Below, one piece after another: positions 1 to 64,000 of a stretch of DNA of 64,000 nt. Where the stretch lies: contig JAETSI010000010.1 of assembly GCA_021769725.1 (NCBI GenBank), positions 24,974 through 88,973 on the forward strand, read 5' to 3'. The position numbers and the translations under genes were made by a program. Under the pieces are notes generated by a model, which saw only the letters and a program-made list of their open reading frames with translations, was not told the DNA's origin and ran no database searches. Within the stretch, counting starts at the first letter, position 1, and the number at the start of each line of letters is the position of its first letter. The DNA comes from Oscillospiraceae bacterium. GTDB lineage: Bacteria; Bacillota; Clostridia; Oscillospirales; Ruminococcaceae.

Positions 1-21
1 GGAATCTTAACCGAGTTTGTA

Positions 22-41
22 AGATACTGAACAGGCTCTAA
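22..41. repeat. Single end of the GAGCCTGTTCAGTATC family, at window edge
   Basis: agatactgaacaggctcta matches the right TIR of the element at 19229-19393. Confidence 0.6.
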
Positions 42-170
42 GCAGCGCCGCATAATGACCGCTTGACGGTTCTGCACGTTGCTGTATAAAGTTCTTTATC
101 GGCTATATATTTATTATGGTGGATATAAAGTATTATATCGCATACTATTCAAAGGAGAGAGAATTAATTT

Positions 171-2549
171 ATGAAAAGAGAGTCAAAAATTCGTGTAATG
201 GCAGTTCTATCGGCTTTTGCTGTTGCATTCAGCGTTGTATCGTGCGGAAAGAAGAAAGACGATAAGAAAGAGACAAAAACCGCCGATCAGGTGCTTTCAA
301 ATTCATATAGTTCCACGAAGATTGAAAGTACTTTGGATCTGGATTATGTAAACAGAATGGAGTATGTTCCGGAAAATGGAAAGTTGTATATCAGCGGTTA
401 TTACTACGATACAGACAAGGAAGAGAGGTATGATATTTTTTACTGCACGTCACGTGACATGACCGATCCTGTAAAAGTGGAAATTCCCAATAAACAGCCC
501 GAAAACGGTAACAGCAATATGATTCTTGCTCCGGCGTCCGACGGCAATATCTGGGCTGCGTTCAGTGTCGCTGATTACGGTGATTTCAAAGAACCTGACG
601 ATGATGATGAGAATGCCGGCGACGCCTGGATGGAAATGATGGAGAACGCTCAGTACAGCTATTTCCTCAAGAAATATGATTTTGAGGGTAAGGAGCTGAT
701 GTCCGCCGAGATAAAGGGTATAAACGATTATCTTGAAACGGTCGATTATGGAGTATATTTTCAGGGACTTATTGAAACCGGCAGCGGCGATCTTATTCTG
801 CGTGTAAGCAGTATGCAGGAAGTCAGTGTTATGATATCGCCTGACGGTACGTGCAAAGGCAAGCTGGAACTGGACGAAATGGATATATACTACTCCGCAG
901 CGGCGGCTGACGGACGTATAGCTGCCATAGGATACGAGGATGACGGTACAAAGCTCAGATACATAGACCCTGAAACACTGGAGGCAGACGGTGACGCTGT
1001 TGAAGCGGGTGAGCTTAACAGCGGCGCTATGGAATTTTTAAAGGGTACAGGCGATTACAATCTCTATGTCAGCTCTTCTGTTGCGCTTTACGGCGTGACT
1101 AAGGACGGAAAAGTCAAAGAAGTAATCAATTGGGTGGATTCCGACATAAGCGGAAGCAATGTAAGATGCGTTGCGCCTTTGGATAACGGGGAATTCCTTA
1201 TTTATAACAGTATGATGGACGATCAGGCTTTTTACATTCTTTCTCCCAGGGATAAGAATGAGCTTAAAGATACAAAAGTAGTTACTGTAGCTCTGATGTA
1301 CGCTGATTCTGATATCACCGACAAGATCTCTGAATTTAACAAGCAGAACAACGGCTATCGTATTACCGTAGAGGATTACAGCAAATACTCAGAATACGAT
1401 TCGAAGACAGAGACCCTTGTAAATTCTCCGTCAAAACAGCTTCAGCTTGATATTATTTCAGGAAAAGTTCCGGATATGATCGTTACATATGATTATTCTG
1501 TTATTTCATCGTTGGCATCAAAGGACGTTTTAACAAATCTATATCCGCTGCTTGATAAGAGTGAAAACCTTTCCCGTGATGATATAATGCCCAATATCCT
1601 CAAAGCAGGCGAGATTGAAGGAAGCCTTTGCTCTATATCCCCGTTCTTTGACGTGCTCACACTGACAGCCAGAACTGAATTTACCGGCAAAGAGGGTTGG
1701 ACTTTTGACGAAATGATTGAAACCTATGATAAGCACAAGGATAAAATGACCCTTACCAGCATGGATTCAAGGGAATACGCCATGAGTTTGTTTGTATACC
1801 AATGCAGTGATTTTGTGGATTACGAAAATGGTACGTGCAGCTTTGATTCTCCTGAATTTATAAAACTCCTTGAATTCTGCAATCAGTTCCCAAGCAGTGA
1901 AGAGAAGTTTGCTGAAGACGACAGCGATTCGGGTTTCTTTGTTGATTATGACGACGGTACGCTGAATCTCCGTAACGGAAAGACCCTTCTTAATGAACTT
2001 TATATGTCTAATCCCAGAGACTATGCTTACGAAAAGCAGGGCAGATTTGGCACTGATATGACTATGGTTGGATATCCCGGTAAAAGCGGGAACGGTGGCA
2101 GACTGTCGTTACAGAATAATTTTGCCATTCTTGAAAGCTCGCAGAATAAAGATATATGCTGGGATTTTATAAGTATGTTCTTTGCAAAGGAATACGACAG
2201 CAACAAAATGTGGGCGTTTCCGTCAACGGTATCGGCTTTTGAGCAGTGCATGAAAGAGGCAATGAAAAAGCCTTATTATATGGATGAAAACAATAAGAAA
2301 GTGGAATATGATGATTCATTTTATGTAGGCGATAAGGAAATACCTATCAAGCCGCTTACACAGGAAGAAGTTGATTACCTTACCGACTATATCAAGAATA
2401 CCACGGTTATTTCAGGCAATTACTCCGAAGACGTCAGAACCATTATGGAAGAAGAAGTTGAAGCATATTTTGCTGGTGAAAAGACAGCAGAGGAAGCTGC
2501 CGCAATGATACAGAACCGTGCAGGACTGCTTATCAGCGAGCAGAGCTGA
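171..2549 (+). CDS. Lipoprotein with C-terminal extracellular solute-binding (ABC type 1) domain and ~370 aa N-terminal propeller-like region
   Basis: 792 aa ORF, RBS aaaggagagag; signal peptide plus lipobox VVSC; C-terminal half resembles sugar-binding SBPs (ISEFNKQNNGYRITVEDYS...). Confidence 0.75.
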   Translation: MKRESKIRVMAVLSAFAVAFSVVSCGKKKDDKKETKTADQVLSNSYSSTKIESTLDLDYVNRMEYVPENGKLYISGYYYDTDKEERYDIFYCTSRDMTDPVKVEIPNKQPENGNSNMILAPASDGNIWAAFSVADYGDFKEPDDDDENAGDAWMEMMENAQYSYFLKKYDFEGKELMSAEIKGINDYLETVDYGVYFQGLIETGSGDLILRVSSMQEVSVMISPDGTCKGKLELDEMDIYYSAAAADGRIAAIGYEDDGTKLRYIDPETLEADGDAVEAGELNSGAMEFLKGTGDYNLYVSSSVALYGVTKDGKVKEVINWVDSDISGSNVRCVAPLDNGEFLIYNSMMDDQAFYILSPRDKNELKDTKVVTVALMYADSDITDKISEFNKQNNGYRITVEDYSKYSEYDSKTETLVNSPSKQLQLDIISGKVPDMIVTYDYSVISSLASKDVLTNLYPLLDKSENLSRDDIMPNILKAGEIEGSLCSISPFFDVLTLTARTEFTGKEGWTFDEMIETYDKHKDKMTLTSMDSREYAMSLFVYQCSDFVDYENGTCSFDSPEFIKLLEFCNQFPSSEEKFAEDDSDSGFFVDYDDGTLNLRNGKTLLNELYMSNPRDYAYEKQGRFGTDMTMVGYPGKSGNGGRLSLQNNFAILESSQNKDICWDFISMFFAKEYDSNKMWAFPSTVSAFEQCMKEAMKKPYYMDENNKKVEYDDSFYVGDKEIPIKPLTQEEVDYLTDYIKNTTVISGNYSEDVRTIMEEEVEAYFAGEKTAEEAAAMIQNRAGLLISEQS

Positions 2550-2585
2550 TCATAAATCAAGATATCTACTAAATACAACCTCCTT

Positions 2586-2622
2586 AAAAAAGCCGCCCCG
2601 AAAAATCGGAGCGGCTTTCATC
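2586..2622 (+). terminator. Rho-independent terminator
   Basis: aaaaaagccgccccgaaaaatcggagcggctttc hairpin, bidirectional between converging genes. Confidence 0.8.
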
Positions 2623-2660
2623 GTAAGTCATATTTTATAGAGTCCCCACTTAAATTGTTG

Positions 2661-3041
2661 TCACGATTTCCTGATTGTGTTTTTCACAATTTTTTTCAGG
2701 CGGTCGCAGGTATCACGAGGGAACTCACTGATAAAGCGGAGAGCCTGTTCATGTGCTTCTTCGTGGTTCAGCTTTAAGAAGCTGTGAAAGAAAGTGTATA
2801 TTTCGCTGAATGATGAGAATATTTCGTCCGCAGCCGCTCTGCCCTCAGGAGTAAGAACTACGCTGTTGCAGTAATCCTCATATACCAGTCCGGAGTTGGC
2901 AAGACATCTCAGCATCTTGCTTACGCTTGGACGTGACACTCCCAGATGACGAGCGATGTGAACGCAGCGCAGACTGTCGTTTGTTTGAGAAAGTTCCCTT
3001 ATTGCAGCAAGATATTTTATCTGTCCGGCACAGTGCTTCAT
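2661..3041 (-). CDS. DtxR/MntR-family metal-dependent transcriptional regulator
   Basis: N-terminal wHTH (HIARHLGVSRPSVSKMLRCLANSGLV) and DtxR-like dimerisation segment. Confidence 0.8.
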   Translation of the reverse strand: MKHCAGQIKYLAAIRELSQTNDSLRCVHIARHLGVSRPSVSKMLRCLANSGLVYEDYCNSVVLTPEGRAAADEIFSSFSEIYTFFHSFLKLNHEEAHEQALRFISEFPRDTCDRLKKIVKNTIRKS

Positions 3042-3059
3042 GTTGTCTGACCTCCCGTA

Positions 3060-3644
3060 TTACTTATCCGAATCAATGAGATTCCAGTAGCCTTTGAGAT
3101 AAACAAGCCCTGAAATAATAGTAAGGGCTGTTGATATCCATATAAGTGCGGGGATAACGATATTATTAACTGCATCAATAAGACCTGTTCCGAGATCTGC
3201 ATCAAAATCAAAGCAGATACAGAGCCACAGCAGAACTCCGACGATAGTTACCATAGTGAATGCTGTTTTCAGTTTGCCCCAGATACCGGCGGCTACTACG
3301 ATGCCTTCGTCGGCGGCAAGGAGACGGAGACCGGATACCATAAATTCACGGGCAATTATAATAATAAGCGGTATTGCACTCATTTTCACGCAGTCCAGTT
3401 CAACGAAAACCGTCAGGGCGGATATGACCAGGACCTTATCGGCAAGGGGATCAAGGAACTTGCCAAAATTAGTCACCAGATTGTGTTTTCTTGCAATTTT
3501 TCCGTCAAGTGCGTCGGTGACGGAAGCGGCTGCAAAGACGATCAGCGCCAGCAGAAAATGGCATGGGAAGTCAAGATATATGAAAAGCAGAAAAAATGGT
3601 ATGAGAAAAACTCTCAGCAGTGTAAGCTTGTTTGGCAGATTCAT
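3060..3644 (-). CDS. pgsA: CDP-diacylglycerol--glycerol-3-phosphate 3-phosphatidyltransferase
   Basis: MNLPNKLTLLRVFLIP start and CDP-alcohol phosphotransferase motif DALDGKIARKHNLVTNFGKFLDPLADK. Confidence 0.93.
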   Translation of the reverse strand: MNLPNKLTLLRVFLIPFFLLFIYLDFPCHFLLALIVFAAASVTDALDGKIARKHNLVTNFGKFLDPLADKVLVISALTVFVELDCVKMSAIPLIIIIAREFMVSGLRLLAADEGIVVAAGIWGKLKTAFTMVTIVGVLLWLCICFDFDADLGTGLIDAVNNIVIPALIWISTALTIISGLVYLKGYWNLIDSDK

Positions 3645-4972
3645 GATTCTATCACCTCTCCGATAAGATCGTAGTCTAGGGTATCCGTTATTCTGATCTT
3701 TACGTAATCCCCGATTTTAAGAGGACTTTCCGATGTAAAGAAAACTTTTCCGTCTATATCCGGAGCGTCATTGGCAGTACGTCCGAACCAGCATTCACCA
3801 AATCGGTCGAAGCCCTCGACAACGGCTTCGTGCTCAGTATTCATGAGCTTTTCGTTGTTTTCAGCGCTTATGAGCATCTGCTGTTCCATTATGATGTCGG
3901 CACGGTGTGCAGCTGTTTCGCTTTCTATCTGATCGGGGAGATCAGCAGCCTTTGTTCCGTCCTCCTGAGAGTAGGGGAAGCATCCCAGACGGTCAAACCT
4001 CACACGCTGAACGAATTCGGCAAGACGGTCGAACTGTTCCTGTGTTTCTCCGGGAAATCCTGTAATAAGAGTCGTCCTGAGTATCACTCCCGGAATCTTC
4101 TCCCTGATATGCGCAAAGAGCGCCTCGAGGTTTTCCTCGCTTCCCCAGCGGTTCATGCGGCTGAGTATATCGCCGTCACAGTGCTGTATTGGTATTTCCA
4201 GATACTTTACAAGCTTTTCTTCGGAGGCAATAGTATCAAGCAGTTCGTCGGTGATGCGTTCGGGATAGCAGTAAAGTGTGCGTATCCATTTTAGCCCGTC
4301 TATCCGGCAGAGACGTTTAAGAAGCTCAGGCAGTCGGGATTCACCGTAAATATCCTCACCGTACCGGGACGTATCCTGAGCAATGACTACCAGTTCGGTA
4401 ACTCCGTTGGAGGCAAGGGTTTCGGCTTCCTTTATTACTTCTTCCATAGGCACGCTGCGGAATTTACCACGTATCATGGGAATAGCGCAGTATGTACAGC
4501 AGTTGCTGCATCCCTCGGCGATTTTCAGGTAGGAGAAAAACGGAAGTGTGGAAATAATGCGGCTGCCTGTCAGTTCAGCGTCAAGTTTGGGGGCAAAATT
4601 TACGTATTTTTCACCGGCAAGTACGTGATCCAGCACGTCGGTGATGTCCTTGTTGTTTCCGATTCCTATAACTGCATCAGCTTCCGGGAAAAGCTCGGCG
4701 GCTTCTTCTCGGTAGCGTTCGGTGAGACATCCTGTTATCACGATTTTTTTCAGTGTCCCGTCCTCTTTGAGTTTTCCAAGCTCAAGGATCGTTTCGATAG
4801 CTTCTTCCTTTGCAGATTGTATAAATCCGCAGGTATTGACTACCGCAATATCAGCAAGTCCTGGTTCGGTCACAAGCTGATAACCTTTATTTCTCAGTTT
4901 ATAGAGCATTCTCTCAGAATCTACTAGATTCTTTGAGCAGCCCAGAGATACCAATCCGACTTTTATTGCCAT
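3641..4972 (-). CDS. rimO: Ribosomal protein S12 methylthiotransferase RimO
   Basis: VGLVSLGCSKNLVDSE, radical SAM CSNCCTYCAIP, TRAM tail. Confidence 0.95.
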   Translation of the reverse strand: MAIKVGLVSLGCSKNLVDSERMLYKLRNKGYQLVTEPGLADIAVVNTCGFIQSAKEEAIETILELGKLKEDGTLKKIVITGCLTERYREEAAELFPEADAVIGIGNNKDITDVLDHVLAGEKYVNFAPKLDAELTGSRIISTLPFFSYLKIAEGCSNCCTYCAIPMIRGKFRSVPMEEVIKEAETLASNGVTELVVIAQDTSRYGEDIYGESRLPELLKRLCRIDGLKWIRTLYCYPERITDELLDTIASEEKLVKYLEIPIQHCDGDILSRMNRWGSEENLEALFAHIREKIPGVILRTTLITGFPGETQEQFDRLAEFVQRVRFDRLGCFPYSQEDGTKAADLPDQIESETAAHRADIIMEQQMLISAENNEKLMNTEHEAVVEGFDRFGECWFGRTANDAPDIDGKVFFTSESPLKIGDYVKIRITDTLDYDLIGEVIES

Positions 4973-4974
4973 TG

Positions 4975-5604
4975 TCAGTCCTCCAAATTATTCTCTAAAT
5001 ATTCTTTTATGCAGCGATTTATCTCGTCGAAGCCATAGCCGTATCGTGCTAGCGATGCTTTGACACGTTCAACTGCCTTCCGATCGCTGCGATCGGTGAG
5101 ATTACGAGCATGCTTTGTTTCCAGGAGCGTCATGAGGTTTTCTTCGAATTCCTGCGAATATGCTTCAAGGGCATCGTCGGCGGTAAACTGATCTATACCT
5201 TTTATCATCATCTCACGTTTTGCACGCCTGTAGCCGAATTTCCGGACACAGACATATCTGACAGCCAATTTTTCCGCATAGCGTTCATCGTTGATAATTC
5301 CGTTCTTTTCAAGTTTATCCGCAACAGCGGCGCAGAGACGCTCGCTTTTGTAGTTGCTAAGCAGTTTTTTGTACATCTCCGCCCGGGAGTAGTCCCGGTA
5401 ATCAAGAAGATACAGGGCGCGCTGGTAGGCACGGCGGAAATTTGATGCCCAGATGATCTCACGGAGTTTATCCCGGTTTAGTTCGTCGCCCTCACGGAGT
5501 CTGAAATCCACGATTATATCCGCATGAAGATAAATCTTTCTTTGATAGTCAAGCTCTGTCTCATAGGTAAGCCCTTTGTATTTTTTCAGTGAGGTTATCT
5601 TCAT
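4975..5604 (-). CDS. recX: Regulatory protein RecX
   Basis: RecX repeats (ALYLLDYRDYSRAEMYKKL, AVRYVCVRKFGYRRAKREM); directly downstream of recA. Confidence 0.9.
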   Translation of the reverse strand: MKITSLKKYKGLTYETELDYQRKIYLHADIIVDFRLREGDELNRDKLREIIWASNFRRAYQRALYLLDYRDYSRAEMYKKLLSNYKSERLCAAVADKLEKNGIINDERYAEKLAVRYVCVRKFGYRRAKREMMIKGIDQFTADDALEAYSQEFEENLMTLLETKHARNLTDRSDRKAVERVKASLARYGYGFDEINRCIKEYLENNLED

Positions 5605-6827
5605 TATTCATCCGCAGGAGTGAATTCCTCGAAATCATCCTCAATGTCAGCAAGTATATCTTCGTTCATGCTGTCGCTGCCGCCGTCCATGTATTCGCCG
5701 GTATCGGCGTCGATGTACTGTTCCTCAGCAGTCTGTTCTTCTTCAGCTGCGCTTTTCTTTCCCTTTTTGGTCTTTTTGGGAGGGTCGGATTTGAGTTCGT
5801 CCTTGCGTGCTATGATCTGCTCTTCGATCTCTTTCATAAGAGCTTCGTCGTTTTTGAGGACTTCCTTTACATTGTCACGTCCCTGACCAAGCTTCTGATC
5901 CTTGTAGCTGAACCATGATCCGCCTTTCTTGATAATGTCAAGCTGAACGGCAAGGTCAAGAACTTCGCCTGTACGGGAGATACCCGTGCCGTACATCATA
6001 TCAAAAGTACAGTCCTTGAAAGGAGGAGCGACTTTATTCTTGACGATCTTGCATTTTGTGGAAGCGCCGATTATATCGTTGCCGGACTTGATAACTTCGC
6101 CCTTGCGCACTTCGATACGGACGGAAGAGTAGAATTTAAGTGCACGTCCGCCGGGAGTCGTTTCGGGGTTTCCGTACATCACACCGATCTTTTCACGTAT
6201 CTGGTTAATAAAGATAGCCACGCAGTTTGATCTTGAAATAGCAGCGGTAAGCTTTCTCATTGCCTGCGACATAAGTCTTGCAAGCTGTCCGACATGGAGA
6301 TCACCCATTTCGCCGTCTATTTCGGCACGTGTAGTCATAGCGGCAATGGAGTCGAGTACGATAACGTCGATAGCACCGGAACGTATAAGAGCTTCTGCAA
6401 TTTCAAGAGCCTGTTCGCCGCTGTCCGGCTGCGAAACGAGAAGATTGTCAATGTCAACGCCCAGAGCCTTGGCATATACAGGGTCAAGAGCGTGCTCAAC
6501 GTCAATAAATGCTGCTTCGCCCTCCAGCTTCTGAGCCTGAGCAACGATCGAAAGGGCAACGGTTGTCTTACCGGAACTTTCAGGGCCGTATATCTCGATA
6601 ATTCTTCCACGTGGAACTCCGCCTACTCCCAGAGCCATATCCAGTGTCATTGAGCCGGTAGGTATGGCCTCAACATTGAGAGTGGTGTTCTGACCGAGCC
6701 GCATGATAGCTCCGTCGCCGTATTTTTTCGCAATCTGTTTCATAGCTCCTTCCAGAGCTGTCTTTTTATCCTCTTTAGTCGTAATGCGAACGACTTCGGG
6801 CTTTTTTGCAAGTTCTTTTTTGGCCAT
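5604..6827 (-). CDS. recA: Recombinase RecA
   Basis: Walker [11 protein letters not shown]1/L2 loops, [22 protein letters not shown]; long acidic C-terminal tail. Confidence 0.98.
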
Positions 6828-6842
6828 TTTATTTCCTCCGTA

Positions 6843-7691
6843 TCATGTTTTTCTGCCTGCGGCGGTTCTGATTATACCGCCGCCATCGGCTCTGAGTTTT
6901 ATATCGGTAAATGAATTGTTTTCAAGCAGTTCTTTTACGGCACTGTGCTGCCCCATGCCGAATTCATATGCCAGCCAGCCCCCGGGTCTGAGGGAATCTT
7001 TCCAGACAGCCGTCATTCTCCGGTAAAAGTCAAGACCGTCAGCTCCGCCGTACAGAGCCGTTTCCGGTTCGTATGAGACTTCGGTCTGGAGCGACTTCAT
7101 TTCTTCTGCTGTCAGATAAGGAGGATTGCTGACGATAATATCAAGATCCCGGAAATTCTGGCAAAATCTCTCATCGAGTACATCCCCCTGAATTATTTCT
7201 ATATCCGCATCATTCATTGCTGCATTCTGTCTGAGATATCCGAGAGCAGCGCCGGAAAGTTCTGCGGCATATACCTTTGCGCCGGGGATATGTTTTTTAA
7301 GAGCTATGGCAATGCACCCGCTGCCGCTGCATAGATCGGCTATCACTGGGGATGTAAGGCGGTGATTGCTGCATATGTCAAGTATTTGTTCCACCAGCGT
7401 TTCGGTATCAGGGCGTGGGATGAGAACTCCCTCTCCGACCTTTACAGGACAGCCAAAAAATTCCCACTGTCCCAGAAGATACTGGAGCGGATAGCCGGAT
7501 CGGCGTTTTTCGATAAGATCACGTATCCTGAGTTCCGTGGAGACGTCAACCGTTTCTGACGGACGGAAAAGGGGATGAGCGTCGTTCAGCATATCCTGGA
7601 AAATACACAGAACGTCAAACCGGGCGTCGGGATTTCCGCTTTTTTCAAGATCTTTCCGGCATTCGTCAAAGAGAGATGAGCGGCTTACCAC
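6843..7691 (-). CDS. prmC: Peptide chain release factor N(5)-glutamine methyltransferase
   Basis: NPPYLTAEEM motif and SAM-binding ADLCSGSGCIAIALKK. Confidence 0.93.
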   Translation of the reverse strand: MVSRSSLFDECRKDLEKSGNPDARFDVLCIFQDMLNDAHPLFRPSETVDVSTELRIRDLIEKRRSGYPLQYLLGQWEFFGCPVKVGEGVLIPRPDTETLVEQILDICSNHRLTSPVIADLCSGSGCIAIALKKHIPGAKVYAAELSGAALGYLRQNAAMNDADIEIIQGDVLDERFCQNFRDLDIIVSNPPYLTAEEMKSLQTEVSYEPETALYGGADGLDFYRRMTAVWKDSLRPGGWLAYEFGMGQHSAVKELLENNSFTDIKLRADGGGIIRTAAGRKT

Positions 7692-8614
7692 TTGTCCTCC
7701 TCTTTATCTTCGGGGATGCACGGCGTAAGAGCAGCAATAGCTATTTCTATCATGCTGTCGTCGGGTTCACGTGTGGTGAGACGCTGCATTGCAAGTCCGG
7801 GAGCGGAAAGGATGCGTGTGAAAAAGTTGTCCTTGTTTCCGGCAAGGCGGATGAATTCGTAGGAGATACCCACCACCAGCGGAAGAAGTCCGAGACTGAT
7901 GAGTATTCTAATCCATTTATCCATTGAGGGGACGAAGCACATTACAAAGATGCTTACGATAAGAACGATAAAGATAAAGCTTGTTCCGCAGCGTTTGTGG
8001 AAACGTGTCTGTTTGCGGACATTTTCTACTGTAAGCGGAAGTTCCGCCTCATGGCAGGCGATGGTCTTGTGTTCTGCGCCGTGATACATATACTGACGCC
8101 GGATATCTTTCATAAGTCCCACAAGCGCCATATAGGCAACAAAAATTGCGATTTTCAGAATGCCCTCGCTTACAGAGCGGAGTATGCGTTTATCTCTTAC
8201 TACGGGAATAAGATCAGCGATCATTTTGGGCAGGAACACGAAAAGTCCCACTGCCAACACAATGCCGAGCACCATGCCGATGGTCATAAAAATATTGTAA
8301 AATGCAGAGGAATTCTCCTCTTCGGCTTTTTCCTCTTCTGTAAGCTGTTTTTCGGCAGATTTCATCATGTATTTGTACCCCTTTACCAGAGATGTTACAA
8401 AGCTGACGCAGCCACGTACAAGCGGAGTTTTTTTGTACCAAGGAGCTTTTTTGCCATTGTTTTCCTCCCATGTTTCCAGATCGATAGTACCGTCGGGCAG
8501 ACGGCACGCCATAGCGCCTGTATTCGGACCAAGCATCATTATACCTTCGATAAGAGCCTGTCCGCCGATCTTTGACTTGAATTTTTCGCCGGACGGCTGA
8601 TTTTTTTTACTCAT
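7685..8614 (-). CDS. DUF1385 domain membrane protein (YqhQ-like)
   Basis: GGQALIEGIMMLGP and YHGAEHKTIACHE motifs with TM helices. Confidence 0.88.
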   Translation of the reverse strand: MSKKNQPSGEKFKSKIGGQALIEGIMMLGPNTGAMACRLPDGTIDLETWEENNGKKAPWYKKTPLVRGCVSFVTSLVKGYKYMMKSAEKQLTEEEKAEEENSSAFYNIFMTIGMVLGIVLAVGLFVFLPKMIADLIPVVRDKRILRSVSEGILKIAIFVAYMALVGLMKDIRRQYMYHGAEHKTIACHEAELPLTVENVRKQTRFHKRCGTSFIFIVLIVSIFVMCFVPSMDKWIRILISLGLLPLVVGISYEFIRLAGNKDNFFTRILSAPGLAMQRLTTREPDDSMIEIAIAALTPCIPEDKEEDKW

Positions 8615-8661
8615 ATTATCACCTCATTATTTATTACAGTCACCCCTGCTGATATGACGGA

Positions 8662-10071
8662 TCAGGAATTTTGTGCCGGGAGCGTTATGGTAACAGTTGT
8701 TCCCAGTCCTTCGCCGGGGCTGGTGATATCCATAGTTCCGTTGTGCATGGCGATTATTTCATCTGCTACTGCCAGTCCGATACCCGAACCTCTTCGTGTA
8801 TGATTTGCCTTGAAGAATTTGGTCTTGACTTTGGCAAGATCGGAAGTCTTTATACCGCAGCCGGTATCGGCAACGGAAACAACGACTTTGTTTTCTGTTT
8901 CGTCCTCATAAGCATTTATGGTTACAGTTCCTCCCTGAGAGGAATATTTTATAGCGTTGTCAATTATGTTTATAAATACCTGACGTATCCTGTTCTTGTC
9001 ACCGAACACAAACGGCAGCATATCCGGATCGTTATAGATTATCTCTATGCCCTCACGTTTTGCCTTGTCACTGTAGATAAGCACGGCGTCGCCAAGCTCA
9101 GCCAGAATATCCATAGTGGCATTCTGGAGCGTAAAATGACCGCTCTGCATACGTGAAAAATCGAGCAGTTCCTCAACCATCCGGGAAAGTCTTTCCGTTT
9201 CATTAACGATAACGCCTACGCCTTTCTTCATGGTATCCGGACTGCCTCCGCCGTCAAGCATAAGTGTTTCCGCCCAGCCTTTTATAGCCGTCAGGGGGGT
9301 ACGCAGTTCGTGGGATACGGAAGATATAAATTCGTTCTTCATATTTTCCGCATTCGACAATTCGTCTGCCATATGGTTGATAGCCGTACAGAGTTCGCCG
9401 ATCTCGTCGCTGCTGTTGCTGCTTATGCGCACGGAAAAGTCGCCCATAGCAAATTTACGTGCAATATCGCTTATCTGCCTGATAGGCTTTACGATAGATC
9501 CGGCAAAATAAAGACCTGTCGATATAACGATAGCGATAACCACCAGAATAATGGCAGCAACTGCGATAGTATAATTTTTTATTGCGTTGTCTATAGTCGT
9601 GAGGGATGTTACCATTCTGACAGAGCTGAATTCGCTGTTTATTGAGGAGATAGGCACAGATACTGCCAATATCTTCTCGCCGCCCGGAAGCTTGCCTATA
9701 TAAGTGCCCTCTCCTGAGATCATAGCGTCCTCGTAGTCAGGCATGAGCATATTGGCGTCGGGAGAGAATCCGGAGGAAGTCAGTACAACACGCCCGTTGG
9801 AGTTTATTGCCATAAGCTCTATTTTGTCCTTTTCGTTAAAAGTTTCCAGCATATTTCTCATTTCGGCGGAGAAGTTGGCAGCGCTGTCCTGTGAGTGGAT
9901 GCTCAAGACGCTGGTAACGGCGTTGATCTTTGAAATCAGGTATTGTTTGGCAGAACTGTAGAAATAACTCTGTATCGCATAGATTATAGCCATGGCGATA
10001 ACAAGCAGCGCCAGGATTATAACGCCCAGATTGTTGATTATCCAGCGTTTGGTGATACTTTTTTTAGCCAT
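8662..10071 (-). CDS. HAMP-domain sensor histidine kinase
   Basis: HAMP plus SHELRTPLTAIKGW H-box, HATPase_c N/G boxes. Confidence 0.93.
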   Translation of the reverse strand: MAKKSITKRWIINNLGVIILALLVIAMAIIYAIQSYFYSSAKQYLISKINAVTSVLSIHSQDSAANFSAEMRNMLETFNEKDKIELMAINSNGRVVLTSSGFSPDANMLMPDYEDAMISGEGTYIGKLPGGEKILAVSVPISSINSEFSSVRMVTSLTTIDNAIKNYTIAVAAIILVVIAIVISTGLYFAGSIVKPIRQISDIARKFAMGDFSVRISSNSSDEIGELCTAINHMADELSNAENMKNEFISSVSHELRTPLTAIKGWAETLMLDGGGSPDTMKKGVGVIVNETERLSRMVEELLDFSRMQSGHFTLQNATMDILAELGDAVLIYSDKAKREGIEIIYNDPDMLPFVFGDKNRIRQVFINIIDNAIKYSSQGGTVTINAYEDETENKVVVSVADTGCGIKTSDLAKVKTKFFKANHTRRGSGIGLAVADEIIAMHNGTMDITSPGEGLGTTVTITLPAQNS

Positions 10072-10772
10072 TACTGCATATCATTCCATTTATATCCATA
10101 GCCCCATATAGTAATGATGTATCGGGGACTGGATGGTTCTTCCTCTATTTTCATGCGGATTCTTCTGATATTCACATCAACGATCTTATCGTCGCCGTAG
10201 TAGCTTTCTCCCCATATATGATTGAGGATGCTTGCACGGTCAAGAGCAGTGTTCTTGTTGTTCATGAAGAATTCAAGTATCTGGTACTCCACCTGTGTCA
10301 GCTCGATCGGTTTTCCGTTCTTGGTGACGGTACGGCTCTTGAGATTAAGTACAAACGGGCCGGATTCAATAAGCGACTGTTTTTCATTTTTGATAAAGCT
10401 CATGCAGACACGGCGGTAAATGGCGTCCACACGGGCGGTAAGCTCCGACGGAGAAAACGGCTTGGTAATATAGTCGTCGGCTCCTATCATAAGACCGCTT
10501 ACTTTGTCCATTTCCTGAGTTCTGGCGGTAAGCATTATTATACCGATGGTAGAGCTTTTTTCACGTATTTTTTTGCATACTGTAAAGCCGTCAATGCCGG
10601 GCATCATAATATCGAGGAGGATGATGTCGAAATTTCCGTGCTCCTGTTCAAACATTCTGAGAGCTGCCTCTCCACAGTCGACATCCACAACGTCATATCC
10701 GGCACGTTTAAGGTTTATAACGACAAATTCACGGATGGTAGTTTCATCCTCGCAGATTAATATACGTTTCAT
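10071..10772 (-). CDS. OmpR-family response regulator
   Basis: Receiver domain (LLDIMMPGIDG) plus winged helix C-terminus; overlaps the kinase gene. Confidence 0.93.
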   Translation of the reverse strand: MKRILICEDETTIREFVVINLKRAGYDVVDVDCGEAALRMFEQEHGNFDIILLDIMMPGIDGFTVCKKIREKSSTIGIIMLTARTQEMDKVSGLMIGADDYITKPFSPSELTARVDAIYRRVCMSFIKNEKQSLIESGPFVLNLKSRTVTKNGKPIELTQVEYQILEFFMNNKNTALDRASILNHIWGESYYGDDKIVDVNIRRIRMKIEEEPSSPRYIITIWGYGYKWNDMQ

Positions 10773-10799
10773 TTTCTATGTCTCCTCACAGCCTGCGCC

Positions 10800-12131
10800 T
10801 TATTTCATTTTAAAACCGACAGCCACATCTCCGGCGCTCGGAGAAAGACCGTCGTCCACTGTCGTCTGATTGTAGGGGATATACGCCAGATACGCCGAAT
10901 CCCCTTTTGTTCCCATAAGCATATAGCCGCTGGAGAGCCTGTCCTCACGGGAGGCGGAGTCTTCTGCGCAGTAGATACGCATCAGTTCCCGCCCGGTTTC
11001 GCCGTCCTGACAGGCGCAGAAAACGATCTCATCATTGACAGCGTCACGTTTTATGGTAACTTTTTTATCCCATTTTTTCGGAAAAACAAAGATATATCCG
11101 TCCCCCACGCTGTAGTATGAGGAGCACTTCCGTTCAAGACGGTTGTCATTGTTTACAAAGTCCCATTGGGTTATCTTCATTTGTTCGCTTTCAGGAAGAT
11201 CCTCATAGCCGGGAGAAATCGTCTGGACAGGTATTTCCAGAATTCCGTCCCCGTCTATGTCAAAGGAACTGCATCCTGCCGGACGTACGGTAGCAAGCGA
11301 ATCCTTAGGGTCAGCAAAAACCTTGTTAAGCCCGGTGCTGTCCATATATACGATATCGGTCTGGATTGAACCTGCGCCTGAAACGGCATCAATATAAAGT
11401 CCCTTTCTGCCGCCGCCGATCTCCCCGTAATTCAGACTGTCGAATTCCGTAAAGCTTCCGCTGAGTTCACTGCTGTACACATGATATGTGCCGCTTTCAT
11501 CCAGTTTATAGCTTTCTGCCACGGCAGGAGAGCCGGTAGCCGAACCTGCCAGAAGGAAAAATTCCGTTTCACCGTCTCCGTCAAGATCAGTCACATCTAT
11601 GAATGAGCACGCCTCGGAAAATGTCTTTTCAATAGTTCCTTTTAGGGGATCATAGTTGTAAATAGCCACGTTCTTTTCCGAACGGTTGATAAGGCTGCTT
11701 CCGATAATAAGGTTTATCCGCTCATTTGAACCCAGTTCTGAGATTATGACTTTTTCAATTTCAGCGCCCTCCGCCGGAGTATCACAGACAGAACGCCACT
11801 TTCCGCCGTTTTGGTCAAGGATATTTATTCTCAGTGTATTTTCCGGAGCGGCAAGGCTGGTTTTTTCATAGAACACCACTGCCTCGTCTCCGCCGTCGCC
11901 GTCGATATCTTCCACGATAAAAGCGGAGAGATATTTACCGGATTTCGGGTATTTAAGACTTATATTTGTACCTGCGGCATCGGTAAGAGCTTTGTATATC
12001 TGTTCCTGTTCCACGCTCAGCTTGGGGGGCGTCATAAGATTGTCTATGCTTGTTCCGAAAGAACAGCCCGTAAGCGACGCCGATATCACAGTCAAAGCTG
12101 CGGCAGGAAGAAGTTTTCTTTTTGAAATCAT
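10800..12131 (-). CDS. Putative lipoprotein with VCBS/FG-GAP-like DxDGDG repeats
   Basis: Lipobox SLTGC; repeated EDIDGDGGDE, TDLDGDGETE, FDIDGDGILE. Confidence 0.7.
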   Translation of the reverse strand: MISKRKLLPAAALTVISASLTGCSFGTSIDNLMTPPKLSVEQEQIYKALTDAAGTNISLKYPKSGKYLSAFIVEDIDGDGGDEAVVFYEKTSLAAPENTLRINILDQNGGKWRSVCDTPAEGAEIEKVIISELGSNERINLIIGSSLINRSEKNVAIYNYDPLKGTIEKTFSEACSFIDVTDLDGDGETEFFLLAGSATGSPAVAESYKLDESGTYHVYSSELSGSFTEFDSLNYGEIGGGRKGLYIDAVSGAGSIQTDIVYMDSTGLNKVFADPKDSLATVRPAGCSSFDIDGDGILEIPVQTISPGYEDLPESEQMKITQWDFVNNDNRLERKCSSYYSVGDGYIFVFPKKWDKKVTIKRDAVNDEIVFCACQDGETGRELMRIYCAEDSASREDRLSSGYMLMGTKGDSAYLAYIPYNQTTVDDGLSPSAGDVAVGFKMK

Positions 12132-12162
12132 TTTTAAAATAACAGCCGAGTCCGGAACTGTC

Positions 12163-13527
12163 CTATCTCTGGTCGATCGGCACGTATTTACGTTCTTTTG
12201 CGATAGCCTTATATGCCGGACGTATTATTCTGTTGCCGGTAAGAACCTCCTCCATACGGTGAGCAGCCCATCCAGCCATACGTGCAACGGCAAACAGAGG
12301 CGTGAAGAGGTTTTCGGGAATACCCAGCATTCGGTACACAAGTCCGGAGTACATATCAACATTGGCACACATTGTCTTTGAGCTTCCTTTAACAGATTTG
12401 AACACCTCCGGGGTAAGCCTTTCAACTGTTTCAAGGAGACGGAATTCCGCTTCTATTTCCTTGCCCTTTGCAAGTTCAAAAGCCTTTTTCTTGAGAATAA
12501 CTGCTCTGGGGTCGGATATGGTATATACAGCGTGACCCATGCCGTAGATAAGACCTGAGCCGTCGTTTGTTTCTTTAAGGATTGTCCGGCGCATATAGTC
12601 GGCGACTTCTCCCTCGTTCTCCCAGTTTTTGATGTTTGCCTTGAAGTTGTCAAGCATATGAATAACCTGGAGGTTAGCGCCGCCGTGACGTGGACCTTTA
12701 AGAGAACATATTGCCGAGGAATAGGCGGAATACGGATCGGTTCCGGATGATGTGAGCACACGGCAGGTGAAAGTCGAGTTGTTTCCTCCGCCGTGCTCTG
12801 CCTGAAGCATAAGCAGACAGTCGAGCATCTGAGCTTCTTCCAATGTATACTGCCTGTCGGTTCTCAGCAGCGAAAGAATACACTGAGCCGTATTTTCTTC
12901 ATAATTTATGGGATGCATTATCATGCTCTGGTTATCAAAGACTCTTCTCTTGACCTGGTAGGCGTTTGCCATGATAACAGGCATTTTTGCAATAAGGCTG
13001 ATAGCCGTTCTCATTTCGTTTTCCAGCCCCTTGTTTTCACAGTCGTCATCATAGGAATAGAGGGCAAGAACGGATCGTGCCAACTTGTTCATGATATTGT
13101 GCGAAGGGGCTTTAAGGATCATATCTTCTACAAAGCCATTGGGAAGATCTCTTTTAAGAGATATATATGTATTGAAATTCTTGAGTTCCTTATGGCTGGG
13201 CAGACGGCCGAAAAGCAGCAGAAAAACGGTCTCTTCAAAGCCGAATCGGTTTTCTTTTTCAACATTTTCAACCAGGTCGTTGATATTATATCCTCTGTAT
13301 ATAAGCTGACCCGGGATAGGTTCTACCTCGCCCTCGTTAAGAACATAGCCATGAACGTTGCATATATTCGTGATTCCGGCGACAACGCCTGTGCTGTCGC
13401 TGTTGCGGAGACCCCTTTTAACGTGATATTTGTCGTAAAGCTTGGGGTCGATAACGGAATTATTGCAAAGCTCCTCGCATAAACCTGTAATATTGGCACC
13501 CGAAATAAAAGACGGCATTACAATCAC
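12163..13527 (-). CDS. Citrate synthase (citrate/2-methylcitrate synthase family)
   Basis: GGGNNSTFTCRVLTSSGTDPYS, KGPRHGGAN, YGMGHAVYTISDPRA motifs. Confidence 0.93.
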   Translation of the reverse strand: MIVMPSFISGANITGLCEELCNNSVIDPKLYDKYHVKRGLRNSDSTGVVAGITNICNVHGYVLNEGEVEPIPGQLIYRGYNINDLVENVEKENRFGFEETVFLLLFGRLPSHKELKNFNTYISLKRDLPNGFVEDMILKAPSHNIMNKLARSVLALYSYDDDCENKGLENEMRTAISLIAKMPVIMANAYQVKRRVFDNQSMIMHPINYEENTAQCILSLLRTDRQYTLEEAQMLDCLLMLQAEHGGGNNSTFTCRVLTSSGTDPYSAYSSAICSLKGPRHGGANLQVIHMLDNFKANIKNWENEGEVADYMRRTILKETNDGSGLIYGMGHAVYTISDPRAVILKKKAFELAKGKEIEAEFRLLETVERLTPEVFKSVKGSSKTMCANVDMYSGLVYRMLGIPENLFTPLFAVARMAGWAAHRMEEVLTGNRIIRPAYKAIAKERKYVPIDQR

Positions 13528-13664
13528 ACTCCTCTGAAATATTCACATTTAATTATACACTATTTTTTGAATTATGTCAACACAAATGAAAGCAATTTTG
13601 GCGTGCGGTGATTTCAATGGGTACATAGTTCTCTTTGAAATTGCTGTAAAAAGGAGAGGTTATC

Positions 13665-14720
13665 ATGAAAAAGTACATATCACAGTTTCTGGCTCTGGCG
13701 TTATCGGTAATGGTCATTCCTGCATTGCCGGTGTATATCTCCGGAAAATCTGCAAAGGCGGAGAAAAGAACCGCTGCAGCGGAAAAAAAGGAAGTTCCGT
13801 CAACTTCTGCTTCCGACGGTGTTCAGCAGGAAACCTCGGAAGTTCCCTCCGTAGCTGTCAATCCGGGAGAGCCGTACAAGGTTCTTGATATGGCGTCCGG
13901 ACAGGTTATTGAAGTTTCTGTCAGGGATTATGTAATAGGAGCAGTTTGTGCGGAAATGCCTGCATCCTTTCATGAGGAGGCTCTGAAAGCCCAGGCGGTA
14001 GCGGCTCATACGTATGCGGAACGTCAGCGCATAAGAGAACGCCGCTCTCCCACTGATGGTCTTATGGGTGCGGATTTTTCCAACGACACTTCCCGATATC
14101 AGGGATATTTTACCGAGGCTCAGGCAAGGCAGTATTTCGGGGAAAATTTTGAGGTGAACTACAAAAAGATCGCTGATGCTGCCGACGAGGTACTGCCATA
14201 TATTATTACATACGATGACGAGCCGATAGTTGCTGCCTTTCATTCAATGTCCACAGGAAAAACCGAAAGCGCCGAAAATGCATGGGGGGCAGGCGCCCCT
14301 TATCTTGTTCCTGTAGACAGCAGCTATGATACAAAAGCTCCCGGATATATGGAGGAGATACGTTTGACAAAGGATGTTCTCAGGCAGAAGCTTGAAGCCG
14401 CATTTCCGGGGATAGTACTTGGAAACGATATTACATCATGGATCTTGACGGAGGAAAGTTCCGGTTCGGGAACGGTTCTGCGTGCAAAAGCAGGCGACAA
14501 GATCGTTTCCGGCAATGATCTCCGGCAGGCACTGGCGCTGCGCTCCGCTTGTTTTGATGTTCGCTGTGAGGGAGAGGAAATCGTTTTCACTACCCGTGGT
14601 TACGGACATGGGGTTGGTATGAGCCAGTACGGCGCTGATTCCATGGCACAGGAAGGTAAAAACTGGAGGGAAATACTAGAGCATTACTACCCCGGCGCAG
14701 AACTGACGCAGTCAGATTAA
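13665..14720 (+). CDS. SpoIID/LytB-domain protein
   Basis: RDYVIGAVCAEMPASFHEEALKAQAVAAHTYA and GYGHGVGMSQYGAD motifs. Confidence 0.9.
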   Translation: MKKYISQFLALALSVMVIPALPVYISGKSAKAEKRTAAAEKKEVPSTSASDGVQQETSEVPSVAVNPGEPYKVLDMASGQVIEVSVRDYVIGAVCAEMPASFHEEALKAQAVAAHTYAERQRIRERRSPTDGLMGADFSNDTSRYQGYFTEAQARQYFGENFEVNYKKIADAADEVLPYIITYDDEPIVAAFHSMSTGKTESAENAWGAGAPYLVPVDSSYDTKAPGYMEEIRLTKDVLRQKLEAAFPGIVLGNDITSWILTEESSGSGTVLRAKAGDKIVSGNDLRQALALRSACFDVRCEGEEIVFTTRGYGHGVGMSQYGADSMAQEGKNWREILEHYYPGAELTQSD

Positions 14721-14741
14721 AGGGGTTCTGTCAGCATCCCC

Positions 14742-15130
14742 TTACCAATGTCAACAACTTAAGTGGGGACGCTGTCCCCACACCCCTGCCAAAGGGTGAA
14801 TCCGCCTTACTGGCGCCCGTGGTCTCACCTGTCGGTTCGGTCGGTGCTTCTCGCTTTGCGAGAGGTCTCCATCGGAGACCCGCACCCCTCTGTCACTGCG
14901 TGACATCCCCTAACCGGGGCGCGTCCCCTTTGTCAGCTAAGCTGACATTTCCCCATACTATGGGGAATAACCTCACACTGTGAGGAGTCACCCTTTGGAA
15001 AACCGGTATTAATTATTTTCAGTACCTCGTAAGGAAGATACTGAAAATAATTAGGGCAGATGTCCATAGAATGAATACCCATTTGTAAAGACTGTAAGGG
15101 AGCAAAATCTACTAAGTTGACGGCATTGCC
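14742..15130. repeat. Non-coding hairpin-array element, copy 1 (terminal inverted repeats, multi-hairpin interior)
   Basis: Imperfect TIRs (caatgtcaacaacttaagtgg / rc caatgccgtcaacttagtag); GTGGGGA-cgctg-TCCCCAC; long-range ccaaagggtga/tcaccctttgg; 15-bp stem 15010-15024/15039-15053; homologous to 32781-32996. Confidence 0.75.
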
Positions 15131-15165
15131 TCCCCATTATTTCAGGTTCAGAGCCTTAAAATCTA

Positions 15166-15194
15166 TTGACACGATATGTGTTTTGTGGTATTAT
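15166..15194 (+). promoter_or_regulatory. SigmaA-type promoter for the ABC exporter genes
   Basis: TTGACA-N17-TATTAT. Confidence 0.7.
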
Positions 15195-15254
15195 TAATAC
15201 ATTGAATTCATCGGTGAGGTGAGTTCATGTATATTTTATATTGGGGGTAAAAAA

Positions 15255-15995
15255 ATGGAAAATGTACTCGAAGTCAAAGGACTTACGAAACAGTACACAA
15301 AAGTTCTCGCCGCTGATAAAGTTTCCTTTGAGATAGGGAAAGGCGAAGTATTTGCACTTATCGGGCCGAACGGCGCAGGAAAGACAACTACGATCCGTAT
15401 GATATCGACGCTGCTCACTCCGACAGCCGGAGATGCATCGGTAATGGGTCACAGCATTGTAAGTGAACCTGATAAAGTAAGGGAATGCATCACTTATCTG
15501 CCTGACGAAGCCGGAGCCTACAAGAATATGAAAGGCATCAAGTATTTGCAGTTTATGGCAGGACTTTTCTGCACTGATCTTGAAGAGATCGGAAAATGTG
15601 TTGACCGTGCAAAAGAGATCTGTCAGCTTGGCGAACGTCTCAACGACAAAATCGGCAGCTATAGCCGTGGAATGATACGTAAGCTTCTTTTGGCACGTTC
15701 CGTTATGACAAGACCTAAGCTTGCTATTCTTGACGAGCCTACAAGCGGTTTGGATGTTATAAACGCCATTGAAATCAGAAAAACAATCAAGCGGCTTGCT
15801 CATGAAGAGGGAATGTCATTTCTTCTGTCATCCCATAATATGCTGGAGATAGAATTTGTATCCGATCGTGTGGGCATAATAACAAAGGGACATCTTATGG
15901 TGACCGGAGCTGCGGACGAGCTTAAGCAGCGTTATAATGCTGCCAATCTTGAAGAAGTTTTTGAAAGGGTGGTGAAGCAGAATGAAGTTCATTAA
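15255..15995 (+). CDS. ABC transporter ATP-binding protein (NatA-like)
   Basis: Walker A GPNGAGKTT, Walker B LAILDEPTSGLD; ATG at 15255 preceded by RBS gggggt. Confidence 0.92.
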   Translation: MENVLEVKGLTKQYTKVLAADKVSFEIGKGEVFALIGPNGAGKTTTIRMISTLLTPTAGDASVMGHSIVSEPDKVRECITYLPDEAGAYKNMKGIKYLQFMAGLFCTDLEEIGKCVDRAKEICQLGERLNDKIGSYSRGMIRKLLLARSVMTRPKLAILDEPTSGLDVINAIEIRKTIKRLAHEEGMSFLLSSHNMLEIEFVSDRVGIITKGHLMVTGAADELKQRYNAANLEEVFERVVKQNEVH

Positions 15996-17352
15996 TCTGC
16001 TTAAAAAGGAACTCGCTGAGCTTGTCAACAAGAATATGCTTCTTGGTCTTGTAGTCACAGTGGCTATCTTTATGATTCTGGGCGGAATTATGAAAACTAC
16101 CATTAATGATGTTGTTGATGAAAGCAAGAATGTTACTATTAATATATGTGACAGGGATAAAACAGAATTCACTGAAAGCATATTGGAAGCAATGGAGAAT
16201 GTCAATAAAGATCCCGATTCAAATGTTTCGGCAAAGATCAATATTATTGAGTGCGAGGGAGACGATTATGCCGCTATTCTTGCAGATAACGATATTTCCA
16301 GCCTGGTAATAATTCCCGTGGGATTTACCGATTCTCTTGATAAAAAAGAGCAGCCGGAGCTTATAAGCGTATCGAGGATGACTTCAGCAGCTACTATGTC
16401 TAATATTGATGTCGGAAACGAAGGTGCGATAAATCTTATCAAGCAGTGTATTTCAAGCACTATTGCCGCCGATACCGGAATGGACGATCAGCAGTATCAG
16501 CTTATGGAAGAACCTGTTATTCTGACGGAAAATACTGTCGTTGACGATAAGGACGCACGCATATCTCAAGACAGTATTATGAGCAAAATAATGATGCAGA
16601 ATATGCTGCTGCCTATTATCGTATTTGTTCTTATAATGATGACATCACAGATGCTTATGTCAGCCATATCCAATGAAAAGATCGACAAGACGCTTGAAAC
16701 GCTTCTTTCTGCGCCCGTATCGAGATTGTCCGTAATAGGTGCAAAAATGCTTGCCGCTGCCGTTGTTGCTCTGCTTAATGCGGCAGTTTATATGGTTGCT
16801 TTTTCAACTTTCGTTTCCGGTGCAACCGACGAAGTGACTCAGAGTGTTTCCGAGGCAGCAGGAGTAAGTATTACTGTAGATCAGGCGCTGGAGCAGCTCG
16901 GTCTTAATCTGGGAGCTGTCGATTATATTCTTATCGGGGTGCAGCTCTTCTTTACGATAATGATCTGCTTGTCAGTTTCAATTATCCTCGGTGCTCTTAT
17001 AGACGATGCAAAGAATGTTCAGAGTATGCTTATGCCGATTATGCTTTGTGCAATGGTTCCCTATATAATATCCATGCTTGCAGACATCAATTCGCTGCCA
17101 ATGATATTCAGGGTGATCGTTTACGCTATACCGTTTACTCATACATTTACGGCTGTTCCGAATCTGATGTTCGGCAACAATATGCTGTTCCTGGGTGGAC
17201 TTATCTATCAGATAATAGTATTCCTGATATGCATTTTCTTTGCTCTCCGTCTGTTCATGTCCGATAAGCTTCTGACAGTTTCGCTTAACATAGGTCAGAA
17301 GTCAAAATATAAGAAAAGAAACAAGAAAAATAACGTTCCTGAGGAAGAATAA
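15982..17352 (+). CDS. ABC transporter permease (ABC-2/NatB-like)
   Basis: Six-TM ABC-2 type permease with large extracytoplasmic loop; overlaps the ATPase gene. Confidence 0.88.
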   Translation: MKFINLLKKELAELVNKNMLLGLVVTVAIFMILGGIMKTTINDVVDESKNVTINICDRDKTEFTESILEAMENVNKDPDSNVSAKINIIECEGDDYAAILADNDISSLVIIPVGFTDSLDKKEQPELISVSRMTSAATMSNIDVGNEGAINLIKQCISSTIAADTGMDDQQYQLMEEPVILTENTVVDDKDARISQDSIMSKIMMQNMLLPIIVFVLIMMTSQMLMSAISNEKIDKTLETLLSAPVSRLSVIGAKMLAAAVVALLNAAVYMVAFSTFVSGATDEVTQSVSEAAGVSITVDQALEQLGLNLGAVDYILIGVQLFFTIMICLSVSIILGALIDDAKNVQSMLMPIMLCAMVPYIISMLADINSLPMIFRVIVYAIPFTHTFTAVPNLMFGNNMLFLGGLIYQIIVFLICIFFALRLFMSDKLLTVSLNIGQKSKYKKRNKKNNVPEEE

Positions 17353-17416
17353 TCAATGCAGCATTGTACATGACTTGTGCAACGGATGCTTTGTCTGCTG
17401 AAAAGAAGGTGATTTT

Positions 17417-18139
17417 TTGAGAAAAAAACTGCTGATATGCAATGACGATCCCGGGATAGGGCAGGCTATAGAAAAAAGCTTTAACGCCACGCAGTATACC
17501 GTATATAACTGTACCATGTGTTATAATGATCTGGAAAAGAATCTTAACGGCAAAGAAAAATATGACACAGTAGTATTCTTTGTCGGTGAGCACGTTAATG
17601 ATCTGACAAACAGAATCAGACGGCTGCGTGATCAATATAGCAAAGTACACAAGGATGTAGATATATTTGTTGTAATGATGTACAAATGGGAGCACAACGA
17701 GGAAAAATATTATTTGGCAGGTGCTTCAATGTGTCTGTGGTTTCAGGAGACGCCTGCCTGGCTTCTGGAGGCGTATATAAGGCTGTTTATGTACAGACGC
17801 AAAGTTCCTTATTTAGATGAAAAAATATCAGAATTCCTGACTTCTCACGGATATGCCCACTTTCATAAAGGATTTTGTTGTTTATGTCAGCTCCTTTCGA
17901 TTTTTCTGAAAGAACCGGAGAAGCTGAAACTTGATATGAAGGATAATTATCAAGAAATAGCCGTAAAATACGGTGATGGAAAAGCTGACAATGTAAAAAG
18001 AAATCTTGAAACTTATTGTAAAAAAATATACAAATCTCCGCGCGTTGATCCTCTGCTTAAACAAAGTTTCAGCAGAAAACCTGAGCTTGTAGAATTTATC
18101 AGGTGGATGTACGATTTTGTCAGTCAAAGTTATTATTAA
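17417..18139 (+). CDS. Degenerate receiver plus Spo0A C-terminal-like DNA-binding domain protein
   Basis: C-terminus LTSHGYAHFHKGFCCLCQLL...DNYQEIAVKYGDGKADNVKRNLETYCKKIY...ELVEFIRWMYDFV aligns by eye with Spo0A_C; TTG start. Confidence 0.65.
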   Translation: MRKKLLICNDDPGIGQAIEKSFNATQYTVYNCTMCYNDLEKNLNGKEKYDTVVFFVGEHVNDLTNRIRRLRDQYSKVHKDVDIFVVMMYKWEHNEEKYYLAGASMCLWFQETPAWLLEAYIRLFMYRRKVPYLDEKISEFLTSHGYAHFHKGFCCLCQLLSIFLKEPEKLKLDMKDNYQEIAVKYGDGKADNVKRNLETYCKKIYKSPRVDPLLKQSFSRKPELVEFIRWMYDFVSQSYY

Positions 18140-18151
18140 GGCGTGTTAAAA

Positions 18152-19096
18152 ATGACAGAAATAAAAAAATATATTGGTTTTGCCGATTTTGAATTTACCT
18201 GCGGAAGTGCCATGTATCGTCTTCGCAGCGAGATGCTGTCAGTGGGCATAGTTATATGCGACAGTTCTTATAATATTGCAGAAAGATTTTATGCAACCTC
18301 AAAGCCAAATCGTTTCCCGAAGCTTTCAAAACAATGCCGTGAGCTTACTCACCTCAGCCAGGAAGAAATATCAGCTTCTCCGGACAGCAGCAATGTCCTG
18401 GAAGAAGCTGTACGCCTTATGGATAAGTATGGCATAAGTGAACTGTGGGTCTGGGGGAATTTTGATAAGCCGGGACTTCAGAGTGACATAAGGCAGCACC
18501 GTAATTTCGGGAAAGACTGTGGCAGCATATGCAGGATATATAATGCAGTCCGTGATATACAGGCAGAAATGGTAAGGCGTATGGATCTGCCGCAGGCTGT
18601 CAATATAAAGGAACTTGCTTCGGCATTCGGATATGTTCCTGATACCGGAAGCTTTCACAACGCCATGAACGATGCAATGGCGCTTTATACCATACACAAG
18701 GCGGTATTCACAACGGATTTCCGAAACAGACCGGAATTTACAGCGCTTGTTGAAAACAGACTGGAAAAAATGCGTCAGGCAAAGGCATTGCAGGAAGAAA
18801 AACGGCGTGAAAAAGCATTTTCCGTTCCGCTTTCTCCGGAGGAACAAGCTCTTTTTGACGGTCTTGATGACAAGAAACGAAAACGATTTATTTATCTGCG
18901 GTTTCGCATAATTGCTGCAATTGAAAAATATCCTGCGGCAGAGGAATTTGTATATATAGTATTTGAGGATTCACGGAAGATAAAGATTTTTCCGAAAGAA
19001 AAGTTCGATCCGAAAAGATGTCCCGGAGTATCTGATATACATATTTTTCGGAAAAGTGAACTTAGCGACTTTATAATAAAAAAATGCGTCCTGTAA
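18152..19096 (+). CDS. DEDDh-type 3'-5' exonuclease family protein
   Basis: IGFADFEFTCG (ExoI), WGNFDKPGL (ExoII), HNAMNDAMAL (ExoIII). Confidence 0.8.
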   Translation: MTEIKKYIGFADFEFTCGSAMYRLRSEMLSVGIVICDSSYNIAERFYATSKPNRFPKLSKQCRELTHLSQEEISASPDSSNVLEEAVRLMDKYGISELWVWGNFDKPGLQSDIRQHRNFGKDCGSICRIYNAVRDIQAEMVRRMDLPQAVNIKELASAFGYVPDTGSFHNAMNDAMALYTIHKAVFTTDFRNRPEFTALVENRLEKMRQAKALQEEKRREKAFSVPLSPEEQALFDGLDDKKRKRFIYLRFRIIAAIEKYPAAEEFVYIVFEDSRKIKIFPKEKFDPKRCPGVSDIHIFRKSELSDFIIKKCVL

Positions 19097-19119
19097 AGTC
19101 AGATGCTCATAAAGAAGTA

Positions 19120-19157
19120 AATCCCGAAAGCAGCTTTAAACTGCTTTCGGGATTATT
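19120..19157 (+). terminator. Rho-independent terminator
   Basis: aatcccgaaagcag ctttaaa ctgctttcgggatt followed by T-rich tract. Confidence 0.85.
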
Positions 19158-19228
19158 TTAGAACTTGTTCTTATCCTATTGATTTACTCGCATAAATCAG
19201 AATTTGTAATGCTCAAAATCAATAGTAT

Positions 19229-19393
19229 TAGAGCCTGTTCAGTATCTTTTTTCACACGTCTTTTCGGCAATTTTCGCCGCTTACTGCGTCAAAAATCCTT
19301 GTCATACGTCAGTATGTCTGCGAATTTTTTCCTTGTAACCGACAAAATTATGCTCGAAAATCCGCACATAAAAAGATACTGAACAGGCTCTTA
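19229..19393. mobile_element. MITE-like element with ~22-bp TIRs and TTA flanks
   Basis: TTA-GAGCCTGTTCAGTATCTTTTTT ... AAAAAGATACTGAACAGGCTC-TTA; no ORF of substance inside. Confidence 0.8.
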
Positions 19394-19827
19394 CAATATT
19401 TCTGTAATCAAATGAATAGTACCAACTGAACAAACTAACCATATTGCAAAGAAAAAAGAAAAATACAATGCTTCCCTTATTATTGTTAATATTCCAAGAT
19501 TGCTATAATTATATGAATTATCGAGCTTGTAAATAGTTATATTGTGCGGATATTTAAAATAAATTCGTAGTGCATTATATCTTATGTGTCTTGTCCTACC
19601 GTTGCGATCTTCAAATTCAACAATCAAAGCTCCAAAACGAGCACAAGAACCTCGTTCATATTTGATACATCTTCCAATTTGCCTTTCTCCATTTTTCCTA
19701 TGTATAACAAGGGTACAAAAGTAAAAGCAATACCAAATATTATTAGGAGGAGTGAAAGCATAGCTTTTCTTAAAGAATATAAGCTCGTTATAACAAGAAC
19801 AAAAGAAACAAGGATTACAATTATCAA
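19391..19827 (-). pseudogene. Small DUF3592-like membrane protein split by a frameshift
   Basis: ORFs 19624-19827 and 19391-19627 join into one reading (LLYIGKNGERQIGRCIKYERGSCARFGALIVEFEDRNGRTRHIRY) if a 1-nt shift is allowed at TTTTT 19692-19696. Confidence 0.55.
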
Positions 19828-19911
19828 GATTACAATCTTTTTTTCATATTACTATTTCCTATAAATTCAGATTTATCTTATAATATTATACATTCAAAGA
19901 ACGGTTATGCC

Positions 19912-19960
19912 AATAAAAAAGTCATAGCACTTTTGACTTATCATCAAAAATGCTATGGCT
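19912..19960 (-). terminator. Terminator downstream of the M23 peptidase gene
   Basis: gccatagcatttttgatgataagtcaaaagtgctatgacttttttatt on the minus strand. Confidence 0.8.
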
Positions 19961-20000
19961 AAAACTTCTATATGAGCATTGCATTAAAGAAGCTTTTTTA

Positions 20001-21734
20001 TTATCCGTCCGGATCTTCTTCGTTTGTTCCGTCAACTGTATTGAGGAACAGTTCCGGATCGTAGCATACGCCCATATATCTTACTTCGAAATGACAATGT
20101 GCACCGTTTGAGTTTCCGGTATTTCCTACCGCTCCGATAAGCTGACCACGTGTCACGGTTTGGTTCTCTGTAGCGAAAACGGCACTCATGTGACCATATA
20201 TGGTTTGATAACCGTTAAGGTGATCTATCTGCACCATATATCCGTAGCCGCCGGAGTTCCAGCCGGCAGAGATAACCACGCCATCGGCAGCTGCATAAAT
20301 ATCCGTTCCCTCGTTTGCTGCAATATCAAGTCCTTTATGGTTACGGTCGCTGATAAACGTATCACTTATCCAGCCGCCGTCAATAGGCCATCCCATTTCT
20401 CCCGAACCTGTAACGGGCCGGCAGTTCGGATCTGGCCGTGCGGAATAAGTGCCTATGCCTATCTGTTCGATCACAGGTTCTTTTGTCACAACGGATTTAA
20501 CGGTTTTTCGTGATCTCTCGATTCCGTCAACATACGTTATTTCGGTATTGCTGACTTTCTCACCGGGCATACCCTTTACAAGTATTGTTTTCACTCCTAC
20601 GTTCAGGGAACTTGTTTCATATTCCACCGTTTCGTAGTCGAGAAACGAGAGAGTTTCAAATTCCTTGACATATTGTATAGGCAGATAGCTTTCAGTTTCT
20701 AATATATTTATTACCTGACCGCCTTTCAGGGTCATGTCAGAGTTGTAGGGATTGAGTTTCTTAAAGTCGTCAAGACTCATGTTGTACTTTTGACAGACAG
20801 AAACAGTCGTATCTCCTGTCTGAGCAATATATACGCCTTTCTTTTCAGTGGAGGATGTCAGCATTTCTATTGCCGGCTTTTCTTCCATAACACTGTCCTG
20901 AAGGTAAATTCCCTGTGTATATTCAATTTTGTTTTTGTAGGAAAGATCACGCACCTCACCGTCAACATGGTAATTCAGCAGTCTGTCCGACAGAGCCTTT
21001 TGTATCTGGTCTTTGTCCTCAACGGCAGCTATGAATTTTCCGTCAATATAGATTCCCCAGGCTTCGGTGAGTTTTTCGTCGGATGCCTCCAGCATTTTGT
21101 TCGCAAGTTGGTCGGAACTCATTAGTTTGTCGTTGTCTGAGATTATCTTCAAAGAGAAGTTAGCAGAAAGATCAATAGTTTTATCGTTCTCATTGTAAGC
21201 AATTCTCTGCTGTACTTCACGCTCTGCCTTTTCAAAGTCGGCTTCGGCGTTGATAATGCCGATTTCTTTTCCGTTGAAATCCACAGCGATGCCGTATTCC
21301 AGACTTGAGCCGTATCGTATGATACCCACGAAAAAGGCAACAGATATTATCGGCATAGTATAATTAAAAACCGTGTAGAGAATGCCGTCTTCCCCGAACA
21401 GGAAAGAACCTGCAAATCGGGTGACAGCTCCGGCGTGAGCGGCTTTTCCACGTTTTTTTGACTTTCTGACGTTATTGTAAAGCTCTTTGTTGCGCTTGGT
21501 ACGCAGGCGGATAGATTCTGTCATGCCGTGCCAGAACCAGCGGATTCCTTTGAAAACAAAAGAGAGAAAGCCCAGCAGTTCCGAAAAAACAAGTTTCAGA
21601 CCTTTTACAGTTCCGAGAGCAGCAACAGCCAGAATCTTTACGGCATACAGTCCGAAACGGGCGAAATAATTCACAGTGTGTTCTGAGACACGCTTGAATA
21701 TATTATCCGGACAATCCTGATCTTCATGATCCAT
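20001..21734 (-). CDS. M23 family metallopeptidase with LysM and G5 domains
   Basis: LysM (YIAQTGDTTVSVCQKYNMSLDDFKKLNP), G5, and M23 motifs NHKGLDIAANEGTDIYAA...GHCHFEVR-like (GAHCHFEVRY). Confidence 0.92.
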   Translation of the reverse strand: MDHEDQDCPDNIFKRVSEHTVNYFARFGLYAVKILAVAALGTVKGLKLVFSELLGFLSFVFKGIRWFWHGMTESIRLRTKRNKELYNNVRKSKKRGKAAHAGAVTRFAGSFLFGEDGILYTVFNYTMPIISVAFFVGIIRYGSSLEYGIAVDFNGKEIGIINAEADFEKAEREVQQRIAYNENDKTIDLSANFSLKIISDNDKLMSSDQLANKMLEASDEKLTEAWGIYIDGKFIAAVEDKDQIQKALSDRLLNYHVDGEVRDLSYKNKIEYTQGIYLQDSVMEEKPAIEMLTSSTEKKGVYIAQTGDTTVSVCQKYNMSLDDFKKLNPYNSDMTLKGGQVINILETESYLPIQYVKEFETLSFLDYETVEYETSSLNVGVKTILVKGMPGEKVSNTEITYVDGIERSRKTVKSVVTKEPVIEQIGIGTYSARPDPNCRPVTGSGEMGWPIDGGWISDTFISDRNHKGLDIAANEGTDIYAAADGVVISAGWNSGGYGYMVQIDHLNGYQTIYGHMSAVFATENQTVTRGQLIGAVGNTGNSNGAHCHFEVRYMGVCYDPELFLNTVDGTNEEDPDG

Positions 21735-21870
21735 TCAGACGACTCCTTTCGTTACAAAATGGTTACAATGTAATATTATAGCAATTTCTTCGTAAAATAC
21801 AACGAGAATAATGGCTTTTTTTCTGCACAGCGGTATATTTTGTAGGATTTAATAAAAAATCAGGAATTAA

Positions 21871-23202
21871 TCATTGCTCATTTGTGAAATGCCACGAGTA
21901 ATCAAGCATTTCCGGAGAGTAATTTTCCAGTTTTTCCAGAATGGGAAGTACGTCTTTCCGAGCAGATTCAAGATCATGTTCCAGATAATTTCCGCATTCG
22001 ACCTCTGTACAGCCTGGGATCTCTCCCGTATAATCAGATATAAAGCGATAAGCATCTCTCACCAGACATATAGCATCCTTATGGGTCATATCGCGTGTGA
22101 GCAGATAAAATCCGGTGCGGCATCCCATAGGGCCTACATATATAATGTTTTTGCCGAATGAAGAATTTCTCGCATATGTCGCAAAAAGATGTTCGATAGT
22201 ATGAAGTGACGGATTGGAGATATACACACCGCCGTTAGGCTTTACCATCCGGACGTCATATGTGATTATATCGCCGTCGATACGGGATATGTACATTCCT
22301 ATGCCGAATTTTGTGTGATCGACCTGAAAGCTTGCTATTTTTTCCATGCTATTTTTCTCCTTAAAAAGATTTTTTATATCATCCGGAAAGGATGAACGGA
22401 CAATGAGTAGTTTGTTTGTTTCCGGATCGGTAAATTCAACTGCACCGCAGTGAAGTGCCTGACGGTTTATATCCTCCCGTGAGCCGCCGTATAGGTCATC
22501 TCCTGCAAGGGGATGACCTATATGAGCAAAATGAACACGTATCTGGTGAGTTCTTCCTGTTTCAAGAGATATCTGCAAAAGAGAATATTTTTCCCCGGAA
22601 CAGAGCTGACTGTAATGGGTGACTGCCCTCTGACCGTCTGCACGAATACAGCGTGTGATTATTGATTTCTGCTGCCTCGCAATAGGTGCGTCTATAGTGC
22701 CATGAGGAGGCGTAATTCCATGAACGACTGCAAAGTAGGTCTTGGTGCAGTTGTTTTGGAGAAGCCGGGCGGAATAGGCGTCTTTGGCAACGACGCACAA
22801 ACCGGAAGTATCTTTATCCAGACGGTTCACCGCTCGGAAAGTAAGTCCGGGATAAAGGGCGGCAAAATAATTTCCGAGAGTGTCGCCCTGATGCCTTACA
22901 GAGGGATGAACGGGCATTCCGCCGGGTTTGTCAAAAATCACTACAGCATCATTTTCAAAGGCTATCGGAACACTGAGGGAAGCGGCTGCGTCAAGGGATC
23001 TGTCATCGCCGGGACGCAGAATTATAACGTCTCCGTTTTCAACGAGGTCAATACTGCGGATAGTTCTGCCGTTCCGTGTAATACCGTTTTCCAGTCGTTT
23101 TAATTTTGTAAGAAGCCGTCTTGACACGCCTTTTTTTTCCATGAGGAATTTTTGCAGCGTGATCGGCTTTTCGCAGCTTACTGTCAGTTTTATTTCTTTC
23201 AT
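21871..23202 (-). CDS. RluA-family pseudouridine synthase fused in frame to S-ribosylhomocysteine lyase (LuxS)
   Basis: N-terminus: S4-like plus RluA catalytic VNRLDKDTSGLCVVAK; C-terminus from M at 22347: LuxS HTIEH, PMGCRTGFYL, ECGNYLEHDLE; no stop between the two. Confidence 0.88.
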   Translation of the reverse strand: MKEIKLTVSCEKPITLQKFLMEKKGVSRRLLTKLKRLENGITRNGRTIRSIDLVENGDVIILRPGDDRSLDAAASLSVPIAFENDAVVIFDKPGGMPVHPSVRHQGDTLGNYFAALYPGLTFRAVNRLDKDTSGLCVVAKDAYSARLLQNNCTKTYFAVVHGITPPHGTIDAPIARQQKSIITRCIRADGQRAVTHYSQLCSGEKYSLLQISLETGRTHQIRVHFAHIGHPLAGDDLYGGSREDINRQALHCGAVEFTDPETNKLLIVRSSFPDDIKNLFKEKNSMEKIASFQVDHTKFGIGMYISRIDGDIITYDVRMVKPNGGVYISNPSLHTIEHLFATYARNSSFGKNIIYVGPMGCRTGFYLLTRDMTHKDAICLVRDAYRFISDYTGEIPGCTEVECGNYLEHDLESARKDVLPILEKLENYSPEMLDYSWHFTNEQ

Positions 23203-23959
23203 ATTCGTCCTCTTTGATATAGATTGATATGCATAGTGCGGCTGCTGATGTAAGCCGTGTACAAGCAAATGGCAGTCCTATTATCGACACGATTGGCAGC
23301 AGATATACTGCTGCAAGCCCGACAAAAGCTGATTTTCTTCCTTTCATGAATCTTATTGAGAGCAATATTATCCTGAAAGGGCTATATTCCGGAAAATGAA
23401 CCATAAGGAAAGGCGCTGCGGCAAGACTTATTTTTAATGAAAGCCACATAATAACGGAAACAACCGTCAGCATGAATGCGTGGCAGGTAAGAAAAAGTTC
23501 TCTGGCAGTTCGGGCAGTTGAAAGCATAGAACTCGCTGTTATTCCGAAGAATACCGCCGGAGCAAGAGCAATGAGCGCCGCTGATTTTGACAGAATAGAA
23601 AGTCCGAGACTTTTCCGGAAATATTTTCGGCTCATGAGTATTCGTGAAAGCGGAGTTACAGACTTGCGGCTGCCGCATAATTCCATAAGGCGGAATGCCA
23701 TTGCAAAGGTCAGGGGAGCGGTAAATGTAATTCTCAGGACGGCAGTTATAAGAGCGATTGCAAGCTGAATTCTGCTTCCGCTGCTGAAAAGAGCCGCCGG
23801 CTGCATCTGACCGAAATATAGCAGGAGACTGTATACCGCAGCTTCTGCAAAGCGGAAGAATAGTTCTGCCGCCAGTGGAAGCAGACAGACCGTCATAGTG
23901 ACTGCACGCTTCCCTTTCAGCATTTTCCCTGAAAACGAGATAAGCTCACGGATCCTCAT
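23048..23959 (-). CDS. Uncharacterised multi-pass membrane protein
   Basis: 303 aa ORF with several TM segments; 3' end overlaps rluA by ~155 nt. Confidence 0.6.
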   Translation of the reverse strand: MRIRELISFSGKMLKGKRAVTMTVCLLPLAAELFFRFAEAAVYSLLLYFGQMQPAALFSSGSRIQLAIALITAVLRITFTAPLTFAMAFRLMELCGSRKSVTPLSRILMSRKYFRKSLGLSILSKSAALIALAPAVFFGITASSMLSTARTARELFLTCHAFMLTVVSVIMWLSLKISLAAAPFLMVHFPEYSPFRIILLSIRFMKGRKSAFVGLAAVYLLPIVSIIGLPFACTRLTSAAALCISIYIKEDEYERNKTDSKLRKADHAAKIPHGKKRRVKTASYKIKTTGKRYYTERQNYPQY

Positions 23960-24034
23960 AACACAATACCTCCATAGAAATGATCGTTTCGGTGGTAGTA
24001 TGTGCCAATTTCCGGAAATTATTCAGAACTCAGG

Positions 24035-24682
24035 TCAGAAGAAGTCTTCGTTAATGGGATCGGGAATCTTATCGTACGGACAGTAGCCGAGAATCTCAAA
24101 AGCCTGGGAATTAAGCCACATCTGGGCAGTGACTATAATATCGAAGCCCTCTCCGAAATCGGTGCTGAGTGTTTTCGGATCGTATTTCGGCAGTCCGAAA
24201 CAGCTTAGCATATTGGAAATAACGCCGCCGTGAGTTATCATGGCGCAGTGAGTAAGACCGTCGTTCATCATATCCATAATTATTTCATGAAGAGCCTTAA
24301 ATGTACGTGCAGTCATTTCTTCCAGGCTTTCGCCGCCGGGGGGACGTGTATCCTTTCCGCCTTTCAGCCATTTTTTGTAGTCGTCAAGATTCAGAAGTTC
24401 GTCAACACTTTTATTTTCAAAGCTGCCAAGATCAAGTTCACGGAGATCGTCAACAGTGCACATTTCAGTGCATGGAAAAAGTATTTCCGCCGTTTCGGTG
24501 CATCGCCTGAGCGGAGAAGAATACACTCTGTGAACAGAGGGGTAGTCGAATTCGTCCATTTTAGATACAAGTTCGGCTGCGCCCTTTCCGGAGAGCGGAA
24601 GATCGGTAGAGCCGATATATATGCCTTTTTCGTTGGCTTCTGTCAGACCGTGACGGAGTACGCTTATACGGTAGCCTTTCAT
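24035..24682 (-). CDS. Histidine phosphatase family protein
   Basis: SVLRHGLTEAN RHG motif, RVYSSPLRRCTETAE, THGGVISN. Confidence 0.9.
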   Translation of the reverse strand: MKGYRISVLRHGLTEANEKGIYIGSTDLPLSGKGAAELVSKMDEFDYPSVHRVYSSPLRRCTETAEILFPCTEMCTVDDLRELDLGSFENKSVDELLNLDDYKKWLKGGKDTRPPGGESLEEMTARTFKALHEIIMDMMNDGLTHCAMITHGGVISNMLSCFGLPKYDPKTLSTDFGEGFDIIVTAQMWLNSQAFEILGYCPYDKIPDPINEDFF

Positions 24683-24860
24683 TGATTATCAGTCCTCTCA
24701 TAAAAATAACCGCCATTGCCTGCATAATGTCGTTAGTGTGAAAGATTCTGCTCCCGACAGGCACAGGACTGACGGTTATTTTATTTAACCTTTATTATAA
24801 CAGAAAACGGCGTAAATGTCAATAGAAGTGAAAAATTTTACACGGAAAATCAATATAAAG

Positions 24861-24892
24861 CAACACCGCACAATCTCTGTGCGGTGTTGCTT
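24861..24892 (-). terminator. Rho-independent terminator
   Basis: caacaccgcac-aatctct-gtgcggtgttg. Confidence 0.8.
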
Positions 24893-25369
24893 TTACAGTA
24901 TCAGATATTCTGTGCTCACGTTTTTTTCACGGGCATACTTACTGCCGAATAGCTCCATTGTATCATTTCCGACAATAAGTATCATGTCCGAATCGTCTAT
25001 CATATGTATATCCGCAAGATCGCAGCAGTCGGTTGTATAGTAATTGGAGGTTATAATTACCTTATCAGCCCGGGCGTGAACGTTGAAAAAACGTTCACGG
25101 TGTTCTTCATTCCAGTCAGTTGCCTGTTCCTCGTAGGGCATGGCTATATACAGTCCGATATCGTTGTACATTTTCAGGGCTATGATTATTTCTGCACACC
25201 ACAGAGGCACACCGTATTCACAGTTCAGCCAGAATCGATCATATCCCCTGCGATACAGTTGCCATATCTTGCTGCGCAGTCTGGTTTTTATTTCAGGATA
25301 TGGCAGTCTGCATTCGTTTTTACAGGCAATATCAAGCTCTTTTACGTTAGAAATTATCGTGCAGGTCAT
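24893..25369 (-). CDS. SLOG-family (DUF1273/YpsA-like) protein
   Basis: RRGYDRFWLNCEYGVPLWCAEIIIALK ... YIAMPYEEQATDW ... ADKVIITSNYY. Confidence 0.7.
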   Translation of the reverse strand: MTCTIISNVKELDIACKNECRLPYPEIKTRLRSKIWQLYRRGYDRFWLNCEYGVPLWCAEIIIALKMYNDIGLYIAMPYEEQATDWNEEHRERFFNVHARADKVIITSNYYTTDCCDLADIHMIDDSDMILIVGNDTMELFGSKYAREKNVSTEYLIL

Positions 25370-25398
25370 GGGATCCTCATTTCATATGTTATTTTCTA

Positions 25399-25452
25399 TC
25401 ACATATAATATAACATATATTTTGTGCTGATGTCAAGATATAATATATGTGA
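25399..25452. promoter_or_regulatory. AT-rich inverted repeat between divergent genes (candidate operator)
   Basis: TCACATATAATATA ... TATAATATATGTGA. Confidence 0.5.
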
Positions 25453-25466
25453 GGTGATAACAACAA

Positions 25467-25661
25467 ATGGCTAAAAAGCTGCAAATAACCAAAAAGTCAA
25501 ATCTGAAAGGCAATGACGGTTACAAAACGTTTTCTATCCGTGTAAAGGAAGATATTGTTGAAAAGCTTGACGACATATCTGTCAAGACAAACAGAAGCAG
25601 AAATGAACTGATAAATCTGCTGCTGGAATTCGGCATAGAAAACAGTGAGATCATAGATTAG
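25467..25661 (+). CDS. Ribbon-helix-helix (CopG-like) protein
   Basis: FSIRVKEDIVEKLDDISVKTNRSRNELINLLLEFGI. Confidence 0.75.
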   Translation: MAKKLQITKKSNLKGNDGYKTFSIRVKEDIVEKLDDISVKTNRSRNELINLLLEFGIENSEIID

Positions 25662-25778
25662 AGTCTGTTCCTGAAATATTATGTCAATATGCACAAAAAT
25701 AAAGGCAAAAAATTTATCTCTTATAAATTCCTACAAAAATTAACGAAAAAATTCACAATTCTTCAATAAATCAGCGTA

Positions 25779-25807
25779 TTTACATATTATACATTTTGTA
25801 TTATAAT
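25779..25807 (+). promoter_or_regulatory. SigmaA-type promoter of the XRE regulator gene
   Basis: TTTACA-N17-TATAAT. Confidence 0.65.
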
Positions 25808-25845
25808 AATAATGTCGTTTAAATAACATTTCAGGAGGAACATTT

Positions 25846-26562
25846 ATGAATTCCGATTTTGCACGAATCATAACATTACAGAGAAAAGAACGTCATATCA
25901 GTCAGAAGCAGGCAGCGACAGATCTCGGAATTTCTCAGGCTCTTCTTTCGCACTATGAAAAGGGTATACGTGAATGCGGTCTTAATTTTCTTGTGAAAAT
26001 AGCAGATTACTACAATGTATCCTGTGATTATCTTCTTGGCAGAACGCCCGACCCAGAGGGAAAAACTATAACCGTTGAGGATATTCCTGATGATGACGGT
26101 AATAACAGCCTTGAAATGCCTTCTCCCGAAATTATAAATTTCAACAGAAGAATCATCAACAATTCGATAAGCCTTCTTTTCAGCCTTGCCCAGAAAGCAA
26201 ACAGCATAACTCTTATAAAAGAGGTATCGTCTTATCTCATGCTTTCTGTTTATAAGCTGTTCAGAATAATTTATAATGCAAATCCACATAACGATCAGAA
26301 ACTTTTCCGCATACCAAAGGTCATTGCCAATGACAGCGCCAACGCTATTGTATCTATGAGCGAGGCGAATATCAAGGCATCGTCCTGCGGTATTCCGCTG
26401 GATGGAAACGATTGTATTGACAATTTTGATACCCTGTACGTCACTACCGCAACGCTTCAGAAGGATTATGCACAGTATTCGTCTTCACTTTTGAACCTTA
26501 TAAAGCGCAGCGAGGACAGCATTGCCCGCACCCGTGCGAAATATCGTCCGGACGGAAAATAA
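25846..26562 (+). CDS. XRE-family helix-turn-helix regulator
   Basis: HISQKQAATDLGISQALLSHYEKGIRECGLNFLVKIADYYNVSCDYLLGR. Confidence 0.9.
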   Translation: MNSDFARIITLQRKERHISQKQAATDLGISQALLSHYEKGIRECGLNFLVKIADYYNVSCDYLLGRTPDPEGKTITVEDIPDDDGNNSLEMPSPEIINFNRRIINNSISLLFSLAQKANSITLIKEVSSYLMLSVYKLFRIIYNANPHNDQKLFRIPKVIANDSANAIVSMSEANIKASSCGIPLDGNDCIDNFDTLYVTTATLQKDYAQYSSSLLNLIKRSEDSIARTRAKYRPDGK

Positions 26563-26608
26563 TCACAGGTTAATAGATTGATAATATATAACAAAGGAGT
26601 CTTTATTC

Positions 26609-27979
26609 ATGTCAAATACTAATATCCCGTACAAAATTTATCTTGAAGAAAGCGAGATGCCAAAAGAGTGGTACAATGTCCGTGCAGATATGAAGAAAAA
26701 ACCTGCGCCGCTGCTCAATCCGGCAACTCTCAGTCCAGTTACAGCAGAGGATCTTGAACCGGTATTCTGTAAGGAACTCGTAGCTCAGGAACTGAATGAG
26801 ACAGACCGCTATATTGCAATTCCGGAGGAAATACAGGACTTTTACAAAATGTATCGTCCTTCTCCGCTGGTAAGAGCTTACTGTCTTGAAAAAAAGCTGG
26901 GAACTCCGGCAAAGATCTACTATAAATTTGAGGGCAACAATACAAGCGGCAGCCACAAGCTCAATTCTGCCATTGCTCAGGCATATTATGCAAAAAAGCA
27001 GGGACTGAAAGGCGTTACAACGGAAACGGGCGCAGGTCAGTGGGGAACAGCACTTTCAATGGCGTGTTCCTACTTCGATCTCGACTGTCAGGTATACATG
27101 GTAAAGGTATCTTACGAGCAGAAGCCTTTCCGCCGTGAGGTAATGAGAACATACGGCGCAGCCGTTACGCCTTCTCCGTCTGAAACCACAGAAGTGGGAC
27201 GAAAAATACTTGCCGAATTTCCAGGTACGGGCGGAAGCCTTGGATGCGCTATATCTGAGGCAGTTGAAGCTGCAACGACACAGGACGGCTACAGATATGT
27301 TCTTGGAAGCGTTCTTTCACAGGTTCTCCTCCACCAGTCGGTAATAGGAATGGAAACAAAGACCGCAATGGATAAGTATGGCATCAAACCAGATATCATT
27401 ATCGGATGTGCCGGAGGCGGTTCAAATCTTGGCGGACTCATTTCTCCTTTCATGGGAGAAAAGCTCAGGGGCGAGGCAGATTATCGTTTTATTGCCGTTG
27501 AGCCGGCATCGTGTCCCAGTCTTACAAGAGGCGTCTATGCGTATGATTTCTGCGATACCGGAAAGGTTTGTCCGCTCCAGAAGATGTATACGCTTGGCAG
27601 CGGATTTATGCCGTCGCCCAATCATGCGGGGGGGCTGAGATACCACGGTATGAGTGCGGTTCTTTCCGAGCTTTACGATCAGGGTCTTATGGAAGCTGTG
27701 GCTGTTGAGCAGACTTCCGTATTTGAAGCGGCTCAGATGTTTGCAAGAGTAGAGGGAATACTTCCTGCCCCTGAGAGCAGTCATGCTATCAAGGCTGCTG
27801 TTGACGAAGCAATAAAGTGCAGGGAGACAGGCGAAGAAAAAACGATTCTCTTTGGTCTTACCGGCACAGGATATTTTGATATGTACGCTTACGGTGCATA
27901 TAACGACGGAAAAATGACTGATTATATCCCCACAGACGAGGAGATCAAGAGGTCTACAGACATGCTGCCCAAGGTGTGA
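26609..27979 (+). CDS. TrpB2-type tryptophan synthase beta chain / TrpB-like PLP enzyme
   Basis: EGNNTSGSHKLNSAIAQAYYAK PLP lysine motif, GCAGGGSNLGG. Confidence 0.92.
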   Translation: MSNTNIPYKIYLEESEMPKEWYNVRADMKKKPAPLLNPATLSPVTAEDLEPVFCKELVAQELNETDRYIAIPEEIQDFYKMYRPSPLVRAYCLEKKLGTPAKIYYKFEGNNTSGSHKLNSAIAQAYYAKKQGLKGVTTETGAGQWGTALSMACSYFDLDCQVYMVKVSYEQKPFRREVMRTYGAAVTPSPSETTEVGRKILAEFPGTGGSLGCAISEAVEAATTQDGYRYVLGSVLSQVLLHQSVIGMETKTAMDKYGIKPDIIIGCAGGGSNLGGLISPFMGEKLRGEADYRFIAVEPASCPSLTRGVYAYDFCDTGKVCPLQKMYTLGSGFMPSPNHAGGLRYHGMSAVLSELYDQGLMEAVAVEQTSVFEAAQMFARVEGILPAPESSHAIKAAVDEAIKCRETGEEKTILFGLTGTGYFDMYAYGAYNDGKMTDYIPTDEEIKRSTDMLPKV

Positions 27980-27998
27980 TAAGGCAATAATTTTACAG

Positions 27999-28030
27999 GC
28001 AGGGTACAGGGAAGTTCCTGTCCCTGCTTT
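27999..28030 (+). terminator. Rho-independent terminator
   Basis: gcagggtacaggga-agt-tcctgtccctgcttttattttta. Confidence 0.75.
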
Positions 28031-28053
28031 TATTTTTAGAACAGGAGGGTCTG

Positions 28054-30948
28054 GTGATGATAAGAACGGTAATTATCTGTCTCATGTCAGTCTGGCTGGT
28101 ATTGTGCGGAGAACTTCCGGCATTTGCGGAAGAGATATACACTCCGTCAGAGCAGACCCTTGAAGCAATGGAAAAGGATTACTATTCATTTGAACCGGAA
28201 GATCCTGATCTTCTTTCTTACGGCAGTTATTACGATAAGTACTGCGGAGAGTTCCGCCCGGATGAGAAAATAATCGTCAATGCGGAGGACTTTTCATTTC
28301 CGGACGAATCGGCGGAGCTTGTGAGTCATACTGCTGAAAATAAAGCCGTAAAAGCCGTAGTCTGGAATGAAAGCGGCGGAGAAGCTGTTTGTACCTTAAA
28401 TGTTCCCACCACCGGAATTTACTGTCTGCGTGCAGACTACTGTCCGCTTTCCGAAACAAGCCAGACTATAGAGCTTTCCCTTGAAATAGATGGAAAACTG
28501 CCTTTTGAAGCGGCTTCACGACTGACTCTCGGCAGGGTATGGGTAAATGAAAGAAAAATATATGATGATTCTCACGGAAATCAGATACGTCCGCCGCAGG
28601 TGCAGCAGGAGATTCGCCGGAGCTGTTTTTTCGGCGACCCTGACGGTCTTTTCGGCGATCCGCTGATTTTTTGTCTTGAGGAGGGCAGACATGAGATTAC
28701 TGTTTCTTCGGGGGCGGGTCAGCTTGCGCTGGAGGGACTGTGCTTTGAAAATCCGCCGGAGCTGCTTTCCTATGAGGAATACCGAAATTCGGAAGCAACT
28801 GAAATAACTCCGGAGAATACGCCGTCCAGACTTTTCAGGATAGAGGGTGAACAAGCGGCAGTCAAGTCTGATGCCACGCTGTGCGCAAATTTCGACAGTG
28901 TTAATTATCTTGTTTCTCCCTCTGACTCGTCAAGGATAGTTTACAATACTTTCGGAGGAGAAAACTGGAGCAAGCCTCTTCAGTTTGTCACCTGGAATAT
29001 CTCCCGGGAGGATGTGGGCAACGACGGCTGGTATAAAATCGGCATAAAATACAGGCAGAACTTTCAGAGAGGGTTCAGTTCCAACAGACGTATCTATCTT
29101 GACGGCAGGGTTGTCTGTTCCGAAATGGATGAGGTGCGTTTTGCCTATGACAGCGACTGGAACATTGCATCGCCGGATGTATTTGTATATCTTGATGCAG
29201 GTGCGGATCATACGCTGACAATGGAAGTTGTTCCGGGAGAAACGGGCAATTCCATGCGTCGACTTGAAGAAGTTCTTGACGAGATAAATACGCAGTATCG
29301 GCAGATTCTTATGATAACCGGGCCGTCACCGGATAAATATACAGATTACTATGTCCATGAAAAGCTTCCCGGTCTGACAGAGCGGCTGGAAGAATTGTCA
29401 GGGCAGCTTAAAGATATCCAGTCGGAACTGGAAGGAATGAGCGGTTCTTACGGTTCAGAGGCGGCAGTTATCGGCAATATGGCAGTTATACTTGACAAAT
29501 GCGTTGAAAAGCCGATCAAAATTCCCTCATATCTTGCCCGGATAAAGGACAGCATAACTTCGGTCTCAGCATGGATGTGTGAATGCCGTGAGCAGCCGCT
29601 GGAGATCGACTATATAGAATTCGCCACAATGGACAGGGAATTCACAAGTTGTAAGCGAAAGCTTTTAAAGTCTGCGGAATTCAGCATTAAGGCGTTTATT
29701 TCCTCATTTTTTCAGGACTACACCACCCTCTCCGATGTTACGGGAGAAGAAGCTGTAGAAGTCTGGGTGGCTATGGGCAGAGATCAGGCGGAACTGGTCC
29801 GTGAAATGACGGAAAGCCAGTTTATTCCGGAATACGGCATACCTGTTTCTGTAAACCTTGTAAGCGGCGGTGTGGTGGAATCGGCTCTTGCGGGAAAAGC
29901 TCCCGATGTGGCGCTGTTTCTGGGTAAAGAATTTCCGGTCAACCTTGCTTCACGAGGGCTTCTTACCGATCTTTCGCAGTATGATGATTTCAATGCGGTC
30001 ATGCAACGCTTCGGGGACAGTGCAGCGGTGCAGTATTCATGGAACGACGGCTGTTACGGAATTCCCCTGACACGTTCGTTCCCTATGATGTTCTACCGGA
30101 CGGATATTCTCTCGGAGCTGGGGTACGATCATCCCCCTGAGACATGGGGCGAGCTTATGGATATGCTCCCTGCTATACAGCGTAACTATATGTCAGTGGG
30201 ACTGGTACTTCCTTCGTCTGATATATCTCCTGCGACCGAAGCCGGACATACCTTTGCAATGCTCATGCTGCAAAACGGCAGGAACTACTTCAGTGATGAT
30301 CTTACGGTGTCCTGCTTTGATTCCATAGAGGCGTACCGCAGCTTTGAGCAGTGGACGGATTTCTACACCAAGTACAGTTTTGAGCAGTCCTATGATGCTT
30401 TCAGTCGGTTCAGAACAGGGGAATATCCTATAGTTATAGCCGAATACAGCTTTTTCAATCAGCTTGAGGGAGCTTCTCCCGAAATAGGCGGATTGTGGGA
30501 CTTCTGTCAGGTGCCGGGAACGCTCAGGACAGACGGTACGATTTCTCACGCCGCAAATTCCAGCGGTACGGGAGCAGTGATATTCAGCAGTGCGGAAAAT
30601 CAGGAAGGTGCATGGGAATTTGTGAAATGGTTTACCGGCACGGATGTACAGGCTGAGTTCGGAGCACGTCTGGAGGGGCTGAACGGAGTAATGGGACGCT
30701 ATGACGCAGCCGACCCGCAGGCGCTTAGTCAGCTTTCCTGGTCGGAGGACGAACTGGTACGTCTTATGGATCAGTGGGAGGAACTGGAGGAGATCCCGGT
30801 TATTCCGGCATCGTATGCCGTTACAAGAAATATCATGAACGCTTTCCGTGAGGTTGTGAACAAGCAGGAAAATCCACGTGATACGCTGCTCTGGTACAAC
30901 AGAGATATCAACGATGAGATAAAGCGAAAAAACGAAACAATGAAGTAA
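28054..30948 (+). CDS. Giant extracellular solute-binding protein with N-terminal carbohydrate-binding-like and helical domains
   Basis: Signal peptide; beta-rich CBM-like segments; C-terminal SBP (EDELVRLMDQWEEL..., GVMGRYDA). Confidence 0.78.
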   Translation: MMIRTVIICLMSVWLVLCGELPAFAEEIYTPSEQTLEAMEKDYYSFEPEDPDLLSYGSYYDKYCGEFRPDEKIIVNAEDFSFPDESAELVSHTAENKAVKAVVWNESGGEAVCTLNVPTTGIYCLRADYCPLSETSQTIELSLEIDGKLPFEAASRLTLGRVWVNERKIYDDSHGNQIRPPQVQQEIRRSCFFGDPDGLFGDPLIFCLEEGRHEITVSSGAGQLALEGLCFENPPELLSYEEYRNSEATEITPENTPSRLFRIEGEQAAVKSDATLCANFDSVNYLVSPSDSSRIVYNTFGGENWSKPLQFVTWNISREDVGNDGWYKIGIKYRQNFQRGFSSNRRIYLDGRVVCSEMDEVRFAYDSDWNIASPDVFVYLDAGADHTLTMEVVPGETGNSMRRLEEVLDEINTQYRQILMITGPSPDKYTDYYVHEKLPGLTERLEELSGQLKDIQSELEGMSGSYGSEAAVIGNMAVILDKCVEKPIKIPSYLARIKDSITSVSAWMCECREQPLEIDYIEFATMDREFTSCKRKLLKSAEFSIKAFISSFFQDYTTLSDVTGEEAVEVWVAMGRDQAELVREMTESQFIPEYGIPVSVNLVSGGVVESALAGKAPDVALFLGKEFPVNLASRGLLTDLSQYDDFNAVMQRFGDSAAVQYSWNDGCYGIPLTRSFPMMFYRTDILSELGYDHPPETWGELMDMLPAIQRNYMSVGLVLPSSDISPATEAGHTFAMLMLQNGRNYFSDDLTVSCFDSIEAYRSFEQWTDFYTKYSFEQSYDAFSRFRTGEYPIVIAEYSFFNQLEGASPEIGGLWDFCQVPGTLRTDGTISHAANSSGTGAVIFSSAENQEGAWEFVKWFTGTDVQAEFGARLEGLNGVMGRYDAADPQALSQLSWSEDELVRLMDQWEELEEIPVIPASYAVTRNIMNAFREVVNKQENPRDTLLWYNRDINDEIKRKNETMK

Positions 30949-30959
30949 GAGGTCAGTAC

Positions 30960-31868
30960 ATGAGAAAAAAGGCGGAGATACGGAAAACTTTCCGGGAGAT
31001 AAGAAAAAACAAGGCGTGTTACGCCATGCTTGCACCGTTTATGATACTGTTTATTCTGTTCACCGTGATACCCGTAGTGATGTCCATTCCGATAGGATTC
31101 ACTGATTTCAACATGGTTCAGAAGCCTGAATTTGTAGGACTGTCAAATTTCCGGACGCTTTTTCTTTCGGATAAGGTTTTTATGGGTTCTATCCGTGTAA
31201 CGATAGTTTTTGCCCTGCTTACAGGTCCGGTGAGCTATGTACTCTGTTTTCTGATCGCATGGCTGATAAACGGAATGCCAAGGCATCTGCGGACAATTTT
31301 CACCCTGATCTTCTATATACCGTCACTGGCAGCGGTATATACCGTGTGGCAGTTGATATTCAGCGGCGATATGAACGGCTATCTCAACTCATTCCTGATT
31401 GATCTGGGAATTATCAATGCTCCGGTACAGTGGCTGACAGACGGAAGATATGTGCTTGGAGTTACCGTTGTCGTACAGCTATGGATTTCACTGGGCGCCG
31501 GATTTCTTGCTCTCCGTGCAGGGTTTCAGAATATTGATCCGGTGCTGTATGAGGCAGGAGCGATAGAGGGTATACGAAATAAGTGGCAGGAACTTATATA
31601 TATCGTTATACCATCTATGACGCCTCAGCTGATGTTTGCAGCGGTGATGCAGATTGTAAGCTCCTTTACGGCAGGTACAGTGGCGCAGAATCTGGTAGGC
31701 TTTCCAAGTACAGATTATAAGGCGCATACGGTCATGACTCACGCTTATGATTACGGCTGGGAGCGTTACGAAATGGGATATGCTTCGGCTATATGTATGA
31801 TACTGTTTATAATTATGTTTTTTCTCAGTCGTCTTATAGCAAAGGGTCTTAAAAAGATTGCAGGATAA
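30960..31868 (+). CDS. Sugar ABC transporter permease (MalF-like)
   Basis: EAA loop EAGAIEGIRNKWQELIYIVIPSM; TM segments. Confidence 0.9.
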   Translation: MRKKAEIRKTFREIRKNKACYAMLAPFMILFILFTVIPVVMSIPIGFTDFNMVQKPEFVGLSNFRTLFLSDKVFMGSIRVTIVFALLTGPVSYVLCFLIAWLINGMPRHLRTIFTLIFYIPSLAAVYTVWQLIFSGDMNGYLNSFLIDLGIINAPVQWLTDGRYVLGVTVVVQLWISLGAGFLALRAGFQNIDPVLYEAGAIEGIRNKWQELIYIVIPSMTPQLMFAAVMQIVSSFTAGTVAQNLVGFPSTDYKAHTVMTHAYDYGWERYEMGYASAICMILFIIMFFLSRLIAKGLKKIAG

Positions 31869-31908
31869 ATTAATTTTACTGTACTGTCACTTATAGGAGG
31901 TGCGGCGG

Positions 31909-32784
31909 ATGTCTGCGGATATAAAAAAGCTCAGGGAGTCAAACAGACCGGCAGGGCGGAAATATGGCGGAACGGCACTTTCGTTTGTATTCCTGAGCAT
32001 ACTGGGACTTTTTATGATATTTCCGATATATCTGACCGTGGTAATGGCTGTAAAGCCTGTGGAAGAACTTTTTGTATTTCCGCCGAAGCTTTATGCGATA
32101 CGTCCTACTCTTGATAATTTCCGTGATATGTTTGCCGCCGTAAGGCAGAACCGTGTTCCGTTTTCAAGATATGTATTCAACAGTGTTTTTGTGACAGTTT
32201 CGGTAACGGCAGCCCAGTGTGTGTTTGCTTCAATGGCTGCTTTTGTACTGGCAAAATGCAAATTTCCGGGAAGCAGGATAATAAATGGCATTATCGTCAC
32301 GTCCCTTCTTTATCAGAGCAGCGTTATTTATATTATGCAGTATATGGTCATGGCGAAGCTCCGGATAATAGATTCTCCACTGGCACTTATTCTTCCGGCG
32401 GCAGCTTCGCCTATGGGAGTTTTTCTGATGCGGCAGTCTATCAGTCAGATTCCCGATTCCGTGCTCGACGCCGCAAAGGTGGACGGCGCAGGGCTTTTCC
32501 GGATATGCTGGCAGATCGTTATCCCGAACCAGAAGCCGGCTCTCATGACTCTTATGATCTTCGCTTTTCAGGCAGCCTGGAACATTCAGGGGAGCGGGGT
32601 CATTTTCCGTGAGCAGTACAAGACTCTTCCGGCAGCGGTCGCTCAGGTGTCGTCTTCCGGTATGGCACGAGCCGGAGTGGCTATGGCAGCTTCCGTATTC
32701 ATGCTGGTACCGCCGGCAGTCGTGTTTATCCTGGCACAGCGGTATGTTATCGAGACTATGGCGCACTCCGGCATCAGGGATTAA
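31909..32784 (+). CDS. Carbohydrate ABC transporter permease (MalG-like)
   Basis: EAA loop DAAKVDGAGLFRICWQIVIPNQKPAL; ATG 31909 after ggaggtg. Confidence 0.9.
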   Translation: MSADIKKLRESNRPAGRKYGGTALSFVFLSILGLFMIFPIYLTVVMAVKPVEELFVFPPKLYAIRPTLDNFRDMFAAVRQNRVPFSRYVFNSVFVTVSVTAAQCVFASMAAFVLAKCKFPGSRIINGIIVTSLLYQSSVIYIMQYMVMAKLRIIDSPLALILPAAASPMGVFLMRQSISQIPDSVLDAAKVDGAGLFRICWQIVIPNQKPALMTLMIFAFQAAWNIQGSGVIFREQYKTLPAAVAQVSSSGMARAGVAMAASVFMLVPPAVVFILAQRYVIETMAHSGIRD

Positions 32785-32996
32785 GGCGACCAATAATGGC
32801 AACTTACGTGGGGACGCTGTCCCCACACCCCTGCCAAAGGGGTGTAAATCCCCTTTGGAATCCCAGTATTGCTTGTTCTTATTACCCCGTAAAGGGGCAA
32901 TAAGAACAAACAGAGCAGAAAGCCCATAGAGAAAATCTCCTTTTGACACGAGTATAAGAAACAGAATCACGTAAGTGCCGTTGTTGTTGCCTTAAT
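32781..32996. repeat. Non-coding hairpin element, copy 2 (minimal form)
   Basis: TIRs ttaaggcgaccaataatggcaacttacgtg / rc ttaaggcaacaacaacggcacttacgtg; hairpins GTGGGGA/TCCCCAC, ccaaagggg/cccctttgg, ttgttcttatt/aataagaacaa. Confidence 0.8.
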
Positions 32997-33028
32997 AGCT
33001 TATAATATCTGTGAACGTTGGTGAATGA

Positions 33029-35074
33029 ATGAAAAAAGTATTATTCTGCGTCATTATTGTCTGGCTGTTTCTTGCGGCTATGATTTGTCCGTTCACGGCG
33101 GCTGCTTTTGATCCGTACGAATCCTACAGCTATGACAGCCGGGGAAACTCCGTGCCTTCTCAGGCGGGGTATACCGCTGTCAGAAGTGTTTCCGGCGCTG
33201 ATCTCGGGGCTGGCAGTTTTGATTCTCCCTCAGATATTTTCTATGATGAAAACGGAACATTTTATATTGCTGATACCGGCAATAATCGGATTGTCGCCGT
33301 AAACGGTGAATTTGACGGCATTTCCGGCATATACGACAGTTTTGTGTTATCCGACGGAAATGAAACACGCTTGAACGAACCGTCCGGAATATTTGTATCT
33401 TTGGAAAGAAATATGATGTATATCGCTGACAGTGGAAACGAAAGAGTGCTTGTGTGCCGTCCGGACGGCAGTGTAGTTATGGAGATAAAAAAGCCGGATT
33501 CTGTCGTTTATGACAGCACAAAGACGTTTATTCCACGCAGGGTAATTGCGGACAAGGCAGGGAATATCTATGTTCTGATCGGCAGCATAACTTCTGGAGC
33601 AGCCATGTTCAGTCCTAATGGTGAGTTTATGGGATTTTACGGTGCAAATCGTGCAGAGCCTACGATGGAAGTCATTGTGCAGAGTATAAGAAATATATTT
33701 TCGTCCGAAGAAAAGCGTTCATGGCGTACAAGAACCGTTCCGTCCGGAATAAGCGGATTTGACATAAACGGCGATTTTATTTTCACCTGTACTGCCTCAT
33801 CTTCCCAGACTATTGACAGGGTCAAAAAGCTGAATGCAGCCGGAAAGAATATCTTTGCGAACAAGTCGGCTGTTTTCGGTGATTTTGCTCCCTCATACGG
33901 TACATCCGAAAATCAGTTCATTGATGTGGATATTTCGGAGGATGGATTTATCAACTGCCTTGATCTGACAACGGGACGATTTTTTCAGTATGACGAGGAA
34001 TGTGAGCTGATCTTCATTGCCGGAACAAAAGCCGGACAGCTTGGAGGATTCAGTGAAGTTTCTGCCATTGAATCGGCAGACAACAGAATCTGCGTTCTGG
34101 ATTCCGCTAAAAATACGGTAACGATTTTTGAGGAAACATCATTCGGAGAGACGGTTCACAGTGCGGTAACGCTTTTCAATGACGGATATTACGAGGAAGC
34201 TCTTGAGCCGTGGTTTGATGTAATACGGCGTGACGGAAATTATCGCAGAGCATATGTGGGTGCTGCATCTGCATTGTTGAATAAGGGTGATTACAAGAGC
34301 GCTATGGAATACGCCCGAGCCGGTTATTCTCCTGATATTTATAACAAGGCGTTTGCGATATGGCGTGAAACATTTGTCAGGGAGCATTTCGGCGTTATTT
34401 TTATGATATTCGTTATTCCTGCCATATTATATATACTGCGCAGAAAGATATATGCGCATGCTGTTAATATGAATACAGCGGCGGCCGGATTTCTTGAAAA
34501 ACATGGGATATATTACGGCAGACGTAAAAAATCGCCGCTCAGGAAATCGTTTTTTATTGTTCTGATGCTGTTTTTGACTCAGATCGCCGACGGAAGACTT
34601 TACGGTTTTCAGTTTGGCTATCCAGACGACAGGACTTTCAGTATTATTCCGTATCTTGTAAAGAGCGTTATTGTTTTTGCCGCCTGGGTCATAGGCAGCC
34701 GTGCAGTGAGTACATTTCTTGACGGAGACGGTACTGCTGCAAAGATCTGCATTTCCAGCGCACAGGCTCTTATCCCCTATATTGTGCAGATTTTCGTCTG
34801 TGTTGCGCTTTCTCATATACTGGTACAGGATGAAGTGGTATTCATTCAGGTAATACGCATTGCAGGAACATCCTGGACGGCAGTTCTGCTGTTTCTTGCC
34901 GTTAAGAATGTACACGGTTATTCGCCGGGAAGAACTCTGTTTTCTATAATTCTTACAGTGGCAGCTATGCTTATAATGCTGTTTTTGCTGGTGCTGTTCA
35001 TGTCTCTTATCCAACAGATGTGGGTATTCGTTTCTTCCGTATTAACCGAAGCTGCGTACCGGATAAGAACGTAA
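33029..35074 (+). CDS. NHL-repeat protein with TPR-like segment and C-terminal Yip1-like membrane domain
   Basis: Repeats FDSPSDIFYDENGTFYIADTGNNRIV, LNEPSGIFVSLERNMMYIADSGNERV; C-terminal TM bundle. Confidence 0.75.
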   Translation: MKKVLFCVIIVWLFLAAMICPFTAAAFDPYESYSYDSRGNSVPSQAGYTAVRSVSGADLGAGSFDSPSDIFYDENGTFYIADTGNNRIVAVNGEFDGISGIYDSFVLSDGNETRLNEPSGIFVSLERNMMYIADSGNERVLVCRPDGSVVMEIKKPDSVVYDSTKTFIPRRVIADKAGNIYVLIGSITSGAAMFSPNGEFMGFYGANRAEPTMEVIVQSIRNIFSSEEKRSWRTRTVPSGISGFDINGDFIFTCTASSSQTIDRVKKLNAAGKNIFANKSAVFGDFAPSYGTSENQFIDVDISEDGFINCLDLTTGRFFQYDEECELIFIAGTKAGQLGGFSEVSAIESADNRICVLDSAKNTVTIFEETSFGETVHSAVTLFNDGYYEEALEPWFDVIRRDGNYRRAYVGAASALLNKGDYKSAMEYARAGYSPDIYNKAFAIWRETFVREHFGVIFMIFVIPAILYILRRKIYAHAVNMNTAAAGFLEKHGIYYGRRKKSPLRKSFFIVLMLFLTQIADGRLYGFQFGYPDDRTFSIIPYLVKSVIVFAAWVIGSRAVSTFLDGDGTAAKICISSAQALIPYIVQIFVCVALSHILVQDEVVFIQVIRIAGTSWTAVLLFLAVKNVHGYSPGRTLFSIILTVAAMLIMLFLLVLFMSLIQQMWVFVSSVLTEAAYRIRT

Positions 35075-35081
35075 TCAATTT

Positions 35082-37850
35082 GTGATCCGGAGGGATTTTG
35101 TGATAATAAGAAAAATTCGGGCTGCGGTTATCGGTATCATGGTATTGTCCTCAATGACTATAGGAGGGAGCGTTTTCGCCGGAAGCCCTGCCGTATACTA
35201 CGACAATCAGGATATCGGAGATGCTGAAAAGGATCGTGCCAAACGTCGTGAGGCAGTTGAAAAGACTGATTTTGACAGCGGCATCGTGAAAGAACTTTTT
35301 TCTTTTGCCGGAAGTTCCGGCGGACTTGATATATATGTAAGGAAAGACGAATCCCTTACGGAGAACGAACTTGATAAAGCGAAGAAGATCGGTGACGCAG
35401 CCGCTCTGTACTCCGCTTCCGGAGAACCCGCAGCCGTTTTTGAGAAGATTTCAGAAAACGACGGAAAAGATGTATTTATCAGCGGAAGCAAAAGGTATAT
35501 CGCTGAGGTATCAGCGAAGGGTGTCAGCGTAAAATCTGTGATATCCACCCTGGACAGCGAAGATGTCTTTTTGTCGGAGGACGGAGCACTGCTTGAGCTT
35601 ATGTCGGAAGATAAAACTAAAACCAAAGCTCGATTCCTTCGCAGCAGCGAAAGTGATGGCAGTCTGATTTACCGTGAAGTGAGCGGTTCACGTTTTGCGT
35701 GGGTATCGCAGGAAATGGATCAGTTTTACGGAATTTATCGCTATTGTGCGGAAAATGAAAGTTTCCGGATGCTGGTAGACGATGAGAATGCTGTTTTCGG
35801 TCTGGAAAGCAAGAAGACGGGGTATATCTGGTGGTCGTCGCCGCCCGGAGCTACGCATGATGATTCCGCTACGGAGATACTTGCCGGAGGTTTGCGGTCG
35901 TCAGTCATACTCAATTACGGCGTTCCGGAAAAGCAAAGTGAAAACAATCTGCTGCGTTCAAATACCGACGACTGCGATATGACCGTTACTGATATAGAAA
36001 ACGGCATCCGTGTGGATTATGATTTCGGCAAAGCAGGCTTTGAGTTCCCGGTAGAATATACTCTGGAGGAAGATCATATGCGTGCTTCATTAAAAGTCGG
36101 AAATATTGAGGAGAAGAATCCTGCCAATATAATTACAGAGATCACTCTCATGGAGACCTTCGGGGCGGCATCTTCGGAAGAGAACGGTTATTTTGTGATC
36201 CCTGACGGCAGCGGAGCACTTATTCGTTTCAATAACGGCAGGACTATGGAGACCAATGCCTATAAACAGCCGATTTACGGCAGAGATATTACTGCTGTTC
36301 CTCAGAACAGGGGCGCATATGCAAGGCAGATTTGTCTTCCGGTATACGGCATTGTAAAGGATGACGGCAATGCTTTGCTTGCAGTGGCAGAAAAGGGGGA
36401 TTCCAATGCCTGTATTTCTGCGAAGATCTCCGGACAGTCCAAAACCAATTATAATATGTGTTCGTTTAGTTTTACCCTGCGTGAGACGGACACCTATTAT
36501 ATGTCCGGCAGCCAGAGTCAGCAGTTTACGGTCTTTGAGGGAGGGGAAATAAAGTCTGATGATATTGAAGTCAGATACTACCCAATTTCCAAAAAAGACG
36601 CAGATTATGCTGATGTGGCTGCACGGTACAGAGAATATCTTATGGATGAAAAGGGATTGACGCCGAAAACAAAAGCAGACAGTGCGCCGCTGTATATTGA
36701 CCTTTACGGCGGAGTAATGAAAAAGCGCTCTGTACTGGGAATTCCGCTTACTCTTAAAACCGCCGTGACATCATACGGGCAGGGACTGGATATTCTGCGT
36801 GAACTTGAAAGCAGCGGTACAGAAGAAATGGTGGTTTCGTACAAGAACTGGACGAACGACAGCATAAAAAACAAGATAGATACTGATGCCAGACCATCCG
36901 GTACGCTTGGTGGGAGAAAGGATTTCAGGGAGCTTACCGATTATATGGAAAGCAGGAACATACTGTTCTACCCTGTTTCCGGCAATGTGACGTTCCGCAG
37001 CGGAAACGGATATTATGCTTTTACCGACGCCGCCGTGCGTGTTTCCGGCAGTTATTCAAGGGTAGTCAGCTATGACAGGGCATACAGCGTTCCTGACAGA
37101 AACCGGGAGAATCTGTCATTGCTTTCACCGGGAAGTTACGGCGGATTTTTTGATGAGCTTTCCGAGGGATGCGAAAAAGCAGGTCTTGACGGAATTTCAG
37201 CAGGAGCGCTGACATCATCACTGTACGGAGACTATAGTAAAAACAGTGTGTCCAGATACGAGGCAATGAAAAAACTTGTCAGAGGTTATGAGGAACTATG
37301 CAGTTCAATGGAGAATGGTATCATGGCAGACGGCGCAAACGCATATGCGCTGCCTTATGTGAGTCATATAAAAAATGTTCCTGCGACATCGAGCCGTTTT
37401 GATATTTTCGATGAGGATGTACCGTTCTATCAGATAGTGATACACGGACTTATTTCGTATACTACCGAAGCGGTGAATGGCAGTCCAGATCCGGATTGGA
37501 TGCTTCTTTATGCGGCAGAAACGGGAAGCTGTCTGCGTTATGATATGGTGTACGAGCAGCCGGGAATGTTAGAGGATACGGAATTTGACATATATTACTA
37601 TGCCGGCAGCAGCGGCTGGACGGCTGAGGCGGCAGAGAGCCAGCAGATTCTTGAGTCTGTTTTGTCCGGCGTGAGCGATGCGTTTATCATCGGCAGAAAA
37701 ACAGAGTTCAGCGGAAGCAGAGTTACCGTTAATTATTCCAACGGTTGTGTAATAACCGTAGATTACAGCGAGGGTTGGATAGAGTACAACGGACGGCGGA
37801 TATATATAAGCCGTGAGGACGAGAAAGGAGAAAAAAATGGGCAGCGGTAA
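35082..37850 (+). CDS. Large secreted/membrane protein, DUF5696-like
   Basis: 922 aa; SKKTGYIWWSSPPGATHDD, YFVIPDGSGALIRFNNGR features and placement next to sugar permeases and the Yip1-like protein. Confidence 0.7.
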   Translation: MIRRDFVIIRKIRAAVIGIMVLSSMTIGGSVFAGSPAVYYDNQDIGDAEKDRAKRREAVEKTDFDSGIVKELFSFAGSSGGLDIYVRKDESLTENELDKAKKIGDAAALYSASGEPAAVFEKISENDGKDVFISGSKRYIAEVSAKGVSVKSVISTLDSEDVFLSEDGALLELMSEDKTKTKARFLRSSESDGSLIYREVSGSRFAWVSQEMDQFYGIYRYCAENESFRMLVDDENAVFGLESKKTGYIWWSSPPGATHDDSATEILAGGLRSSVILNYGVPEKQSENNLLRSNTDDCDMTVTDIENGIRVDYDFGKAGFEFPVEYTLEEDHMRASLKVGNIEEKNPANIITEITLMETFGAASSEENGYFVIPDGSGALIRFNNGRTMETNAYKQPIYGRDITAVPQNRGAYARQICLPVYGIVKDDGNALLAVAEKGDSNACISAKISGQSKTNYNMCSFSFTLRETDTYYMSGSQSQQFTVFEGGEIKSDDIEVRYYPISKKDADYADVAARYREYLMDEKGLTPKTKADSAPLYIDLYGGVMKKRSVLGIPLTLKTAVTSYGQGLDILRELESSGTEEMVVSYKNWTNDSIKNKIDTDARPSGTLGGRKDFRELTDYMESRNILFYPVSGNVTFRSGNGYYAFTDAAVRVSGSYSRVVSYDRAYSVPDRNRENLSLLSPGSYGGFFDELSEGCEKAGLDGISAGALTSSLYGDYSKNSVSRYEAMKKLVRGYEELCSSMENGIMADGANAYALPYVSHIKNVPATSSRFDIFDEDVPFYQIVIHGLISYTTEAVNGSPDPDWMLLYAAETGSCLRYDMVYEQPGMLEDTEFDIYYYAGSSGWTAEAAESQQILESVLSGVSDAFIIGRKTEFSGSRVTVNYSNGCVITVDYSEGWIEYNGRRIYISREDEKGEKNGQR

Positions 37851-38748
37851 AAAAAGGCGTCTTATGACCTATGGCAGGCGCAGGCAGCTTTATGGTTGGG
37901 GCTTTATTTCCCTGTGGTTTGCAGGAACGGTCATGTTTTTCCTGATACCGCTTGTCAATTCGCTGTGGTATTCGTTTAATACAGTGACCATAGAGCCGGG
38001 AAGAATAAAGACGGAGTGGGTGGGAACAGGCAAGTTTGTTCATGCTATGGAAGACCCAAATTTCACCGATGCTCTGGGCAGTACGATTGCCGAAACTCTT
38101 TGGAAGACGCCGTTGATACTGATATTTTCCATGTTTATTGCAGTTGTTCTCAATCAGAATTTCCGTGGCAGATCGCTGGCAAGAGCCGTTTTCTTTCTGC
38201 CTGTCATCATTGTTACCGGACCGGTATTCAAGATAATCAGCGGCGACATGGACGCTACAGGCAGTAGGTCGGCGGAACAATTCTCAACTATGATGTCCAC
38301 TGATCTGGTGGATGAGCTTATGCAGTTTCTGGGAATATATAATATCAGCGACAAAATGAGCACCGTTATCGGGGCGGTTGCGGACAACATTTTCGGTATT
38401 GTCTGGAGTTCGGGCATACAGATACTGCTGTTTCTGGCGGCTCTTCAGAATATTCCGCCCTCTGCAAGGGAAGCGGCAATGCTGGATGGCGCTACTGCAT
38501 GGGAATATTTCTGGAAAATAACCATTCCGTATCTCGGTCCGTTTATTCTGGCAAATTTTATTTTTACGGTCATTGATTCGTTCACAAGTCCGATGAATAA
38601 GGTCATGGAGAGAATACTGAGCATGAAGTCGGAGGTGCTTTACGGTGAAGCATCAGCTATGGCTTGGATATATTTCGTCATTATTCTGGTTATGATCGGT
38701 ATAGTTTACCGGATCATCAGAAAATTTATCTATTACGAAAACGAGTGA
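37837..38748 (+). CDS. Sugar ABC transporter permease
   Basis: EAA loop REAAMLDGATAWEYFWKITIPYLGP; ATG 37837 after gaaaggag. Confidence 0.9.
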   Translation: MGSGKKRRLMTYGRRRQLYGWGFISLWFAGTVMFFLIPLVNSLWYSFNTVTIEPGRIKTEWVGTGKFVHAMEDPNFTDALGSTIAETLWKTPLILIFSMFIAVVLNQNFRGRSLARAVFFLPVIIVTGPVFKIISGDMDATGSRSAEQFSTMMSTDLVDELMQFLGIYNISDKMSTVIGAVADNIFGIVWSSGIQILLFLAALQNIPPSAREAAMLDGATAWEYFWKITIPYLGPFILANFIFTVIDSFTSPMNKVMERILSMKSEVLYGEASAMAWIYFVIILVMIGIVYRIIRKFIYYENE

Positions 38749-38761
38749 AGGGGGGACAGCT

Positions 38762-39673
38762 GTGGCAAAAAAGAAAGCAGGAGAAAGAACATGGAGTTTT
38801 TTCCGGTTTATGATACTTTTTGGTATCGGGTTTATTGTGCTTTACCCCCTTATTTATATGGTAAGCTGTGCATTCAGGGAGCGTTCTGATATGAACGATC
38901 CTACTGTCATGTGGCTGCCTCGTCATTACACTCTTGATGTCATAAAAGATACATGGCGCATAATGGACTTCGGCAGTATGCTGAAAAATACGATATTTCT
39001 TAATATCGGCTGCTCACTTGTGCAGGTAATGTCATGTGCCGTGACCGGATATGGCTTTGCACGGTTCAGCTTTAAGGGCAAAAAGCTGTTTTTTGGTATC
39101 GTTATAATGATGATACTGGTGCCTCCCCAGGTGATTTCGCTGCCGCTCTACACACAGTTTCGCTTTTTTGGCATAAAGGGACTTTTTTCGGTAAATCTGA
39201 TAGACAGTATGCTGACCATGTATCTTCCGGCGATGACAGCCAACGGAATACGTTCGGGTCTGATGATATTGATATTCCGACAGTTTTTCAGGGGACTTCC
39301 GAGGGAACTGGAAGATGCCGCCTGCATTGACGGATGCGGTCCGTTCATGACGTTTGTCCGTGTCATGATACCTAATGCTGCTTCGGCGTTTCTGACGGTA
39401 TTTCTCTTTTCGGTAGTATGGTACTGGAACGATTACTATGTAAGCACGGCGTTTTTTACCGATACCCGTACGGTTGCAACTGTGCTGTATGATCTTGATT
39501 CAAGGCTGAGCCGTGCCATTTACGGGGATTCCAGGATAAAGCCCAGTGCCCGTGAACTTATCGTATGGAAAGAAGCCGGCTGTTTAATGTCTGTTCTGCC
39601 TATATTAATAATGTATGTTTTCTTGCAGAAGCATTTCACCGAGGGGATAGAAAGATCGGGGCTGGCGTCATAA
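38762..39673 (+). CDS. Carbohydrate ABC transporter permease
   Basis: EAA loop EDAACIDGCGPFMTFVRVMIPNA; GTG start. Confidence 0.9.
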   Translation: MAKKKAGERTWSFFRFMILFGIGFIVLYPLIYMVSCAFRERSDMNDPTVMWLPRHYTLDVIKDTWRIMDFGSMLKNTIFLNIGCSLVQVMSCAVTGYGFARFSFKGKKLFFGIVIMMILVPPQVISLPLYTQFRFFGIKGLFSVNLIDSMLTMYLPAMTANGIRSGLMILIFRQFFRGLPRELEDAACIDGCGPFMTFVRVMIPNAASAFLTVFLFSVVWYWNDYYVSTAFFTDTRTVATVLYDLDSRLSRAIYGDSRIKPSARELIVWKEAGCLMSVLPILIMYVFLQKHFTEGIERSGLAS

Positions 39674-39752
39674 TTTTTTCTCCTTTAATTTAAACAAAAA
39701 ATATATTAATATAAAATTTACAATTTTGTTAAGGAAATTGTCCGGTAAAATC

Positions 39753-39781
39753 TTGCAATTTGCATCAAAGTATGGTATAAT
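39753..39781 (+). promoter_or_regulatory. Promoter of the S10 superoperon
   Basis: TTGCAA-N17-TATAAT. Confidence 0.7.
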
Positions 39782-39787
39782 TACAAC

Positions 39788-40103
39788 TGTTGAGTGCGCT
39801 GAAAGCGTACTGACTGCAGAAGATATGCGTTGAAACAGAAGGTTGCTGCCGGTATGGCAGGTAATTTCTGTGGAGTATGTCCGATTTTAAACCGGGCGAT
39901 TGGGATAGTGAACACAGTTTGTGGTATTTGGTCTGCGCAGCTTGCGTATGTGCAGAACTATGCTCTTTTTGTGCTCATATGCTTTATCACCTGGAAAACA
40001 TTAAAGTTTTTCGGGTTTTTTTATCAGATATAGCATGAAACACACGGGAACGTGTGAATCCTAGATCTGCGTCCCCATAATAAATCCTAAGGAGGCGAAA
40101 ATA
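39788..40103 (+). promoter_or_regulatory. Long 5' leader of rpsJ operon
   Basis: ~316 nt non-coding leader with hairpins (ctgcc-ggtat-ggcag; cacacg-ggaa-cgtgtg) and a T tract at ~40013-40021. Confidence 0.5.
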
Positions 40104-40418
40104 ATGGCAGTCAACGAAAAAATCAGATTCAAGATCAAGGGTTACGATTACGCTACTGTTGATATTGCAGCAGCTAAGATCGTTGAGGCAGCTAAGAGAA
40201 GCGGTTCAAGAGTTTCAGGACCTATTCCGCTCCCCACTGATAAGGAGGTCGTTACAATTCTCCGTGCAGTTCATAAGTACAAGGACAGCCGTGAGCAGTT
40301 CGAGATGAGAACTCACAAGAGACTTGTAGACGTTATCCGTCCTACAGACAAAACAACAGCTGCTCTTGAAAAGCTTGAAATTCCCGCAGGCGTAGACGTT
40401 GTTATGGAAGTTAAGTAA
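40104..40418 (+). CDS. rpsJ: 30S ribosomal protein S10
   Basis: [37 protein letters not shown]. Confidence 0.98.
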
Positions 40419-40526
40419 TTAACTCTTTTGCGCATGCATACCGCAGTGGGATGCGGAATGGCGGTAGTCCGCCGGTCATGTTGATGCTTGCCATCAACCA
40501 ATAACCTAATTCAGGAGGAAAACGAT

Positions 40527-41159
40527 ATGCAGAAAGGTATTATCGGCAAGAAGATCGGTATGACACAGATCTTCGATGAAACAGGAAAAGTTGTTCCTGT
40601 AACAGTAGTTGAAGCCGGTCCGTGCGTTGTTGTACAGAAGAAAACTGTTGAGAACGACGGCTATGCAGCTCTTCAGCTTGGCTTCGGCGATGTAAAGGTT
40701 CAGAGAATGAACAAGCCTATGAAAGGTCATTTCGACAAGGCGGATGTTGGATACAAGGCAGAACTCAAGGAATTCAGACTTGACGACTGCGATTCCCTTA
40801 ACGTAGGCGATCTGGTAAAGGCTGACGCTTTTGCAGCAGGTGACGCAATCGACGTTATCGGCACGAGCAAGGGTAAGGGCTTCCAGGGCGCTATCAAGCG
40901 TCACAACCAGCACAGTCTCAGAGATACTCACGGTACAGGTCCTGTTCACAGACAGGCTGGATCAATGGGTGCGTGCTCCTCGCCTTCAAGAATCTATAAG
41001 GGCAAGGGCATGGCTGGTCACATGGGCGCAGAGCAGGTGACTGTTCAGAATCTCGAAGTAGTTAAAATAGATGCAGAAAACAATCTCATCGCTATCAAGG
41101 GCGCCGTTCCCGGACCTAAGGGCGGCATTGTATACATCGTTGACAGCGTTAAGGCTTAA
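40527..41159 (+). CDS. rplC: 50S ribosomal protein L3
   Basis: [36 protein letters not shown] aggagg upstream of 40527. Confidence 0.97.
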
Positions 41160-41176
41160 GGAAGGAGGAAACGTAT

Positions 41177-41800
41177 ATGTCTACAATTTCAGTATTCGAT
41201 ATGGCTGGTAATCAGGTTTCCGAAACAGAGCTTTCAGATGCTGTATTCGGAGTTACTCCCAACGAGGCAGTAATGCACGCAATGGTTGTAAATTATCTCG
41301 CTAACCAGAGACAGGGTACACAGTCCACACTTACAAGAACAGAAGTAAGCGGCGGCGGCAGAAAGCCCTGGAGACAGAAGGGAACAGGTCATGCAAGACA
41401 GGGTTCAACACGTGCTCCTCAGTGGGTTCACGGCGGAATCGCTCTCGGACCTAAGCCCAGAGATTACAGCTATTCGCTTAATAAAAAGGTAAGAAGACTT
41501 GCAATGAAGTCTGCTCTTTCAACAAAGGTTATCGACAATAATCTTATCGTTCTTGACGCCCTTACACTTGACAGCTACAAGACAAAGACTGTTGTTGAAA
41601 TGCTCAAGGCTCTCGGCGTTGAAGGCAAGGCTCTCATCGTTACAGCAGAAGCTGATGCAAAGGTTATCAAGAGCGCAGCAAACATTCCCGGTGTAAAGAC
41701 GGCTGCTGTAAACACTCTTAATGTATATGACATTCTTAATCATGATAAGTTCATCGTTGTAAAGAATGCTGTTGGAAAGATCGAGGAGGTGTACGCATAA
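41177..41800 (+). CDS. rplD: 50S ribosomal protein L4
   Basis: [29 protein letters not shown]. Confidence 0.97.
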
Positions 41801-42093
41801 TGAAAGCACCGCAGGATATTATTCTGAAGCCCATTATCACTGAAAAGTCAATGGACGAATTACAGAATGGCAAGTACACCTTTAAGGTAGCTACAGACTC
41901 CAACAAGTCAGAGATCAAGAAGGCAGTTGAGGCACTCTTTGACGTTAAGGTAGCTAAGGTAAATACTCTCAACTGCAACGGCAGGGAAAAGAGAGTTGGC
42001 AGATACGTTGGTAAGACAGCCGATTGGAAAAAGGCAATCGTAACTCTTACAGAGGATTCCAAGACCATCGAATTCTTTGAGGGTATGGTTTAA
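41800..42093 (+). CDS. rplW: 50S ribosomal protein L23
   Basis: [24 protein letters not shown]. Confidence 0.97.
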
Positions 42094-42160
42094 TTACCTG
42101 AACGATCGGAAGGTATGGGAGTAATGCTCCCGCAAAAACGCATTTTAAGGAGTGAAATAA

Positions 42161-42994
42161 ATGGCTATTAAAAGCTACAAGCCTACGACACCTTCGAGAC
42201 GTCAGATGACTGTAACTGACTACTCGGTTCTGTCCAAGGTAGAGCCGGAGAAAAGCCTTCTCGAACCTATGAAGAAGAAGTCGGGAAGAAACAGCTACGG
42301 CAGAATTACAGTTCGCCACAGAGGCGGCGGAAACAGAAGAAAGTATCGTGTTATCGACTTCAAGCGTGATAAGGATAACATGATCGCTACTGTTCTTACA
42401 CTTGAATACGATCCTAACAGAAGCGCATTTATCGCTCTCGTTCAGTACGAGGACGGCGAGAAGAGATATATCCTCGCACCCAACGGCCTTAAGGTCGGCG
42501 ATAAGGTAGAGTCCGGTCCCGAGGCTGATATCAAGCCCGGCAACGCTCTCAGACTTGAGGATATCCCTGTTGGTACATTTATTCATGCTATTGAGCTTTA
42601 CCCCGGCAAGGGCGCTCAGCTTGTAAGAAGCGCAGGCAACCAGGCTCAGCTCATGGGTAAGGAAGGCGCTTACGCACTCGTAAGACTTCCCTCCGGCGAA
42701 ATGAGAAAGGTACCGATCGGATGCAAGGCTGCAATCGGTCAGGTTTCAAATATCGATCATGAAAACGTTAACTACGGTAAAGCAGGAAGAGTCCGCAATA
42801 TGGGCTGGAGACCTACAGTTCGTGGTTCTGTAATGAACCCCTGCGATCACCCCCACGGCGGTGGTGAAGGTAAGTCACCTGTCGGACGTCCCGGACCTGT
42901 TACCCCATGGGGTAAACCCGCTCTCGGCTACAAGACACGTAAGACACATAACAGAACCGATAAGTTTATCGTAAAGCGCCGCAACGGCAAGTAA
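42161..42994 (+). CDS. rplB: 50S ribosomal protein L2
   Basis: [17 protein letters not shown] ... [27 protein letters not shown]. Confidence 0.98.
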
Positions 42995-43015
42995 TCTGAA
43001 AGGAGGAACTTATTA

Positions 43016-43300
43016 ATGAGTAGAAGCATTAAAAAGGGACCTTATGTCCAGGAGGTTCTTCTTAAGAGAGTTGTGGCTATGAACGAGGCAGGAGAAAAGA
43101 AGGTTCTCAAGACATGGAGCCGTTCTTCAACAATTTTCCCTGATTTCGTAGGTCACACATTTGCTGTTCATGACGGACGCAAGCACGTTCCGGTTTATGT
43201 TACAGAAGATATGGTAGGACACAAGCTCGGTGAGTTTGCACCTACAAGAACTTACAAGGGCCACGCAGGTTCAAAAACATCAAACAACGGTAAGAAATAA
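43016..43300 (+). CDS. rpsS: 30S ribosomal protein S19
   Basis: [19 protein letters not shown]. Confidence 0.98.
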
Positions 43301-43320
43301 GCGGAAGGAGGAGTTCAGAG

Positions 43321-43656
43321 ATGGAAGCAAGAGCTTATTTAAGAAATGCTCGTATATCACCCAGAAAGGTGCAGATTGTTCTCGATCTTATCAGGAACAA
43401 GCCTGTTGACATCGCTTTGGCTACTTTAGATCTTACTCCGAAGGCTGCAAGTCCTATCGTTGCAAAGCTTGTAAAGTCCGCTATGGCAAACGCTGAAAAC
43501 AATTTCAGCATGAATAAGGACGACCTTTACGTTGCAGAATGCTTCGTAACCCCCGGTCCTATCATGAAGAGAATCATGCCAAGAGCACAGGGCAGAGCAT
43601 ATAGAATTTTAAAGAGAACATCACACATCACAGTTGTTCTTAAAGAAAAAGAATAA
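43321..43656 (+). CDS. rplV: 50S ribosomal protein L22
   Basis: [25 protein letters not shown]. Confidence 0.97.
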
Positions 43657-43675
43657 TCCCAAGGAGGTTTGAATA

Positions 43676-44470
43676 ATGGGCCAGAAAGTTAATCCGCACG
43701 GTCTTCGTGTCGGCGTTATTAAGGATTGGGATTCACGCTGGTATGCCAACAAGGCAGATTTCGGCGACACTCTTGTTGAGGACTACAATGTTCGTAACTT
43801 CATTAAGAAGAGCTTGTATGCAGCAGGTGTTCCGAGAATCGAAATCGAGCGTTTTGCCGATAAGGTTAGAATTCACATCCACTGCGCTAAGCCCGGTATT
43901 GTAATCGGCAGAGGCGGCGCAGAAATCGAAAAACTCAGAACAAAGCTTGAGGCTATGATGAAGAAGCAGGTTTTCATCAATATCCTCGAGGTTAAGCAGC
44001 CTGATATGGACTCTCAGCTCGTTGCTGAAAAGATCGCTCTCGACCTTGAGAACAGAGTATCTTTCAGAAGAGCTATGAAGCAGTCTATCGGCAGAACAAT
44101 GCGTCTGGGCGCAAAGGGAATCAAGGTTAAGGTTTCAGGCAGACTTGCCGGTGCCGAGATCGCAAGAAGCGAAAGCTATCACGAAGGTACTATTCCGCTT
44201 CAGACCATCCGTGCCGATATTGACTACGGTTTCGCTGAGGCAGATACGACTTACGGAAAGCTTGGCGTAAAAGTTTGGATATATAAGGGCGAGATCCTCA
44301 AGGGCGACGCAGCTAAGGCAGCAGCTCAGAGAGAAAAGTTCGAGAAGAAGAACGACAGACCCAACGACCGCAGACGCCGTGACGACAGACGTGACGACAA
44401 GCGCGGCGGAAACAGACGCGGCGGCAGAAACTTCAACCGTGACGCTAAAAGAGAAGGAGGTAACCAGTAA
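43676..44470 (+). CDS. rpsC: 30S ribosomal protein S3
   Basis: [24 protein letters not shown] domain; RD/RGG-rich tail. Confidence 0.98.
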
Positions 44471-44895
44471 TGCTGCTTCCAAAAAGAGTTAAGTACCGCA
44501 GAGTCCACAGAGGACGTCTGAAGGGTAAGGCATACAGAGGAAACAAGGTAACTTACGGAGATTACGGTCTCCAGGCTCTTGAACCGGCATGGATCACTTC
44601 CAACCAGATCGAGTCTGCCCGTATCGCTATGACACGTTACATCAAGAGAGGCGGTCAGGTATGGATCAAGATCTTCCCCGACAAGCCTATCACAGAAAAG
44701 CCGGCTGAAACACGAATGGGTTCAGGTAAGGGCTCACCGGAATACTGGGTAGCAGTCGTTAAGCCCGGCAGAGTTCTCTTTGAAATCAAGGGAGTTGCTG
44801 AGGAAACTGCAAGAGAAGCTATGCGTCTGGCTATGCACAAGCTTCCTATCAAGTGTAAGTTCGTAAAAAAGGCAGAGCAGGAGGTTGAGCAGTAA
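44470..44895 (+). CDS. rplP: 50S ribosomal protein L16
   Basis: [21 protein letters not shown]. Confidence 0.98.
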
Positions 44896-45095
44896 TGAAG
44901 GCATCAGAAATCAGAGAAATGTCAGTTGATGAGCTCAACGAGAAGCTCGTAAGCCTGAAAGAAGAGCTTTTTGCTCTCCGCTTTCAGCACGCTATAAATC
45001 AGCTTGATAATACAGCTCGTCTTAAGGCTGTAAAGAAAGATATTGCACGCATCAAGACAACTCTGCGTGAGGCAGAGCTTGCTGCACAGCAGTAA
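44895..45095 (+). CDS. rpmC: 50S ribosomal protein L29
   Basis: [18 protein letters not shown]. Confidence 0.97.
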
Positions 45096-45114
45096 GAAAG
45101 GGAGGATTTAGCTA

Positions 45115-45375
45115 ATGTCTACTGAAAGAAACCTTAGAAAAACAAGAGTAGGTAAGGTTGTAAGCGATAAGATGGATAAGACCGTCGTAGTTGCTATCGT
45201 TGATAACGTTAAACACCCGCTTTACAAGAAGATCATCAAGCGTACCGTAAAACTCAAGGCTCACGATGAGAACAATGAGTGCAGAATCGGTGACCGTGTT
45301 GAGGTTATGGAAACACGTCCGCTTTCCAAGGATAAGAGATGGCGTGTTACAAATATCATTGAAAAGGCTAAGTAA
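45115..45375 (+). CDS. rpsQ: 30S ribosomal protein S17
   Basis: [30 protein letters not shown]. Confidence 0.97.
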
Positions 45376-45414
45376 TTTTGATATAAGCTTAATGCTTGAA
45401 AGGAGGAACTCGCT

Positions 45415-45783
45415 GTGATACAGATGCAGACTTATCTTAAAGTCGCTGATAACACAGGCGCTAAGGAGCTTATGTGTATCAGAGTTCTGGGTGGTACACG
45501 CAGAAGATATGCAAATATCGGAGACGTTGTAGTGGCTTCCGTTAAGAAAGCAACACCCGGAGGCGTTGTAAAGAAGGGCGATGTTGTAAAGGCAGTTATC
45601 GTTCGTTCAGCTAAGGGTCTCAGAAGAGAGGACGGAACTTATATCCGTTTCGATGAGAACGCCGCTGTAATTATCAAGGAAGATAAGAACCCCAAGGGTA
45701 CACGTATCTTCGGACCGGTTGCTAAGGAGCTCCGTGAAAAGGAGTACACAAAGATCCTCAGTCTCGCACCGGAAGTTCTTTAA
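45415..45783 (+). CDS. rplN: 50S ribosomal protein L14
   Basis: [30 protein letters not shown] start. Confidence 0.97.
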
Positions 45784-45801
45784 TGGAGGTGTCATTCGAT
45801 T

Positions 45802-46146
45802 ATGAGTAAGGTACACGTAAAAACCGGTGACACTGTTATCCTTCTCACCGGAAAGTATGAGGATAAATTCACAAGCAAGGGCGACAGAAAAACAGGTAAG
45901 ATCGTTGAGGTAAGCCCTAAAGAGGATAAGGTGATCGTTGAGGGAATCAACATCATCACAAAGCACGTAAAGCCCACAAGAATGGGTGAAAAGGGCGGCA
46001 TCATCAGAACTGAGGCTCCCGTATATGCTTCAAAGGTACAGCTTGTCTGCCCCAAGTGCGGCAAGCCCACAAGAGTCGGCCATACTTTTGACGACGACGG
46101 AAAGAAGCTCCGTGTCTGCAAGAAGTGCGGCAAGTCTTTTGAATAA
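45802..46146 (+). CDS. rplX: 50S ribosomal protein L24
   Basis: KOW motif, C-terminal CPKCGKPTRVGH...RVCKKCG. Confidence 0.96.
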   Translation: MSKVHVKTGDTVILLTGKYEDKFTSKGDRKTGKIVEVSPKEDKVIVEGINIITKHVKPTRMGEKGGIIRTEAPVYASKVQLVCPKCGKPTRVGHTFDDDGKKLRVCKKCGKSFE

Positions 46147-46163
46147 TGTAAAGGAGAACGACA

Positions 46164-46703
46164 ATGGCAAGATTAAAGGATTTTTATGTTAGCGACGTTG
46201 CTCCTGCAATGATGAAGAAATTCGGATACAAAAGCGTAATGCAGATTCCGAAGCTCGAAAAGGTTGTTATCAATGTAGGCGCCGGCGAGGCTAAGGATAA
46301 CTCAAAGGTTATCGATGCAATCATGACAGATCTCGCTGCTATTACAGGTCAGAAGCCTGTGGTATGCCGTGCAAAGAAGTCAGTTGCCAACTTTAAGCTC
46401 CGTGAGGGTATGCCTATCGGCGTCAAGGTAACGCTGAGGGCCGAGAAGATGTACGAATTCGTAGACAAGCTCTTTAATGTAGCTTTTCCTCGTGTTCGTG
46501 ACTTCAGAGGAATCAATGCAAATTCTTTTGACGGCAAGGGCAACTACTCAACAGGTATCAAGGAGCAGCTCATCTTCCCTGAGATCGAGTATGACAAGAT
46601 CGACAAGGTAAGAGGCATGGATATCAACTTCATCACAACTGCAAACACTGATGAAGAGGCTAAAGAGCTCCTGACACTTCTGGGCGCTCCGTTCATCAAG
46701 TAA
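46164..46703 (+). CDS. rplE: 50S ribosomal protein L5
   Basis: [22 protein letters not shown]. Confidence 0.97.
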
Positions 46704-46719
46704 TCAGGGAGGAATAAAA

Positions 46720-46905
46720 ATGGCTAAGAAGGCAATGATCAACAAGCAGCAGAGAACTCCCAAGTATTCCACAAGAGCATATAACAGATGCAAGATTTGT
46801 GGCAGACCGCACGCATACCTCAGAAAGTTCGGCATCTGCCGTATCTGTTTCAGAGAGCTTGCACACGACGGTCAGATTCCGGGTGTTAAGAAGGCAAGCT
46901 GGTAA
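46720..46905 (+). CDS. rpsZ: 30S ribosomal protein S14 type Z (zinc-binding)
   Basis: 61 aa, [25 protein letters not shown]. Confidence 0.96.
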
Positions 46906-46929
46906 AATACGAAAAGGAGGTCATTCGGC

Positions 46930-47328
46930 ATGCAAATCACTGATACAATAGCAGATCTTTTAACAAGAATTCGTAATGCGAATACTGCAAAGCACGCCAC
47001 AGTTGACGTTCCCGCTTCAAGAGTTAAAAAGGATATTACACAGATTCTCGTTGACGAGGGCTATGTAAAAAGTTTTCAGCTTATTGAGGACGGCAAGCAG
47101 GGTGTTATCAGAATTACGCTTAAATACGGCGACAACAAGTCACCGGTAATTACAGGGCTTAGAAGGGTTTCAAAGCCCGGTCTGCGTATTTATTCAAGCT
47201 GCGCAGATATGCCCAAGGTAAGAAAAGGCCTGGGTATCGCAATCGTTTCAACTTCAAAGGGTATCGTTACCGACAAGAAGGCAAGAGAGCTTAACGTCGG
47301 CGGCGAAATCCTTGCATACATCTGGTAA
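46930..47328 (+). CDS. rpsH: 30S ribosomal protein S8
   Basis: [20 protein letters not shown]. Confidence 0.97.
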
Positions 47329-47341
47329 GGAGGACAACATT

Positions 47342-47887
47342 ATGTCAAGAATCGGCAAAATGCCTGTCAGCATTCCCGCAGGTGTAGAAGTCAAGAACGA
47401 CAACAACTGCATCACAGTCAAGGGACCTAAGGGCGAGCTTGCAAGACAGTTTTCTACTGAGCTCGGCATTGAGGTTGCTGAAGGTGTAATCACAGTTACA
47501 AGACCCAGCGATGACAAGAAGCATCGTTCACTTCACGGTCTTACAAGAACACTTATCGCAAACATGATCGAAGGCGTTACAAACGGCTACTCAAAGACTC
47601 TTGAGATCGAGGGCGTAGGCTACCGTGCTGCAAAGCAGGGAACAAAGGTAACTCTTTCACTGGGCTATTCACATCCCGTTATCATTGAGGAAACAGATCA
47701 GATAAAGCTTGAAGTTCCTCAGCCCAATAAAATTGTTGTAAGCGGTATCGACAAACAGGCTGTAGGTCAGTTTGCAGCCGAGGTACGTGAAAAGCGTCCT
47801 CCCGAACCATATAAGGGCAAGGGTATCAGATACGCCGGCGAGCATATCATCCGCAAGGAAGGCAAGGCCGGTAAGGGCAAGAAGTAA
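47342..47887 (+). CDS. rplF: 50S ribosomal protein L6
   Basis: [28 protein letters not shown]. Confidence 0.97.
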
Positions 47888-47906
47888 TTAGAAGGAGCAA
47901 ATTGCT

Positions 47907-48266
47907 ATGATTAAGAAGTTTGACAGCAATAAAGCAAGATTAAAGAGACACCGCAGAGTACGTGCAAAGATCTCTGGAACTGCTCAGCGTCCCCGTCTCA
48001 ATGTGTTCCGCTCAACAAAGCACATCTACGCTCAGCTTATAGACGACGTAAACGGTGTTACTCTTGCCAGCGCATCCAGCATGGACAAGGGATTTGACGG
48101 AAACGGCGGCAACGTTGAAGGCGCACGCAAGGTCGGCGAGATGATCGCTAAGAACGCAGCCGATAAGGGCATCACCGAAGTTGTATTCGACAGAGGCGGT
48201 TACCTTTATCACGGCCGTGTCAAGGAACTTGCAGAAGGCGCACGTGAAAACGGATTAAAGTTCTAA
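47907..48266 (+). CDS. rplR: 50S ribosomal protein L18
   Basis: [23 protein letters not shown]. Confidence 0.97.
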
Positions 48267-48281
48267 GAGGGAGGTACAACA

Positions 48282-48782
48282 ATGGCTAATATTGAAACAC
48301 AGGCTCCTGAGTTCGTTGAGAAGGTCGTTGCAATTAACAGAGTTTCCAAGACTGTTAAGGGCGGCCGTATCATGAAGTTTGCTGCACTTGTTGTAGTAGG
48401 CGACGGAAACGGCACTGTAGGCTTCGGTCTCGGTAAGTCCGGCGAAGTTCCGGATGCAATCCGCAAGGGAATTGAGGACGCTAAGAAGAACCTTAAAAAG
48501 GTTGCTCTCAAGGGAACTACTATCCCCCACGAAATCGTAGGCGAATTCGGTGCAGGCAGAGTTCTTATGAAGCCCGCCGCACCCGGTACCGGCGTTATCG
48601 CAGGCGGTCCCGTTCGTGCCGTGATCGAAGTTGCAGGCATCAAGGATATCAGAACAAAGTCACTTCGTTCAAATAATCCCTGCAATGTAGTAAGAGCTAC
48701 CATCAACGGTCTTACATCATGCACATCCATTAAAGAGGTTGCTGCAAAGAGAGGCAAGTCCGTTAAAGAAATTTTAGGTTAA
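48282..48782 (+). CDS. rpsE: 30S ribosomal protein S5
   Basis: [29 protein letters not shown]. Confidence 0.97.
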
Positions 48783-48796
48783 GGAGGCAGTAACAC

Positions 48797-48973
48797 ATGG
48801 CTAAGAACATCAAGCTCGTAAAGAGCCTTATCGGAAGAAAAAAAGACCAGATTGCTACTGCTCAGTCACTTGGCCTCAAGAAGGTCGGCGACGTTACAAC
48901 CCAGCCCGATAATGAGCAGACAAAGGGCAAAATCAATAAAATCTCACACCTTGTTGAGGTTACAGAAGCGTAA
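48797..48973 (+). CDS. rpmD: 50S ribosomal protein L30 (58 aa, below ORF track cutoff)
   Basis: Own translation: [61 protein letters not shown] aaggagg. Confidence 0.95.
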
Positions 48974-48991
48974 GCAAGGAGGTGCACACTA

Positions 48992-49432
48992 ATGAAAATT
49001 CACGAATTAACTCCCGCACTCGATTCCAACAAGGCTGTTAAGCGTATCGGCAGAGGCCACGGCTCGGGCAACGGAAAGACTGCCGGCAAGGGCCATAAGG
49101 GTCAGAACGCACGTTCAGGCGGTGGTGTAAGAATCGGCTTTGAAGGCGGACAGATGCCCCTCACAAGAAGAATCCCTAAGAGAGGCTTCAACAATATTTT
49201 CGCTGCAAAGTATGCTATCGTAAACGTTTCGGATCTTAATGCATTCAAGGATGGCACTGTTATTGATACAGAGCTTCTCATTGCATCGGGTCTCGTTAAG
49301 AAGGCTTATGACGGCGTTAAGGTACTCGGCAACGGAGAGCTTACTGCTAATTTAACTGTAAAGGCTGCTAAATTCTCACAGAGCGCTATCGAAAAAATCG
49401 AAAAGGCTGGCGGGAAGGCAGAGGTGATCTAA
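48992..49432 (+). CDS. rplO: 50S ribosomal protein L15
   Basis: [28 protein letters not shown]. Confidence 0.97.
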
Positions 49433-49434
49433 TA

Positions 49435-50763
49435 ATGTTTCAGACCCTGAGAAAGGCGTGGGGAGTTCCTGAGATAAGAAAGAAGCTCCTCTATACATTA
49501 TTCATGATCATCATCTTCAGATTCGGAAGTGCTGTAACTGTTCCGTTCCTTGATTCCGATGTAGTAAGAACATGGATGGACAGGAACGCTACCGACGGAA
49601 ACTTTCTTGAATATCTGCACATCATCACCGGCGGTGCGCTGTCACAGGCAAGTATATTCTCGCTTTCTATCACACCATTCATCAATGCGTCGATCATCAT
49701 GCAGCTTCTGACTTATGCGCTTCCTCCGCTGGAGCGAATGCGCAACGAGGGAGAAGAAGGACGCAAGAAAATTGAAAAGATTACTGCTTTTGTTTCCATA
49801 GCTCTGGCATTCTTCATGGCTTACGCTTATTACGTTACTCTTACAAGAATGACTGATAATAAGACAGGAAAATCTGCCGTAAAGTATCTGGGCAAAAATA
49901 TGGATCAGTATTTCTCCGCAGCGGTTATTATCCTCTGCTTTGTTGCAGGTGCTGCACTTGTAGTATGGATGGGAAACAGAATCAGCGATAAGGGTATCGG
50001 AAACGGTATTTCTATGCTCCTCTTTGCAGGTATCGCTGCAAGATTCCCTACCGACATTGGTGTTCTTGTTGATCTTACAAAGCAGCAGCCTCAGAAGTAT
50101 CTTTTCGTTTCAATCGGATATCTCGTATTTGTTGTTGCTGAGATAGCATTCATTGTATTCATGAACGAAGCAGAAAGACGTATTCCGATTCAGTACGCAA
50201 AGCGTGTAGTCGGAAGGAAGCAGTATGGCGGTCAGAAAACCCATATCCCGATCAAGGTCTGCATGAGCGGCGTTATGCCTATCATTTTTGCCATGTCGTT
50301 TATGGCCCTGCCCCAGACGATTCAGCTTTTCAAGCCTGACACAAAAACTACAGGTTTCTATCATGCATTCTGTGAATTCTTCAACAGATCAAGCGTGTCA
50401 TATGCAATTATCTACTTCTTACTTATAATTGCATTCAACTATTTCTATGTTTCAATCCAGTATAATCCCGTTGAGATTGCCAACAATCTCCGTCAGAGCA
50501 ACGGCGGTATCCCAGGTATCAGACCCGGAAAGCCCACATCTGACTACATTCAGAGGGTTCTCTCGAAGATCGCTCTCGTAGGAGCATTCTTCCTGGGAAT
50601 AATCGCAATAATCCCTGTAGTAATGGGTATTGTTGATTCAAATCTCCAGGCACTTTCGATGGGCGGTACGACAATACTTATCTCGGTAAGCGTTGCCCTT
50701 GAAACAACACGTACACTTGAATCACATCTTATGATGCGTCATCATAAGGGCTTCTTAAAATAA
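49435..50763 (+). CDS. secY: Preprotein translocase subunit SecY
   Basis: 10-TM SecY; RIPIQYAKRVVGRKQYGGQKTHIPIKV. Confidence 0.97.
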   Translation: MFQTLRKAWGVPEIRKKLLYTLFMIIIFRFGSAVTVPFLDSDVVRTWMDRNATDGNFLEYLHIITGGALSQASIFSLSITPFINASIIMQLLTYALPPLERMRNEGEEGRKKIEKITAFVSIALAFFMAYAYYVTLTRMTDNKTGKSAVKYLGKNMDQYFSAAVIILCFVAGAALVVWMGNRISDKGIGNGISMLLFAGIAARFPTDIGVLVDLTKQQPQKYLFVSIGYLVFVVAEIAFIVFMNEAERRIPIQYAKRVVGRKQYGGQKTHIPIKVCMSGVMPIIFAMSFMALPQTIQLFKPDTKTTGFYHAFCEFFNRSSVSYAIIYFLLIIAFNYFYVSIQYNPVEIANNLRQSNGGIPGIRPGKPTSDYIQRVLSKIALVGAFFLGIIAIIPVVMGIVDSNLQALSMGGTTILISVSVALETTRTLESHLMMRHHKGFLK

Positions 50764-50779
50764 AAAAGGAGGACGGTAT

Positions 50780-51412
50780 ATGAATCTTATCTTTTTAGGC
50801 GCTCCCGGCGCAGGAAAGGGCACACAGGCTGAGGTCGTTTCCGAAGCACTGAATATTCCTCAGATCTCTACAGGCAATATCCTTCGTGAAGCTGCAAAGA
50901 ACGGTACTGAGTACGGTCTCAAGGCTAAGGCAGCAATGGACGCAGGCGCTCTTGTATCAGATGAAATCGTTATCGGAATCCTGAAAGAGAGAATTGCTCA
51001 GGACGACTGCCAGAACGGATTTATTCTTGACGGCTTTCCAAGAACAGTTCCTCAGGCTGAGGCTCTTGACGCTATGAATATCAAGATCGACAAGGTGATT
51101 GAGATCAATGTAGCTGACGAGACCATCAAACAGAGGGTTTCCGGCAGAAGAGTCTGTCAGGGCTGCGGAGCTTCATACCATGTTGATTATAAGCCTTCAA
51201 AGGTTGAGGGCGTATGCGATAAGTGCGGCGACAAGACTGTTATCCGTAAGGACGATCAGCCGGAAGTCGTTCTTGAAAGACTTGCAACTTATCACGAAAA
51301 GACAGCTCCTCTCAAGGACTACTACGAGAAGCAGGGAAAACTTGTTACTGTAGAGGGTCAGGAAGAGGTAGCCGACACCTCAAAGCTTACACTGGCAGCA
51401 GTAGGAGCATGA
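50780..51412 (+). CDS. adk: Adenylate kinase
   Basis: LGAPGAGKGTQAE; zinc lid CQGCGASYH...CDKCG. Confidence 0.97.
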   Translation: MNLIFLGAPGAGKGTQAEVVSEALNIPQISTGNILREAAKNGTEYGLKAKAAMDAGALVSDEIVIGILKERIAQDDCQNGFILDGFPRTVPQAEALDAMNIKIDKVIEINVADETIKQRVSGRRVCQGCGASYHVDYKPSKVEGVCDKCGDKTVIRKDDQPEVVLERLATYHEKTAPLKDYYEKQGKLVTVEGQEEVADTSKLTLAAVGA

Positions 51413-51416
51413 GGTA

Positions 51417-52169
51417 ATGAGTATAACCATAAAATCAAAGTCCGAACTTGCCATAATGCGTGAAGCAGGTAAAATTACCTGCGGCGCACTGTGGTATGCG
51501 GGCGAAAAATTAAAACCGGGTATGTCCACTCTTGATGTGGATAAGCTGATAGGCAGCTTCTTCGCACAACACGGCTGCAAATCCGGTTTCAAAGGCTTAT
51601 ACGGATTTCCTGCAAACGCTTGTATTTCGGTAAACGAAGAAGTGATTCACGGAATTCCGAAAGCAAACCGCAGGCTTAAAGAGGGCGATATAGTAAGCAT
51701 CGACACCGGAGCCGTTTACAAGGGCTTCAACGGCGACAGCTGCTGGACCTTCCCTGTGGGTAAAATTTCTGATGAGGCTAAGGCATTGCTTGAGGTAACT
51801 GAGAAAAGCCTGTACGAGGGTATAGCTCAGGCTCAGGTGGGCGCAAGAATCGGAGATATTTCTCATGCTGTTGAAGAGTACTGTGCTTCACGAGGCTACG
51901 GAATCGTAAGAAATTACTGCGGCCACGGTATCGGCAGAGAGCTTCACGAATCACCGGAGATCCCGAACTGGGGAAAGCCGGGACATGGTCCCAGGCTGGT
52001 TTCCGGTATGACTATCTGCATCGAACCTATGATAAACCAGAAAGGCGACGATGTAAGAGTTCTCAAGGACGGCTGGACTGTGGTTACTAAAAATGGTTCA
52101 CTGTCGGCTCATTTTGAGCACGCAATCGCAATAACTCCTGACGGTCCCGTCATTCTGACTCAGCCCTGA
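51417..52169 (+). CDS. map: Type I methionyl aminopeptidase
   Basis: GHGIGRELHESPEIPNWG metal-binding motif. Confidence 0.96.
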   Translation: MSITIKSKSELAIMREAGKITCGALWYAGEKLKPGMSTLDVDKLIGSFFAQHGCKSGFKGLYGFPANACISVNEEVIHGIPKANRRLKEGDIVSIDTGAVYKGFNGDSCWTFPVGKISDEAKALLEVTEKSLYEGIAQAQVGARIGDISHAVEEYCASRGYGIVRNYCGHGIGRELHESPEIPNWGKPGHGPRLVSGMTICIEPMINQKGDDVRVLKDGWTVVTKNGSLSAHFEHAIAITPDGPVILTQP

Positions 52170-52183
52170 CGGAGGGGCGTATT

Positions 52184-52429
52184 GTGAAGCTGCAAAAAGG
52201 CTCGGTTGTCAGAGCGAACGCCGGACGTGACTGCGGAAGACTATTCACAGTTGTGTCTGCGGACGAAACGTATTGTTTTATTGCAGACGGAAAAAGCAGA
52301 AAACTCGCCGCTCCCAAACGCAAAAATATAAAGCATATCAGTCTGACAGGCGGCATGATAGAATTAAACGATATAACTGATAAAAAGCTCAGAAAGCTGT
52401 TGGCAGATCTGCGGCAGGGAACTGAGTAA
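52184..52429 (+). CDS. KOW-domain RNA-binding protein (L14e-like)
   Basis: [23 protein letters not shown] between map and infA; GTG start. Confidence 0.85.
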
Positions 52430-52443
52430 AGGAGGTTATCAAG

Positions 52444-52662
52444 GTGTCCAAGGAAGATGTAATCGAGGTTGAGGGCGTTGTAACAGACGCACTGCCTAAC
52501 GCAATGTTCAAGGTTCAGCTTGAAAACGGTCACGAGGTTCTTTCCCACGTTTCCGGCAAGCTCAGAATGAATTATATCAGAATCGTGCCCGGTGACAAGG
52601 TAAAGCTTGAAATGTCACCATACGACCTTTCAAAAGGCCGTATCACATGGCGTGTTAAATAA
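52444..52662 (+). CDS. infA: Translation initiation factor IF-1
   Basis: [40 protein letters not shown]. Confidence 0.97.
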
Positions 52663-52716
52663 TGAATACAGGAATGCGAAACAGTATTCCGCATCCGCTT
52701 TAAGGAGGTATTTTCA

Positions 52717-52830
52717 ATGAAAGTCAGACCTTCAGTAAAACCTATTTGCGAAAAGTGCAAGGTTATCAAAAGAAAGGGCAGAATCATGGTGATCTGCCAG
52801 AATCCAAAGCATAAGCAGCGTCAGGGCTAA
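52717..52830 (+). CDS. rpmJ: 50S ribosomal protein L36 (37 aa, below ORF track cutoff)
   Basis: Own translation: [40 protein letters not shown] taaggagg. Confidence 0.97.
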
Positions 52831-52866
52831 TCCCCGAAGCGCATTTAATGGAGGTGCAATTTTAAT

Positions 52867-53235
52867 ATGGCAAGAATAGCCGGTGTTGACCTTCCCAAGA
52901 ATAAGAGAATCGAAATCGGTCTCACTTATATCTACGGAATCGGTCGTCAGACTGCAACAACTATCCTCGCTAACACAGGTGTTGATCCTGACGTAAGAGT
53001 AAAGGATCTCGCTGAAGAGGATGTAGCTAAGCTTCGTGACTATATCGACGCAAACTACAGCGTAGAGGGTGACCTCCGCCGTGAGGTTGCTCTTAACATC
53101 AAGAGACTTGTTGAAATAGGCTGCTACAGAGGCGTTCGTCACAGAAAGGGTCTCCCCGTAAGAGGACAGAGAACCAAGACAAACGCAAGAACTCGCAAGG
53201 GTCCTGTAAAGACTATCGCCAACAAGAAGAAGTAA
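52867..53235 (+). CDS. rpsM: 30S ribosomal protein S13
   Basis: [26 protein letters not shown]. Confidence 0.97.
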
Positions 53236-53249
53236 GGAGGTTATGAGCT

Positions 53250-53654
53250 TTGGCACAGCAGAAGGGTAAAAAAGTTACTACTGTCAGAAGACGTAGAGAA
53301 CGCAAGAACATCGAAAGCGGCGCAGTTCATATTCAGTCCACTTTCAATAATACAATCGTAACTATCACAGATACAGCAGGCAACGCTATTTCATGGGCAA
53401 GTGCAGGCGAGCTGGGTTTCAGAGGTTCAAAGAAATCTACTCCTTTCGCAGCACAGACAGCTGCCGAAACAGCAGCAAAAGCTGCTATGGAGCACGGTCT
53501 CAAGAATGTTGAAGTATATGTAAAAGGACCCGGTGCAGGTCGTGAGGCTGCTATCAGAGCACTTCAGACTGTAGGTCTTGAGGTAAAGATGATAAAGGAC
53601 GTTACTCCCATTCCACACAATGGCTGCCGTCCGCCCAAGAGACGTCGTGTCTGA
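53250..53654 (+). CDS. rpsK: 30S ribosomal protein S11
   Basis: [32 protein letters not shown] start. Confidence 0.97.
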
Positions 53655-53675
53655 TCTAACAGGAGGTGTTTTAAA

Positions 53676-54275
53676 ATGGCAGTACAGAAAGAACCAATTC
53701 TTAAAAAGTGCAGATACCTGGGCATCAGCCCCGCTGTTTTAGGCGTATCCAAGAAGGAGTCTATCCGTTTCAAGAACGTACAGAACAGAAAGAAGATATC
53801 TGAATACGGTCTTCAGCTTAAGGAAAAGCAGAAGCTCAAGTTCATTTACGGCGTACTTGAAAAGCAGTTCTATCACTACTTTGAGATAGCTTCAAAGATG
53901 GAAGGCAAGGCAGGCGACAACCTTATCACTTGTCTCGAATCAAGACTGGACAGCGTTGTTTTCAGAATGGGTCTTGCTCTTACAAGACGTGAGGCAAGAC
54001 AGCTGGTTGTTCACAGCCACTACACTGTAAACGGCAAGAAGGTAAATATTCCTTCATACAGAGTAAAGCCGGGCGATGTTATCGCTCTCCGTGAAAAGGA
54101 CAGAACCTCCGATAAATTCAAGGCAACTGTTGAAGAGACCAAGGACAGACTTGTTCCCGTATGGCTCACAGCCAATAAGGACGATTTTTCAGCTACAGTA
54201 AATCGTCTTCCCGGCGCAGAGGATATTGATTACGAGGTTGCAACACACCTTATCGTCGAGCTGTACTCCAAGTAA
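53676..54275 (+). CDS. rpsD: 30S ribosomal protein S4
   Basis: LESRLDSVVFRMGLALTRREARQLVVHSHYTVNGKKVNIPSY. Confidence 0.97.
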   Translation: MAVQKEPILKKCRYLGISPAVLGVSKKESIRFKNVQNRKKISEYGLQLKEKQKLKFIYGVLEKQFYHYFEIASKMEGKAGDNLITCLESRLDSVVFRMGLALTRREARQLVVHSHYTVNGKKVNIPSYRVKPGDVIALREKDRTSDKFKATVEETKDRLVPVWLTANKDDFSATVNRLPGAEDIDYEVATHLIVELYSK

Positions 54276-54335
54276 TAAGATACTTGACTTGTCAGAACTC
54301 GAAACAAACAGTTATTGTGAAATAGGAGGGTTTTT

Positions 54336-55301
54336 ATGCTGGAAAAAATTAATAAGCCTGATATTGATATTGTCGAGCTTAAAAGTGACGGCAAATACGG
54401 CAAATTCGTTTTAGCACCGCTGGAGCGTGGATACGGTATAACACTTGGAAACAGCCTCAGACGTGTGCTGCTCTCCTCACTTCCGGGTGTTGCTGTGACT
54501 TCCGTAAAGCTTTCGGGCAAGGATGGCACGGTTCACCACGAGTTGTCAACAATCCCGGGTGTAAAAGAGGATGTCACTGAGATAATCCTCAGCATTAAGG
54601 GACTGACAGCCAAGCTCTATGGAGAAGGCCCGAAAACAGTCTATATAGAGGCGGAAGGTGAATGCGAAATTACCGCCGGAGATATAAAAACCGACTCTGA
54701 GGTTAATATCCTCGATCCAGGTATGCATATCGCAACACTGGGTAAAGACGCTAAACTTTACATGGAAATTACTATTGACAGGGGAAGAGGCTACGTGTCC
54801 GCAGAGCGGAATAAGAAACAGGTCAACCTTCCCGTTGATGTGATTGCAGTAGACAGCATCTATACTCCTGTTCTAAAGGTAAACTACACAGTCGAGGATA
54901 CTCGTCTGGGTCAGGTTACCGACTATGACAAGCTTACTATGGAGGTATGGACTGACGGTACAATCTCCGCCAAGGAAGCACTGTCACAGGCAGCCAATCT
55001 CCTCAACGAGCATCTGAAGCTGTTCATTGACCTTTCAGAGGAATCAGGACTGGCAGAGGTTCTTGTTGAAAAGGACGAAAAGGGTAAAGAAAAAATCCTT
55101 GAGATGACCATTGAGGATCTTGACTTGTCGGTACGTTCGTTCAATTGCTTGAAGCGTGCCGGAATTAATACCGTGGATGACTTGATTAACAAGTCTGAGG
55201 AAGAAATGATGAAGGTTAGAAACCTTGGAAAAAAATCTTTCGACGAAGTGAAGGAGAAGCTAAAGTCACTTGGCTTCGACCTTAGCTCCGAAGAAGAATA
55301 A
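54336..55301 (+). CDS. rpoA: DNA-directed RNA polymerase subunit alpha
   Basis: [28 protein letters not shown]; alpha-[16 protein letters not shown]. Confidence 0.98.
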
Positions 55302-55351
55302 ACCCATATAACGGTGCAGACAGGCACCGAAACGAAAAGGAGTGAAATACA

Positions 55352-55693
55352 ATGCCGGGTACAAGAAAGCTGGGCAGATCAACTGACCACAGAAAGGCTA
55401 TGCTCAGAGGCATGGTAACTTTCCTTCTCGAGAACGGTCAGATCGAAACTACCGTAACGAGAGCAAAGGAAGTTCGTGCTGTTGCAGAAAAAATGATTAC
55501 TATCGGTAAAAACAATGATCTGCACTCCAAGCGTCAGGTATTGGCTTACGTTACAAAGGAGTCCGTTGCAAAGAAGCTTTTCGACGAGATCTCTCCCAAG
55601 TATGCTGACAGAAACGGCGGTTATACACAGATCGTAAAGATCGGCCCTCGTCGTGGCGACGCTGCTGAAATGGCAGTCATCAAGCTGGTTTAA
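55352..55693 (+). CDS. rplQ: 50S ribosomal protein L17
   Basis: [36 protein letters not shown]. Confidence 0.97.
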
Positions 55694-55714
55694 TCTTTAA
55701 TTTTTAATTAAATT

Positions 55715-55745
55715 AACGGACGTCCATTCGGACGTCCGTTTTTAT
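55715..55745 (+). terminator. Terminator of the ribosomal protein superoperon
   Basis: AACGGACGTCC-attc-GGACGTCCGTTttta. Confidence 0.92.
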
Positions 55746-55862
55746 ATTTATAGATATATTTTTCCGTACTTTCATGAAGTCCAAAGAGGTGTTGCCTATA
55801 ATGTTTTGCTGACATCATAGGAACCGTAAAATATATTTTTATAATGAATGATAAAAAATATA

Positions 55863-55891
55863 TTGACAATTTAATGAATTTGATGTATAAT
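55863..55891 (+). promoter_or_regulatory. SigmaA-type promoter of the two-component operon
   Basis: TTGACA-N17-TATAAT. Confidence 0.8.
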
Positions 55892-55941
55892 TATTATAGA
55901 TAACATCTGATGAAGAACTACTAAAGAAATGGGGTATAAAA

Positions 55942-56649
55942 ATGGCAAATGAAAAAAGTTTGAAAGTTTTGATTGTAGATGACGATAAAAATATATGTGA
56001 TTTGCTCAGACTTTACCTTGAAAAGGACGGCTACAGCGTTATTCTTTCTCATGACGGTGAAGAAGCTGTCGTAAAGTTCAATGCACTGAAACCGGATATG
56101 GTTCTTCTCGACATTATGCTGCCAGGAATAGATGGTTGGCAGGTATGCCGTGAAATAAGAAAAAAATCCAGTGTTCCGATTATCATGATAACTGCAAAAG
56201 GCGAAACTATTGACAAGGTTATAGGTCTTGAACTGGGTGCTGATGACTATATCGTAAAACCTTTTGACGCAAAAGAGGTCATTGCACGTATAAACGCCGT
56301 TACAAGACGTGTTGGCACGGCAAATGCAGAACCGGAAATCAAGGAAGTTCACTACGATAAGCTTTCCGTAAATATGACACGCTATGAACTTAAAGTCAAC
56401 GGAAAAACGATAGATACTCCTCCAAAGGAACTGGAACTGCTTTTCTACCTTGCGTCCAATCCCAACAGAGTATATACACGTGACCAGCTTCTGGACGAGG
56501 TATGGGGATTTGAATATTATGGCGATTCACGTACAATAGACGTTCATATCAAGCGTCTGCGTGAGAAGCTTGAAGGAATTTCCGATAAATGGGCTTTAAA
56601 AACGGTCTGGGGCGTCGGATATAAATTCGAGGCAGACGAAGAAGAATAA
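55942..56649 (+). CDS. OmpR/WalR-like response regulator
   Basis: IVDDDKNICDLLRLYLEKDGYSV, LLDIMLPGIDGWQVC, wHTH. Confidence 0.93.
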   Translation: MANEKSLKVLIVDDDKNICDLLRLYLEKDGYSVILSHDGEEAVVKFNALKPDMVLLDIMLPGIDGWQVCREIRKKSSVPIIMITAKGETIDKVIGLELGADDYIVKPFDAKEVIARINAVTRRVGTANAEPEIKEVHYDKLSVNMTRYELKVNGKTIDTPPKELELLFYLASNPNRVYTRDQLLDEVWGFEYYGDSRTIDVHIKRLREKLEGISDKWALKTVWGVGYKFEADEEE

Positions 56650-56677
56650 TTATTTTTCGCTGACGGTGAATTACCAC

Positions 56678-56702
56678 GGGGGACGCTGTGTCCCCCTTTT
56701 TT
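56678..56702 (+). terminator. Terminator-like hairpin between response regulator and kinase genes
   Basis: GGGGGA-cgctgtg-TCCCCC followed by a T8 tract. Confidence 0.7.
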
Positions 56703-56720
56703 TGTAGGAGGCGTTTTGTT

Positions 56721-58262
56721 ATGAATTACAAAGAAAGCTCTTATCATAGGCTGTTTAAATTTTCATTTATTATTATTATTTCGTTGCTGTTGTTTGTCGG
56801 GATAATCTTTATATCCATCATATCACGCATTTACAGAAATGCAGAGCTGAAACAGCTTGAAAAGACAGGCGAACTTTATATAAGTATGTTCGAGGATGAG
56901 TATAAGCAATCAGGCAGTATATCCAGTCAGGTTATGCAGAAACTTCATTACGAATTTTCAAATGAGGAAAAGCTCAAAATATATATTTATAACAAAGACG
57001 GAGATTGCATTTTTTCTGAGGGAGATTACGACAAGGAAACTGTAAGTACAGATCATCGTTTTCCTGCCACCGGAAAGGAATCTGTCACAAGCAGCGAAGT
57101 GGACGATCTTGCGGCAGAAATAAAAAAAGCAATCGGCAAAAGCAAGGAAAAGAAATATCTTGAACTCGACTCCAGTAATATGTCCAAAAACGAGCCGTAT
57201 CTGCTGTATGGTACAAAAAGGACGCTCATCAATAATATGGGCGAGAGAGAAAAAATGTATATTCTTTTCTGCGGCAGAACGGACGATATAAGTTCATTTA
57301 CCATGAAAATGATAATCATATACTGCGTCATTTCGGCAATTGTGATATATCTGTCATATGTCCTTCTCAGCCGGAGAACAAGAAAACTGACCGTCTATGA
57401 GCACGATTTCCTTAAGATAAGTGAAATGTATGTCAAAGGCGATTTTTCCGAACAGCTCAGCACCGATATTGACGGTATCCCAAAGGAAATAGCGCAGTAT
57501 GTCAATGCTCTTGCGGAAAATGTAAAGAACAGCGACGAAGCTTCAAAGACATTTATTGCAAATGTGTCTCACGAACTGCGCACACCGATAACCACAGTAG
57601 GAGGCTTTGTTTCCGGTATTCTGGACGGAACTATCACGAAATCAAGACAGAATGAGTATCTTATTATTGTATCAAAGGAGATACAGAGACTGAAAATACT
57701 TATTTCTTCAATGCTAAATATGACTAAATTTGAAACCGGAACAATGACACCGAATTTCCGGGAGACAAATCTTACAGACCTTGTTATACAGACTGTATTA
57801 ATGTTCGAGAAGAAGATCGAGGATAAAAACCTTGAGGTTCTTGGTCTTGACAGCGACAGACTTGTGGCTGTGGCAGATGCAGATCTAATGCAGCAGGTTA
57901 TTTATAATTTGGTAGAGAATGCCGTGAAATTTGTAAATTACGGTGGAGCTCTGACTTTTGGCTTTGAAAAGAAAGACGGAATGAACTGCGTAAGTATCAA
58001 AAACACCGGTGAGGGTCTGCGTGACAATGAAATACAGCAAGTATTCGACCGCTTCTACAAAACAGACACTTCGAGAGGAAAGGATGCGTCCGGTCTTGGT
58101 CTCGGACTGGCAATATCGAGAAAGATCGTTCATCTGCACAAAGGACATATCGTGGTCAAGAGTGTTTACGGCGAGTATACAAAGTTTATAATTCAAATTC
58201 CTGATTTGGAAATCAAGCAGAAACCGGGGGATGAAAGGACAGACTATGGACGAAAGAGATAA
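56721..58262 (+). CDS. Sensor histidine kinase
   Basis: SHELRTPITTVGGFVSGILDGT; RBS taggagg before ATG 56721. Confidence 0.93.
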   Translation: MNYKESSYHRLFKFSFIIIISLLLFVGIIFISIISRIYRNAELKQLEKTGELYISMFEDEYKQSGSISSQVMQKLHYEFSNEEKLKIYIYNKDGDCIFSEGDYDKETVSTDHRFPATGKESVTSSEVDDLAAEIKKAIGKSKEKKYLELDSSNMSKNEPYLLYGTKRTLINNMGEREKMYILFCGRTDDISSFTMKMIIIYCVISAIVIYLSYVLLSRRTRKLTVYEHDFLKISEMYVKGDFSEQLSTDIDGIPKEIAQYVNALAENVKNSDEASKTFIANVSHELRTPITTVGGFVSGILDGTITKSRQNEYLIIVSKEIQRLKILISSMLNMTKFETGTMTPNFRETNLTDLVIQTVLMFEKKIEDKNLEVLGLDSDRLVAVADADLMQQVIYNLVENAVKFVNYGGALTFGFEKKDGMNCVSIKNTGEGLRDNEIQQVFDRFYKTDTSRGKDASGLGLGLAISRKIVHLHKGHIVVKSVYGEYTKFIIQIPDLEIKQKPGDERTDYGRKR

Positions 58263-59676
58263 TAATATTACAAATGAAATATCCAATACAGATAAAAATG
58301 GTTCTTTACAAGGAGCAGAAATCTCTGCACAAGAGCATAATCATACAGAGAGCATAGATCAGCCGGTTTATACTTCCATGCCGCAACAGACTTTATATGA
58401 CAGATTCATGTATGAACCTATTGGTTTTGAAGATCCGCAGAATGCCGGAAAAGCTCCTCTTCCTCCGAGCGGAGAAATGAATGGTAAAAAAAGAGCAGGG
58501 AGCGGTGAAGCGGCTGCGGTAATACTGTTTATCATATTGATAGCTGCGGCATTTGGTTTTGCGGCATTCGGAATAATCAGCGATCTGCATAACAGCGAGG
58601 AAGCTCTGGAAAGATTTGCAGCACGTAAGCAGGTAGTTATTTACAGAGCGCCGGATCAGCCTGACACGGATGATGATCTTCTGAAAACGGATGAAAATGG
58701 AAAATATTCCATTGAGGGAGTGGCAAAGCTGGTGAAGCCGTCTATCGTGGAGATCTTTACCTACAACAGTGAGTCGGACTATAAAGCAGGGAGATATACA
58801 GGTTCAGGTTCGGGAGTTGTTTTAAACGAGGACGGATATATAGTTACGAATGCTCACGTACTCCGTGCTGATGGATTTCATAGCGTAAGCACCAGCGACG
58901 GCAGTATATACGAAGCTGAAATTGTGGGCAGGGATGTGAAAACGGACATAGCTGTTATTAAGGTCAGCGGAGCAAATTTTGTTCCGGCAACTTTCGGAAA
59001 CTCCGACAATGCGGTTGTAGGCGAACAAGTAATAGCAATCGGTAATCCTGTTAATTTATCATTTACGGTAACAGACGGCATAATTTCCGCTGTTAAAAGG
59101 AAAATAAGAAGCGACGAGACCACTTTTGAAATGGAATGTATCCAGACCAATGCTGATATCAGTCCGGGAAATTCCGGTGGAGCGCTTATAAATCTGCGTG
59201 GTGAAGTGATAGGTATAACTTCCTCAAAATATGTCAACAGCAGTTACGAGGGGCTTGGTTTTGCAATAACGGTAAACGAGGCACTTCCTATTATTGAGGA
59301 ACTTATAGATCATGGTTATGTACAGGGAAGATTTCGCATCGGCATACAGCTTATTGATATGTCCGAACAGGCAAAGAGGAGCACAATTGAAGATACCTTG
59401 GGATATAAACTGCCTGATGACTTCACCGGAATTTACATTGACAGTATTGCAGAGGATTGTGACATTGCGAATACCGCTCTTAAACCGGGCGATTTCATTA
59501 CAGAAATAAACGGTGTAAAGGTCAGGACGTATACCGAATTCTACAATGCTATCAGCAGCACATACGGAGCAGGAGATATTGTTCCAGCGACCTGTGCTCA
59601 TGTAGATAAAAACGGAGAAGTAAGCTACTATAATATTAAGTTCAGACTTATGGAGGATACATCCGGAAATTATTGA
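58246..59676 (+). CDS. HtrA-like trypsin-type serine protease with PDZ domain
   Basis: GSGSGVVLNEDGYIVTNAHVL, DIAVIKV, QTNADISPGNSGGALINLRGEVIGI. Confidence 0.94.
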   Translation: MDERDNNITNEISNTDKNGSLQGAEISAQEHNHTESIDQPVYTSMPQQTLYDRFMYEPIGFEDPQNAGKAPLPPSGEMNGKKRAGSGEAAAVILFIILIAAAFGFAAFGIISDLHNSEEALERFAARKQVVIYRAPDQPDTDDDLLKTDENGKYSIEGVAKLVKPSIVEIFTYNSESDYKAGRYTGSGSGVVLNEDGYIVTNAHVLRADGFHSVSTSDGSIYEAEIVGRDVKTDIAVIKVSGANFVPATFGNSDNAVVGEQVIAIGNPVNLSFTVTDGIISAVKRKIRSDETTFEMECIQTNADISPGNSGGALINLRGEVIGITSSKYVNSSYEGLGFAITVNEALPIIEELIDHGYVQGRFRIGIQLIDMSEQAKRSTIEDTLGYKLPDDFTGIYIDSIAEDCDIANTALKPGDFITEINGVKVRTYTEFYNAISSTYGAGDIVPATCAHVDKNGEVSYYNIKFRLMEDTSGNY

Positions 59677-59680
59677 TCCA

Positions 59681-60079
59681 TTAGTCCCTTAGACTTTTCG
59701 GACGTTTTGAGTTTACCCCTGAAATTCCTCCTGCTGCGCCTGCTGTGACGAGCAGAAGCAGCTTGCCTATACGGGTAGGTCTGCCGGCAAAGATCGCCCC
59801 TGAGGCGCATATAAGGGCATATATGATGATGCCGCAGACAATACCTGAGATAAGACCTTTGCGGCGTCGGTATTTTCCGCAGATAAACGCACCGGAGAAG
59901 GCCCCTGTAATTACCGGGATAAGGGAAATAAGGCGGAGAAGCCGGAAATCTGATATAAATAAAAAGGCGAATCCTGAAATAAGAACAGCCGTTATAAGCA
60001 GGAAGAAAATGCCCAGAAGGGACGAAACAACCAGACTGAGTTTTCTGTTTGTCCAAAGGCTCTGGCGGTGACGGCGCAT
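59681..60079 (-). CDS. TIGR04086-like small membrane protein
   Basis: 4 TM segments, AGAAGGISGV C-terminus; RBS ggggagg before ATG 60079. Confidence 0.7.
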   Translation of the reverse strand: MRRHRQSLWTNRKLSLVVSSLLGIFFLLITAVLISGFAFLFISDFRLLRLISLIPVITGAFSGAFICGKYRRRKGLISGIVCGIIIYALICASGAIFAGRPTRIGKLLLLVTAGAAGGISGVNSKRPKSLRD

Positions 60080-60095
60080 AAAAAACCTCCCCATA

Positions 60096-60122
60096 GAAAT
60101 TGTACAGTCAATTCTATGGGGA
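60096..60122 (-). promoter_or_regulatory. Terminator-like hairpin whose 3' arm contains the downstream Shine-Dalgarno
   Basis: Minus strand: ctccccatagaattg actgta caatttctatggggaggttttttATG. Confidence 0.65.
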
Positions 60123-60133
60123 GATTTGCTTTA

Positions 60134-60688
60134 TTATTCTTCGTCAGAGTTCTTTTTCTTTTTCTTGGACTCCTTTTTCTTGTCGGCTTCGTTGTCGTCA
60201 TCATCGGAAAGCTTTGCGGAAGCAACGCCGGCAGAATCGGACTTCTTTGCAGCAGCAGCGGCTTTCATTTCCTTGAAGCGTTCAACTGCTGTAACATTTT
60301 CGGTGATTGCCCATTTTTTTATTCTGAGCTTGTGTCTTTCGCCGCCTGTTTCGATAACAACGGTATCGTCGCCTGTGCGGACAACGATTCCGACTATACC
60401 TCCGCCGGTAATAATTTCATCGCCGACTTCAAGACTGTTCTGCATTTCTTTAAGTTCCTTGTCTCTTTTCTTCTGGGGTCTTATAGCGATAAAGTAGAGG
60501 AGCAGGAACATGAGGATAAGCGGGAGCAGAAATCCCCAGATGCTGCCTCCTGCGGACTGATTGCTCTTTGCTGCTGCGGTCGTTTCTGCTGCGGCGTCTT
60601 CAGCAAAAGCGGAAATTGCAGTAAAAGCAGCCAGAGCCGACATGGAAACAGAAGCGATCAGTGATGAAAAAAGCTTTTTAAATTTCAT
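60134..60688 (-). CDS. yajC: Preprotein translocase subunit YajC
   Basis: FIAIRPQKKRDKELKEMQNSLEVGDEIITGGGIVGIVV; atggag upstream of ATG 60688. Confidence 0.92.
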   Translation of the reverse strand: MKFKKLFSSLIASVSMSALAAFTAISAFAEDAAAETTAAAKSNQSAGGSIWGFLLPLILMFLLLYFIAIRPQKKRDKELKEMQNSLEVGDEIITGGGIVGIVVRTGDDTVVIETGGERHKLRIKKWAITENVTAVERFKEMKAAAAAKKSDSAGVASAKLSDDDDNEADKKKESKKKKKNSDEE

Positions 60689-60935
60689 GATTTTCTCCAT
60701 TCTGAGCATTGCTCGTTTTTAAAACCTTAATAAACAAGTTATATTATACCATATGCCCGATGCAATTGCAAGTGCTTTTTCAGATTTTTCATTCAAGGGT
60801 CACAAAAGGATTTTTTCGCATGAATTGTTATATTAAAGAAGATAAATCAAATCAACATTTTATGTATTAAATTGTACATATCAATGAAAATGATGGAATA
60901 CTCTTGATTTATTACAAAAAGGTGGTAAAATATAA

Positions 60936-60962
60936 TTAGCACTCAAAGAAAGAGAGTGCTAA
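60936..60962 (+). promoter_or_regulatory. CIRCE element (HrcA operator)
   Basis: TTAGCACTC-N9-GAGTGCTAA exact. Confidence 0.97.
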
Positions 60963-60979
60963 TAAACGAACGGCAATAA

Positions 60980-61270
<291 letters not shown>

Positions 61271-61297
61271 TTATATATGTAATCGGAATACCATTAA

Positions 61298-62941
<1,644 letters not shown>

Positions 62942-62970
62942 TCTGGTCGGCATTCATATAGAAATTTTTG

Positions 62971-63014
62971 GCCATAGTATTTTTGATTATAAGTCCAAAA
63001 TACTATGGCTTTTC
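62971..63014 (+). terminator. Terminator downstream of groEL
   Basis: gccatagtatttttgattataagtccaaaatactatggctttt. Confidence 0.85.
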
Positions 63015-63016
63015 TA

Positions 63017-63045
63017 TTGACATAATGACTTTTTTGCTGTATAAT
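63017..63045 (+). promoter_or_regulatory. SigmaA-type promoter
   Basis: TTGACA-N17-TATAAT. Confidence 0.8.
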
Positions 63046-63082
63046 ATTAGTAAAGAAATTGTAATTCAACGAGGTAACTAAA

Positions 63083-63598
63083 GTGAAAATTAGATTAGTA
63101 AGACCAACTATGGAATTAAAGAACAAGGTAATAGATTTTAGACAAGAATTCTTCGATAATGGGGAAATGATAATCAATGGTAGTGAATTGCTCGATAAAA
63201 CTGAAAACTATGATGATTGGCTCAAAGCAGTAATTGATAATACAAGAGAGGAAACGGTAAATCCTGATTGGGTAGTAACTGATACCTTTTTTGCACTTGA
63301 TGAAAATGATAGAATTATAGGAATCATTGATTTAAGACACACGTTAAAGGGATTTCTAAAAGATTTCGGAAACTGTGGGTATAGTGTTCGTCCGTCTGAA
63401 AGAAGAAAAGGTTATGCAACAGAAATGCTACATTTAATCTTATCTATTGCTCAAAATGCAGGTTTGAGTGAATTACATTTAGCTGTGGAAAAATCAAATT
63501 TGCCGTCAATAGGAACTATCGTAAAAAATGGAGGCGTTTATGAGCGAAGTTTTAACTTTGAGGGCGAGCAAGCAGATGTCTATAATATATTGTTATAA
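63083..63598 (+). CDS. GNAT family N-acetyltransferase
   Basis: GYSVRPSERRKGYATEMLHLIL acetyl-CoA motif; GTG start. Confidence 0.88.
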   Translation: MKIRLVRPTMELKNKVIDFRQEFFDNGEMIINGSELLDKTENYDDWLKAVIDNTREETVNPDWVVTDTFFALDENDRIIGIIDLRHTLKGFLKDFGNCGYSVRPSERRKGYATEMLHLILSIAQNAGLSELHLAVEKSNLPSIGTIVKNGGVYERSFNFEGEQADVYNILL

Positions 63599-63635
63599 AT
63601 TATGATTCACAGCAGCAACAAAAGATAATAAGAAT

Positions 63636-63676
63636 AATCCCGAAGGCAGTTCAAAATTACTTTCGGGATTTGTTTC
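63636..63676 (+). terminator. Rho-independent terminator
   Basis: aatcccgaaggcagttcaaaattactttcgggatttgttt. Confidence 0.75.
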
Positions 63677-63786
63677 TATATGAGTATCATTCTTATGAAT
63701 ATGCCTTTGATTATGTAAGAAAATCAATTAATAGAGATTCTTTGTATAACTGACGCAAAACTCAGAATTGATTTTTGACATTTTAT

Positions 63787-63815
63787 TTGACATTTCCTCC
63801 GATTCATGGTATAAT
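63787..63815 (+). promoter_or_regulatory. Strong consensus promoter with no ORF behind it in the window
   Basis: TTGACA-N17-TATAAT, followed by 13-bp stem-loop 63824-63873. Confidence 0.75.
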
Positions 63816-64000
63816 CAACACATGGTAACCTCTAAACTCCTTCCGAGAAAAAACAGGGATTTTAGAGGTTATCGTATTATAATATAGTCCAGCTAAGAAA
63901 AGTCAATAGGATAGGATAAGAGTTTACAGAAAGTTCACAATTGAGATAATGGCATAGCAAAGCAGACCTTCACGATGAGGTGAAAGCCTGATAAGCGATA

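Follow-up and report, generated by a model that had tools for sequence, protein, structure and literature searches.

The window analysed here is a stretch of 64,000 nucleotides from the genome of an Oscillospiraceae bacterium, a gut Ruminococcus. Its minus strand carries a probable operon headed by a histidine-phosphatase gene (24035-24682), which continues with an ORF for a DUF975-like membrane protein of 303 aa (23048-23959; the match to PF06161 is weak and below the cut-off) and with a single frame in which rluA is joined to luxS (21871-23202). In a consensus scan, the region ahead of the phosphatase gene gave a promoter-like TTGACA-17-TATAAT sequence matching at 12 of 12 positions (24794-24822, minus strand), a candidate for the operon promoter. 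The same gene order was seen in another genus (L092).

The DUF975-like ORF shares 155 nt with the start of rluA, read in a different frame (23048-23202, minus strand). In most Ruminococcus relatives these two genes overlap by about 98-155 nt, far beyond the usual bacterial overlap lengths; rluA codons 1-52 showed reduced synonymous change (0.12-0.22, compared with 0.37), as expected from dual coding.

The fused ORF begins with an ATG at 23202 and ends with a TGA at 21873-21871. Translation of this frame yielded 443 residues and a single terminal stop, with no stop ahead of that of luxS, and the motifs VNRLDKDTSG, HTIEH, PMGC and ECG..HDLE were all present. The initial annotation had described one uninterrupted minus-strand frame encoding an RluA-type synthase followed by LuxS; translation, motifs and Pfam searches bear this out, both PF00849 (PseudoU_synth_2) and PF02664 (LuxS) being matched above the curated cut-offs.

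The PseudoU_synth_2 domain covers residues 87-227 (22522-22944, minus strand; 3.7e-29, 102.3 bits against a cut-off of 26.8) and includes the catalytic RLDKDTSG, whose Asp129 is invariant across the fused set described below. The match to the RluA family model TIGR00005 reached 200.9 bits, against a cut-off of 192.7, and RluD was among the best solved relatives of this half. By profile and motif, the RluA half is a predicted RluA-family pseudouridine synthase, which would act on rRNA or tRNA. The genome encodes five PseudoU_synth_2 proteins, of which the fused RluA is one.

The LuxS part (21871-22347, minus strand) would, if translated from an internal ATG at 22347, give a free product of 158 aa. 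The PF02664 match spans residues 288-424 (4e-45, 153.8 bits against a cut-off of 27); the closest NCBIfam LuxS equivalog, NF002604, scored 157.1 against a cut-off of 158, 0.9 bits short. The metal and catalytic residues (HTIEH at 334-338, Cys361 of PMGC and Cys403 of ECG) are invariant across the fused set. This is the sole LuxS of the genome, and a second LuxS was likewise absent from all 13 fused genomes that were checked. The genome also encodes two PNP_UDP_1 proteins, the family of the S-adenosylhomocysteine nucleosidase that feeds LuxS. In six other Ruminococcus genomes (G006, G007, G032, G071, G072 and G095) an additional LuxS, about 57-62% identical to that of the window, was found away from rluA.

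LuxS enzymes are homodimers whose active site lies between the subunits. An AlphaFold monomer model of the fusion (mean pLDDT 84.3, pTM 0.52) showed two mostly confident domains, connected by a linker that, together with the LuxS N-terminus (283-294), was disordered with pLDDT below 50. No fixed interface between the RluA and LuxS domains was seen in this model, so structure prediction gives no support for a joint function.

At the junction the DNA reads ...CTT TTT AAG GAG AAA AAT AGC ATG. The AAGGAG-N9-ATG arrangement reported earlier for the domain junction is indeed present: the putative internal Shine-Dalgarno (SD) of luxS, AAGGAG, lies at 22362-22357 on the minus strand, 9 bases 5' of the ATG (22347-22345), with a duplex energy of -8.2 kcal/mol. 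The accessibility of the region from SD to ATG is no more than ordinary (rank 6 of 15 windows within the gene), which counts against an internal start.

The distribution of this arrangement was surveyed in 100 genomes of the genus, 299 genomes drawn from the family, a scan of 85,462 species genomes, and extra regions. This gave a set of 96 non-redundant rluA-luxS pairs, taken from Ruminococcus and from genera close to it; the named relatives of the window are Ruminococcus genomes and MAGs. In all 96 the two genes adjoin and run in the same direction. They are tight (30 nt or less from the aligned RluA end to the luxS ATG) in 85 pairs, of which 30 are in frame and 55 out of frame; all three frame relations occur, and the rluA stop lies from -29 to +33 nt.

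Fusion without a stop was found in 14 of the 96 pairs; in the other 82 the genes are separate, and fusion was rejected as a genus-wide trait. A stop or frame change between the genes in relatives had been named in the initial annotation as an argument against the fusion: most relatives are indeed split in this way, unlike the window, but not consistently so, since the 14 fused pairs include the whole clade of the window. That clade consists of five species, all fused. The remaining fused pairs are scattered (L015, L016, L017, L023, L024, L025, L026 and L044, and L087 in another genus), and L024, L025 and L026 are interleaved with the separate pairs L177 and L173, their junctions differing by small insertions or deletions. 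On the protein tree at least nine changes between the fused and separate states were counted; judged from these sequences, the fused state is of independent and repeated origin.

Three long open frames were rejected as fusions: the genes are set apart by a stop and 132-237 nt in G001 (a frame of 525 aa) and G020 (a frame of 501 aa; L139, L142), and in the 480-aa frame of L092 the rluA stop precedes luxS. In one MAG (L149, genome G067) rluA is frameshifted and the junction is nearly that of the fused pair L017; an assembly error or a decaying gene may account for this.

SD strength was calculated as the energy of the duplex that the 20 bases preceding the ATG form with the 16S tail. The SD is conserved in separate as well as fused relatives. 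Each of the 14 fused pairs retains both the SD and the luxS ATG, with energies of -8.2 to -10.9 kcal/mol (median -8.9), compared with -9.5 kcal/mol in separate pairs (P=0.12). Control energies for internal Met codons were -3.6 kcal/mol in rluA (P=1e-9 against the fused pairs) and -3.3 kcal/mol in luxS, and an energy of -8 was reached by 14% and 3% of these codons, respectively.

The 12 codons before the luxS ATG (22348-22383, minus strand) appeared in synonymous comparisons as a region under constraint at the nucleotide level. Within the five-species clade, where 18-57% of fourfold sites differ between species, 2 of 88 synonymous comparisons (0.023) differed at the junction, the corresponding counts for the bodies of rluA and luxS being 672 of 1797 (0.374) and 472 of 1165; the counts are pairwise among related rows and hence non-independent. 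Junction windows of 8 codons, with no or almost no synonymous change, ranked among the lowest of 434 windows, and AAGGAG itself showed zero synonymous change. The residue preceding the luxS Met varies freely in the clade (S, I or T). The synonymous freeze, combined with a free last linker residue, indicates that a DNA or RNA signal is conserved, more than the linker sequence; the internal luxS start thus looks to be under selection at the DNA level. The earlier proposal of a dual product, fusion and free LuxS, stands as far as the sequence reaches, with SD and ATG in every fused pair and the strongest synonymous conservation at the junction.

Codons 253-260 of the fused frame (about 22423-22446, minus strand) showed 0 of 51 synonymous changes in the same five species, which may be due to chance. 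Their distance from the luxS ATG is 32 codons, and a weak hairpin lies nearby (22458-22442).

If the fusion itself were selected, in-frame pairs would be expected to be stop-free more often than out-of-frame pairs, in which an open frame leaves the protein unaffected. Among the 30 in-frame pairs the luxS frame was open for 8 codons before the ATG in 14, and among the 55 out-of-frame pairs in 32 (P=0.37); for 10 codons the counts were 14 and 25 (P=1.0). For 4 codons it was open slightly less often in the in-frame pairs, with P=0.03 over all rows and 0.12 over representatives. With 30 and 55 pairs from related rows the comparison has low to modest power. Rates this similar in and out of frame suggest that fusion is neither clearly favoured nor clearly avoided.

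An excess of frame-0 junctions stop-free deeper than ATGA (P=0.013 over all rows and 0.0016 over representatives) was set aside, because a frame-0 opening past the ATG is necessarily deep, while the other frames receive a stop from the luxS start itself (TAATG, ATGA, or the TAG in AAAATAG). Absence of stops up to the ATG was taken as the fair comparison, a choice that postdates both results. Persistence of the fused state throughout the five species was not used as proof of selection either, since roughly one fusion-breaking event is expected at such divergence. This estimate is a rough one, obtained from the fourfold divergence and a hand count of about two single changes that spare the SD (AAG to TAG and AAA to TAA); mild selection for the fusion would also fit the persistence.

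Taken together, the sequence comparisons make it probable that the rluA stop was lost repeatedly in a compact operon, that free LuxS is initiated internally, and that the fusion is a tolerated second product. The promoter-like sequence could drive the phosphatase gene, the gene for the DUF975-like protein, rluA and luxS. Where rluA has no stop and luxS happens to share its frame, ribosomes that read on would make the 443-aa RluA-LuxS, so that all ribosomes completing rluA would yield the fusion, and other ribosomes would start at the internal SD and ATG and make an ordinary 158-aa LuxS. Since no termination occurs at the junction of the window, free LuxS would have to come from ribosomes newly recruited to the internal SD, and it is probably still produced alongside the fusion. 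Both proteins would be produced and both domains would be active; an N-terminal extension need not abolish LuxS, and tagged LuxS proteins are active. The main metabolic work, conversion of S-ribosylhomocysteine to homocysteine and DPD/AI-2, would be done by free LuxS. Cultures of R. flavefaciens have been reported to show AI-2 activity (PMC9540692).

A missing stop could also be due to an error of assembly or sequencing, a source of artefact that the initial annotation had allowed for. The genome is a draft of 213 contigs and rluA reads as frameshifted in one relative (L149), but the same stop-free junction recurs at 91% (L004/L033), about 79% (L005/L034, L006) and about 79% identity (L035) in relatives that come from separate assemblies and separate animals. 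These relatives contradict an error, other lineages carry unrelated stop-free junctions, and we regard this explanation as extremely improbable. It is very unlikely, in turn, that the fusion is the sole product and the internal SD and ATG an unused leftover of the separate state. The frame is open, so the fusion is inevitable if rluA is translated to its end, and internal initiation within a heavily translated frame can be weak; against this, the SD of every fused pair has kept the strength seen in separate genes, and the synonymous positions it covers have stayed fixed in the clade of the window, where a relic should decay like other synonymous sites.

The fusion might instead be a selected bifunctional protein, LuxS being tethered to a ribosome- or tRNA-modifying enzyme, for example for co-localisation or a fixed ratio. 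Such a protein would agree with the retention of the fused state across five species whose two sub-clades have rluA genes about 75% identical, with the intact catalytic motifs in both domains, with the presence of the fused LuxS alone in each fused genome examined, and with a TadA-LuxS single frame known in another family. We nevertheless consider it unlikely: stop-free junctions are not commoner than in the out-of-frame controls, near relatives switch state (fused L024, L025 and L026 against separate L177 and L173), the last linker residue is unconstrained, and the genes are separate in most Ruminococcus, including the cultured R. flavefaciens strains L039, L060, L064 and L082. Given the frequency of stop-free junctions, the alternation among close relatives and the prevalence of separate genes, the tie between RNA modification and S-adenosylhomocysteine detoxification and AI-2 suggested in the initial annotation is likewise not supported. 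Restricted to the clade of the window, a functional fusion that would bring a LuxS domain with every RluA to the ribosome or nascent rRNA, with a pool of free LuxS besides and both products selected, is quite unlikely. Most likely, the fusion product is tolerated rather than selected.

No description of an RluA-LuxS fusion, and nothing relevant on LuxS fused to a pseudouridine synthase or a nucleosidase, was found in the freely accessible literature searched. By the comparisons made here, RluA-LuxS is a new combination of ordinary parts, a real and recurrent in-frame fusion with a conserved internal start. The set, in which one gene pair is fused 14 times and separate 82 times, forms a natural series on how frequently operon genes fuse by a missing stop, and it also shows that the inner ribosome-binding site is still under selection after fusion. 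The locus is a warning for annotation, in that an automatic call of a single bifunctional enzyme of 443 aa would overlook the free LuxS, and fusion of the domains alone is no evidence that RNA modification and AI-2 are functionally linked.

When compared with known families, the window protein shares with the RluA family (TIGR00005, PF00849, with an S4-like N-terminal stretch) the domain, the catalytic motif and scores above the cut-offs, but its rluA lacks a stop codon of its own. It likewise has the full domain and the metal and catalytic motifs of S-ribosylhomocysteine lyase, LuxS (PF02664), in one copy per fused genome; unlike ordinary LuxS, it is also encoded as the C-terminal portion of a larger ORF. 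Translationally coupled operon pairs have close or overlapping start and stop codons (PMC12548453). Tight pairs of this kind, with stops from -29 to +33 nt, are the ancestral and commonest rluA-luxS state in the genus, and in separate relatives the rluA stop, at -4 to about +40 nt relative to the luxS ATG, fits translational coupling by the spacing ranges of that source (PMC12548453). The junction of the window, in contrast, has no stop, and luxS can therefore receive no ribosomes by termination-reinitiation.

In other Clostridia, too, LuxS shares a single frame with a neighbouring operon gene, as it does in the window. Fusions of LuxS with a PNP_UDP_1 nucleosidase were found in L182 (394-1596) and L183 (698-1828, minus strand), the latter directly behind an S-adenosylmethionine synthetase-like gene. 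In another clostridial family a TadA-type deaminase and LuxS form a single open frame (L184, 1025-2032, minus strand), with a AAAAAGGTG stretch 5 bases before a possible internal ATG; in L185 the genes for the TadA-type deaminase and LuxS overlap but are read in different frames, and they are followed by a nucleosidase gene. LuxS-nucleosidase unites two consecutive steps of S-adenosylhomocysteine recycling and so has an obvious logic, whereas RluA-LuxS has no such logic. A known parallel for the internal start is spaO, in which an in-frame start produces a short C-terminal isoform beside the full-length protein (PMC13059759). It resembles the predicted dual-product gene of the window in having one frame with two starts and a short form that corresponds to the C-terminal domain. 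The two forms of spaO work in one complex, whereas the RluA and LuxS domains have unrelated known functions and their arrangement is probably a recent and recurrent accident of operon packing.
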